In this document: positions 1 to 64,000 of the stretch, one piece after another
Numbering within the stretch: position 1 is the stretch's first letter
How the letters are laid out: each line of letters opens with the position of its first letter
Source: Pagrus major
Taxonomy: Eukaryota > Chordata > Actinopteri > Spariformes > Sparidae
Direction: 5' to 3'
Assembly: GCF_040436345.1 (NCBI RefSeq)
Contig: NC_133223.1
Location: 9,962,847-10,026,846, forward strand
DNA: 64,000 bases
The notes under the pieces: generated by a model
What the model saw: the letters and a program-made list of their open reading frames with translations, nothing else
What the model was told of the DNA's origin: nothing
Databases searched by the model: none
Program-made: the position numbers and the translations under genes

Positions 1-200
1 AGCTTGTGGGCAGTTAAAACGCAAAGGCGGGGGTTTAAGCGGTGAGATCCATCAGCAGTTTGTGAAGGAAAGCTCAGAGAGGATTAAGAAGCAGTGAGTG
101 GGAGAGAGCAAAGAGGACGTCGACTAATCAAACAGATGCAGAGCAGCTGTTGTTAAAAAGGCCTTTTGAGAAATCAATGACAAACAAATGTGTGTGTTAC

Positions 201-3200
201 CCTCTAAAGGAGGCGGGTCGGGCCCCGTCTTCTCAAAGTTTATCACCACTCCACTCTGGATCTTCTGCACCAGCGACTCCAGACACTGATTCAACATACG
301 CTGAGAGAACACGCTGTAGGAACGGCCTGCAACACACACAAACACAGACACACACACATTAACATGTAGACCTGGACATTTAAGTAGATGAAACTCTCTT
401 CTGGGATGAATCTGAATATGATTAAAGTATTGGATCAAGATGTTAAAGCTCCTTTCAAACATATTCAGTTTACCTGTCAAAACTTTAAGTCTTGCATTCA
501 TTTATTTTTGTGCCACTAGGGGGCAGTGAAACAAGCTGAACAAGTTTTAGTTGTTCCAGCAAATGTTTCAGGGTGTTAACGTCAGAATCAGACTTTTGGA
601 ATTAATTTGGAACACCTGAGAAAAATATCTGGCTCTTTAGCTGCTTAAAGCTCCTCCATGTTCACTAGCTCATCTCTAACTGTGTCTGTGTGAGGTGTGG
701 TGCTGGGCAGGTGGTGTATGGAGGCTTTATCAGAGCTGGATGGCTGAATCACACAGTAAATGAGCCATAATTGAAAGTTGAATGATCCAATGTCGAGATA
801 GGTGTTTGCAGGAATGTGCGTACATTTGCATGAAATGTTATGTGCAGACTGTGGTTACTAGATATAAGTGGTGCAGTGAGGGCTACAGGACACGTAAAAT
901 GTTTATTTTGATAAATTAAGTTATAACAGGGAGAAGAAAAGGTAAAGTGATGTATACAGTAGCTTCTTTCTTGTGGAATCAAAATACGTCATTTATGTTT
1001 CAGCATAAATTCTGAGAATCACGTTGACATCTATTTGTGTCGTCATCTAAAGTATCCAAACCTCTGGGGGATTCAATTGACCCAAAATTAATCAAATCAG
1101 GACGTTCTGAGAAAGATCAGTACCACTATTATACAGATAATTTACGACCTGAATGTTGCTTGTCTTGTGACAGAAGAGAAAAGGAAAACAAATGCAGAAG
1201 TTTAACTTCATAGCAGACCCATCACAACCCGAACCAGACCATGAAATAATCCCCCACATTGAGAATATTCCTGAGTAAAAGCACATGATAGTAACTGAAT
1301 GTAGAGTACTCTCAGACTGCAGCGCCTGACTGTAGGTACTTCACACTGCACTGATCTTTATGGTATCAGTCCTTTACACTTACTGGATGTTACATCTGCT
1401 TTACTTTATTGTCACAGCATCAGTCACACGAATCAGACACATTGTTTTACAACTGATGATGAGTCTAATTCAGCTTTACTGCCTCCAACTTGACCTCTAA
1501 TGACCTTGTTATGCACCCATTCACTCTGCCGTTTCAATAGGCTGTGGCTTTGTGTCAGGTCTGCGATCAGCAGTAATGGCCGGGCGGGCAGCATGTACCG
1601 TCGACCAGTCAGTGACAATGGAGCTGTGTCATGTTCTGCATTCAGCACCACTGACTGCTACACACAGCTCTGCTGCGTGTGTGTGAGAGAGAATCTTAAC
1701 CTGCCATCAGCATCATTCTAGTCTGTTCCTCCTGACAGCTGCTTCCACAAGCAGCATGAGGACTGAGACTGGAGGTCTACTCTGGGTTTGTCTTATTCTA
1801 AACCAGTTACAGACTAAAATCATCAGCCTGAAAGTCTCCTGACTGGCCTGTGAATGAGAAACAGACAGCTCCAATACTGAACCAGGTGGGAAAATCTGAG
1901 CTTTCTAACCTCAATCAACAATTAATCCTTAAGTGCACTTGAGTAAAGCACTCAACCCTCCACAGCAGCTCCAGCAGACCTGCTGACTGTTGAGACAGAG
2001 CTGTGTCTGTACTGGCTGTTCAAACCTGTAACTGACTGGTTGAGACTTTATTCTCCCCTTTTTTTGTATTGACAGAGATGATTCATCAGCTGAGCCATGA
2101 TGCATTTAACAAATAGCTATTTTGATCTGCCCTTATAAATACTCCGAGCCTGTCCCAGCATGTTCCACCAGGCTCTGCTGCAGACATTAGGCTCCAGTCC
2201 CTCCCATGAGGAATATGTCTGTGGTGCTTTTCCAAAATAAGGTTATAATAGCATCCATTTACAAAAGATTGCCTCCACAAAATAACATTTGGGAACAATA
2301 ACAAGTAAAACAAATATTCAGGTGTACAGATGAGCAAAAAGTTTCCATTCTCGTTTAACCACCGTGTCTTTATGTCAGCCAGCTGTCTGTAACTCTTGAA
2401 AAACACTGTAGTCTTTACTTTTATTTCTCTTGCAGGTTAGAATTATATACATTTTATTAATTACCTAAAAATGCTGAAGACACAAAGGCCTCTAAATGTA
2501 ATTATTATCATTGTAACATTACATGAAATCGGTTTCTTAATTGTTCATGTGTTTGTAGTACTAATTGAAAATGTATGGGCTACATGCTGGACCTAGCTGA
2601 ATTTGTTGCTTAAGCCTATGCGTGCTGGGCATATTTCTAGTTATGATACAATGACAAAAAAAACGTTATTGTCACCAACTTAACTGTAGCAATTAAGACA
2701 TCTAAATATCCTTCTTTGTTTGGAGACACTAAGTCATAAACTCAAAGGATGCTCAGGATAATTCATGGTTTAGCTTATTAATGACTCACTATAAGAATAA
2801 AATGTAGTTATTCACTATTGCACGTCCATGTGGTCTGGAGACTTGTCAGTGTACCCAGAATTAAGTTAGCAACACAGAGACTCATCTACTCACTAGTCCG
2901 TCTTTACAGGCTGACTTAAGTTACCAACTACTCTAACTCTAACTTTACAACTTTTACTATACACGTTTTCTATAAACTGATCAATATACTTGTGTAATAA
3001 GATGCTTAGTGGGGGTGACGTTTAAGTCATGTGACCGTGATGTAGTCTGCTTATAACCTAACACTAGCTTTTTACTGCTAGAGATTCAATTTACACTTCA
3101 AAAATCACAAAGTGGTGTTCATCTGTGAATGTTATCTTGATGAACAAAATATGTAAATATCATAAACTTGTGTTTGTCACAGAGATTGTTTTCTGCAATA

Positions 3201-6200
3201 ATCCAAAATCCAATTTAAAAATCCCAGAGGGAATGCAATGCGATGCTAACTTCAGTTAGCTACAAAAATACGTCATCCCGACAGCTCTCTATAGCTGGCA
3301 TCATTTAACCTTCCCTGCTTGATAAATATCCTGATCTTTCCACTGGCAAGTTTATAACGCAGGTTTTCTGACACATATTTTAAGACCTGAATCTAATTGA
3401 GGTAAAAATAATATTTTCAAACATTATATTGCTGTCACAGGCCATGTAGGACTCCTCATGACAAGTAATCTGACCTTTATGTGCAGAACTTATGGAGAGC
3501 CCGGTTAAGCAATGCACTCTACAAACATGTATAATAGTTCAATAACCAAACACCAGCCTGTGCTCCATCTGCCTACCTCCAGTGACCTCACACATGGGCG
3601 TGATGGGAGAATCGTCAGGCGGGACACCACCGAGGGGTTCGGGCTCAACCGAAGCGTTGCCGGGGATACGCAGCACCAGAGCGAACAGACGTTGGTCCCA
3701 GCGGAAGGGCTCCTTGGTCAGCTCGCTACCTGGCAGCGGTGTGGTGAGAGGCAGGTGGAGCTGGACGGGGCAGAGAAACAGAAGCCTGAGTGTTCATAAC
3801 ACGATGACGACATCCACATACTGTACACAACACACCACAAATGACAACTGTAGGTGGAGGCTGCTCTCCCAGGAATATAACACTTATTTAGACAAGTGTA
3901 AATCAATGACAAGGATATTTTATGGGAATATTGATGACGCAGGTATTTAATTCAATGTATTCCCACTGGGTTATTTTATCTAAACATCCAGAACATATCA
4001 CTGTGACAATAAAACATGATATGTAGCATGACAGAAGACTGAATTCATTGCTTGGTTGAAATGAAGAATATAAATCCATGGTGGATAATTAAACAACAAC
4101 AATTAACTCTTAAAACATTTAGGCAGACACCCACTGTTAACCCAAGTGCTATTATTAGATGTCACAGTGTTGATGCATCATCTCTTCACTCTCTCTCTCT
4201 CTTCTCTCCATCATACTGCCTCACTAATACGGATACTGATTTTCTCATGGTTTTTCTGGCACTTCGCGGGCAGCCTTGACTTTTAAATAACTGAAGAACT
4301 GAACTGAAGAGCTGCTCTTGAAGTCAGACTTCCCGACAAAACATCACCCAGTCTGAACAGGCACAAGCCTGGAATTATCACAGAAGCCATAAATTAGACT
4401 GAGGCTGCAGAATCAAGGATTTAATTGTGTGTGTTTGACCTTCTCAAGCCACAACACTGACTACATTTCTTGATAGAGACGTGTACAGTACACCTGTACA
4501 CCTTATGATAGGTCTTTCTACACTGTTTCACATTTTCAAGACGAGAGGGGTGATGGTCGGTCAAAACACAGGCAGAATAATCAAAGATAAAAAATAATGG
4601 TTAGAGCCAAAACGTTCACTGGTAGTGGGTCCTGAGGTTAGGGCTGGGCGATATATCATTTTTATATCGTTATCATGATATGAGGCGATATCTCATATCA
4701 GATTTTAGATGTGGTTATATGGTGATATGTTATTAGTGTTGTCTTCTTCTGGTTGTAAAGGCTCATTACAGTAAAGTGATGTCTTTTCCTGAACTTACCA
4801 CACTGTTCTACTTGTTCTAACACTTGTCTTTACACATTTATATCCTTATTACTTATGATTATTGATCAAAAATCTCATTGTGTTAGTATTTTGTGAAAGT
4901 CCTAATATTCATCCCTACAATATTGTTGCATTATTGATATCGTAGCATTTGGTAAAAAGTACTATAATATTTGATTTTGTTGCCCTGTCAAAACATTAAC
5001 GAAGTTCTTTAGAGGAGGGATCGAGATGTAAAGTGTATCACAATATATCTTAAAAATGTTGTGATATTATTTTAAGGCCATGTCGCCCGAGCTCATCAGT
5101 GATGAGAATAATTTCTCGAGTCACTTCGGTAAAACTGTTGAAGGTCCTGAAATGTGAACACTTGCTGGTGTTGATGTTCTGATGGTAAATTTAAGATATG
5201 TTGGCCTTTTACTGTTGAACACATAAAACAAGTCACCTGAATGTGTTGGGGAAGTTCTTCTCAAACTTTGTACGTCAAATGATTATTTCGAGAAAATAAT
5301 CTGCAGGAAAATTGATATTAAAAATAACCCTGACAGTTTGTATCTTTCGTCTACAGTGATGATATCAAAGACTGTGGTAGCTGACAGTAAGACCAGTGAG
5401 TTATGAAGCTGTGACACTATCATTGGACCTTTTTGCTTTACATTCTGTGGATTTCATTTTAACCTCCATAGTGACAGATAACAGGGCAGAGTTTGATGCT
5501 TGTGCTAATGTGAACATCATCTGTGTGGTTGTGTGATCAGATGTCATCCAACCACGCAGGAAGCGCTCCTGATTGGATATTTTGGCTGACCTCGTCTTGG
5601 ACTCCGCCGCCGCTGGTCAACTTGTTGCCGTCGCTGATGGCGATGATGATGGCGGGCTCGAGGAAAAAGGGATTCCTCCCCTGCAAAGAGAGAAACAAAG
5701 GGACATTCACTATTAATTTAGAAACTAAACCACAAGAACAGCAGAAGCTGTGTGTCAAAATTAGAAAGAGCTAAGAGCATTTGAAGCAATAGAAGCCAAC
5801 AGCAACATTCATGTTGGAATTTCGCAGCTGTGTATTTATGGGCACAGATAATGTATCATTATATAGATAACTTACAGAAGATCTATTTTAAGTGAGGGGG
5901 TGTGTGAAAGGGAGAAACTGAACTCAAGGGAATAGTAAAAAGAAAACAGTGAGAGCACACACTGAACTGAGAGCAGTGTCAGTGTGCATGTTCACTCTAT
6001 GTGAAACCTCTCTTCTGCTACACCCCAAAATATTTCATGACACCAATGCTCCACACCGATAAAATGAAAGTGGAGCAGTGCTGCATTTATCACTGTGCAT
6101 TAGCCCTGTGGGACCTGCACACAGGCCACAGAATAACTGGGTGAAAAAGCTCAAGTCCTGTCAGAAAGCAGTCAGCAAATTGGACCTCACCGAGAGCCAC

Positions 6201-9200
6201 ACTGAGGCTCAATGAAGGCTGGTCTGTCCTGACAGAGGGGCACTTATTAATGGACTCTACCTGTAGGCTGAATGATGGATCTGTCCACTCTCAACACAGC
6301 CCAGAGCAAACACAGCAGGACACCACCAACATCCACCAAACGGTCAGTATCCATGACAACCTGCCCTAAAAACACGCTAATGAGTTAGCAATGAGGCTGA
6401 CCTGCCAGAGGAGTGCTGATTTCATCCAGGTTAGCTTCTACTGTTGCTATGCTATTAGCAAATCCAGCCACATCAGTCTGTATTGACAATAATCCTGTAA
6501 TGGTGCCGTCTACAGTCCAGTGGGTTAGGGTTCAAATCAATTAATCAATAAGTCAACTAAGAGAAAAAAAGTAACTATTTTGATATTTAATAGTTTAGGT
6601 CAGACTTAAAGCAACAATGGACCAACGTCACCAGCTCCAGTTTGTCTCATGTGTGACAAAGTGAACACACATTAGACTTACTGACAGGAGAAACAAGCCA
6701 TGTGATAACATCACCGTGGATTTATGTTACGGACCAATTACCTTACAAGACAGCTTTACTGGGTGACATCACAGGACCACATGATCTCACAGTCCATCTG
6801 GTCAGGCTTCAAACTACGTGCTTGTGGTCGAGCGTAGCTGCTATAGCGTCAGTTCCATCAGAGCTTTTATTTCATTAAAGAGCAGAAATGACACTGAAGG
6901 CTTTTTTTAGATGGAAAACATGTCTGTGCTCTTCTCTCCACTGACTTCAGAAGAGTTTGATTTGGTTCCACTGGGGGTAGAGCTCTCCTACTGTTGATTG
7001 GATTGGCTGAAGTTAGCCTGTGATAGACATTAATAAACAGATGATCCGCCTAATCACCTGCCAAGTATTTTTTATGAAAGTGGCTTCCTGTTTCCAAACA
7101 GTTCCCAGATGGTTCTGTGTAACAAACCATTTGACGGGTTAACACACCAAAAGATTAAAGCTACTACAAGAAATTATCATCAGTATTTGTGGATTGTGGC
7201 GGCTCCTTTGGAGAAAAAACGACGAGGGAGAAACAAGTAGACTGAGTGCTGCACCACCAGACTACAGATCAGCCCTTCCCTCCACAATTCATCATCAGCA
7301 CTGCTCCATAAAAAACAGTTTTAATTTTATAACTTATCCAACCCGATGACATTAAGAATGTTACAGAATCAAACAGTCCTCTCACTGATAGTCTTGTTAG
7401 CTTATGTAGGGCTTATAAAAGGGATCTGTATTAAACTGAGACCGTTTCATAATCAGTAAAAAGTTCCTCATAATACAATTTAAACAACATAATAATCAAC
7501 ACATAAATCAATTATAAAATAATCGTTAACTGCAGCCCCAATCATCTTTAGTGACTTCACAGGTCGTCTGAGTAGTCCATCTTAAAGCACAGGATCTCCG
7601 TGTGCTGACACAAAGCCAGACTGAGCCCTGTTTATCACCCGGCTGACATGTTAACTTGCTGCCAAACATCAGCGGTCATATCATTTCCTCACTCTCATCC
7701 TCTCCTCTCTTAATGAAACTGTGATCAGAGTCTGGATTACCCGCTGGCTGGCTCCCTCTCTACCCCCGTACTCCTCTCCATCTCCCAGGGGAGAGTCATC
7801 TCAGATGCCTGGCAACCTGGAGGGCTCTTTGTTACTGTAGAGAGAAGCACTCCAGGGCAATATTAACTCCCCCACAGCCTTACTCCCCTTTGTTTTTCCC
7901 TCCATAGCTTTCTACCCCACTGAACGTCTTGAGCACTCGTAGCACAGGGATGACAAATCAAAGTTGACTTTTCTTTATGAGTTAAGACCTTTGTCGACTT
8001 ATTATACAGGACGCTTCAAACACAGAGCACGAGCTGCATCACTTTGGTTTGGCCTTGATTTACAGCTGAAAAACACAGACACAGTTCTACTTGTGACATG
8101 ACAGAAGTGTGTGTAGTCATCAGAGCGCTGATGAACCTCAATCACTTCTGACTGCTCACAGAAACGAGCTCCACCTGAAAAGGTTTAACATCATGTTGCC
8201 AAGTTCACAGGAAATTATAATTACCACCAACATGTTCTGCTTTAATCACTTGACTATGGGTGCTGCTAAAAGAAAGAATATACAGGGTTTCCACTATCAA
8301 TATTAGAGTCAACGTGACTCAAACAATAAATTAATTCAAAGCTGAAGTACACCTGCTCCACTTCTTGTCTAACAAACTGGCCAAGCTTCACTGAAAGGAC
8401 ACAAAAAGAGTAATTACAGAAACTACTACAACAGAAAACAGCCCACAACAGATGTGACGTACCACATTTTGAGAACATTTTCTATAAATCTGATCGTTCA
8501 AGTCATTAATCAAACAAAAGTGCCACACACTTACAGCCTCTCATCTGTTAGAATTTGACCCGTTTCTCAGTTTTTATGATTATAAACTGATTTCTTTGGC
8601 TTTTGGATAAATGAAGTTGTAAACTTTGGGGAAACTTTGATGAATCATTTCCACTCAAGGATTGATCATTTTTGACAAATAAGACTAAAATAATAAAAGT
8701 AACTGCAGCCCTTTAACTTCAGTTATTATCGCACTGCCTTTGAAAGGATGTAGAAAAGCAAACGACAGTAATTAGTAGTAATTACAACATGGGTTATGAT
8801 GTCAGAGGAGAGGGAGAGGGGAGTGTGCCATTTATTCTGAGACTGACCTCCTTTCAGCTGTGAGAAGGCACAGAGGACAGAGGGAGTCATTAAATTATAA
8901 ATGCTGCCAGCCTGTCATTAGAGGTCACTGGTGACCACTGCAGGAGGTAACCTTGACCTCAGCATGTGTGTTTGTGTCAACAGGCGTGTGTCTGAGTCCA
9001 GCCTCACATCATTTGATACTCAATCTCCCTGAGAGTATCTGACATGTATCATGTATGTTATATGTATGAATTACCCAGGACGGCAGGGAATCTTCAGGAA
9101 GTGCTGGTTAATTATTAACTGTTGCTCCACCCTGAGACTTACCTCCACACAGAGAAACGCGTCCAGATTCTACATGAAGCACAGGTGTGCAGCAGTCACA

Positions 9201-11601
9201 CTGGGTATGGACTGGACTTTACAGCTTATATTAATAATAATAATAATAATATCTGTATCTGTCTGACAGGACAATCTCTATGGTGACGTCTTTATCATCT
9301 GCTGCAGACACCAGAGTAAACTGTAAAACACAATCTCACAACTTCTATCCATCACAGCCTCTCCAGCACAGCTTTGGTTTCAACAACTACCGCCCTCGAA
9401 TGGAAATCTGAGCAGAGCTGAACTGGTGAGGTCATTAGGCGGCACTGTTCGGAGCCGGGCCAGTAATATTGAATTGATTACAGACTTTGTGGGCTCACAG
9501 AATATCTGTATGCCATATTCAGTCCCAATTAAATTAATGTGAGTGTAGCTTCCAGCTGTTCAGCTGAGGGACGGACTTGTTTCAAATTCACAAATTAAAA
9601 CAGCTGTGCAATACAATAAATAAAATCTGAGCCTGCAGTCTCACATCGTAAAGCTTTTTCTTCAATATTTTAACACTGATCATCTTGTGATATATAGAAT
9701 ATTTAAATTACTTTCTCGTGAGATAGATCTGTTTGCCCTCGGCTTGTACCGAAAAAAAAAATTCACATTTGCAGAACTTTACGAATATGTAAATCTCAGC
9801 ATCAGAAAACACAAGAGTCATTAAATCTGGAGAATATGATTATTAAGACAATTAAAACTCAGATTATAATAGAAAGTTTAAAAGGTCCCCTACACTCACT
9901 TGTCATTTTAGGTCTACCTTTCAAAGACGTGATGTAGTCCAAACAGAAATGCATCATACCTTAATGAAGGCAGGAATGTTCAGGTTTTGTTAAGAAGAGG
10001 TGTAAATCACCTTTATGGTCACTCTGAAGCTGGACTCTCACTGATTTCACATATTTTGTTGCACTCATTTATATAATTTATGACGGAGCACCTCCAAATT
10101 GACCATTAAGTTGAAATAACACCTCTGTAAAACGTGTCAACAAAACTGAATGTTATTACCCTTCTAAATATTACAAATATGTCATGTAGTGCATTACTTT
10201 TAGGTACCTACTAGAACACTAACTTACATCTGCGCAGACTTCATGAACCATCTATCCCTCCAAGGCTGTAAGAGCGCCTCACATTTTAAACACATCATGC
10301 ACTTCTCTGGGTTTTATGTTTCAAAGCTAATGACCAGCTCTAAACTCTATACATCTAAAAAAATATTAGCATGTAGCTATCCATGATTTAGAGCACAAAG
10401 TCACCAGATCAATGGTGAAATCAATAAGGGTTACTGAGGCGTTCCTGTCTCGTTACGGTCATGTTTGTGTCATGAGTGTGTGGGGTCACAGTATGCTGGT
10501 GGTTGATGCTTGTAAGACTGGGGATAGGAGGAGGGAGGGGGCATCTGTGTGGGCAAACAGCACCTTATTATACTTATTCTAACACTTTATAAGCCTGAGT
10601 TTCTTCTCTGCCTTCTTCAGAGCTACATACCTGTCCATAGTTGTCTATCCCAGTCACTAATCTATTGAGATTGAGTAAATCAAAAGCGGTCCTCAAGGAC
10701 TGGCCAATAGATGTGAGTCCGGTTGCCTGGAGGTTCCTCAGCTCTGTCATGAATGTGGCGTGGCTCTCTTTCCATCCAGCCTTTCAAAAACAAAACAAAA
10801 CATTTAGTTATTAACAAGCAGGATACAAAGATGATGCTCCACTGTGGTGACCACCAGAAAACTTCTAACAACAGTCAGCACATTATTAAAAACACAAATA
10901 TAGGTCACTTCCTCTATACCAAGACAATAATGTGACAGCAGTGCAGCCAGGAGCTGATGTGTGTCTGACAGGCTGTGACTGGCCAGGGATTAAACATTAC
11001 AGAGTCTCAATGTGTGCCGAGACTAAAGTGACAATTTGGTCTAAACAAGTAAAGTAAGCTAGTCTCCCCCCTCCTCCCTCCCTCCCTCCCCACAGATATC
11101 ACCTCGCTGTATAAATAACACCCAGAGTTCCTTGCTGCTCACACTGAAACAAAATGTCGGCCATGTTTTAAAAGGGGTATGAAAGCTCCTCCTGAAGATT
11201 TTCTCTACACAATTGATGTAGTGATCACAACGTGGTGGAGCGATGGAGGGACAATGTAAAGCTGGACATGAGCCGAAAACAAACTCTACCTTGATCCCGA
11301 ACGGAACGTCTTCAAAATTTACCAACATGTACCGGTCCCCTCGGCTGGCCGGGTCTCTGCCTCTGAGCTGTGGAGATAGTAGACAATTATTGACGGTTAT
11401 CGAGAGATCATGTTTGACAGGCGAGCTTCAACAGCGACAACGATCCCGCTCGGGATCTCCCAACATGAATGTGTCCCGTGGTTACAGTACCTTCATAAAA
11501 GTCTCAACAGCGCCTTTTGCTATGTCCAGATAGGTAGTGCCCAGATGGGTGCGCTGGTTCATTGAAGCGGACGTGTCTATCAGAAAAAGTAAAACGGGCA
11601 T
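201..11601 (-). CDS. ints6: Integrator complex subunit 6, N-terminal exons 1-6 (partial; continues past left edge)
   Basis: Subunit of the nuclear Integrator complex, which cleaves snRNA 3' ends and attenuates paused RNA polymerase II. Coding exons on the minus strand are 11601-11491, 11367-11290, 10780-10631, 5680-5591, 3760-3577 and 326-201. All have GT-AG borders and together give 246 codons in one frame. The protein starts MPVLLFLIDTSASMNQRTHL: a von Willebrand A domain with the MIDAS motif DTSAS at residues 9-13, followed by the segments LVTGIDNYGQ, GRNPFFLEPA and GRSYSVFSQRMLNQCLESLV. These match INTS6 better than its paralogue INTS6L (GAVETFMK and VTGIDNYGQ here, versus GAVELFLK and ISGIDNYGQ as I remember INTS6L). 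The last visible exon ends in phase 1 at GPDPPPLE; the rest lies left of position 1. Head-to-head with wdfy2. The exon 6 acceptor follows a TG-rich tract. Confidence 0.95.
331..360. repeat. CA/TG-rich microsatellite next to ints6 exon 6
   Basis: Interrupted CA dinucleotides on the plus strand, read as UG in the ints6 transcript, abut the exon 6 acceptor (AG at 327-328). There is no classical uninterrupted pyrimidine tract. Confidence 0.75.
513..526 (+). promoter_or_regulatory. CTCF-like core site in ints6 intron 5
   Basis: CCACTAGGGGGCAG agrees with the vertebrate CTCF core (CCASYAGRKGGCRS type). It lies in the intron between the exons at 3577-3760 and 201-326. This is a motif match only; occupancy is not shown. 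Confidence 0.4.
4639..5092. mobile_element. Degenerate hAT-like MITE in ints6 intron 4-5 region
   Basis: Begins TAGGGCTGGGCGATAT and ends with a decayed inverted counterpart around GCCATGTCGCCCGAGC. The interior is AT-rich with GATAT motifs, as in the abundant fish elements with GGGCTGGGCGATAT ends. An internal stretch (about 4704-4815) is clearly similar to 32229-32347 in wdfy2, so both are copies of one family. There is no coding capacity and no target duplication was recognised. The family name is uncertain. Confidence 0.55.
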
Positions 11602-13098
11602 TGTGATGGTAATGACACGTTCTGCATGGACTTGGTGTCAGTACAACCGGCCAAAACGCAAAAAAAATCTTTTGTTCTCCTGCCGCCTGTATCACCTCTC
11701 AGCTAGCTAGCTAGCTGGCTAACTGTCTGTCTCCCACATTCTTTCAAAAAAGTGTAAGAATAGTGAGTGTAGAAGCCCTTTCCGGGCGGACTAAACTAAA
11801 AACCTCACACCCTAGGGGCAGGTTATGGATTCACGAGGGATTTTGATAATTTTTACTATATTTTGCAAATATTCCTAAGTTTCATAGTTATAAAGTTCCC
11901 CCTCATAGTGAGTCCCTACTTCTCCCTACACTGAATGCGCTGTGCCTTCTCCACTGGTTTTAACCTAAGCTCCGCGTTTGACCCCGCCTCCCAAGCGGTC
12001 CTTCAGCGTCACATGTACCTATACTCGCTCCCCATTGGCTGGCTCAAGCCCCTCATTACCATATCCAAATTAGGCCAAAGCGGAGTGTCTCATGCGCATG
12101 CTTACTTGCCCGAGAGGCAGGAATGCGAGGAAAATATCCTGTACATGCAATATGTGTTTAAGAATGCGATGTATGTGGCGACGCGCCGGTGTCCGGAGCA
12201 TTACTGTCGATGCCTGAGCAGGTATTAGTCAGGACCGGGCCTGTGTCTGTCCTCACAGCTCATTACATAATCAGCAGTTACTTCATCCTGTGCACGGGCG
12301 TGGGCTACTGAGAAAGACAAGGCCTGGAGACTACAGAGACACAGCTGACGGACAATATGAAACAAAGAGCAGTGAAATATTAAGCCCAGGTGCACACACA
12401 CACACAACCGGTTGACACTCTGCCTCCCGGTTTTCATGTGATGACCAAATAAAGCAGGCCTTTCTGTGAAGGAGGACAGCTTTATCTGAACACTCGCTGC
12501 AAGGGATTGACATGCGCGCACACGCACTCACACACCCTGCAGCTCTAAGATGGCTATACCCTGCCTTTCTTTCCCATCTGTGCAGTGAGACACATACTGG
12601 CTGGGAGTAGTACATTAAAAACCATGAATCTGACTTTATAAGTGGGTTGTATGAGAGTGGTGCAGGCTTGTGCTGCTGCCTCCTCTCTGTAACAAACATG
12701 TCGTCATGTGAGGTAATAGGTCTCAGCTCATTCTCACACATTCCCAACACGCCACACATCATCGTGGCTGATTTAAGGATCCTCTCTGACCGACACACAC
12801 ACACACACACATATGGACGATTGTGCAATACAATTTACATAATGTGGCTCCTTGGAAATTATCATCACTTCCGCAAAAATAAGAGGAAACCATCCGGTGA
12901 CAGGCGATAGCAGAGAGGAGGAAGGTCTACTGCCAGTTCTTTGACATAGTTCTCTGGAGCAACACAAACACTTCACGTTCCGGTGTGTCACTGGCAGGAT
13001 TTTCACAATAAAATCATTCCTGTGGCTGGTGTAACGGGATCATGGCGTGTTAAACTGTACACCAGGTGTGTTATAACTCAGCATATGGCAAACAGTGA

Positions 13099-13590
13099 GA
13101 GGCAGTGTTGGAAAGTAGAATTCACTAGCCCACATTTAATCAAGTCTTTCACTCCCCAAGTACAACATTTGAGATACTGAAGTACTTTCACTTGTGCCAC
13201 AGTCTGACTTCAGTGTATTTGAGAACAAATACTGTATCATTCATCTATGGTCAGATACTTTGCAGATTAAGATATTACATAGACAACATTTGATCATCTT
13301 ATAATATGCAGCATTCTGAGTTAGCCCATCCTTGGCCAGCAGCAACATTAAAATGCGGCTTTGCGTGTTAATCCTTAAAAATAATCTGCTAATACAAACA
13401 GTAACATAACCCTCCAGGAAGGATTGTCTTTAATGAGTACTTCTTACTTTGATACAGCGAGTATTAATAATACTTATCTACATATTCATATTTACATTTC
13501 AATGCAGTACTTTTACTTGTGATGGAGTGTTTTAATATTGTGGCATTACTTTTATTTGTAGTGGGGGATCTGAGGTTTGCCTTTACAGTA
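13099..13590. mobile_element. Decayed abundant teleost interspersed repeat (ACTTTTACTTGTGATGGAGT family)
   Basis: Runs from GGCAGTGTTGGAAAGTA through CAAGTAC, GCAGATTAAGAT and ACTTTTACTTGTGATGGAGT to GGGGGATCTGAGG. It is a diverged copy of a very common teleost repeat typified by serial TACTTT/AAGTAC motifs and an end near GGATCTGAGTAC. A 3'-end fragment of the same family lies at 38985-39063. Recognised from memory; the class is not certain. Confidence 0.6.
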
Positions 13591-13704
13591 CACTAGTCAC
13601 CTTGATTAGAGTAAACACTGAAATTGCATATCCTCAATATAAATAATTCGTTCTCTATTATTTCAACTTCTTTATGGTTCCTTTATTGAATTGTTAGATT
13701 TGTA

Positions 13705-13731
13705 ATATATATATATATATATATATATATT
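13705..13731. repeat. (AT)n microsatellite
   Basis: About 13 uninterrupted AT units in the ints6-wdfy2 spacer. Confidence 0.95.
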
Positions 13732-15211
13732 ATCTAATATGTTGTTTAGATAAGATGTGTTTTTGTGTCTTAAAAAAATCCTTGAAGAACTTAGTCATAG
13801 TTTTTTATATATAGCTTACTTGTTTTAGAACTTTATTCTGAAGTTCAGACACATTTTGACCGGAAGTAATTGTCCTTGTGTTTCGACAGCTTACCTGAGG
13901 AGAGGTTTTTTCATACTGTATGATCTGACAGATTCACACAACACGAAGACATAATCTGTGTGAATTTTGTTTCATGATAATACTGTGATTGGATCATAAA
14001 CGTTAGCTAAACGAGTTATTGTCAGGAATGGTTTTAGTATGAAAGTCATACCCGGAAGTACTATGTCTTGTTGTCAATAGAGCCTTGATTATTGTGTTTG
14101 TCCGTCACAGGCCCGTCACTGTGATAAATCTGTGAAGTTACCATGAATGCGCTTAAAAAAACGACTTCCTGTGGTTTGTCTTCAAAATAAAAGCACCTGA
14201 ACTAAGGGGCTTCATATGCTGTATTTATGAGACCAGTGAAAACAGGGACTTATGAACAAACAGCCTAAATTTACACTTTGAGTTTGATCTTCTAAATACA
14301 TGACCAACTCATCTAGAAATGTTGATAAAAAGTAATTAACTTTGGTATCACAGGTGTCCAACTTTCACTGATCTGCAGTTATAAATGTTAATAGATTATC
14401 TGGACAGTATCTGACCAAGTCTGCAACTGTAAATGTTTCTAAGTTGTAAATACCGTAAATGGAATTTGGTCCAGATGCCCTGCAGCCCTTTCCCAGAAGG
14501 AAAATGATCCATTTCAGGGGCTTTCTGATGAAGTGCTAGCTAAAAAGACAAAGTGTGATTCTGGAGGAGGATTTTCAACAGCTACCATAAACCCAAAAGT
14601 TGTTCTTTGCAATGACCTTTAATGTGACTTTTAAGCATGAATAAATTAGTTATTAACAATTACATCATCTACTGTATGTGTCTTCTCTGAGTCCCCCAAA
14701 CTTTATGCGAAGTGAGTGAGAAGTGTAATACTAAATCACTGGAATATCTTTTTAATAAAGCCATAAGTGCACCTTATAACCCTGTTATAAAGATTGTCTT
14801 ATTAGAATAATAATAACCTGGTATGTAATGATAAGGACTCACTCATATGACTTTCTGCTGCATTGCACTTTTAGATGTTATTGCTAAAACAGGCTCAGAG
14901 TTTTTTTCTATTCACTTCTGAAAGTTGTGGTTTAAAAAAAAAGTATTTCAGAGATGACGCTATTATTTTGAAAATATAATGTAAAGACTCGACAGGAAGT
15001 CTTATTTTGTTGAGAGGAAGTGCTCGGTGTGTAGGCGGGTGTGAGTGTGTGTTGTCAGCTGACTGACATCATCTCTGACAGCCGTCATAACACCGTGTGC
15101 TACCTGCTGACAGAAGCTAGCAGCCTTTAGCCGAGGCTGTGCAGTCGGACCGGGGTGGGTTATGTTTCCCGGAGCCGGGACCGCAGACGGAGGCTTGTGC
15201 ACCACCGACCC

Positions 15212-16107
15212 ATGGCGGCCGAGATTCAGCCCCAGCCGCAGGCTCGGAAGCCATGTCTGCTGAGCAAGATCGAGGCTTTCCAAGATGTAGTGAGCACGGC
15301 GGTCATCATCCCCAAAGAGGACGGTGTTATCAGCGTGTCCGAGGACAGGTGAGCTCTGAGCTGCTGCTGCTGCTGCCGCTGCTGCTGCACCGCAAATTAG
15401 CCTGTAAAGCCCAGTTTATACCGTCTCCTGCCCTGCTTTTACCCGGTGGTATCCCCGCGCCTGTCGGTCTGTGGTGGAGCTCATGCCCCCGTCTGGCTGC
15501 ATAAAGCCGCCTGGCTGTGTAGAGACGGTCCAACAGTTTATGGTCCATGGTTATAGAAGAAAACATCTCATGTCAGCTGACACAGTCATGCTGGTTAACG
15601 ACAGTGTGCTGCTTTTTACACCATTGACCCTGTGAGTTCACCTCTGGAAACATGTTTATTTATTGATTTTAATCTGATTAAAATCAACAAATATTTTATA
15701 GCATTGACCCTGTGAGTTCACCTCTGTAAACATGTTTATTTATTTATTTTAATCTGATTAAAATCAACAAATATTTTATACCATTGACCCTGTGAGTTCA
15801 CCTCTGTAAACATGTTTATTTATTTATTTTAATCTGATTAAAATCAACAAATATTTTTATACCATTGACCCTGTGAGTTCACCTCTGGAAACATGTTTAT
15901 TTATTTATTTATTTTAATCAGATTTTAACATTAATAGCGGCTGACTTCAGCTAGCTAGCTATGAAAGATGAACCCAGTCACAGACTCTAATGGCAGTATA
16001 GGAGCTAAAGCATGTTTTTACTGGACACAGCAGTTTCTCAACTTTGGGGTCAGGACCCCAAACTGGGCCGCTGCCCGCAGGCCAATTTCTCCCCTCACCC
16101 TCCCAGT

Positions 16108-16151
<44 letters not shown>

Positions 16152-16960
16152 TTCCCCTGGGCCACTGTGACTGTGTGTGTGTTCAGTCTATTGACGTGTG
16201 AGTGCCTGGGGGTGTGTGTGAGCCTCTGTGTGTTGAAAGGCTGTGTGTCCTGTGTGTCACTTTACCCGTTACGTCTGTGTTTTCTATATTTACTTATATT
16301 TACTCATTCATGTGCTGTCACTGAGTTATGTGAGCTCGGCCTGCAGCTAACGATTATTTCCATTGTTGGTTAATCTGTCAATCATTTACTTAAATGGAAA
16401 TTCTGGTATTTTTTTTAAAACTGGCCTGTCTATTTAAATGTTTTGATGTTGAAATGAGTCACACCTACCAAAGGTTTTGGACTGGAGGCTGACAAGCTGA
16501 GGATGTTATTCTAAGTGTCTGACAACATTAAAAAATATGTCTGGTGGTGACAGAGAAAGACAAATAATTTTTTGATCCTGTTTGAATTGTGTCATTAATC
16601 ACACATATGATATTTGTCAATTTTAGATCATTTTTCAACTTGAGAAAGTCTCAGTTTGTCATCAAAATAATGAAATATCAGACTGTGAAAATACGTCATA
16701 ATAAAGACTACACAGCCAACATTCTCGTTCGTTACGTCGTCAATGCTCACCAAAACCTGTAATCTTTAGTTATTGATTAGTTGTTATGTCTGTGTATATA
16801 TATGTATGTATATATGTTTATATGTATGTATATATAGATGTACGTATGTATATATAGATGTACGTATATATATATACATATATATGTATGTATGTATGTA
16901 TATATATATGTATATATATGTATATATATATGTGTGTATATATATGTATATATATATGTG

Positions 16961-17018
<58 letters not shown>

Positions 17019-20000
17019 TATACATATATATATACACACACACTAATGATAATATTCACATTTAAGAAGCTGAAATAAGATCATTTTGACTTTTCTTCCT
17101 ATAAAATTACTCATGGAAAGTGTCTGCAGAGACTTACCACTCAGGATTGAAGACATGCTATCAGGTCGGGTCTAAGTCTTGGAGACTGGTAGTCCATCAA
17201 AAAGTTGACTGTCAGTCCTCCTGGACCTCGGCCTGGTTCGGTGTCTTACCAGAAAATGTTAGCTCACATGTTTCTGAGCATCCGCAGGCATGGGGAGCCC
17301 CTGAACAGCTCTGACAGTGTAGAGGTAGAGTAGAGAGCATCATCACATCACATCTGACAACATCAACATACAAAGATTTTAATTTAATTTATTTCATATA
17401 CACACACATCTGTAACAGGAACCCCATCTCATTCAGTATGTCGGTCAGTGTCTTCAGGTGGCTCAGTTTAACAAGGCCTGCAAGTGTTGGGAGTGAAGTT
17501 TTTTTTATTTTTATGAATATATTATTCTAATCGGTTACAGCACTACAGATATTATTGTGGAGGAGGCCCACAGTCAGTGCCTGATTGCCTCAGGTCATTT
17601 TCCCTGCTGTTGTTTTATGTGAATGTTAATGATAACAAGCTCTGTGATGAGGGGTGGTGATGAAAGAAAAGTGCGGCCCACTGATCAGCCACAGCTCAGA
17701 GTGGCTGACAATGTAACACGTGAAGACTTTAGGCACCTCAGTTAAATGTCATGTTTTCACCCCACAGGACGATCCGGGTGTGGCTGAAGAGAGACAGCGG
17801 TCAGTACTGGCCCAGTGTGCACCACACACTGTCCTGTAAGTACTCCTGCTTACTTTATTGACTGTATGTGCTGTTTGTAATATCTTCAAACAAAGGCAGA
17901 GGATGAGCTTATTCAGCTTGTTCAGCGTAATCAGATAAGCCATGAATGTGTACGAGTATAAGTACATGAGTATGTAACTTCTTCTAGTACCCTGTTGTTG
18001 TTGACTTCCTTCCTCTGAGTGTCTCTCCTCGTCATGACTAACAGAATGAATCACACACGCTCAGACTGACATGAAAACATGGAGTTTAATTGCTCCTGAA
18101 ATTAGATTCTGCTCCTGGACTATCCTTCACTGTGCTGCCTTCAGTACTGCAGTGCTGCACGTCTGTCACACTGTTTGCCCTTGTTTGCGACCAGTTGTGC
18201 AACTGAAGGAAATCCCGTGCTACCATCAGCAAGATCTGTAGCTTACAACAGCAGCAGCAGAGGCTGTGCGTATGAAACTTTTACACTTTGACATTAGAGT
18301 GAAAAAGATCACAAAGTAATCACCACTGTCAGGAATATATTACAGCAGCTTTTATCTGAGGCAGGACTGAAATGACTTGGAGTTCATACAGATGGGTAGA
18401 AGGAGCTCATTCCTGAGTCGATCTCAGGAAGAGTTTGATACACGTAAGAGCATCTGTTTATCTGGTAGCTTTAAATGAGGTCAAACTGCAGTGACTTTGG
18501 AACCGTTTCCTAAACCTCTGCTGACAGATCCAGGAAATTGCAACAGGTTGCTGTTATCCAAAGTGGTTCAACGGTTGAGAGAGATCCTGCCTCCTCATAG
18601 ACACTATCAGACATTTTTAAACCTGAAGCTGCAGATTCTCATGCAGATGACATGTTGTCGCCTATTTTAACTGAAAATGTGTTCAAATAAACAGGGTGAG
18701 CAGAGAAAAGACTGAAAATGCTTCACAGAACTGCAGCGAGGCTGACTGTCAACAGAAAACCACGCCCTGCCTGAGGCGACATCCACACTCATACGTCTTT
18801 CATTTTAAAACACAGAACTTGCTATGTTTACGCCCGCCATCCACATCGCATTTTAGGACATCTAAAAACAGTTTGGGAACTGCTGCTGACCCTGCTTTAG
18901 GTTAACAACTCTGGTGGACGGGCAGAAACGATGACAGACACCCATGTGATGTTATCAGTCACTGCGTGTCATTCGCTGATTCATGATCAGAGTAAAGCTG
19001 TCAGAGATGCTTTGTGTTCTGAGCAGCAGCAGGGGACACAGGTCCAGAGGTGTGGTACACCCAGAGAGACAGACAACCATTAATGTTCACATTTACACCC
19101 ACAGGCGACATATAGATTACTTAGCTTATAAAGATTATATTGAGTCATGAGTTAAAACAGTAACACCTTCCAGTGGAACAAACACCACAGTCTAGCTGAG
19201 ACAGCTGGAGGACTGTTCCTGATCCAGGTCACATCAGACAGGAGATGCACATCAAGCTCAATGATGCTTGTAAGCCACATGCTGTATTTGAACCACACTC
19301 AAACATTTGGCCGATAATATCAGCTGATTTTATCTCACATGTCAGCCGATTGGTTGAAGGAATGTTCCAGAAAGGGTTTTGTGTGTTAGTTAATTACAGA
19401 ATATCAACCAATATATTGTTACCGCATTTAGACTCTCAGATAATGCTAGTAGTATCTGCCTAAAAAGGTTTATATCAGTCAGGCTCTAAACAATATCATT
19501 GTAATTTTTAAAAAGCATTTTTTGAGTTGCCAACAGTGCCCAAAAAATTCTGAACTCAAGGTCCACTCCCTACTGCAGCTCTACTAGAGCTTTCAGTGAC
19601 ACCTCATGGCCTTTTTCTTAGTTTGCTCAGTTGTGAACTTGTGACAGAAGTGTGAAACTTCAGCAAACGGAGCTGTAAACTCCGGCTAAGAAAAGCTGAC
19701 AAAGAAAAGATATTTTTTCTGTCTTCAAAGTCAAGAATGAGTTTGTTCCAGACATTATATAAATGTGTCAGTGGTTTTAAAAACATGTGAGGAGAATAAC
19801 ATTGAAACAGAAATTACATCAGCGTAGAAACACACTGATCCTGGGAAGTGAACAATAACGTGCACACATACGTACAGGCAGGATGTTCACTGTTATTCTG
19901 CTCTGTGTCTCCAGCGCCGAGCTCCTGTATGTCCTTCAACCCAGAGACCAGGAGGCTGTCCGTGGGGATGGACACTGGAAGTATCTGTGTAAGTCCAACC

Positions 20001-23000
20001 TCCAGCCTGCTGCCCTCCACACACAGCTCCTCTAAAGACTGTTTGCTTCAGCAGAAATCACCTGAAGGAGGATCTTGTGATATTTAGCACATAAAGGGGA
20101 ATGCAGCTCTATTTGTATGTATTTTGGTCAGAGTGCTGGCTGCTCTCCAGTGCAGCAGGAATGTTTCAGTGTGTTCACTGGAATGAGAGCTTCCTCAGGT
20201 CGCTGTGAGCTGTCACTCAGTGAGAGAGGAAACCTCTGAATTCTCTCTTTTCTCTTGTGTAGAGGTGGAACCTTCATTACTTTGAGAGTTATGGTTCTCT
20301 CAGGTTTAGTCAGATACTTGATATGAATCATCATTTTCACTGAGGCAGATTTTCAGCAGTAGCATAACTACGCTCTATATACATTTAAATATTCGACCTG
20401 ATGACCGGAGGCATTATAATGATCCTGAGGGGGACATGAATGTCTGGATCAGATTTAAGAAGACACAGTATCTAGCTAGCTTGCTACCACCACAGTTTCT
20501 AGCTACTAATGCTGCGCAGAATGTTGTTGAAGAGATGTCGACAGAGAACAAGATACTCTACCAGCTGTGCGAGTAGATATCGTGATAATATCGCTATTCT
20601 CAATTGTTTTGGCAACAGTAATGGTGTTGTGAACATCTGATGCTGTGACAGCCCTGCCATGAAATGCGCTGTAGATATTCAGGTTCCTCAGAGAATAACA
20701 CCATGACTTCCATTTGAACGCACAATCTATCAAACCCTAACTGGCTAACTGACATTTCCACATGTTAATATTACGAGTTAATGTAATAAGTAGAAACTTA
20801 AGAACCTCCACTGACTCCTCATCCCCCAACGTATCCACCCCACCCCCCCACCACCACCACCACCACCACCACCACCCCCCCCCTTTCTCATACGTTCCCT
20901 TTACTCATGGATTATTGCTCTTTTCTTTTGTTGTTTCCTTTGTAAAGTGTCTTTGAGTATCTAGAAATGTGCTGCATACGTGTAAATTGATTATAATTAT
21001 TATAGTAAGCAGATTAATATTATATATATTAATACTAAACTGTCCCATTTTGAATTGAATGACCCAGTGGTTTTCCTTTAGCTCCAGCCTCATCACTCTG
21101 TGTTGTAATGAACTTTGCTGTCTCTAGTGGCCGCTGGTGAGAAACATCTGTGACACAAGTCGTGGTGTACTGTCCGGGTTTTGTTTTGACTTATCTCAGA
21201 ACACAAGGTTCAGTTACCACAAGGGTGTTTTTTAAACTGGGTGTTGGCCTGAGAAGAAAGCACAGTGGCAGATGAAGAGCTCTTCTTCTTCTTTTCACTG
21301 TCCTCTTCACAGGCCTGCACTGTTTTATTTCGGTCATTTGCATTTTCATTTTAATAAAGTGAAGTTGGAGAGCCTTTCTCTTTCTGCAGGAGGAAGGCCT
21401 CTGCTTCAAATATAATCACATTTTAAAGTGATGTTCAGGTGTTACTGTGCACATACTGAAATATAAACAGTCACATATTAGAGATGTATTTCACAAAGCT
21501 CAGCCAGCCTGAACATTTCCCTCCATGTCCTGTCTTTCAGGAGTTCCTCCTGTCAGAAGACTACAATAAGATGACCCCAGCACGCACATACCAGGGTGAG
21601 ACAGGAAGTGTGTGTGTGTGTGTGTGTGTGTAAGCCTGTTTATGTCTCACATGTCTGGAAGAGAACCAAAAGATACCATTGTTGGGTTTATTTTTGGAAC
21701 TCTTCTCTTCGCTTGTCTTTCTTAAAATTAGGGATGATGGATCACTGACACTTACCATTTACAAACTCCAGTACAGTAGGCAGCTGTTTGAACCTTGAAG
21801 GTTGGTGTCTGATCCAATAAACCCAGAGAGGAAGAGGATAAAGAACTCTTGGAGCTGGGTAGAACCACGCAGTGTAGACTACAGAACCAAACGTGGTTTT
21901 GTATGTTGGAGTAGACGTTTTTGACAGTTTCAGAGGAAGACGACACAATGATCTACAGCAGTTCAGAGAGGAGGGAAAAAGTTTTTGAATAAAGCAAATG
22001 TTATTAGAGCTGTGGGATGTTAAATCACCCGTCTTTGCTCATTACATCTGAACCTTTCTAACTCGCAGGTGTGCATGAACTACAGGTGAGGGACTTCTTC
22101 ATGAATTACAAAAATGTGAAATCAGGATTGGCCATGAGAAGCAGGGAATTATTAGTTATTATGTACAGTGTTTCTGTAAGGTATGTTATTTTAAGAGACT
22201 GTGATAAACTGATGCTATGATAAAAAAATGCCAAAAAAATGGACATATACTGCGCAGTTCCCCCATGTGTGACATCATCTTTAACAGAAGTAAGTGGCCT
22301 GGTTTTTGACACATATTAGGCTCATGGCTTTGAAAGCTTATTTTTAAAGGTGTCACTTCTCTATAATGTCTGGAACATGCGATGTAGCAGTGTATATTTT
22401 ATTTCACAGGCAGTAACAGGCCATTTGACTGCTGTTAAAGTCTGCTCAGCTCTTTGCACTTAATGGTTCAAACACTGTGCAGCCTGTGTGAGTATGACTG
22501 ATTGATCTGCACCTGCCTCCTTTACGGCATCAACGACATCTGATGTTTTTATTGTATGAATGCAGATACAAACCTGGGAACGAGAGTCATATTACAACTA
22601 AACTCTTGAATATGTGTCATGTGTGATACTGTACATTTCAAATATCTGTTTTGCTCTGTTTTAAATAGTTGACACCATCCTACCTGTGAAAATGAACTCA
22701 TGTGTTGTGTTTCTGTGTGCATGTGTGTGTGTGTGTGTGCAGCCCATCTGGGCAGAGTGACCGTGGTACTGTTTGTGTTGGAGATGGAGTGGCTCCTGAG
22801 CACCAGCCAGGACAAAAACTTCACCTGGCACTGCTCAGAGAGCGGCCAGCAGCTGGGAACGTATCGCACCGCCGCCTGGGTCTCAGGACTACAGTATCCT
22901 TTAACTGCTCCTGCTCTGTTTTTGTTCTACTCGGCTCTTGAGTCTGCTCAATGAACCTGACAGCTAAGCTTCCTGCTAAATGGAGTGGAGTAGACGTAAC

Positions 23001-26000
23001 CGATGGGAAGTGACGAGCCATCTTTGGTGCTCTGGACTGTGAGAAAATCTCTGCCTTTTATTATGACAGCAGTCTATTTTAAGGCCACAGCAACAGAAGA
23101 CAGGGCAATTGAGATTAGCTTCCAGTTAGTTCGTACAAATGGGAAGGGCTAACAATAGGCATCAGTCATGCCGTTGTCAAGGAAACGGTCTGAGTAGGTT
23201 TCTGTAATGGCCAGATGAAAGGCTGTGAGTGCTCAGCAGCAACACTGATCCATACCAATGAGCCTGAGCTCATTAGACTGCTGATGTCCTGCCAGCCGAT
23301 ACATGCTAACGTGTTAGTCTGTACATGTTTACATGTGCGTTAGCATGGCAACAACATCAGTGAGAGCAGAGGCAGTGACAGTTCCATGTTTTTGGTCGAA
23401 CTGGCTACAGATGTGACGATGAGGCTGTTTCTGCACTGACACACTGAACAGAGCCTCATTCTACTGTAATTAACTGTCTGTAATTTAACTGATGTTAAAT
23501 GTAACCTAACATCTAAACATCACTTTTAAATGGAAGCTTGATTAAAGGCATCACAGTTGTGAAGCCATGGGGCAGCTCCTCCCCGAGGAGCACAGAACCA
23601 CTGCAGGCAGTGACCTGGGGATAAATGACATAACTACAGCAATGCTGAGATGAATCTCATTTATGTGGAAACAACAGATGCTAAAAATGTATAGAAACAG
23701 CAAAATGACAAGAAGGTAGAAGACTTTTTGACGAGTGAGGCTCATCAACAGGCCAGTCACAAACTTTAGTCAAAGAAATGTGACAACGACAACATAAAGC
23801 TGCCAGTTCTGTGCTCACTGCTAAAGAATGGTATATGGCATATCATCTCAGTTTCCTGTAACTGTATTTGTATTGATTTTGTTTTTTAAGAGTGGATATG
23901 GTAATGAGGTTATTCGGGTTGTACATTGCAGACAGTGCTGTTGTGAATATGGTCTGTAGTGACTGAACCAGGTCAGAGGAAGGCTCTGGGTAAATGTCCA
24001 GTGAAAGAGCTGAGAATCATCTGCTGCCACTACAGATAGCTTTGACTCAAATCTCACATTTTATACAGTCGTTTGCACCCATAAACACAACTGGGTCAGT
24101 GTGCAGCTCAGATGAAAGTGCAGTGGTAGCAGATTAAGATCCAGTAGATGCACCAGTAGTTTTTCAGCAGGACCCAGTTTGTTGTTCTTTGACCTTCATC
24201 TTGTTCAGGTTTGATGTGGAGACCAGACACGCCTTCGTAGGGGACCAGTCTGGTCAGGTGACCATCCTGAAGTTGGAGCAGGACAACTGCAGCTTGGTCA
24301 CCACCTTCAAGGGACACACTGGTATACACACACACACACACACACTCACACAAACACAGGAGTGCTAAAGTTACGACTTTGCTGATTCTCTCCAGTGTTG
24401 AATATCTTGAGCTCAGGGACATTTTTTTCTATTATCTTCTTGCATCTTGTAGCCTAAAGAATGAGTCTATTAATAATATAATCAATAGATTTGTCCATGT
24501 TGAATGTGATGTTTGCAGCCCCAACACATATATTATCGATGAAGCTCTCAGCCTCTTCTATAGCACATGAGCTACATCACTGCTGAGAAACAAATGTATT
24601 GATCTCTGCACAATATTTGCTCTGATGGTGTCTGTACAAATATAAATCACAGAAATTGCCTCGCAGCTACCTCTAAAGCCCCGATCCTTTCTGCAGAAAT
24701 GAAACATTGATTCATTTCTGTAAATGAACAAGAATGTTTTCGTTGTGTGGTCGAGAGAGAGACAAGCTGTTACTGAGTGCAAATCACAAAAACGTACCAA
24801 TACTTGTAGTAGTTATCTATAAACTGTTGTATTTAAAATTCCTTTACAAACAAAAAGCCCCAACAATTTAAGCATGATAAATAACAGCCAATTACTACAG
24901 CTTTTCTGCCAGGAACAGCTTTTTTTCAGGAGGGAAAGGGAAAGAAAAATTAAGTCTTTAATTACTGAAACATTGGAGGAAGCTCACATAAACCACCAGG
25001 ATTCATACAGCAGCTGTGTTAAAGTTGCAGACAGGTTGCAGATTTATTGAAGCATATAAAAAGGGACTTTAAGTCCCTGATGGTCTCCAGCTCAAAATCA
25101 AATCAAACCAATTTTATTGATTTATTGATCCTTAGACCATCTCCAGGGCTCAAAAATCTCTGCAACTCTTCTGCAAAATCTTCTGCAACTGTCGCTGTAG
25201 AATCTGATCGAACAGAGGAGGCAGTGATGTTTCACGGTGCCTTCAATAGGATTTAAAGAATATGCTTGATGGTTGGAATTAAAGGATAAAAAGACATCTG
25301 AATTAGTTTTGAGATGACTTCAGAGACAATAATGTTGAGTTTAGTAAAAGGTTTTCTTGTCACACTCAGGTATTCAGTGACAATTATTAATGATTAACTG
25401 TCATATCAGTACTCAGAAAAACAGACGACGTGAGAACAAATGATATATTGTACGTTAACAAATCAGCCTTTAGGTTCAACACAAATAAAATCAGTCAGAG
25501 AAGAAAAACTTAACTTAACTTAAACTTAATGAAACAAGTCTTCTGAGGACACCAGCCCAGTTTCTGAATGTCCCTGTGGACACCATGATCAGCCGATACT
25601 AAACGTACACTTCCTCAGAGCTGTGATGACATTTGGCCTCTCGTGTGAACAGACCTCTGTGTGAAGTGCCGCTGTTGTGTTTTGTTCACATATTTGTGTT
25701 TGTATGTGTGTGTCTGAATGTTGTGCTGTGCTGTGCTGCAGGCAATGTGACGGCGCTGTGCTGGGACCCGGTCCAGAGGGTGCTGTTCTCCGGCAGCTCA
25801 GACCACTCCATCATCATGTGGGACATCGGAGGACGCAAAGGCACCGCCATCGAACTGCAGGGACACAAGTAAGACCCACAGACGTCCGCTGTGAACGTGT
25901 CTCTTATTCAGCTGGTGGACAACACTGAGGAGCTGTCATTGTCTGTTTTGTGCTGATAGACTGTTCTTGACTGTTTCCACTGTTGTATTGTGTTTGAAAG

Positions 26001-26852
26001 GTTCATAGTTTTCTCTGAGGGAATGTTAAAATATCCAGCAGACTACAGCCTCTTTCTGACATGCATCTTATTCTACAAAACGTAATGTAGCAGAGACCTA
26101 TATGTATATGTGATTACTAAGAGGACATCACTTCAACAAATGAGCCCTTTTCAGACACAGATGTGTAACAGTAGGTCTCCGTTTATGCAAATGTTATGAC
26201 TATCATCATTACTCACACATGACAGGACCTTTTATTGTGCACAGTGTGGCACCTGGTGAGCAAGAAGAGGAAAACGGTCGAACAGGAAGTTGGAACATGA
26301 TAATAGAAGGAGAGTTATTCCACAGACTTGTTTTGCCTTTGAATGACCCCTCCTCACCAGTGAATCCCATAATAAGTCAGACAGTGCACCAACAGAAATC
26401 AAGATATTAAGTTGGGACTCTGCTTTCATTCCTATTTACTGGATATTTGATATTTACCCTTTATGTTAGCTGACATGTTCAATTTATGGATGGAACAATT
26501 AGTCAGTTAGTGGATAAATCAGAAATGTATTGAAAACTACATTGATACTACATTTATCGTTCAGATGTTTGCTGCTCTTCCGTGTTTTATAAAACGGAAC
26601 ATCGGTCGGACAAAACAGTGATTTGAAGACCTCATCTTGGGCTTCAGGAACTTATGATTAGCACTTTTCACTACTTTCTGACATTTTATTGATGAAGATA
26701 TAAATCAATTCTTCGAGAAGATTACTGGGGCTTTATAATATATTATTAGTATTAATTTACATTTATTATTCACGTTTTTATTTGCCATATGCGAGTGGAT
26801 TAAAATTGAATCCGTGAACAGAGAGCAACAGTAGCTAATGTTATTGTCTAAT

Positions 26853-26926
<74 letters not shown>

Positions 26927-27542
26927 CCTACAGCGACAGAATTCAGGGCTTGTGCTATGCCTCGCACACTCGTCAGCTCATCTCCTGCAGCTCAGATGGA
27001 GGCATCGTCATCTGGAACATGGACGTGACGAGACAAGAGGTGAGCGAGACGAGGAGGCAGCACAGTGACCCCACACACACAATCTGTGACCTGTGACACT
27101 TTGTCACATGTAGTGTGTGTTTTCATGCCCAGTTTCAGACGTGCACACATTGTGATACAGATGAGTGTGTTGGATGAACTGCTGATGTTTACCCCCCTCC
27201 TCCCCTCCAATAAATGATCTGTAGAGATCATTTCAGTTCACCAGATTGGTTCTTTCAGCTCCTCTCTCAAAATCACACACACAGCTCCACACAGTCAGCT
27301 CGGCTTGATTGCTTTTTTATTTACCCAAAGTCACTTTTATTTTCCCTCAGTGTCATCCTGTTGTGCCTCAGGCTCTGTTATTTGGCCCAGATAGTCAATT
27401 CTGTTTGTGTTCTTTGATTGAATGTTTCTTTGTTTCTTACTCTATTTTAAAAAATTGTGGAATCGAATCAAACAGAAATCCATAAGATCACTAAAAAACA
27501 AGAATCAGGACAGTCCTGATGTTGGCACTACAACAACCAACC

Positions 27543-27610
<68 letters not shown>

Positions 27611-30600
27611 CATTGTGACATCAGCTCGTCAGGATGTTGTATTTCCCAGCATCCACACGCCACAGCTGCTGTACCTCCACCACCTCCTCTGTCTGTCTGT
27701 AACATCCAGCTCTGCTGTGGTGGCATCAAAAGATGATGTTTCATCAGAATGTATACTGCTTCAAAAAAATGCCAAATCTGAAAGTTCAGCATTTTGGCAT
27801 CTCATGTCTCTTTACTTTAGTTTATTAGGATCCCCGTTAGCTACAGCACTGCAGCAGCTGCTCACACTACACAACTTTCTGTCTTGTATTCTGGAGTCTT
27901 GCAGTCATTGTGGTCTGAACACGCGAGACGGGAAGGACTCGGTCCAAACAGTCCAGGTTGTTTGTGGCTGATTTGCAATGACAAAACAAGGAAGTAAAAG
28001 AAGAATCTGAGAGAGAGGATGGTTCAGGATGCAAGGGCAGCAAGGATTCATTTTGCACTGAAAACATAAAACACTCGACACAGTGTCGACACAGAGGACA
28101 CAGTTCCAAAATAGTGAAACTGGTTGAAACCATATGCTGTTATTGTGCCTGTTTCATACAAAAAGATGCCTGATCAGACTTGAGAGGGTTCAGAAAGCTC
28201 CTGACTGTGCTCAGTGAGAGTACACACACACATTCTGCCCGCTAGATGTTCAGCAGGCGCTGGCGATACGTCAGAGAGAACTGTGGATTGTGTTCAGTTC
28301 ACACGTACCAACCGTCGGTCTCGGGAGTGATCTGTGTCTGATCTAGGGGTTTTTGTTGGAGATCTCCAAAATCTGTTGGCAAGTTCAAAATCTGGACCAA
28401 AACCCTGCAAAACTGCTCCCCTGGCTCAGTCCAAAGTCCAAAATAACAGTTACCACACTTCTGGAGTTGTCTTATCTAATTCAGACATCAACAGAAAAGT
28501 CAAAAGTATTTGGTGTTTGAGGGGAGTTGTGTGATAAAGAGTCAAGAGCATTCTGTGTGTGTGTGTGCGTGCAGCATCCTGAAGTCGTCTCGTCACAGTG
28601 AGGATGCCAGCTTTGGTTGTGCCCCCCTGAAGCACTGGACAGATGAAAGCTGATGTTTGTTAAGAAATAGTTCCAACATGTAACTCTCCCTATAACAGGG
28701 ATTTGTCATTTTACACTGTTTGTGTGGGAATTCTGTAAATCAGACAGCTACGCTAGGCTAGCCACATCCTCACTTCTGCAAATAATATGTTGATATTTTG
28801 GTATTTTCATCCCTCTCCGAAAGAAAGCAAAACGGGGTATTTCCAAAAATGCTCTTCTAAAAAAGCTGTAATTAAAGTGCTCGGATTATCATTTATTGTT
28901 TTCTAGCAAAATAGCTTGACAGATTGAAAAACAACAACTAATTTTTCAGGGTATTTAAATAGTGTGTTAAAATGTGTCTTTATATTTGGAGTGATCATTT
29001 GAAAAAGGAGAATCTCTTTGTGTGCACAGACCCCAGAGTGGTTGGACAGTGACTCGTGTCAGAAGTGTGAGCAGCCGTTCTTCTGGAACTTCAAGCAGAT
29101 GTGGGACAGTAAGAAGATCGGCCTGCGGCAGGTACTGGACAACCCCGTATTCATTTCAATCCTATAAAATATGTTCCATAACTGTAAATCGTCAGACACA
29201 AAACACTAAGTTTAGACAGTTTAGACAGTTTAGACATACACTGCCCGGCCAAAAAAGTTAAGTTTTCTCCAGCACATCCCAAAGATTCTCCATAGGGTTA
29301 AGGTCTAGACTCTGCTGGCCAATTCATGTGTGAAAATTATGTCTGATGCTCCCTGAACCACTCTTTCACAATTTGAGCCCGATGAATCATAGCATTGTCA
29401 TCTTGAAATATGCCCGTGCCGTCAGGGAAGATAAAATCCATTGATGGAAAAAACTGGTCATTCGGTTTATTCAGGTAGTCAGCTGGCCTCATTTTTTGGG
29501 CACTTAACTTTGCTGAACCTAGATCTGACCAACTGAATCAACCCCAGATCATAACACTGCCCCCACAGGCTTGTATGGTGGGCACTAGGCATGAAAGGTG
29601 CATCACTTCATCCGCCTCTCTTCTTACCCTGATGTGCCCATCACTCTGGAACAGGGTAAATCTGGACTCATCAGACCACATGACCTTTTTCCATTGCTCC
29701 AGAGTCCAACCTTTATGCTCCCTAGCAGATTAATTAGCCTCAGTGATTAGTGGTTTTAAGGCTACAAAGCTGTTTAGTCTCAATCCCTTGAGTTGTCTTC
29801 ACATTATGTCTGTGGAAATGCTCTTACTTTCACTATTAAACATAGCCGTGAGTTCTACTGTTGATTTTTTATGTCCGATCACGATCATTTGATATTTCTT
29901 TCCGACCACATTTCTTCCTCGAAGATGATGGTTCACCACTGTCCTTCCAGGTTTTAATAATGCGTTGGACAGTTCTTAAATCCATTTTTAGTAGATTCAA
30001 CAATCTTAGTTGTTTTCTTTGCTTGATGCAGGCCAATAATTTGACCCTTCTGAAACAGAGTAACATCTTTTCCACGACCACAGGATATGTCTTCCGACAT
30101 GGTTGTTTAAGAAATGAGAAGCTACTCACTGCATCAGTTAAGGTTAAATAACTTGTTGCCAGCTGAAACATATTAATCACTGCAGTAATAATCCAATGGA
30201 AGGCTCTTATCTATTTGCTGAGTTAAATCCAGGTAGTGGCTTTTTGTTTTTGGCCAGGCAGTGTACTAACGGCCCGCAAACATCCTGTGACTGATTTATT
30301 GTCTCCTTCTCCGGAACAGCTTCATATTGTGGTTACCCTTTTCAGCTGAGTGTTTCTTTGTGTGTGTGTTTGTGTGTGTGTTTGTGAGTTTATGGACACA
30401 GTAATGGCCATTTTTTGACTGCACAGCAATCTTCAGGGACATTCTGCAGCAGTGTCACGTCGGTGTTTCTGGAGATGAACTCCATGTTTCTGTTTATTTG
30501 CTCGTAAAGACAAAAAACCTGGAGGGTGGACCAGAACAGCAGCTCTGTGAGCAGCACCCATCTGAGAATGTCAGTAGATAGTGATGCTATGAAGATGGAG

Positions 30601-33439
30601 GAAGATCAATTGAAAATATAACACGATCACAAAATCATAAGATCATTTATTCAGGTGTTTAAACTGGTCACTTTGACCTGTTGATATTTCCACTGAAGGC
30701 CAAAGATGACAACAGAAACAGCTCTGTACTTTAAACCGGTTTGACAGTAGCCAATCATGTTGCACAGCTGAGAGGAGAATGTGTGTTTGTTGAACCAGAT
30801 GACACAGCAGATGATCGCATTCAGATGGAAACCAGTGTTCCCACGGGTGCTTGAAATCCTTGAAAGTTTGTGAATTTCAGGAGAATTTATGCAGAAACAG
30901 AAAGTGAACTTACTCAACATTAGTAAATCTGCTGTGCTCTGCTGTGTGCATGTGTTTCCTGCTGTTTTCTGCAGCACAGTTGAGCTTCATTGACCTTGAA
31001 GCGTCTTAAACTCTGCATTTAATGTGAGGGATTTGGGTCTAGAAAGTCTGTATTGTACTTGAATTTGATGTTTATGAACTCGAGGGAACACTTTTATGAC
31101 AATAGACGGCAGCATGTAAAGCATTCATCTCAGTAAATGTGTCAGAGGAGAAGCACACCAAGGTACATCTCATCTGCAAGAGTGTACAGTGTAATGAGAT
31201 GTTTCGAAACCTGACACAAAGTTAAAAACTTGTCTCAGCACTTCACAGCCAGTACTGGAGATTTACTTGTGACTTGCAAAACAATGATTTCTGCTAACCT
31301 CTGTTGATTATTTTCTCAGTTAGTGATAGGTTATTTGGTCTATAAATTATATAAAATGGTGAAAATGTGTATCAGTGTTTCCCAAAGCCCAAGATGACGT
31401 CCTCAAATGTCTTGTTTTGTCCACAACCCAGCGATATTCAGTGTACTGTCACACAGGAAGAAAGAAACCAGAAAATATTCTCAATTAACAAGCTGACATC
31501 AGAGAATTATCACTTTTTTCATCAGTCAAAAGATGAATCAATTACCAAAATTGTTGCATGTTAATTGACTAGTTGACACCTAATGAACTAATAGATGATA
31601 GATAATAATCATTGCACCTGTACTCTGCGGCTCCTGTTGCTAATCAAAGCTGACCACATTTTGACGTCCGCCTGTGTCTCCCAGCATCACTGTAGGAAGT
31701 GTGGCCAGGCCGTGTGTGGCAAGTGTTCATCCAAGCGCTCCACCATCCCCCTCATGGGCTTCGAGTTCGAGGTGCGTGTGTGTGACAGCTGCCACGAGTC
31801 CATCACTGACGAGGAGTGAGTAACAATCAGTGCTCTGTTGTGCTAGTGTACCGGCCCTTTGTGCTCTCAGCTCTCTGCAGCGCTCACAGTAAAGTCTGCC
31901 GTGTTCCCTTTGTGTCCTCCAGTCGAGCGCCCACGGCCACCTTCCACGACAGCAAGCACAGCATTGTTTACATGCACTATGAGCCCACCACTGGAAACCT
32001 GCTCACCTCTGGCACCGACAAGGTTATCAAGGTCTGTATGGGAACAAACAGTGTCTTCATGAGGCTCAGATAAGACATGCACACACACACACACACAGAA
32101 ATTCTCACTTTACTTGATAAGTAATCCAGCCTGAGTCTTCTTAAAAACTTGATTGAAGAATTTGGTTTGGATTCTTTTAGGGCTGGGTATTATATATGAT
32201 ATATATCATTATAGTAACAGGTGACCGTATGTGGTCTTTGGATATGGTTATATGGTGATATGACATGTTGTCTTTTCCTGGTTTTAAAGGCTGTATTACA
32301 GTAAAGTGATGTCATTTATCTAAACTTACCAGACTGTTCTACTTCTGGTAGGAAGCAAAATGGACTTGGACACGCCCTAAGCGCACTGACACGCTGTGCT
32401 TTAGACCGTGCACTATAGACCGTCTAAATAGAGCCCATTGTGTGTGACAGCATCACTTGAAGCACTTCGGTTTTGATTCTCTTGCCCCTTTGATACCACA
32501 TAAGCTCTGGTTCTAGTACTGATGATTTCAAACTCGATGCTATGAAAAGAACCAGCCTGCACCAGTTCTGAGTAGAGCCATTGTAATCAAGAACGCGTCA
32601 TCAAAAGAGCCCGATGCACAATGACCTGTTGAATAGGACACGCCCACTTCAGGTCAAAGAATAGCTGCTATTTTTGGTTCCAGCTGAGAACCAACTTTTC
32701 CGTTTAAAATGAGGTGTGCAAACTGGAAGAGAACTAGTTCCATGTTGTTGAAAAAGGATAACAGACTGTGTGGTCGAGTGTCAGCGCTCAGCAGCTCTGA
32801 TATACTCACTGCTCAGCACCAAACAGCTGACACAGCTCACAGGTAGCTGCTGAAGGAAGTGGAGATATTTTTACAGCTGTTGAAAAATAAACGAGAGAGT
32901 GAATCAGACTTACATTCAACGTGATTTCAGTGTGCTGACCGTGTTGCTCTGTTTCTGGTTGGGCAGTAGTTGTTTGCTAACATGTCAGCCATAGATAGAT
33001 CCAAATGGAGCTCAAATATTTACTGTTATTGAAATAATCAGTGAAGAGTGTGGAGGTTCTTCCATGATCACAGCTACAGACAGAAGAAACCAAGAAGAAC
33101 AACTATTTCTGTTGAGACCTGGCTGCTAACCCAAAAGAAATTTTAGGTTTAGTTTAGTTTTAAAATATTGCTAATCTGAATCCTGCTTCAGAGGCCTTGC
33201 AACACTTAACACCTGACAGTGTTTAAAAATTCAAATGATAAAAAATAGGATTAAGTTCAATACGTCGTTATGAGTGTCAGATCTAAACACATGCTTTGAT
33301 TGTTTCGGACTGTTTATTGTCTCATCTGTGTTTGAACATTTAGATTGAATTGACTGAAATGTCTCTTGTAGCTTCTTGATTAACAGACTGATTCTGTGTC
33401 TCTGTGCAGTTATGGGACATGTCTCCTGTGGTGTCCTGA
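15212..33439 (+). CDS. wdfy2: WD repeat and FYVE domain-containing protein 2 (complete, 12 coding exons)
   Basis: Early-endosome protein that binds PI3P through its FYVE finger and scaffolds signalling (for example Akt2) through a WD40 propeller. Exons: 15212-15348, 17768-17835, 19915-19988, 21541-21595, 22743-22893, 24209-24321, 25742-25868, 26934-27039, 29030-29131, 31685-31815, 31923-32031, 33410-33439. The sum is 1203 nt, 400 residues plus TGA, the same length I recall for human WDFY2. The start ATG has a good Kozak context (CCATGG). WD motifs include [13 protein letters not shown] and [10 protein letters not shown]. The FYVE finger spans about 281-352 with W281, the RQHHCRKCG core at 310-318, and zinc cysteines 287, 290, 314, 317, 322, 325, 344 and 347. 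A last WD unit ends LWDMSPVVS. Splice phases agree across all exons. Introns hold Tc1, MITE and microsatellite insertions. The polyadenylation site is unclear: ATTAAA at 36904 and AATAAA at 37491 are candidates. Confidence 0.97.
15621..15930. repeat. 80-bp tandem repeat, four copies, wdfy2 intron 1
   Basis: Units begin CCATTGACCCTGTGAGTTCA at 15621, 15701 (first base G), 15781 and 15862. Lengths are 80, 80 and 81 bp, with a truncated fourth copy. Units differ by a few bases and by expansion of the internal TTTA run. Confidence 0.95.
16109..16151. repeat. (TAA)n microsatellite, wdfy2 intron 1
   Basis: Fourteen TAA units without interruption. Confidence 0.95.
16791..17042. repeat. TA/TATG compound microsatellite, wdfy2 intron 1
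   Basis: About 250 bp of TATA with interspersed TATG and TACG units, ending in a pure (TA)n run and a short CA tail. It produces many spurious Tyr/Ile open frames on both strands. Confidence 0.95.
20848..20884. repeat. (CCA)n microsatellite, wdfy2 intron 3
   Basis: A run of CCA/CAC triplets flanked by C homopolymers. Confidence 0.9.
21608..21632. repeat. (TG)n microsatellite just after wdfy2 exon 4
   Basis: Eleven to twelve TG units starting 12 bases after the exon 4 donor. Confidence 0.9.
22720..22739. repeat. (TG)n at the wdfy2 exon 5 acceptor
   Basis: Ten TG units directly followed by CAG and exon 5 (22743). They take the place of the polypyrimidine tract. Confidence 0.9.
24325..24348. 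repeat. (CA)n microsatellite after wdfy2 exon 6
   Basis: CA run beginning about 6 bases inside intron 6. Confidence 0.85.
26855..26922. repeat. (TG)n microsatellite at the wdfy2 exon 8 acceptor
   Basis: About 33 TG units with one A interruption. The run ends 11 bases before the AG acceptor at 26932-26933; only GCGCCCTACAG separates the two. Confidence 0.95.
27546..27609. repeat. (CA)n microsatellite, wdfy2 intron 8
   Basis: About 31 uninterrupted CA units. Confidence 0.95.
29239..30263 (-). mobile_element. Tc1-like DNA transposon copy in wdfy2 intron 9
   Basis: Terminal sequences CACTGCCCGGCCAAAAA (left) and the inverted counterpart TTTTTGGCCAGGCAGTG (right) are each flanked by TA (29237-29238 and 30264-30265), the Tc1/mariner target. 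The minus strand keeps pieces of the transposase. Residues such as [18 protein letters not shown] (about 29950-30000) resemble the N-terminal helix-turn-helix, and a [15 protein letters not shown]-like segment lies near 29345-29400. At about 1.0 kb, with stops and lost middle parts, it is an inactive, internally deleted copy. Confidence 0.85.
32178..32347. mobile_element. Second fragment of the GGGCTGGG hAT-like MITE, wdfy2 intron 11
   Basis: Starts TTAGGGCTGGGTATTATAT and shares GTGGT-ATGGTTATATGGTGATATG and ACAGTAAAGTGATGTC with 4704-4815 in ints6. Only the left part of the element is recognisable. Confidence 0.55.
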
Positions 33440-33708
33440 GGTCTGTGGGCGAGCAGCAGTCAACAGGAAGCTCTGTTCACCAAACTGTGATGGTTTCACG
33501 GCAGCAGATGCAATTGGGAGAGAAAGAGAGAAGCTTCTCCAACAATATCGATGTGATCTGGATAATATTTAACAGTGGCTGTTGCACGTTCACAGTGAGG
33601 ACACAGCAGGCCGGCGAGGCCTGGGAACAGGGCGGCCTCGGTTGACACAAGGCTACAGACAGTTGTGGGTGTTTGTTTGTGTGAAGGCTGCCCTCAGCTG
33701 GGGGATCT

Positions 33709-33711
33709 GTA

Positions 33712-33746
<35 letters not shown>
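33709..33746. repeat. (TG)n microsatellite in wdfy2 3' UTR region
   Basis: TG run about 270 bases downstream of the wdfy2 stop. Confidence 0.9.
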
Positions 33747-33747
<1 letters not shown>

Positions 33748-34278
33748 TGGGAGGGATTGAGGCATTTGACTTTGTAAGGAATTGACACCTTATTTACTTA
33801 ATTTCATTGCATTCCTGCCAATTTCATGTTGGAAACTCACAAAGCAGCGAGTGAAACCTTTCTGCACCGTCGAACCCAAACTTTACATTTCTTCGATGTG
33901 AAGCACGTCATGGAACTGGACCATAACTCACATACAAACTCAAACGCTCTCATTTAGGTTTAGCAGGCTGTAGATGCTCCATGAGAGGAAGCCATTTTAT
34001 CAGTTCTACACCTGCCGTCCTGCACCACCTACAGGCAAAGAAAGTAACAGCAGCATCAGTGTGAATTCATGTGGGCATGTTGTCCTCTACATGCAATGAG
34101 AATAATAGCAAACACTTGCGCCACCTACAGGCAACAAGTATCAAGTATCCTCTATCTTTGTACTGCAGAGTACATTTTAATGTGACCACCTGTTTGCCGA
34201 AATAACAAGTAAATCATGATCACAGTTCAACTTGTAAAATGCAAAATTTTAATTTGACAAAAACAATTTCATTCGTTC

Positions 34279-34280
<2 letters not shown>

Positions 34281-34347
<67 letters not shown>
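34281..34347. repeat. (TG)n microsatellite, long
   Basis: About 33 perfect TG units. Confidence 0.95.
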
Positions 34348-34348
<1 letters not shown>

Positions 34349-35474
34349 GCAATAACCAACAGCTCTCTAAAACAGTTTCAACAACAATTGAACATGATAA
34401 CCTTCTCATTTATAAACAGATATCTGCATGTGACGACAGCCGATGATTCCCAGATGAGCTGAACTGGTTTTCGCCACACTGGCCACTCGACATGTCAGTT
34501 ATCTGTAGAAAGTCTGTAGTCACTCCTCCAGAGTTTTATTCTTTGCACCAAATGTAGTAAGCCTACGAAGCTAATAATCTGTGCATTTGTGTGTCCCACC
34601 ACCCTATTTTTTATTTGACTTTTTCTGTTCATCTTTCATCCTATTTAATATAAATCATTCTTGATTTATTATTTTATTTAATTGATTTTTTTTTACTATA
34701 TTAAACCAACATGAATGTCTTTTTTTCCTTTGGACAAATTGAATCTAGCTTACACCCCCTTCTTCAGCTGAAAGTAACTGGGAGAGTCATTGAGGACAGA
34801 GGAGACATGGTGACACTTGGAGGAGAGGAGTTTTACTCTTTGGACATGTTTAAATGTAAAATATACAATCTGTAAACACACAGACACATGAGAACATGCA
34901 GTTGTAAGTCTTTGCCTGCAGGTGGCACCAGTGCCAGCACTGTAGCAGCTGCTGCAGTCTTTGCCTGTAGATGGTGCTCATGAGTACATTTGTATATCTG
35001 CTGTTACTTGTCTTGCTAATGGGTGGACTGAAAGTGCATTTATATGAGCTGATCCTGGTTTCAGGGGCTTCACATCACTCGAGGCAAAGAAATCATCTTC
35101 TACTTTCTGAACACCCTCAAATGATATTAGTGGCTTTTAATTTTGTGTAATTGTTCTTCAGCCATGTGAAAGTGAGGGAACGTGTCATGAAATCCCTAAA
35201 TGTCCCCAAATGAGCCCTTCACGAGTTTGTGTTTAGGCTCCTGTAGCTCATATCAACCACTCGAGGTGCAGACTTTCAGGAAGTATCTCCTGTTCATCTG
35301 AATTCATAGAAGGTCGTGGAAGGCCACAAACATTTGAAGCTGTACTTGTAGGTGTGGACACAGGGAGGCCTCCAGACTGCATGCTATCTGAAGATCTACG
35401 CAGGTGTTTCCAGCTCAAGTATGTGTGCGCAGTTCTGTCTCCTCAAGTGAAAAACTAGATATCAAGCAAACGTC

Positions 35475-35767
35475 TTAAAGCTGCAATATGTAATAATATT
35501 AGTTTCAACATTCAAAAAATTAGTAAAATTATTCACAGAATGTGGAGAAGACATCTCTGCATAGTGTTCCACAGATATCTACCGAAGTTAGCATGCTAAC
35601 CAGCTAGCCCTGACCTGTCCTCTCTTATAGTACTACTCCAAGCTCCCTATCCCGACCACTAGCTGCGCAGCTAACTAGCTAAGGATAGCTACAATTAGCA
35701 GCGGTTAGCGGTTATTCTGGTGATATGCTGCCTCCTGTTGGCCAATTCTTACGTATTGCACCTTTAA
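35475..35767. mobile_element. MITE with 19-bp inverted termini, TTAA ends
   Basis: Left end TTAAAGCTGCAATATGTAA and right end, read inverted, TTAAAGGTGCAATACGTAA: 17 of 19 bases match. Both ends carry TTAA, which could be a target-site duplication of a piggyBac-like element. 293 bp, no coding capacity. The interior has GCTAGC-rich segments and CTGCCTCCTGTTGGCC, a weak CTCF-like match. Confidence 0.75.
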
Positions 35768-36519
35768 CCTCATAAAACTGGCTCTGTGACAACATCTGGT
35801 CCAAACCCACAGAACTTCGCTTTAAACTATAGTAGAGGTTATGAACATACGTCAGGCTAAAGTGTAGAGAAATGTGTATAAATTGATCCCATCGAATGTT
35901 TAACCTTTGATTTGGTCTTTGAAATCTTCATGTGGGATAAATGTGTGAAACTCTGAGGGGAAACATTTCGTTCTCTCAGTTGATAGAAAACGTGTGGATA
36001 ATCAAAAGTTTGAGATCAATGCAGAGAAAATTGATTTGACTGTAGATGAAACTGTAAGTACACACAGTGTTTGTAATCTGTAAATGAACCAATCAGACTG
36101 CTGGCTGATCTGTCAGCTGTTTTACGAGCTTATTTATTATTAGAAGTGATGTCTTAATGTTTCTGACATATCATCGAGCTAATCAGTGGCAGCACATGCA
36201 CACACGTATCAGGACTGAAAGAAAACTAATGAACACTTTGATTTTGTTCTCATCGTTACTGTTTAATATTGTATAATGGCTTTATGTCAATGCACTGGAA
36301 TGACCAAGCAAATGTCACAAATGGCTGCTGTGAAGAGAAAAAGAGAAACATTTGATTGTTGTGTTTGTGCTTTAATGTAATCAGATAGTGAACTCCTCTA
36401 ATGTTCAAACCCACTAAATATTTTCCAAAGATGTTTCATCTTGAGAGTAAAGATAAGGCTGTGTTAAAGACGTCATCCAGCAGTTTCACAGCTGCCCAGA
36501 AAGGTACATGTGCGACACC

Positions 36520-36745
36520 TTAAAGGACCATACCAGTGTTTTTCTGACGATTCAGCTCCTTAACTGCTTATCATGGTACATTTCTTACTTTTCTTTTTTG
36601 ATTGCCTTGTGCACAGTTTGAGCCAAACTGTGGCTGCCTGGAATATTAGATAAACTACAAAAAACTGAAGATATGTGCGATCATGTAAAGTGTGTGGGAT
36701 TTATGCGGGCAGGAATATGCAAAATCATTGGTGTAGTCCTTTTAA
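36520..36745. mobile_element. Second TTAA-flanked MITE-like element
   Basis: Left TTAAAGGACCATACCAGTG and right (inverted) TTAAAAGGACTACACCAATG give imperfect terminal inverted repeats 226 bp apart, again bounded by TTAA. The terminal sequence differs from the element at 35475, so it is a different family with the same kind of target. Confidence 0.65.
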
Positions 36746-38572
36746 AGGTTTAAAAACAGTACACAGGAGATGTGAAGCTGTTAGAGCACCACTACCTTAA
36801 CACATTATATGTATCTATATCTGAGGCCAGCTGCAGGAAAGATAACCAACATTATTGTGTGTTTCAATGTGTCCATTCATGTAACCATGTATTTGTAAAT
36901 GACATTAAAAGAGCAGGTTCGCCTACTTGACCAATTGTTAGTCTGTTCTTTATTAGATCACATCGACATCGACTCCTGTTTTTTTTGTTTTTTAAATAAC
37001 GTGAGGCGACTCCTGCTCCAAGCATTTGGCTTTTATAAACCTTAAAAACAGACTTTCTTCAGTTAAGATGGTGGAAAAAAAGTTAGACTTAGAAAAGAAA
37101 TGCTCTGGTATCCCTGCCCACTTTATCCAATCAGGACAGAGAACTCCATAAAGAGGCGATCCTGTCTGCTCGTGAACACGCTGCGCGTTCATGTGTGGAC
37201 AGAGAGAGGAGGGAGGGGGTGGCTCACTGCAAAAGGACAGGGAGTTAGCTAAACCAACAACGCTTTATCACAGAGTGCAGCCAGAGTTAAATAACAAATG
37301 TTCTCGAAGCCTGTGACAAGAGAAGCAGAACATTTTAAGTCATGTTGTTGGAGTTGTGATTGCCTCCATCCAAGGTAACTGAATTTATTCAACATTGTGC
37401 TGAACTGGCCTCCAAAACTAGTTCCACAACAAATGACACTTAGATTCATATTCTGTGGCGCAGTGGATAATGAGCCAGAAATAAATCTTCAATAAATACT
37501 TCATTTTCTTTATGGCCTTCTCAACGAACCGTCACAATACTGAAAAATGATCTTGTACCACAGAGAGATTCAGTTGATATAAAATAGAGAGAAAGCAGCA
37601 ACATCTGAACAGCTGGATCCGGCTGATGTTTGCTATTTTTCCTTGGATCACTTACACAATTCATTGGTTGCCAAACTGTTTAATTCATTAATTCAAATCA
37701 TGTGAGTGATCAGCTCATTTGTTGCAGTGAATAATACACAAAAACAGTATGAGAATATGTGAATATTAGTAAAATATAAATGAAAATTACATTTCCATTT
37801 AAAGTGCTTATGATTTGACCATTTTACTGAATATTACAACTTTGTGTCTCTGTCAGAGCTTCAGAGGCCAAAGAAAACATTCTTGGTACTTAACACAGTC
37901 CTGTTTGTTTCTGTGAAGTACAGAATTGAAGAAACATATCTATACAAAAATCCACATCTATATGGCTTTACAGATAAACATAGCAGTAGACGAAGATGGG
38001 CTGCAAAGTGAGACCTGACCCTGGCCTGTACCTGTACCATTTCATTTTGCCTGACGTGACTGAGCCAGATGGGTACTGGCAAACAAAAGACCTGAATGTG
38101 ACCTGAAGCTTTACTGCTCTTTAGCTCACACTCCGTATCCTTCATCCAGCCAGGGATGTTACATATCTACTTTTCACACATGACACACACACTGCTGCAG
38201 ACGAGAAAGAACAATGTATAAATACTTTTAATTTGAAAATAACCAAAACTGAACCGGACCATCAAATTAAGCTACATATTTTACAGAAAGTAATGTACAC
38301 TTTGAAAACATTTCTATTAAAACCACAGTGATTGATACATTTCTCCACATAAGCTTGATGAATACACTAGAAAGCGATTCAGATTTTCCTGAGGCCTAAT
38401 TTGGAGTGTAGTACATAAAAGCCCCAGTATCACAATCTAACTGCACTTGGAGTTTGTTTTTAGTGACATCTGCTCTTTCAACAATCAGTGAGGTGTGTTA
38501 AAAAGCCTTGAGAAACATGATTATGTAAACATTAATAATTATTGAGGAGTGCTTGGTCCATTCACAGACATA

Positions 38573-41500
38573 TTAAGGTTTGAACTTGAGGGAGAACTCC
38601 TCCAGTGCCGCCATAAGCTTCTCCTGCTCCTGTGGCGTGGACCTGGACGAGGCCAGCGGCAGGTGTGTCGCCACCGCTTTGCGATCTGGAAGAAATGTGA
38701 TGAAAACATGTGAGACGGCAGGAGCGACAAAATGTGTTCTGTTCAGGGAGCTGATTACAGAAATCAGGATTCATCTCAAGTGTTGCTGTATCGTATAAAC
38801 ATGGACCACGTGTCTCCTGTGATTACCGAATCAGAATGAAGTCACAAGAAGCCTTCATTTGTTTGTTTTGATATCAGGTCTGTGTGCTTCCACAGTGACA
38901 CATTAAAGGCTCAACAAAACATTGTTTAAGTCTGTACAGTTGGGTTTTATTTATTCATTCTGTCTTCAGCAGGAAAATCTGCTAATTGCAGGGCTTTTAC
39001 TTGTAATCAAATATTTCTACAGGGTGGTGTTGCTAGTTTTACTGAAGTAAAGGATCTGAACATTTGCTATTAAGCTGCATTACTTCTGATGGCTGTAAAC
39101 ACAACACTGACAGATCATCACCTCAAATTCTCTGTGCAGTGTTACACCTTCACAGTGAACTGGAGCATTTTTCTGAGTGGGTCCATGTTTTATTTATCTG
39201 CACAAGGACACATGCACACTATTGTGTTGTGACGCAATAAGCAGTACTACCAATAGTGTCACACTATTTACCGATGAACATTTTGAGGTAACACACAAAC
39301 AAACAGCAATGTGCCTAAGAGAGGACGGCTGCCGGCTAGTAAGCGTGGCTGAATTCAACACTTTACAAACTGGCTCTGAAAATGTTTTCTGAGGAAGAAA
39401 AGTCAACTAGCACGTTTGTCACATGATGTGTAGCGCTGAATGGAAACTGAATTTTTGACCGTTTACAAAAAAGCTCCACGGAAGCTTTAAATCTCATGTC
39501 CGACAGACACAGAGCAATATTATCATGCTGCCGATGGGTAGTTTTCACTATCCTTTTAACTCTTGAGAATGGTATCTGTCTTTTAGCTGCTGAAGGCTCC
39601 ACCACTGCTGCTAGAAACAAGGTTAACCCCAAGCACTGACACAAAAACATCCAATAAATGTGCAGCAGAACCAGAACTCTTGACTACAAGAGGCTAAAAT
39701 ATCTGAGTGGCATTGTTGTGGCATGAATTATGCTTTGACTCCTGCTTCTCTTGTCAAAATGAAAAGTTGTGAGAGCAGAAAAACAATGACACAGGTTCAA
39801 TTAACTTGTAGAAAGACCGACCCTGGAAGAAGAGTCCGCTCGGCTGCGTCCTGGCGGCTGCAGACACAGCAAGCCACACCGCAGTGTCGGCCCCCATGGC
39901 CTCCGTCCTCAGTTTGGACTGCATCTTAGCATGGAATGAAGGCATGGACGTCTGAACAGCTGCAGAGAGAAAAACAAAACTGCAATGTTTACTGTACAAC
40001 AAAGTACACAGCACTGATTTGATTTTGTTGCTCTGGTATTTAGAATGTGTTTATTGTTTTAAGTATAATTTATCATTTTGGTTATTCAGCTGTGTTTAGA
40101 GCAGAATCAGCTCAACTGATACTTTAAAACTTCAGATAATCAAATCAAATTTACAACTTTTAAAATATATTTTTGTTCGTCTGTGAAAACAGGCAAAACT
40201 AAGCTTTAGTCAGGATCATTTATCAAGGCTTTTTTCTTCATCCTTGAAAGTTTTGGTCGGTGAATCAGCGCTAATCTACTGTTAGCATAGCTATACTTTC
40301 ACAGACAAACAGGAATTATAGAAAAATGATGCATGCACAAGACATTTTTCACTATTAAAACCTTTTTTTTTCTTTTTTTAAATGATCAGCAGAATTTTTT
40401 TCCTCACTTGCCTCTCAGGGCTTCTGCACGAATTGGCCTTGAAACTTGAAAAGTTCTATAGCGTTATACAGCGTGCGTACACAGACACGACCAAACAAAA
40501 GCTATCTGAAGACTTTTATGTATTTTTCGCTATCTTCTGACAATTTCATAGACTAAAGGATACATTGAAAAATGCTTAGCAGATGAATCACAAACTAAAA
40601 AGTAAAATGCCATAACACAGATATAATTCAGTCGGTGGCAGTTGGGTGAGTGAAGCACAGCTGCTGTTTGACCACAGCTCTAAACAGCTCTGTTTACCTG
40701 GGGTGTCTGCCCAGCCCGGGTGCATGCAGGAGAAGTGGACCTCTTTGTGCTGATTGGCCCATCTCTCTGTGAGGATCACCTGTTGCCTCTGTCGAAATGA
40801 CAACACAAAAACACATGAAAACACAGATGCGTGGCGCAGGGGTTTCTGTCCAGCTGTACGGTCATTGTGAGTCGGCCTTTACTTTGTTCTGAGCGTAGGC
40901 CATGGTGCCATCGAACGTCCCCTTTTCAAACTGGAGGTCGTCCACGTTCAGCTTCTGTGTGAGCATGCCACCTGACGACACAGTGACCTGGCAGGAGATA
41001 GTATATATCCTATACTTTTAATAACACACACACAGTGAGTCCGCCCTTGTGCAGAGGTCTGGCGGTAAAAAGCATCTTTGACAACAGATTTGTGTCTCGT
41101 TATTTTTTGACATGATGGGTGTTTTTTCAGTCAAAACTCAACCCACCACTCTTGGGTCTTCAACATTCGTCAGTGCAGGTATCAGTGCTGTGGTGAGGAT
41201 GTACGTACCTGAAAAAAAAAGGTAAGCACAGAGGCTGGTTCAGCAACACTTGTCTGCTATAGCTGACAATCCAAAGTCAATCATTTCTGCCTGCTGAATA
41301 TAAACAGCTGACAAGGACCAAATGTGAGGTCAAAGTTTTCATCCCAGTATTACCTAATTCACACCAATATTTCCTTAAATTCATACTGGACTTTATTAAA
41401 GTTGCGTGAATTAAAGCTCTTGTTTAAACACTTACATTTAAGAACTTTGGCATACATTGTTTGTGTGAAACACATGTCTACAGTGTAGTATTGTTTCCAA

Positions 41501-43606
41501 ACTCAAGTTTTTCTTTGGAACAAGTATTTAAAAATATCTTACCGAGTGTATTTGTGGCAAAGTTCTTCTCCAAACCCTCCTGAGTTAACTCTCTCTGGTT
41601 CACCATACAGCCTGCGTTGTTAATCTGGTGAACAAGAGGTTCAGTGACGACACAAACCAATGTGTGTTTTACAGATGAACAAATAAATATCTGCCGGCAC
41701 CTACCAGCACATGTACAGTGTCGCTCTGTGAGAAGTTCTGGGCGAACTCCCACACTTGTCTCGCGCTGGACATGTCGACGATGTGGATGTGAACATTCTG
41801 ACAATAAACAGGAAACAGAAACACTGTCAAACCTTTTCTGTTGAAAAGAGAAGAGCACAACTTGAATAAGCTTTTACTGCTGGTGGCTCGTAATGCTGAG
41901 AATTTAATATGATGTCATAGCAATTAATATGTAATTCAGTATATTATGACCTGTTGCCATTTTCACACAGCAAATCAGATCAAGACAAAAGCAGTTCTCC
42001 TATCGGATGAGATTGCCAATTATGCCCATGCTACTCACATGCATGAGTGTGGCACATATTTATTCCTTCAGTTGTTTCCTTACGAACAAATTAAAACTCA
42101 GAAATACTAATCAACATCATCCAGTATCTGTATCTATCCACAACAGTGATCCCTCAGTGTACTCAGTTACAGGATAAATGAATAAACTAGTCAGAGTACT
42201 TATCCATGTCTTCAAATGTAAGGATTCATGTAAGCATAAAAACAGGAAACTATGATCTTTAAAAAATGTTTTTATGATAACGTTAATAAGGGTAGGGATC
42301 TCTCCTCTAGGACAGACAGACAGGCGACAGACTGCTCACCTGATTTTTACTCTGTTCCACAATTTCATCTCTGGCTGCTTCTGCTCGCCCCTTGTTCCGA
42401 CAGACCATGTGAACGGTTCCTCCTGCAACGAGACAGCAGTAACGTCCACCACCTTAACAATTTGACCTGCCCTTGTCATTTTGGTCTGAAACAGGCTGTG
42501 CTGATGGAGGTGTCAATCAATGCATCAAAGTAAAACAACAGCACACACGAAAAACAAACATAAAATATATAAACAAAAATAATTCTATTCTGATCAACAG
42601 CCAGACTAGAGAGGTAGAGTTTAAAAAAGATGAAGACATTACAGCAAATGTTCCAGCGTCTTGTTCTCCTGCACTTTAGCACAATGACAGGGTTGTGACA
42701 GAGAGGCGAGGGGTAGTGTTCTTCTTCTGTGGTGTTGCCAAACTCACCTCTGTTGGCTATTTCCTGCGCTGTGGCTTTTCCTATCCCACTGTTGGCCCCT
42801 GTTATCATGAAGGACCTCCCACTCAGGTTTACATCCAGGTCTGCTGGAGCAAAATGCCTTGCTGCTGCTTCATAGCCACTCCTGTGACGATCAGAGAGCA
42901 GTCCAGTGAATACATGAGAACTCAGCAGCACCTTCATGCACTAATAAAAGCTGAGTCACCTGTCTGTGAAACTCTGTGAACCGCTTATCAATTGAATGAC
43001 TCTATATTGTGCCATTGTTATCATATTATGAGAGACACTGATTCAATTTAAGACAGATCAAAAATAGTACCATGAATGACTGTTTTCAATGGAGCAGTTT
43101 CCTCCTTCAGACTGCTGCATCAGTGAAAATATATAGAAAATATCTGTCGTAATAATAAATAAATAAACTATTCAGTCACAGGAACAAAATGGATAGTACT
43201 TTATTGTAATTGAGTTATCATTTAGGTTATCGATCATGCAAATAAGTCAGATACTGACCGCCTGTGGCTTCTCATAGTGACATTTGTTCTGTTTTCTGTC
43301 CAAGCAGCGTTAATAAAAACACTGAGAGTCAGTGAGATAAATCAAGAAAGTAAAGTACTCTACCAGCTACACTCTGACATTTCATAACGTGGTTACAACA
43401 CGACACATGATCGTGTGTGACACTGTTAGTTAACCAATAACTGTGTAAGGCCGATGTCAAGGTTGAGGAGGATCAGGTAAACAGATAACTACCAGAGATC
43501 TGACCTCTTCACCTCTCAGGTTCTCAGTAGAAATCAAACGCTGCACTTACTTTGTGTACTCCTGGAGTCCTTTCACAAACCAGACGGCATTCCTGTAAAA
43601 CGACAT
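38573..43606 (-). CDS. dhrs12: Dehydrogenase/reductase SDR family member 12 (complete, 10 coding exons)
   Basis: Short-chain dehydrogenase/reductase, predicted NAD(P)-dependent; the physiological substrate is not well defined. Minus-strand exons: 43606-43551, 42881-42748, 42422-42340, 41797-41705, 41624-41543, 41208-41147, 40987-40883, 40788-40698, 39959-39822, 38685-38573. The total is 957 nt, 318 residues plus TAA, near the 317 I recall for the human protein. Rossmann glycine motif TGANSGIG is at 46-53, NNAG at 124-127, active-site serines in TVSSGG at 172-177, and catalytic Tyr201-xxx-Lys205 in YAQNK. HPGWADTP follows. The start is MSFYRNAVWFVKGLQEYT. All exon junctions keep phase. The donor after exon 9 (GTCGGT) is atypical. 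Convergent with wdfy2. ATTAAA on the minus strand near 38227 is a possible polyadenylation signal. Confidence 0.95.
38985..39063. mobile_element. 3'-end fragment of abundant teleost repeat in dhrs12 intron 9
   Basis: GGGCTTTTACTTGTAATC ... ACTGAAGTAAAGGATCTGA is the characteristic terminal part of the family also present at 13099-13590. Confidence 0.55.
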
Positions 43607-43994
43607 CTTTAGAGACGGACGAGCGTTTTATCAGTCTGTGTGAGGAGTGCGTTACAGACGGCGGAATAAACACAGACACCGATGCTTGAGTTTCATAAGA
43701 CAGACTGGGGCTGGTTATGTAGTGGAGTGGGCGGGGAGTCACTGGTATGACCACCGGAAGTATTTTTAAAATATCTTTACAGCGCCCCTGGTGGATGAAT
43801 ACGTCCCATATTGTCAACATTGGTGAATCGCTACACAGCTACCGCTATTTTGAGTTTTACGTATTAAGCTTGACGAAAATATGTCAGAAACTTGAAAGGA
43901 GGAGTTAGTGTTATCACCGACACCCAGCAGTCACAAAGATGAATGTGGGATATATCAATACTTAAGCCTTTCTGTAAGCCGGTTTTGCACAGTT
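43607..43994. promoter_or_regulatory. dhrs12 upstream region
   Basis: GC-richer stretch with several CpGs directly upstream of the dhrs12 start, including CCGGAAG (ETS-type) at 43754-43760. The site GCGCCCCTGGTGG at 43782-43794 is one base short of a CTCF core. Nothing coding is seen. Confidence 0.4.
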
Positions 43995-44102
43995 GTCAGG
44001 ATGGCCGAGTGGTCTAAGGCGCCAGACTCAAGGTGAAACCTTCCTGTGAACGGGATTTCTGGTCTCCGAATGGAGGCGTGGGTTCGAATCCCACTTCTGA
44101 CA
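43995..44102 (+). tRNA. tRNA-Leu (anticodon CAA) with intron
   Basis: Acceptor stem GTCAGGA pairs with TTCTGAC, one G-U included, and the discriminator is A at 44102. A box TGGCCGAGTGGT and B box GGTTCGAATCC are intact, and the long variable arm is typical of Leu. Anticodon CAA is at 44029-44031. The anticodon stem CCAGA pairs with TCTGG only if about 24 bases (44033-44056) are removed, as known for vertebrate tRNA-Leu(CAA). A Pol III T5 terminator lies at 44107-44111. Confidence 0.95.
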
Positions 44103-44708
44103 ATACTTTTTGACAGCGTTGCAATGCTTAATGTGTAAAAGTGTCAGCAGTAAGGACTCCACAAGGAGCCTAAACGCTAACTCTGCTACATATGCCGTTT
44201 GAGGCTAAAATGTTTTGCACCCAGCTAAAAACTGAGGTCCCATCGTGATGTCGGCGGGAGTTAAGACCATCACTCCGCTGGAGATATATTAATGGTTTCA
44301 TTTTAAACCACTTCAATTATGACTTTTCATTGTTAGTTGAACATTTTGTTATGTACTTCTTTCTCTTTTAAAAAAATGGTGATAAAGTTTACATAAGAAA
44401 AAACAGTGCAGACAGAACAATAAAAGCAAACACAAACAAACAAACACTAAACAACAATAAGGAAGACAAAATGGTCGATGATGGTCAGAAAACACAGACA
44501 ATAACAAACAGTTAAACTTAATGTGGTCGGTCAGTGTCCAGAGGTAGTGATTATAGTGATTAGGCAGAGTATACAGTATGTGTTTAAGTATGTTTGGGCA
44601 GTCAGGAGTATGGCTTCTGAGTGGTGGGAAGAGTAAAGGAGAAAAGGGGTGGGAGAGAAAGAGAGAGATAGCGAGAGGGTGAAGAGAGGGAGGAAAAGAA
44701 AAAAAAAA

Positions 44709-44717
44709 CATATATAC

Positions 44718-44793
<76 letters not shown>

Positions 44794-44820
44794 GTGTACA
44801 TACACATACACATGCACACA
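44709..44820. repeat. TA/CA compound microsatellite
   Basis: (TA)n with TATG and CA portions, preceded by an A-rich run and a GA-rich tract. Confidence 0.95.
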
Positions 44821-44873
44821 TAAACACATATATAAGGCCTGGGGTATTCATATTCAGTCTTACTGCTATAGTA

Positions 44874-44884
44874 TAATAATGATG

Positions 44885-44942
<58 letters not shown>

Positions 44943-44953
44943 TAATAATAATA
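44874..44953. repeat. (AAT)n microsatellite
   Basis: About 25 AAT/ATA triplets with GAT units at both ends. Confidence 0.95.
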
Positions 44954-45165
44954 CAAAACTGACAAGAGACGATGAGTCTTACAGGTAAAATAATATAGTA
45001 TAATCACAGCTGTAATGATGATGATAAAGTGATTCATATCCGGCAGTGAGGAGTAGGGCTACACAGGGCCCTCGGAGAGTAAAGCCCCAAACCCCCAGCC
45101 CCCCAGCAGCACAACCAGGGGCCCAAGTGGAGCCTCTATCTGTCTGTTTGTTTGTCTCTCCACTG

Positions 45166-45271
45166 AAGAAGGAACGGCGCCCTCTGCTGGTCACAGGTGA
45201 GAAGGAAACGCTCACAGCACCTGGTACTCCCGGGCGGTCTTCTGTCCAAGTTAAACCAGGCCCGACCCGGC
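45166..45271. repeat. ~105-bp dispersed repeat, copy 1, with CTCF-like core
   Basis: GAAGGAACGGCGCCCTCTGC onward to CCAGGCCCGACCC. It is about 85% similar by eye to 46652-46759. GCGCCCTCTGCTGG (45177-45190) is, on the minus strand, CCAGCAGAGGGCGC, a strong CTCF core match. Confidence 0.8.
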
Positions 45272-45737
45272 CGCAATAGATGGAGCACTGCACACACAAG
45301 CTCTTTATAGGTGCTGTGATACTACAGCTCTCCTGTTGTGTGTTCAGTGACCATGTTACGAGCTATGTATTCTCTTCAAATGCTAACACTGGCTATATTC
45401 TGTAGCTCTGTACTTTGGAAAATCACATTAAAAGACCAAATCCAACACTAACACGTATTATCAGTGTAACCGAAAGCATGGCGTAGCTCTCTGAGACGTC
45501 GTTTAACACTTGTAGCTAGACTACACGTCAAAGTGTGTCTTAGATCTGATGTCAGTGCACACGATCACTCTGCTAATGACTGTGATGTCACATTCTGCGG
45601 AAGCACACTCCTGACTTCAGCAGCACATCCAGCAGCTGAAGCTTTTCGTTGTGCTCAAAACAACAGCAAAGTATTTACCAGTAGCACATTAGTGAGCAGC
45701 AGTCAAACAGCCTTCTGGCCGCAGGTTGAGCACAGTT

Positions 45738-45847
45738 GTCAGGATGGCCGAGCGGTCTAAGGCGCCAGACTCAAGGTGTACAACCTTCCTGTGAATGGGA
45801 CTTCTGGTCTCCGAATGGAGGCGTGGGTTCGAATCCCACTTCTGACA
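45738..45847 (+). tRNA. tRNA-Leu (anticodon CAA) with intron, second copy
   Basis: Nearly identical to the gene at 43995. The body differs mainly at AGCGGT in the A box (AGTGGT in the first copy) and in the intron. Anticodon CAA is at 45772-45774, with a 26-base intron at about 45776-45801. B box GGTTCGAATCC is intact and the discriminator A is at 45847. A T5 terminator lies at 45853-45857. The ten bases upstream (GCACAGTTGT) match the first copy, so some flank was duplicated with it. Confidence 0.95.
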
Positions 45848-46580
45848 ATACCTTTTTCTCTGTATGAGACGCAGTACTGCCGTGATATCCTTTTGAAGAA
45901 ATATGAAGGACCAGCCAAAACTAACCCTGCCGCTCTCCTTCATGTTTTACTTTTGTCTTTGCGCACTGAATCACAGCGGGTGTTTCGGCTGCGACAGTGT
46001 GCTACAATAAAATGTCCTGTGATTAAAAAACGTTTCAGACTCAACAAGCTGACCTAATTTAAGCACTAATAAACTACAAAAGTACATCATTTATTAGATT
46101 TATTACAACACACATTACTCTCGACCAGTCTACAGGCTACTGTAAATAAAATGTACAAATATAAATGTAGTGTAGTTTCTGATACAGCACATAATAGCCT
46201 AGTGAAAGAGTCGATCAAGTTTTTTTGAATTACATTTAAATATATAAATTAGTACCTTTTCTAAATAAACCTAATCACGTATAATGTGAAAACAATACAA
46301 TTATAATCTGAAAAATAGCTGTAGTATAAACTATAAATCTGTTTATATAGCATCGATATATAACATATTTATTAAATTGAAATGAAATAAATAAGAAATC
46401 AGTTAAATATAGGCTTGTTAAATGAAATGGAAAGACAATTTATGAACCTTTTCCATTATTTCATCAGCCCTCTGCTGATGAAAGATGACACAGAAAGCTT
46501 TTGTGTCCTTTTGTTTTTTTGTGATTCATGTGTGTCTGCTGTAACGTTTCATATTCCCTCTTCCCCAGTAAAGCTGGCCA

Positions 46581-46581
46581 C

Positions 46582-46632
<51 letters not shown>

Positions 46633-46648
46633 GTCTGTCTGTCTGTCC
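46581..46648. repeat. (ATCT)n / (GTCT)n microsatellite
   Basis: About 12 ATCT units followed by GTCT units, directly before the second 105-bp repeat copy. Copy 1 is also preceded by a TCTGTCTG run. Confidence 0.95.
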
Positions 46649-46651
46649 CCT

Positions 46652-46759
46652 CAAGAAGGAACAGCGCCCTCTGCTGGTCACATGTGAGAAGGAAAACCTC
46701 ACAGTACCTGCTGCTCCCAGGCAGTCTCCTGTCCAAGTAAAACCAGGCCCGACCCTGCT
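46652..46759. repeat. ~105-bp dispersed repeat, copy 2, with CTCF-like core
   Basis: Matches 45166-45271 in the same orientation. The core GCGCCCTCTGCTGG is at 46664-46677. The LINE sequence begins immediately to its right. Confidence 0.8.
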
Positions 46760-47485
46760 CATCTTACTTTTTAAAAAATCTTTTATTATCAAAAATACAA
46801 ATAGCTAAACAATGTACATGTAATAACACAAAAACAAAAGCAGAGCGTGGCTGCTCATTCTATTGTTCAAAACAGCTCTTGAAATAAATTAAAAGTGAAT
46901 ATAGCAGCCATTGAAAGCTGCATAAACAATTCTCTAGACAAAAATACATTTTGACTAAAGGACCTGCAGCCAAAACACTCTGGCTAAAATAAAAACCCCA
47001 AAGCAACAGAATGCAAAACAAAACAAAATAAATATTAACTTAAATTACTTTTACCATAGCCGAAACACTCCGGTCAGAATAAGAATGTAAAGGAAAAAAA
47101 CTGTGCTTAAACAATCCATCCCTCTTAAACATCTGTACAGCACTCTGGTTTCCACACTCATCAGATTCACTCTCCTCTCTCCACTTCTACATGCAACTCA
47201 ATCTCTCCCTCTTCATCCACCACAGCATCTCTCAATCATTCCCACCCATTCCCTTTATATTTTCCATCGCTCCCTCTGCTATACCCTGGTACATATTCAT
47301 AAACTAAGTCCCTCATCTTCCTGAACCCAGCCCTCCACATCAGCCTGTTGTGGCGTGTGTCCCCTTCACGTGTGATTTTTGGATTTAAAAACACTGGCTG
47401 CTCCCAGACCTGCTTCACATTCTTGCATTCATATTTCACAAACTCTCCCCACGACCCAGGAACCTTCCTTGTAGAAATCAGACAC

Positions 47486-48979
47486 TCAACTCAACATCCC
47501 TTTCTTCAGTTCCATAAACACTCCATTTTTTCCATACCCTCCATGTTTATCAATAGCCCATTTTAAAAACACCTTCAATATATGATCTTCCCTGTTTCTT
47601 AAATATCTCTTTTTCACCATAAGTGCTTTTTTTTTCTTATCTAAATTAATCGGTTTCAGCCCTCCATCCTCATGCTCATTCTCCATCACCTCCCTGGCTA
47701 TCCTGACTCCCTTCCCATCCCACAGAAACTCACTCACTAATCTCTCCACCTCCTTCAACACTCTCTCAGGTACATCCAGCATATTCATTACATACACAAG
47801 CTTACTCATAACCAGCGCATTGACAACCACCACCTTCTCTTTCATGCCCAACCCTCTGTGCCTCCAAAACCCTAATGTCTTCCTAATGCTGTTCACTGTT
47901 CACTATATTGACACCTAACACTCTGAAGTAATCCTGCTTCTCTTTCAGCCCTCTCTCCATCCTCCCTACGCTATCCTCTCCTATATACATGATCTCTGAC
48001 TTCTCTATGTTAGCTTTAGCCCCTGACGCCCTCCAATACAGCTCTAAACTATCTAATACCCCAGCTATACTTTCCCTGTCCCTCACTGTGACTGTTGTGT
48101 CATCCACATACTGATATAATAAGCTCACCTGCCTCACTAACCTGAATGTGTCTGTGACTACGCCACTAATCTTCACACAACTAACTGCCCTATCATACAT
48201 CCTTCTGATCCATCCAGCCAACCTGTGCCCAAAACCTGCTTTCTCCAACACCCTGCATAAGTGTTGGTGGTCTACCCTATCGAATGCTTTATTCAAGTCT
48301 AAACTCACCACTCTTCATATAATCTAATGTGTCCCTGATGCTGCTTATTGTGTCTGCTATATTCCTACCTGGTAAACTGTAAGCCTGCGTGCTCCCTGCC
48401 ACCACCCCAATGACTCTTTTGATCCTATTGGCTAATACCTGTGCTAATATCTTGTAATCTGTATTCGACATGCTAAGTGACCTGTAGTTTTCCAATCTAT
48501 TCCCTTTCTTGTGTATGATGCTAACCAGCCATGTCGACATATCAGATGCCATTTCATCCTTCACTTCTATCCATCTAAACAATTTATCTTCCTCCCTAAA
48601 TTCTAGATAAAATCCCCCAATTAGACCATCTATCCCCGGACATCTTGTTCCTACCTAACCCTGCTACAGCTGCCTCTATTTGTCCCATCCCTACGTCTCC
48701 CTCGCACATCTCCCTGTCATCATCGCTCACCCTCACTTCCACTTTCTCCAACACCTGCCTCATGCCCTCTTCATCCACGTCTCCTTTCCTGAATAACCCC
48801 CCATAAAATTCTTCTACCCTCTCAGCTATCCTTACAAAACCAGTAATCTTCCCACCCTCCTTTCCCTCCACCTGTTCCAAATAATGCTTCTTTTGCTTCG
48901 TCCTCTCTCGCCCTAAGAAAAACCCTGTGCATTTCTCCCCCTCAATCACATATCTAGCCCTGCTTCTGACTTCCCACAC
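47486..48979 (-). pseudogene. LINE reverse transcriptase remnant
   Basis: Four overlapping minus-strand segments (48979-48596, 48582-48289, 48311-47883, 47896-47486) form a broken RT. Recognisable pieces are YRSLSMSNTDYKILAQVLAN, SLPGRNIADTISSIRDTL, SLDLNKAFDRVDH (motif A) and YQYVDDTTVTV (motif C). Between VVTDTFRLVRQ and SLLYQYVDD the sequence jumps from the start of motif B straight into motif C, so an internal deletion removed most of motif B. Confidence 0.8.
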
Positions 48980-49708
48980 ACCTCCTCTGTTCTATCTCCA
49001 TCAGTTCATCTTTAAATCTTATATAGTTCTTTAAATCACAGCCTGCCTCCTTATGTCACTCCACCTTTAACCTCCTCTCTCTCTCCTATTCCTCCCTCTG
49101 CTGTAAATTATACTCAACTCTTTAATTTCTGTTTTCAAACTCTCCTGCCACCTCCCAATGTCCTCCTCATACATACTCTCATTCTTTCTCCTGTTTATAT
49201 GTTCTCTCACTTTCTTTCTTTTTTAAAATACTTTCCATCTTTCAGTAAGTCACCATTCAGACACCACACACCACCCCCTCTCCTCTCAGTTCGTTGATTT
49301 AACCTAAACTCTAACACCATGTGATCGCTGAGTGCTTAGCTCCCCAAACTAAATCTATCCTGCTCTGTTTTAACACCCCTCTCACCACTTGTCTCCCAGA
49401 AAAAGACCCACCCCTCTGGATTCGTCCCTCTACACACGTCAATCAGACCCCCCTCTCTCGCTCATCACACCTCTGGATGAATCACTCCTGTAACACACAG
49501 TCGACGAGGCATCCGACCTTCCACGCCACACATTGAATCACCCACAATCACACAGTTGTCACCACACATTCCTCCCAGCCTCAGAGACAAGCCCTCCTCT
49601 CCCTCTCTTCATTCGGCGCATAAACATTAATGAGTTGAAACTTTTATATCCAAGTGTTCAGATGGGGTTCCAATCGCTCTCTCACTGTTCACATAGGCTA
49701 CATCTCAC

Positions 49709-49714
<6 letters not shown>

Positions 49715-49762
<48 letters not shown>
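49715..49762. repeat. (TC)n-(AC)n microsatellite inside the LINE
   Basis: About 19 TC units followed by a short AC run, within the endonuclease part of the LINE. Confidence 0.95.
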
Positions 49763-49877
49763 TCGTCATCGCAGTGAGTTTCTTGCAGACATATGTCTAC
49801 CTCACACACCACATTGTCCGCGCTGCTGACAATCTCCTCCATCTCCTTCTCTTCTCCCGCCTCCATGGATGTCTCCC

Positions 49878-50611
49878 CTACTGTCCCCCCCTCCCGTCCT
49901 GCTCCTCTTCCTCCTGCATCAGCTCCTCTTCGTCTCCTCCTGCACCACTCCGCTCCACTCCTGTCAGTCCAGCAGGAGACTCTTCTTCTCCACTTTCTCT
50001 TTCTCCCCCATCTTCACTCAGGCTCCGCTCCTCATCATCAGACATCTCCTGGCCACAGCTCTCCCCTCCCGGCTGCAGCTGCTGCTCCGTGCACTCTCGT
50101 GCGTATTGGCCCCGTTTCGCGCATTGGAAACATTTGAATACGGGACAGTCTCTAACCATATGGCAAGGCTGAATGCACAAGTGTCCAGATCCTCCAACTG
50201 TCTCAAACTTTGTTGAGTATGGAGGCGATTTCACCGTGTCAGTAAACTTTTGAAAATCACCTTCCATCAGCAGTGTCCGTCCCGGACTCCCCAGTCTCTC
50301 AGTTTGTCCAGTATTGCCTCATCTTCAATGTATGTAGGCACATTGATGAAAGAGACCATCATCTCATCAATTCCTATCTCCCTCGCCACGATCATGTTAT
50401 TATGTTTTTTGTATCTTCAGTCCATCCAGGATCTCCCTCCTTTCAAATTTCATCTCTCATCGTCAGCGTCTTGAACCGACAGCCAATCACCTCCCCCACA
50501 TTCTTCTTTTACCTTCCTCAGAAGCTCCATCATCGCGACTCTGTCATCAGCTCCTATCTCCACCATCACTGTGAAGCTTTTTTCAAAGATTCTCATTTTC
50601 TTGGTTGCCAT
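49878..50611 (-). pseudogene. LINE ORF1 (zinc-knuckle protein) remnant
   Basis: Starts at the ATG at 50611-50609 (MATKKMRIFEKSFTVMVEIG) and runs with frameshifts to 49878. Two zinc knuckles are damaged: the first keeps CIQPCHMVRDC but has lost its leading Cys pair; the second, CFQCAKRGQYAREC, has Gln in place of the zinc-binding His. An acidic tail follows. Confidence 0.7.
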
Positions 50612-51060
50612 CCACCGTGACCCGTCTCTCGCAGCGTTTCTCCAGTCCTTTATCCGTCGCCATGCTGTCGGCACATAAATTATCGAAAGGTCCCCCAAAC
50701 ATCAAAAGCTGTCGGGGGGAATGACTTCTAAAATAACTTGTTTCATAACGAAAAACACAAATATAGCAACGAACATGCAATATAACTTTCAAGGGAGCTT
50801 CCTGTTGCACCAGAGTGGGTGCGTTCAGGGCGGCCGTAAGCGTGAGAGACACACACACAAGCTATCATAGATGCTGAAACATCAACAATGATCAAAACTG
50901 CTGAATAACATTGATTTGTATTCTTTCACAGTCAACGTGCAAAACCAACACGTATTGATCCTTTTACCAAGTGTTTTGTAGTGGCCTAATAGAGCATCCA
51001 CGAGAGTGACAGCAGGCCTACAGCTGAACGTAGTTTATTTTCAGCCAATCCCACAACACC

Positions 51061-51088
51061 CCCGCCCCCCGCCGCCGCCGCCGCCGCC
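51061..51088. repeat. (CCG)n microsatellite upstream of the mucin-like gene
   Basis: Seven CCG units preceded by a C-rich run, 120-145 bases upstream of the start codon. Confidence 0.9.
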
Positions 51089-51206
51089 TGATTTGAGCTC
51101 CAGGTGAAAACACACCTGTGCAGCTCTGTGAGCCAATGAAGCAGCTTTAAAGGCGCGCTGCTTCGCACGAGGGATCTTTGGTCTGGTCTGTCTGCAGAGT
51201 GCTACC
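51089..51206 (+). promoter_or_regulatory. Putative promoter of the mucin-like gene
   Basis: Two inverted E-boxes, CAGGTG at 51101 and CACCTG at 51113, then a CCAAT box (AGCCAATGAA, about 51131) and TTTAAA (about 51146). The same E-box pair with identical 12-base spacing precedes the paralogous exon 1 at 59299/59311, so this is a conserved promoter module. Confidence 0.55.
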
Positions 51207-54200
51207 ATGGCGTCCGCACTGATGGCTTGGGTTTGGATCGGATTAATGCTAGCCCAGCTCAACAAGATAGGCAGCCACCGGTATGCACATGGTCATTTCC
51301 CCCAGGAGGCACAGGAGGACCCTGATGACGGCGGCGTCCCGGCTCCAGAAGACTGGACCGACCCAAGTTTCCCTGCGCCGGTTTGGAATTTCCTCAAAGG
51401 TGACTCACTGTCCACACGTGTTTTCTATTTCAACAAGCAGTCTATATTTATTTTCAGGCCCATGTTATCCACTTTGTTGCGGCTAAATTGGGAGCAATCT
51501 AAACGTCCTTTTATTTAATGTTCCAAAAACGGACAATATTGGCTTTTAAATGTAAAAAAAAGTGCATGTTAAGCTTGTAGTCTGCAAACATTTGAGGACA
51601 TTTCTTGTTTTTTTGTTTTTGTTTTTTTTTACCAAGCCGGAATTGATTTCACTCTTGAGGCCAGGCCTCAGGCCCCAATGCAAAATTATTTTTTTTGCTA
51701 TAAATGTAAATGTTTCCGTTGAACATTGAGGCTCTTCTGTCTTACATTTTTGGGTTTTCAATTTTACTTTACATTTTAAAAATATGATTTCACAAAGTTT
51801 CATTGTCATATTTTTATTTTCAAAATTATTTAATACTTTCTTTTTAAATCTTAAAGTTCAGGCTCCCCTTTGTTTTAACCTCTAACTTCATAAACACAGA
51901 TATGAGAGTGGTTTTTGCTCTTCTCTTGGCCAGAAAGCACATTGACAGAAATGTTTGCCTATTACTGTCACCTGACCGCACTTACCATTTTCAGTCATTC
52001 CAGTAAGTGGGAAAAGTCCAGAGACATCAGACGTCAACCAGCCACAGTATCGCTGCAGTAATGGAACACTTTCCCTGCGCTTTTCACTCATCCGATACTC
52101 AGATCTGCATCTGGAGGGTGCGTTTGATTCATCCACCTACAGTATGTTTTTGTCTCTAGAAAATAGAATGATGCTGTTGTCAGGGAATTAATGTTTCTCC
52201 AAACCTCTTTTCCACAGATGGTGCCCGATTGTTGTCACTGCCTGACAAGTGTCACAGATCTATTCATATTCCTTATACCGGCTGCTGCACAGCAATACAG
52301 GTAAAATGCAGTCTTAAAGGATAAGGATGCAGATATTCAGTATTTTTCTCATTGTGAGGAAATCTCAAAAGACCCAAATCAAGGATGAATAGCTCTTAGT
52401 ATTGTCTGTGTATCCATAGCCTGATATATTTCATTCCTCTGTGCCAGGGAGCGCCACTATTGTCCAAAAGCACTCTTCCTTCATGTTCATGAACTCTATA
52501 CTCAATCCCATGCATACCATTTGGCTGTTGGAAATGTGCACTAGCGTACTAATCGTGTATTCATCCCCTGCTGAAAATGGTCTTTATACAGTACATTTCT
52601 CTTGGAGTAATGTCTACTAACACTTAAGTGCACAGCTGTTTTTTGCAAATCATCATTCCTTCATAAAACGGGAACTTTAGATTTGTACATTGCTTTTAAA
52701 AAATCTTCCATAGGACCCAGTGGTCTTGGGGCTGAGATCCACATGCATGGTTAGGAAGTAGAAAAGCATTGAGAGACGACTAACACATTGTTGGTTTTGG
52801 ACTTTTTATAGGATTTACACCAGATTGACCCTTTTTTTTTTAAATGAATATATCCTACAATTGACAACAATGTTGTCTATTCCCAGAGTGGAGATGGAAG
52901 TGGCTTCTGGCCGTTCAAACTGCATTACTTGGACCGTCTACTGCAGGAGAACATGACAGGCATGGCTGTCTGTGAGAATCCAGTAATGTCACCACAAGCA
53001 GCGTCTCCATTGGTGACTTGTAGAACAAAGAGTGTCACTGTGAAGCTTCCTCGTGATGCAGAACTGAAGAAGGTGAAACGACATGGTAAGGATCAGCCTG
53101 TTAAACCCTGAACAAAGCCATCAATGCGATTAGACTGATTATTGATTGGAAGCTTTCTGTTGCTCGAACCATAATTGTGAACTTGTTTCTAAGAATTTGA
53201 GTTTGCTTTTTTGGCAGAGTTTCTCACTAACCAAGGATACTTGGTGAGAAAATGGAGGACCCCCACTACATTGTTTGTGGAGATATCAAAGTTGCCAGAC
53301 AGGGTGAGTGAAGTGCAAAACAAGTTAAACTGACTGTTAAATGAATGAGTGTGAAAACTAACATTAATGTTTACAGGATTGTGGCTTTGAAGTGGTGTAC
53401 GTTGACTCCGGGAAACTTTGCATGGTGCTCGCAGCTTGTGCCCCTGTGTTGCCTAAAAAGGTTGGAAGGCACCATGTTAGGAGATCTGTGGACGAACCAG
53501 ATTTTTTTGACCTGTGGGGCTTTGATGATATTCCTGTTGGACCATTTGATCCTGACGTGACGACACAGGCGGCAACGGCGGCAACGACGACGAAGGCGGC
53601 AACGACGACGCAGGTGACAGCGGCGCAAGGTGGAGATTCTTCTGAGTTTTGGGGATTTGAAGAAATTCCTGAAGGGCCATACAATGGAACAGATGTAGAG
53701 ATTCCAGGATCTACTGCAGCTCCGACCACGGCGCCCCCCACCACAGTGGCTCCGACGACTGCAGCCCTGACCACAGTGGCTCCGACGACTGCAGCCCTGA
53801 CCACAGTGGCTCCGACGACTGCGGCCCCCACCACGTCGGCTACGGCAGCTCCAACAACTGCAGCCCCAACCACTGCCTCGACCACAGCGGCCCCCACGAC
53901 TGCAGCTCCGACCACAGCGGCCCCCACGACTGCAGCTCCGACCACAGCGGCCCCCACGACTGCAGCTCCGACCACAGCGGCCCCCACGACTGCAGCTCCG
54001 ACCACAGCGGCCCCCACGACTGCAGCTCCGACCACAGCGGCCCCCACGACTGCAGCCTCGACGACAGCCTCGACCACAGCGGCCCCCACGACTGCAGCCT
54101 CGACGACAGCCTCGACCACAGCGGCCCCCACGACTGCAGCCTCGACGACAGCCTCGACCACAGCGGCCCCCACGACTGCAGCCTCGACGACAGCCTCGAC

Positions 54201-56940
54201 CACAGCGGCCCCAACGACTGCAGCTCCGACGACTACCTCGACGACAGCGGCCCCAACGACGGCCTCGACGACTACCTCGACCTCGTCGACGACGGCGGCC
54301 CCGACCACTGCAGCTCCGACGACTACCTCGACCTCGTCGACGACGGCGGCCCCGACCACTGCGGCTCCGACGACTACCTCGACCTCGTCGACGACGGCGG
54401 CCCCGACCACTGCGGCGTCGACGACGGCGGCCCCCACGACTGCCGCCCCGACCACAGCCGCTACAACTGCGGCCCCGACCACAGCCGCCCCCACGACTGC
54501 GGCCCCGACCACAGCCGCCCCCACGACTGCGGCCCCGACCACAGCCGCCCCCACGACTGCGGCCCCGACCACAGCGGCCCCCACGACTGCGGCCCCGACC
54601 ACAGCGGCCCCGACCACAGCGGCCCCCACGACTGCGGCCCCGACCACAGCGGCCCCGACCACAGCGGCTCCCACTACTGCAGCTCCGACCACAGCGGCTC
54701 CCACTACTGCAGCTCCGACCACAGCGGCTCCCACTACTGCAGCTCCGACCACAGCGGCTCCCACTACTGCAGCGGCCCCCACAACTGCAGCTCCGACAAC
54801 TGCTGCCCCCACAACTGCAGCTCCGACAACTGCTGCCCCCACGACAGCGGCCCCCACCACAGCGGCTCTGACAACTGCTGCCCCAACCACAGCCGCTACA
54901 ACTGCCGCCCCGACCACAGCGGCCCCCACTACTGCAGCTCCGACAACTGCTGCCCCGACCACAGCCGCGACAACTGCTGCCCCGACCACAGCCGCGACAA
55001 CTGCTGCCCCGACCACAGCCGCGACAACTGCTGCCCCGACCACAGCCGCGACAACTGCTGCCCCGACCACAGCCGCGACAACTGCTGCCCCGACCACAGC
55101 CGCGACAACTGCTGCCCCGACCACAGCCGCGACAACTGCTGCCCCGACCACAGCCGCGACAACTGCTGCCCCGACCACAGCCGCGACAACTGCTGCCCCG
55201 ACCACAGCCGCGACAACTGCTGCCCCGACCACAGCCGCGACAACTGCTGCCCCGACCACAGCCGCCCCCACGACTGCCGCCCCCACGACTGCCGCCCCCA
55301 CGACTGCCGCCCCGACGACAGCGGCCCCGACGACAGCGGCCCCGACGACTGCGGCCCCGACGACTGCGGCCCCCACGACAGCGGCCCCCACCACAGCGGC
55401 TCTGACAACTGCTGCTACAACTGCCGCCCCGACCACTGCTGCCCCGACCACAGTGGCCCCCACAACTGCCGCCACGACTGCAGCTCCGACAACTGCGGCC
55501 CCCACGACTGCAGCTCCGACAACTGCGGCCCCCACTACTGCAGCTCCGACAACTGCGGCCCCCACTACTGCAGCTCCGACAACTGCGGCCCCCACTACTG
55601 CAGCTCCGACAACTGCGGCCCCCACTACTGCAGCTCCGACCACAGCGGCCCCGACCACAGCGGCCCCCACTACTGCAGCTCCGACAACTGCGGCCCCCAC
55701 CACTGCAGCTCCGACCACAGCGGCCCCCACCACTGCAGCTCCGACCACAGCGGCCCCCACCACTGCGGCTCCGACAACTGCGGCCCCCACCACTACGGCT
55801 CCGACAACTGCGGCCCCGACAACTGCGGCCCCGACCACAGCGGCCCCCACTACAGCGGCCCCCACTACAGCAGCTCCGACCACTGCTGCCCCCACTACTG
55901 CAGCCCCGACGACAGCTGCCCCGACGACAGCTGCCCCCACGACAGCGGCTCCGACAACTGCTGCCCCGACCACAGCCGCCACAACTGCCGCCCCGACCAC
56001 TGCTGCCCCGACCACAGTGGCCCCCACAACTGCCGCCCCGACCACAGCCGCTACGACAGCGGCCCCCACGACTGCAGCTCCGACCACAGCGGCCCCCACT
56101 ACTGCGGCTCCGACCACAGCGGCCCCCACTACTGCGGCTCCGACCACAGCGGCCCCCACTACTGCGGCCCCCACTACTGCGGCCCCCACTACTGCGGCTC
56201 CCACTACTGCGGCTCCGACCACAGCGGCTCCCACTACTGCGGCCCCCACTACTGCAGCTCCGACCACAGCGGCCCCCACTACTGCAGCTCCGACCACTGC
56301 TGCCCCCACTACTGCAGCTCCGACGACAGCTGCCCCGACGACAGCTGCCCCCACCACAGCGGCTCCGACCACAGCGGCCCCCACCACAGCGGCTCCGACA
56401 ACTGCCGCCCCGACCACAGCCGCTACAACTGCCGCCCCGACCACAGCCGCTACAACTGCCGCCCCGACCACTGCTGCCCCGACCACAGCCGCTACCACAG
56501 CGGCCCCCACGACTGCTGCCCCGACCACAGCGGCCCCCACGACTGCTGCTCCGACCACAGCGGCCCCCACGACTGCTGCTCCGACCACAGCGGCCCCCAC
56601 GACTGCGGCCCCCACGACTGCGGCCCCGACAACTGCGGCTCCCACTACTGCGGCTCCCACTACTGCGGCCCCGACAACTGCGGCTCCCACTACTGCGGCT
56701 CCCACTACTGCAGCTCCGACCACAGCGGCCCCCACTACTGCAGCTCCGACCACAGCGGCCCCCACTACAGCGGCCCCCACTACAGCAGCTCCGACCACAG
56801 CTGCTCCGACGACAGCTGCTCCGACGACAGCTGCCCCGACGACAGCTGCCCCGACCACTGCCGCTCCGACCACAGCCGCTCCCACGACTGCCGCCCCGAC
56901 CACAGCGGCCCCCACGACTGCAGCTCCGACCACTGTATAA
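51207..56940 (+). CDS. Predicted secreted mucin-like protein with Cys-rich (possibly ZP-N-like) ectodomain and giant TTAAP repeat
   Basis: I do not recognise a named gene. Exons: 51207-51399, 51995-52117, 52218-52300, 52887-53085, 53218-53303, 53377-56940. All have GT-AG borders and compatible phases, giving 1415 residues plus TAA. Residues 1 to about 22 form a signal peptide (MASALMAWVWIGLMLAQ). Residues 65-255 hold nine cysteines (85, 117, 128, 129, 162, 178, 230, 243, 249) and N-glycosylation sequons at 87 and 155. The pattern PYTGCC...KLHYLD...AVC loosely recalls ZP-N-like egg-coat modules; this is weak inference. A basic RHHVRRS follows, then two copies of an acidic motif (DLWGFDDIPVGPF, EFWGFEEIPEGPY). 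From about 339 to the end the protein is (TTAAP)n, dense in potential O-glycan sites, with no Cys and no membrane anchor. A third sequon sits in EGPYNGTD. Other readings: a secreted mucus or skin mucin. Confidence 0.8.
53730..56935. repeat. 15-bp coding minisatellite (TTAAP) with higher-order repeats
   Basis: Basic unit is 15 bp (for example ACCACAGCGGCCCCC), about 200 units over 3.2 kb, read in a single frame. Higher-order blocks: 42 bp x4 (about 54052-54220, TTAASTTASTTAAP), 51 bp x3 starting at 54267, 54318 and 54369 (carrying TSTSSTTAAP), and 27 bp x about 11 (54949-55257, PTTAATTAA). Indels are multiples of three, so the frame has been kept. Confidence 0.95.
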
Positions 56941-56954
56941 GGGGGGAATTGTTC

Positions 56955-56960
56955 AATAAA
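56955..56960 (+). terminator. Polyadenylation signal of the mucin-like gene
   Basis: AATAAA only 14 bases after the TAA stop, with T/GT-rich sequence 30-50 bases downstream. It implies a very short 3' UTR. Confidence 0.75.
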
Positions 56961-59280
56961 TGTAATATACTAAGCAATTTGTTTCTACATTTCTGTGGCT
57001 GATTTTTTTATTTTTTAAATTTTGTTCATGGTCCCAATCTTGTGCCAATTTTAAGCAGGGTAACAAAAATTGCTGCATAAAAGAATAATTCCAAAATGGA
57101 TACAGAAATGCATATGTCCATAAAACTTACCACTTTAGAAGGTACTGAAATTTTGACAGTGCCCTCAGGATCAGAGGTCAGGATTTCCTACCTTTCTTTG
57201 TCTTAACGCAATAGAAAAATACACATTTAATTGATTGCTGTTTTTTCCTACTCAAAAAATGCATCTAGAATGACTTTAATGACTGGTCATGTTTTTCTAT
57301 TACAATCTCTTCCCTCATTTGTTTCTTTTTTTTGTTGGAGGTGATGACTATTTGACCCTCCATTACTCCAAAATCAAAGCATCACAGGTTAAAATCCCAA
57401 AGGGCAATTTATCAAACCACCTGCTGAACAAGCATGTATAAAGGTGGTGCTTGCAGTCTCCCATCCACTGCACTAGTACTCAATGTTTTAAACAAGATAA
57501 AACTAGAGATGGAAGCACGGCTGTGCCATGGGCTCATCGGTGTCCCCAATAGTGGCCAACCTCTACATGGAAGAAGTTGAGGGCAGAACTTTGATTACCT
57601 TCACAGGAACTGCTTATAGCCACTGGTTCAGGTATGTGGACACCTGGGTGTAAATCGGAACCTTCATCCACAGAAAATATCAAGGATATCTCAAGTGCTT
57701 AGTGCCTACTGTATCGGTGGGCATATTTTTTTTCACTAAAAGGCAGAATGAGTGGCATCTTTACATTACTTTATAGGAAAATCAAGGTAATCCCTCTCAA
57801 TCATTACTGAGGATTCACTAGTGTGTATTTTTTATGCTACCTGTGGAAATGAGGCGGTGAAGTAAATAGAGGATAGAGATAAACAAACCAGGAGACAAGA
57901 TGGAGAGAGGTCTTCAGGAATTATTTGATAGGGCAAGTAGTAATTGTTCTTGCATGTCAGCTTGCATTGGCCATGTTACATGCTGTCCGGAAACAACGGA
58001 GAAATGCAATGATGATAATGCAGACAGCGGAAACAACTGATTAGTTATGTGAGTTGAACGTTCACTACGTCAGTTTATTCGGTTAATCTGTTTCCATCAA
58101 ACATTTTGCGCATTAACTGATTCGCAAAAGACAAAAACCACCTCAAGCGAGTGTACAGACTTTTTTTTTCTGAATTAGAGGAAGTTTTTTTTTTTGTTTT
58201 TTACAATTTTGCCGTTTCCATCAAATTTCTAATGCTTTATGGAAACACGGCTTGTGTTGTTCAAGATGCTTTTAATCACCAGCTGTAGCAACAGTTATCA
58301 ACATTTCAAAATCAGTTTCATTTTGGTGTTGTTTTGCATTCTAGTATAAAATGTTACAACACAGTTTTGACCGTTTCTTTTCTTTCAGAAATTGGCAGAG
58401 ACCCCTGTTCCCAGTATTGTACTTGTAAACAATTGTTTCCACTGAAGATTTTGTGAATTGAGGTTGCTTTGCTATTGCCCCAGGTGACATTCCTGATGTG
58501 TGTAAATCTATTTATCTCTTCTCAGGAGATCTCAGGAGACTACATGATAAAATAAAGTTTATAATAGTAAAAATAATACAGAAAATCACATATAGGGTCA
58601 CTTTTACCTCGCAAACAGCATGGAATTATAAGATTCTTTTGCACATCAGTCTTTTATTGCCTTTGCCTGGTTCTTACTGCTAATTGAATGTGGTTTACAC
58701 TAAGGTTTGGACTTATGTATATATAAATAAATAAATGTAGAAGTTGAAGACATGTTTATTTCCCATTTAATTACAACCATGTATTGACTCATCCATGTGT
58801 TTACGGTTTTAAGTAGGCCTATTTTTTGCATGTTTTATACATTTATGAAAAATAATTAATATTTGATGAATTTGTTGATCAAGAGGTCATTTGTGTTTTG
58901 GTAGCGTTTTGGTATTTGCTTCTACCGTAAGCAACGACAAAGCATACATAGCCTACAAGCTATTGTTGCAACAATACAACAGTTCTCCAAATGTGTGCTC
59001 AGTGACTATGTTTCTTTCGCCTTTCAAATACCAAGGCTGGCCGTATTTAATTTTGTTTTTAATACAAATAACATTAAAAGACCGAATCCTCTTTATAGCC
59101 TTGAGGCAAACTATGTTTGTAGCCTGCACTTTTCGCGTCAGGGCTCTTTATTCTCTTCAAACGACATGGATGACTTCTATATCTTAGCAAGTCCGATTAA
59201 AAAAGACTAATCAACAATGAATTGATCTTAACACGGCACCAACTGTGTATCAATCCACCTCACTATAGCCTACACTTCCC
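56961..59280. other. Intergenic AT-rich spacer
   Basis: Contains a Penelope-like RT fragment (57516-57690), T-rich and GTTTCCATCAAA-type stretches (58090-58250) that look like an eroded DNA transposon, and no recognised gene. Confidence 0.6.
57516..57690 (+). pseudogene. Penelope-like element reverse transcriptase fragment
   Basis: One frame reads AMGSSVSPIVANLYMEEVEG ... WFRYVDTWV then a stop, matching the region around the catalytic box of Penelope-like RTs, where the expected box is RYVDDTWV. Here one catalytic Asp codon is missing. Only about 55 residues are recognisable. It is an isolated, dead fragment. Confidence 0.75.
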
Positions 59281-59439
59281 ACAACCCGACGTGTCCTCCA
59301 GGTGAAAACGCACCTGTGGAGCTTTCTGATCTAATGAGCCATATTTAATGGCACAGCTGTGCGGTCGTCCCAGTTTTCCAGCCGGCATCTCTGTTCTGGT
59401 CTGGCGGCAAAGAGAAGCCGAGCGGACCGGAGCACTACC
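59281..59439 (+). promoter_or_regulatory. Promoter of the paralogous exon 1
   Basis: Shares CTCCAGGTGAAAAC and the following CACCTGTG with 51099-51120. E-boxes are at 59299 and 59311. CCATATTTAATGG (about 59339-59351) takes the place of the CCAAT/TTTAAA part of the first gene. Confidence 0.5.
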
Positions 59440-59614
59440 ATGGCGTTCGCACTGATGGCTTGGGTTTGGATCGGATTAATACTAGCCCAGCGCAACAAAG
59501 CAGGGAGCCACCGGTATGCACACGGTCATCTGGGCGCCCAGGAGGAGTTTGGTGCGGCTCCACAAGACTGGACTGACCGAAGTTCCTATGTGCCGGTTTG
59601 GAATTTCCTCCAAG
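59440..59614 (+). CDS. Paralogous first exon of the mucin-like gene (rest not seen; partial or pseudogene)
   Basis: MAFALMAWVWIGLILAQRNK... through WNFLQ, 58 codons plus one base, ending at a GT donor in phase 1 exactly like exon 1 at 51207-51399 (MASALMAWVWIGLMLAQLNK ... WNFLK). It shares the signal peptide, GSHRYAHGH and PVWNFL; the middle is shorter by six residues. The start was chosen by alignment with the first gene. No counterpart of exons 2-6 is visible in the next 4.4 kb, which is filled with repeats. So exons may lie past the right edge, or this is an orphan exon from a tandem duplication. Confidence 0.7.
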
Positions 59615-59949
59615 GTGAAACCCGCTTTTGACCCCTAGTACCTGTTTTGATCATTATGTTAGAAATGAGTTGCCTTAAAGTTCACCGGAAGTGATTTATG
59701 ATTTCATTGCTCTTTATTTCGTTAAACTGGGGAGGGAACATCCAGCCAAGCTCACCATCAGCTCTTGGAAATCGTGATTGTGACATGTTTGACTATTTTC
59801 TGATTTCAGTTAATCAATGATTCGAGAAAATAATTGTCAGATTGATCAATCATGGAAATAATCATTAGTTGCAGTACCACAGGTAACCATAGTGAGACCT
59901 CATCTACACCCAGGCCTACTTGCACCTGCGTCATTCCATGCAAACTGAC

Positions 59950-60053
59950 CAGTTCATGTCATGGATTTTCTTGAAAAAGATCATGTTGAAGCATCTATTA
60001 AATTCACAACCCCGAAGGTGTTCTCCAAATCCTTTTAAAGTTATGGATTTTTG
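59950..60053 (+). repeat. Dispersed repeat, inverted relative to 63733-63841
   Basis: Shares AATCATGTTGAAG-like, TCTATTA-ATTCA and CCAAATCCTTTTAAA blocks in order with the reverse complement of 63733-63841, about 75-80% by eye. Class unknown. Confidence 0.7.
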
Positions 60054-60193
60054 AAGTTGTCCCTCTGAGCAGGTATTCATTTAAATAGTTATTGCTGAAT
60101 GGTTGGTTACAGTGATCAATTTAATAACAGGAAGTCATTTTTTAACCAAACGAATCTGTCATTTTCAAAATTTCATATCTCCACTAGTGTACA

Positions 60194-62163
60194 CAGAGGA
60201 GGATCAAGGTAGTCATGGGCCCCTAGGCTATTTTTTATGTGGGCCCCCCCTTATGCATCATGCTCTCCCAGAAAAAATGTAATTTTGCACCATGTGTAAC
60301 AGTGCAGGAGAATATTTGGCAAACATGACCCACACACACTCCAGTTAGCACACAGGTAGGTCAAATCGAATCGATGAGCTTGATTGGATGAGGTGACCCG
60401 AGTCTGCCCAATCAGTGCTGTTTTGTTTGTTTATTACCCCATGGACCAATAGAGGTCAATGCATTTTTCCATTATTGTACAAGTACCATAATTATACAAG
60501 TGTATTTAAATTTCTAAAAAGTAATCTGACCAATTCAAGGACCCCTCCACAGGGGTGGAGCAGCAATTTTAAATGTGGGGGGGTTCTGGGGTAGCACATG
60601 AGCACCGCAACCACCTTTGGCCCCTGTTTCAGTCTCCAAAACTAATGCGATGCATTTCTAGATTTTCTTCACTAGGATATGCAAAATGTACATTATAGCA
60701 CAACGATCTTTAACCCAAGATATTATATATTCACAATCAATCACATACCATGGTATTAAGAAATTAATGTATATGTCTTATTAAAGAACAAGTGTGAGTG
60801 AGTGAAATTGGCAAGAACACAGTGTTCCTCCCTCTTCTCTTGTGTTATCTCCCTCTTGTCTTCTCTCCAACTTCTCTCCTGTTCTCTCCCTCATCTTCTC
60901 TCATGTTCTCCCCTTCTCCTTCTTGTGTTCTCCCTCTCTTCTCCTGTGTTCTCCCCCTCTTGTCTTCTCTCCAACTTCTCTCCTGTTCTCTCCCTCATCT
61001 TCTCCATGCTCTCCTTTGTCCTGACTCCTGAACTTCCCTTCCTCAGAAACATCCTACATAAAGAACTCAATGTTAATATTCCTGAACATGTAAACTTAGA
61101 ACAAACAGCCTTGATTTTGATTAGGAAACATTCAATTCTTTTGTTGTTCTTTTATCTGCTTTTTATTGATTATTTTATATATATATTGTTGTTCTAATCT
61201 GTTTTAACTAATCTTTCATCCTAGCCTTTATTGTACTCTATTATTTTATTCCTCTTATTATTTAAGATTTTAATAGTTTTATTGCATTTCATTGTCTTCA
61301 TTTCTATTCTTTTCTAGTTTCTGAGAGCAGTAACAGGGATGAGTTGATGTAGGAGATTTTCTTCATTGAAAAGAAGGTTTTAAGCTCCAACAAATAGCTT
61401 TAAGTTACGTAAATGAACACCTACATGGCATTAATGCAAGAATATGAATGTACTTCTATAAAATTGAATTAGTGCATTTATGGATTGAAAGCTAGCTTTC
61501 TGTTTCCCTCCTGTCACATAACTCCACTTAAATGACAGCCTGACTTGAAAAAGTCAATCTTCTGCTGCCTCTTCCTGTTTGGCATTCCTAACAAAAAGAA
61601 TAATGATAATGTTGAATAATATCAAAATCAGTGGCTGTCTCTAGAAAACTATCTGTCAGTTACCATTAACTTTACCTGGCTTGCATTAACTTTGTTTGCC
61701 ACCTGGCTTGCTTAATATTAGCGGACATGCCACAAAGCAAGACATAGTTTAGTTATTTACAGACACAATCCTACATTATTAACTAGTTAAATAACCGTTT
61801 CACACCTCTGCTCTGTTCGCTGTCTGCGGCAGCGAGTGACGGCAGCTCCGTGTTACATGTAAGTGTTTACTTTCCCGGGGGGCGGGACTAGTGGGTTTGG
61901 TCAAATGGCTGTGATTGGCTTGATGGCTGTCAATCAACCTAACTTGGCCAATGGGTTTTCATGTATGGGGGACTGAGGTGCGCTCCATTTTAGTACGCTG
62001 GTACATCGCGAGGGCGGGCAAACGGTTTAATACCTTAGGAGAAAGTCGGGGGGAAGAAATCACCTTGTTTTAAAACTTCCCCACGGCTGTGACGCCAGGG
62101 CCCCTCCACACGTGGGGCCTCTAGGCTGCAGCCTAGGGAAGCCTATGCATTAATCCGCGTCTG
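60194..62163. mobile_element. hAT-type DNA element, non-autonomous, with perfect 8-bp target duplication
   Basis: Left end CAGAGGAGGATC and right end (inverted) CAGACGCGGATT are imperfect terminal inverted repeats. Subterminal GGGCCCCTAGGC and CCTAGGCTGCAGCCTAGG follow the same logic. Flanks are identical: AGTGTACA at 60186-60193 and 62164-62171. 1970 bp, no transposase open frame. It contains a CT-rich minisatellite. Confidence 0.85.
60825..61020. repeat. CT-rich minisatellite inside the hAT element
   Basis: A block of about 50 bp (CTTGTCTTCTCTCCAACTTC and on) occurs at about 60854 and again about 105 bases later, with shorter TTCTC-rich subunits between. Confidence 0.8.
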
Positions 62164-62436
62164 AGTGTACACTTTCTTGTAGACAAATGTTGGTTCTATG
62201 TAGTATTCATATAGTTCTGTCACAGCTACAAGTTATTTGATCCTGCCTAAATGACCCTAGATTTTCCCAATGAGGATTTTAATATCCTTGACACACAGAT
62301 GGACAGATAGAAAACCTTAAAGTCAGAACCGTACAAATACAGATTGGTATTTGTACGGTTGACTCGAGCCTGTTATTTCATTGCGTTCTGGACATTTTCA
62401 AGTTACAGCTTATAATGGTTTGGTTTGTTGCATAAA

Positions 62437-63275
62437 CAGTGGTGCTTGAAAGTTTGTGAACCCTTTTAGAATGTTCTATATTTCTGCATAAATGTGACCT
62501 AAAACAACATCAGATTTTCATGCAAGTACTTAAAGTAGATAAAGAGAACCCAATTAAGCAAATGAGAAAAAAATATTATACTCGGCCATTCATTTATTGA
62601 GGAAAATGATCCAATATTACATATCTGGGAGTGGCAAAAGTATGTGAACATTTACTTTCAGTATTTGGTGTGACCCCCTTGTGCAGCAATAACTGCAACT
62701 AAACATTTCCGGTAACTGTTGATTAGTCTTGCACATCGGCTTGGAGGAATTTTAGCCCATTCCTCCATACAGAAAAGCTTCAACTCTGGGATGTTGGCGG
62801 GTTTTCCTCACATGAACTGCTCACTTTAGGTCCTTCCACAACATTTCGATTGGATTAAGGTCAGGACTTTGACTTGGCCATTCCAAAACATTAACTTTAT
62901 TCTTCTTTAACCATTCTTTGGTTGAACAACTTGTGTGCTTAGGGTCGTTGTCTTGTATGCAAGACAATGACCCTAAGCACACAAGTGGTTCAATCCACAT
63001 TCTCTTGAGATTCAGTGCACGGACATATATGTCCTGACATTTTCCTTTTTAGAATTACTGGTATAATTCAGAATTAAATTGTTCCATCAATGATGGCAAG
63101 CCATCCTAGCCCAGATGCAGCAAAACGGGTCCAAACCATGATACTACCACCACCACGTTTCACAGATGGGATAAGGTTCTTATGCTGGAATGCAGTGTTT
63201 TCCTTTCTCCAAACATGACGCTTCTCATTTAAACCAAAAAGTTCAATTTTGGTCTCATCCATCTACAAAACTAAT
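62437..63275 (-). mobile_element. Tc1-like transposon copy, truncated and rearranged
   Basis: Starts with the terminal sequence CAGTGGTGCTTGAAAGTTTG. The minus strand encodes transposase pieces, notably DETKIELFGLNEKRHVW and GGGSIMVW (63262-63074). The part of the element beyond about 63275 (transposase N-terminus and other terminus) is missing. A near-perfect hairpin at 62930-62985 interrupts the transposase near the DNDPKHTS segment. Confidence 0.85.
62930..62985. repeat. 26-bp inverted repeat, 4-base loop
   Basis: Arms 62930-62955 and 62960-62985 match at 25 of 26 positions. Similarity continues outward for about ten more bases with two mismatches (TTGAACAA versus TTGAACCA). Confidence 0.95.
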
Positions 63276-63732
63276 ACAGCAGGTCTTGGATAATCCCACC
63301 TGGAACAGGTCTGGGTGGATTACTGCTAAATGGATTGCAGTTTAACCAGAATTATTGAAAAAGTGCAGTCATAATTAATTTCATCATTAAGCAGTTTGAT
63401 ATGATAGTGAAGTCATGGAGTCAGCACTCAGTGTAGATGTGACAGAACTACATTAATACTACACACAACTAAAGCCATTGTTATATACAGTTATATACAT
63501 TTTAAAAATGTATATTATATTATATATATATGTATGTATATTATATGTATGTATAATTTTTAAAATGATAGATTCTTTGTTTGGGTAAAAAATTACTTCC
63601 TGTTATTAATTTGATCACTAACGATTCAGCAACAACTATTTAAATGATTACATGTTGCCAAGTTTACTTAGTCTCACTGATGTTCAGCCCAATCCAGTGA
63701 AAAATCAGCCATTGGTGAGGTTTAAATCACAC

Positions 63733-63841
63733 ACTTTTAAAAGGATTTGGCGAACAGCTATAGGATTTTGCAAGTCCCCATGAATCTAATAGAAACTTCA
63801 ACATGATTTTCTTTCGAGAAGATCCAGGACTTGAACTGGGA
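63733..63841 (-). repeat. Dispersed repeat, inverted copy of 59950-60053
   Basis: See the partner at 59950. This copy carries an extra ~15 bp (GCAAAATCCTATAGC region on the minus strand). Confidence 0.7.
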
Positions 63842-63940
63842 AAAGTTCTGGATTTTGGGTGAGTTGGCTTGTAACGAGGTTTTTTCTCCTCCAGATGCAA
63901 AGTGTGAATGTAGGTAAGCTTTATATTCATGACTTTTATC

Positions 63941-63946
<6 letters not shown>

Positions 63947-63991
<45 letters not shown>
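63947..63991. repeat. (TTA)n microsatellite
   Basis: About 15 ATT/TTA units running into a T tract at the window edge. Confidence 0.95.
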
Positions 63992-63992
<1 letters not shown>

Positions 63993-64000
63993 TTTTTTTT

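Follow-up and report, generated by a model that had tools for sequence, protein, structure and literature searches.

The cortical alveoli of fish contain hyosophorins, which are long, glycosylated proteins built of tandem repeats, and abalone VERL is an egg-surface protein with ZP-N repeats in which the ZP module is kept. Antifreeze glycoproteins are T-A-A/P tripeptide polyproteins with cleavage spacers. Coat proteins are known to carry free ZP-N domains (PMC9154058). Zebrafish chorions contain mucins (PMC7055395), and the family of these chorion mucins is called unique to zebrafish or cyprinid-specific (PMC7055395, PMC11075544). Within the window, by which we mean the whole analysed stretch of 64,000 nucleotides of Pagrus major DNA, lies a gene, presumably expressed in the oocyte, whose product is probably a hitherto unrecognised part of the fish egg surface. 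It combines a small domain, similar in build to the part of egg-coat proteins that faces sperm, with a very large repeat tail. Our literature searches, within a limited library, turned up no account of such a protein.

The preliminary description of this locus had proposed six exons that keep a single frame. When candidate GT/AG sites near the junctions of that description were scanned, only one combination produced a single open frame, and the six exons so spliced (51207-56940, + strand) encode 1415 aa, which bears out the model. The Cys-rich secreted domain and mucin tail that it had described were likewise recovered, namely a hydrophobic leader (identified by inspection of the sequence), nine cysteines (residues 85, 117, 128, 129, 162, 178, 230, 243, and 249), a duplicated acidic-aromatic motif, the score of which was equalled or bettered in 0 of 20000 shuffles, and a T/A/P tail.

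Table 1. Features of the window gene (copy A) and of the second copy, in window positions.
Feature	Position	Strand	Remarks
Inverted E-box pair CAGGTGAAAACACACCTG	51101..51118	+	Proximal promoter; outside the interval given in the preliminary description
Exon 1	51207..51399	+	Hydrophobic leader and fast-changing linker
Exon 2	51995..52117	+	Start of ZP-N1-like domain, C85; phase 1 end, 20 residues past C85
Exon 3	52218..52300	+	C117 and PYTGCC (C128, C129); phase 0 end, five residues past C128
Exon 4	52887..53085	+	C162, closing the first domain 28 residues past the intron, and C178, opening the second
Exon 5	53218..53303	+	Middle part of second domain
Exon 6	53377..56940	+	C230, C243, C249 (end of second domain), duplicated acidic-aromatic motif, TTAAP tail, stop
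15-bp coding minisatellite, (TTAAP)n	53713..56935	+	TRF, 218.3 copies; codon-position test
Polyadenylation signal AATAAA	56955..56960	+	Begins 14 bases past the stop
Inverted E-box pair, as in the window gene	59299..59316	+	Upstream of second copy
Second copy, exon 1	59440..59614	+	Its exon 2 lies beyond the window, near C9:10027852

The Cys pattern had earlier been taken as a hint of a ZP-N-like module, and this hint is strengthened by the order and spacing of the cysteines, by the [YF]xxC motif, and by intron positions and phases, whereas sequence and profile scores fall short of significance. The ZP-N reading gains its support from gene structure. Exon 3 of the window gene is preceded by a phase-1 intron 20 residues past the first Cys and has a phase-0 end exactly 5 residues past [YF]xxC. 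For comparison, we used four reference free ZP-N1 exons from the same genome, found with the Pfam Ig_ZP2 or ZP1_ZP4_Ig-like models, whose splice sites were assigned by eye in the DNA. Here the phase-1 intron comes after 20, 23, 28, and 21 residues, and the phase-0 intron falls exactly 5 residues past [YF]xxC in 4/4, a count made after L024, a weak match with stops, had been excluded, and including L022 and L023, which were found after the introns common to ZPAX had already been noticed. The rule that links [YF]xxC to a phase-1 and a phase-0 intron was derived within this analysis, and the window gene follows it along with these four exons, an intron code that it shares with free ZP-N1 exons.

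The four ordered cysteines of a free ZP-N domain are also present, with a short C2-C3 interval and C129 as an extra residue. Both the 28 residues from the phase-0 intron to the fourth Cys and the 34 from the third to the fourth Cys are the same in the window gene and the two ZPAX-type genes. The full series of spacings is 32, 11, 1, 33, 16 in the window gene versus 33, 18, 32, 16 in mouse ZP2 and 33, 18, 32, 17 in human ZP2, and, counted as 32/11/34/16, it stands against 36/22/34/12 in ZPAX_a and 39/21/34/13 in ZPAX_b; the C2-C3 loop is 7-11 residues shorter than in the relatives. For a Cys pattern that was picked after the sequences had been seen, spacing alone was matched by 1681 of 300000 full shuffles, and 71 matched both spacing and YxxC. 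No full shuffle reproduced the whole pattern (0/300000), and 6/300000 did so when the cysteines were held fixed. The second domain has one intron position in common with ZPAX_a, and each has an intron absent from the other. In both domains, introns of phase 1 and then phase 0 flank a short exon (83 and 86 bp). These phases raised the possibility of an internal duplication relating the first and second domains (D1 and D2), the sequences of which are not alike (p 0.79).

The tail comprises 1076 residues (T 446, A 417, P 180, S 23, V 6, L 4), 44% of them T or S, with 169 exact copies of TTAAP. A long Thr/Ser/Pro-rich repeat region thus lies behind a leader identified by eye, the arrangement expected of a secreted mucin, and the tail is presumably densely O-glycosylated. 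Long ORFs in a repeat array are no proof of coding by themselves because other frames are open too. When the tail is compared with itself at a lag of 15 bases, mismatches by codon position number 134/19/738 (1071 positions each), and 622 of the 774 differing codon pairs are synonymous, versus 33% expected under random single changes. Since differences between units concentrate at third codon positions, the tail is coding, in agreement with the earlier claim of a coding minisatellite. The E-box pair attributed to the promoter also exists, although upstream of the gene interval as first drawn. CAGGTGN6CACCTG is found twice in the window versus 0.01 expected, the other occurrence standing before the second copy at 59299, and CAGGTGAAAACNCACCTG is found five times in the genome, with 3/5 preceding copies of the window gene. 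The conservation of this pair counts in favour of the egg-surface reading set out below; E-boxes of this type are read by many factors.

The same tail and promoter could belong to a mucosal mucin of skin, gill, or gut, in which free ZP-N domains borrowed from an egg-coat gene would serve a mucus scaffold and not the egg. The tail has a composition typical of secreted mucins, and CACCTG/CAGGTG sites fit epithelial regulators as well. We nevertheless consider this explanation unlikely, given that Pfam detected none of the domains of gel-forming mucins (VWD, C8, cystine-knot, or others) in residues 1-340, past which only tail follows, and that the gene structure of the Cys domain matches that of egg-coat free ZP-N. 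In addition, the authors of PMC9154058 knew duplicated ZP-N from no nonreproductive protein.

Searches with the ectodomain yielded nothing significant. Pfam returned 0 families at E<=10 for residues 1-340 (HMMER filters drop most weak matches), and the Ig_ZP2, Ig_ZP2_N, Ig_ZP2_3rd, and ZP1_ZP4_Ig-like models had no match in the window gene; the same library does recognise N1-N2 of both ZPAX-type genes in the same genome. A PDB sequence search produced no match, an NCBIfam search nothing, and scans of viral and prokaryotic contigs no relative. Beyond residue 340, the frame consists of the tail and a stop, and because it ends in this way and residues 1-340 have no Pfam match, the gene contains no ZP module. 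PF00100 has 64 matches in the genome, the nearest on C9 at 7.80 Mb, in a list that omits both ZPAX-type loci, which makes this a weak negative.

In direct comparisons with ZP-N domains, alignment to the ZPAX-type domains of this genome by hhalign had a probability of 0.5%, and HMMs of ZP2 and ZPAX domains tested against shuffles gave p values of 0.02-0.21 or no match, the ZPAX_b HMM yielding 0.14 and 0.07 next to a control of 0.06. Pairing ZPAX N1 with the second domain served as the control, and its score (0.06-0.07) is as good as those of the intended pairings. Among 16 pairings with ZP2 N1-N3, the lowest shuffle p values belonged to D2 against human N1 (0.001) and D1 against human N2 (0.016), followed by D2 against human N3 (0.052) and mouse N3 (0.055). 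Among 16 pairings with ZP1-4, PLAC1, and OOSP2, the minimum was 0.003, for a local comparison of D2 to human ZP2 N1 that gave 0.087 end-to-end. We discount these low pairwise values because the domain order is wrong and the tests were many. An unrelated small Cys domain, resembling ZP-N by chance or convergence and attached to a fish secreted mucin of unknown type, would suit such unconvincing comparisons; it is made improbable by two intron positions and phases, the Cys order, and [YF]xxC, all of which agree with 4/4 reference exons, two of these four (L022 and L023) having been found after the ZPAX intron match was noted.

The window gene is a member of a tandem pair. A point overlooked by the preliminary description is that the second copy has its promoter and exon 1 inside the same window (59299-59614). 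The exons of the window gene have a homologue, as a paralogue, in the same genome. All six exons recur there in the second copy with GT-AG sites, exon 2 being 27 bases shorter at its start, and 6353 codons follow one another without interruption up to an assembly gap, a tail far longer than that of the window gene and likewise missed before. Exon 1 differs between the copies by 16 nonsynonymous and 5 synonymous changes in 58 codons, and the ectodomain is constrained, with dN 0.024 and dS 0.106 over residues 76-262 and the frame intact. A further array runs for 6773 uninterrupted codons and then reaches the stop and polyA context of the window gene (near C9:10083.6 kb). Constraint extends to the tails, where mismatches by codon position are 441/430/4700 in copy C (6017 each) and 450/464/5342 over the final 6773 codons of the array that follows (6768 each). 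The third contig of this region has three frame changes. No total tail length is given, as the 18-kb and 28-kb arrays might overlap.

Because of an inverted near-identical contig, we considered whether the second copy might be an assembly artefact. This contig, C9:10028082-10055512, sits between two 100-N gaps, and its main pieces match the A3'-B stretch in inverted orientation at 93-99% identity. It lacks part of the B sequence and includes an inverted A 3' end. Copies B and C are probably two alleles or a recent inverted duplication and are therefore treated as one second gene.

On balance, we lean towards a secreted protein of the egg surface that combines two free ZP-N-type domains, of the ZPAX/ZP2 kind, with a giant T/A/P mucin tail. 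The oocyte would most likely secrete it into the egg coat or perivitelline space, where the ZP-N pair, if it adopts that fold, would let the protein dock onto the coat, binding its proteins, with the tail as a hydrated bottlebrush. A hydrating mucin of the cortical alveolus or perivitelline space, set free when the egg is activated and not built into the coat, would have the long glycosylated repeats of hyosophorins in its favour but is very improbable, since free ZP-N domains are, as cited at the outset, known from coat proteins. We give roughly even weight to the wider proposal of a fish egg-surface mucin family with a ZP-N pair and no ZP module, its brush extending from ~1,100 residues to >6,000 (possibly >9,000) in the neighbour, within a single coding exon that would rank among the largest known, where amino acids stay constant and silent sites have widely diverged. 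If true, this would be a new egg-coat architecture, in which a giant mucin bears a recognition-type domain but lacks the polymerising ZP module, and the protein would offer a candidate that can be tested for a part in coat hydration, adhesiveness, or the specificity of sperm-egg contact in fish. The two neighbouring copies permit a direct test of tail-length evolution, and our results suggest that intron phase may flag diverged free ZP-N domains overlooked by profile searches.

Compared with the free ZP-N1/N2 domains of ZPAX and ZP2, the window gene is similar in Cys order and spacing, in [YF]xxC at the third Cys, and in matching phase-1/phase-0 introns, and it has the distance of 16 to the Cys of the next domain seen in mouse ZP2. 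It differs from ZPAX and ZP2 in having no significant sequence score, a shorter C2-C3 loop, only two such domains, and no ZP module. Like antifreeze glycoproteins, the tail is almost wholly T, A, and P, but its five-residue TTAAP period (15-bp unit), without visible cleavage spacers, and the Cys-rich domain ahead of it rule out that identity by repeat period and architecture. The repeat here is a mucin tail, whereas in VERL it is ZP-N, with the ZP module retained. An egg-surface role with ZP-N would nonetheless be common to this protein and VERL, which is named in PMC13361971. Finally, the locus resembles the zebrafish chorion mucins, likened here by description only (PMC7055395, PMC11075544), in comprising tandemly duplicated secreted fish mucin genes.

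In the six-exon gene at window positions 51207-56940 (the window gene), candidate splice sites were scanned near each junction, and one acceptor/donor combination joins the exons into one uninterrupted 1415-residue frame; the exon model of the preliminary description is sound. The predicted protein begins with an N-terminal hydrophobic leader, has nine cysteines, all within residues 85-249, and contains the motif WGF(D/E)(D/E)IP twice (0 of 20,000 shuffles reach that score). It ends in a 1076-residue tail made up of T, A and P except for 33 residues, and an AATAAA starts 14 bases after the stop. A 19-residue hydropathy scan found no clear membrane anchor after the leader; the peak mean (1.55) lies within the second of two cysteine-containing domains, and the leader is slightly lower (1.41).

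Open frames in the TTAAP array are not evidence of coding, since the other frames are open too. At a 15-base lag, mismatches in the window-gene tail number 134, 19 and 738 at codon positions 1, 2 and 3 (1071 each), part of the first-position mismatches coming from register shifts between unit variants. Differing codon pairs are synonymous in 622 cases and nonsynonymous in 152, against 33% synonymous for random single substitutions. The tail is translated and selected, and this positional bias and synonymous excess bear out the earlier claim of a coding minisatellite.

The window gene is one member of a tandem pair. When it was compared with the rest of the window by BLAST, a 352-column match was found at 59285-59618, which runs from the proximal promoter through exon 1 to just beyond the splice donor. 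Conserved within it are the E-box pair, the donor and most of the leader sequence, and its coding part has two gaps, of 6 and 12 bases, that preserve the frame. A search of the host genome (25 contigs totalling 786 Mb) with the ectodomain minus exon 1 gave at least 11 matches at E<=10; all those listed lie at 10.01-10.05 Mb on C9, the sequence that contains the window (C9:9962847-10026846). The six exons of the second copy are bounded by GT-AG sites at corresponding positions, and its exon 2 lacks 27 bases at the 5' end. Its frame stays free of stops for 6353 codons, up to an assembly gap, and the last exon is at least 18.4 kb long. Past the next gap, a 28-kb plus-strand array terminates in ...TTVALTTAAPTTV-stop, with downstream context and an AATAAA resembling those of the window gene; it has three frame changes in its first 7.6 kb, then 6773 uninterrupted codons. 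The frame changes fall at C9:10055613-10063233, the start of the third contig's TTAAP array, and are either contig-end error or real. The long arrays show the same constraint pattern as the window-gene tail, with mismatches of 441, 430 and 4700 (6017 each) and of 450, 464 and 5342 (6768 each) by codon position.

Two 100-N gaps outside the window, at C9:10027982-10028081 and C9:10055513-10055612, flank a contig that closely copies, in inverted orientation, the left-hand stretch from the 3' part of the window gene to exon 1 of the second copy (main pieces 93-99% identical). For this reason the assembly likely placed alleles side by side, the contig probably being an inverted alternative haplotype; failing that, the cause would be a recent inverted duplication.

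Between the copies, exon 1 (58 codons) has 5 synonymous and 16 nonsynonymous differences (dN 0.158, dS 0.197), residues 76-262 (187 codons) have 12 and 10 (dN 0.024, dS 0.106), and residues 263-340 (78 codons), where the alignment is uncertain, have 6 and 36 (dN 0.341, dS 0.493). By these counts the Cys domain is constrained, and the leader region and acidic linker are fast-changing. Eight of the nine cysteines are shared, C230 being serine in the second copy. Introns 3-5 are about 94-96% identical (approximate bounds), whereas exon 1 (51207-51399 versus 59440-59614) is far more divergent. The mosaic of a divergent exon 1 with closer residues 76-262 and introns 3-5 points to gene conversion or to an exchange of the first exon. 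Other elements of the window are tabulated; ARAGORN in bacterial mode reported no tRNA for the tRNA-Leu-like pair.

Elements neighbouring the two gene copies (window positions)
Feature	Position	Strand	Remarks
Non-LTR retrotransposon fragments (presumed)	~47500-50700	-	Upstream of window gene; reverse-transcriptase-like reading frames
Two near-identical sequences, presumably tRNA-Leu-like	~43995-44102 and ~45740-45848		Apparent introns
Transposon remnant, presumably Tc1/mariner-like	~62440-63280		Within intron 1 of second copy

Sequence searches with the Cys domain found no relative. Its Cys ladder, 32-11-1-33-16, is like that from N1 to N2, the free ZP-N domains of ZP2 (33-18-32-16 in mouse, 33-18-32-17 in human), and its PYTGCC includes YxxC, as in ZP2 (YETC, YDNC), chicken ZP1 (YEGC) and presumably ZP4 (YSSC). 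The ZP3 ZP-N lacks YxxC, as, we assume, do PLAC1 and OOSP2. The full Cys/YxxC pattern, built after the fact, is matched by 0 of 300,000 full shuffles and 6 of 300,000 Cys-fixed shuffles; spacing alone is matched by 1681 of 300,000 and spacing plus YxxC by 71 of 300,000. When the two copies were aligned to two ZPAX sequences, hhalign gave a probability of 0.5%. ZPAX or ZP2 domain HMMs reached p 0.02-0.21 against shuffles, with a control pairing at p 0.06, and the ZPAX N2 HMM gave no score on the protein.

Gene structure is more informative. Pfam Ig_ZP2 has two matches in the genome, each under cut-off when scored exon by exon, in genes that we take to be ZPAX-type; the spliced N1-N2 of both pass the cut-off, and a ZP-N domain is also detected in one. 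In both, the second and third Cys share an exon whose upstream intron is in phase 1 and lies 20 or 23 residues past the first Cys; the intron that closes this exon is in phase 0 and falls exactly five residues past [YF]xxC. Pfam ZP1_ZP4_Ig-like gave three weak matches, one of which (L024) was excluded for internal stops. The others (L022, L023) are exons of this kind too: 28 and 21 residues lie between the first Cys and the phase-1 intron, and exactly five again separate [YF]xxC from the phase-0 intron. These two further free ZP-N1 exons lie on C7 and C6, respectively, and that on C6 is followed by a Pro/Gln/Tyr-rich stretch, presumably as in fish ZP1-type genes. The corresponding distances in the window gene are 20 residues to the phase-1 intron and 5 to the phase-0 intron, with phases identical to the four reference exons; all splice sites in this comparison are predicted from DNA. 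The phase-1 intron interrupts an Asp codon in three genes, namely the window gene and the two of ZPAX type, whereas the codons are Ala and Gly in the remaining two exons. The same three genes have 28 residues from phase-0 intron to fourth Cys and 34 from third to fourth Cys.

Given the hhalign and HMM values, it is on gene structure, not sequence score, that we consider the Cys domain very probably a diverged free ZP-N. The ZP-N-like hint of the preliminary description is thus upheld by Cys spacing, [YF]xxC and intron positions and phases, but not by sequence and profile scores. For the second domain, resemblance to the ZPAX/ZP2 free domains is less clear: a phase-0 intron ahead of an EV(V/I) strand is common to this domain and one ZPAX-type gene (ZPAX_a), but that gene has no counterpart to the domain's phase-1 intron, and the domain lacks the ZPAX intron just past the fifth Cys. 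Since the tail runs to the stop codon, the protein has no ZP module; none of 64 PF00100 matches in the genome is near the locus, a weak negative as the two ZPAX-type loci are also unlisted.

An inverted CAGGTG/CACCTG pair in the promoter is retained ahead of each copy, and in the form CAGGTGAAAACNCACCTG it has only two genome occurrences besides those before the gene copies. E-boxes of this kind are compatible with the oocyte factor FIGLA, and also with many other factors, and ZP genes are reported with very short UTRs. Free ZP-N domains mediate egg-coat contacts, a possible mode of action for this protein. They are listed for ZP1, ZP2, ZP4 and ZPAX in a portion of PMC9154058, whose authors state there that, to their knowledge, no protein outside reproduction has duplicated ZP-N. 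Mucins occur in zebrafish chorions, some from tandem gene families, according to excerpts of PMC7055395 and PMC11075544. Taken together, the role of free ZP-N, the chorion mucins, the E-box pair and the short UTRs tip the balance slightly towards the window gene encoding an egg-surface mucin.

Free ZP-N domains, mucin tails and chorion mucins are each already known. In the literature searched, we found neither a free ZP-N joined to a mucin tail without a ZP module nor a coding exon of at least 18 kb in such a gene; exons of comparable size exist in human MUC16 and titin.
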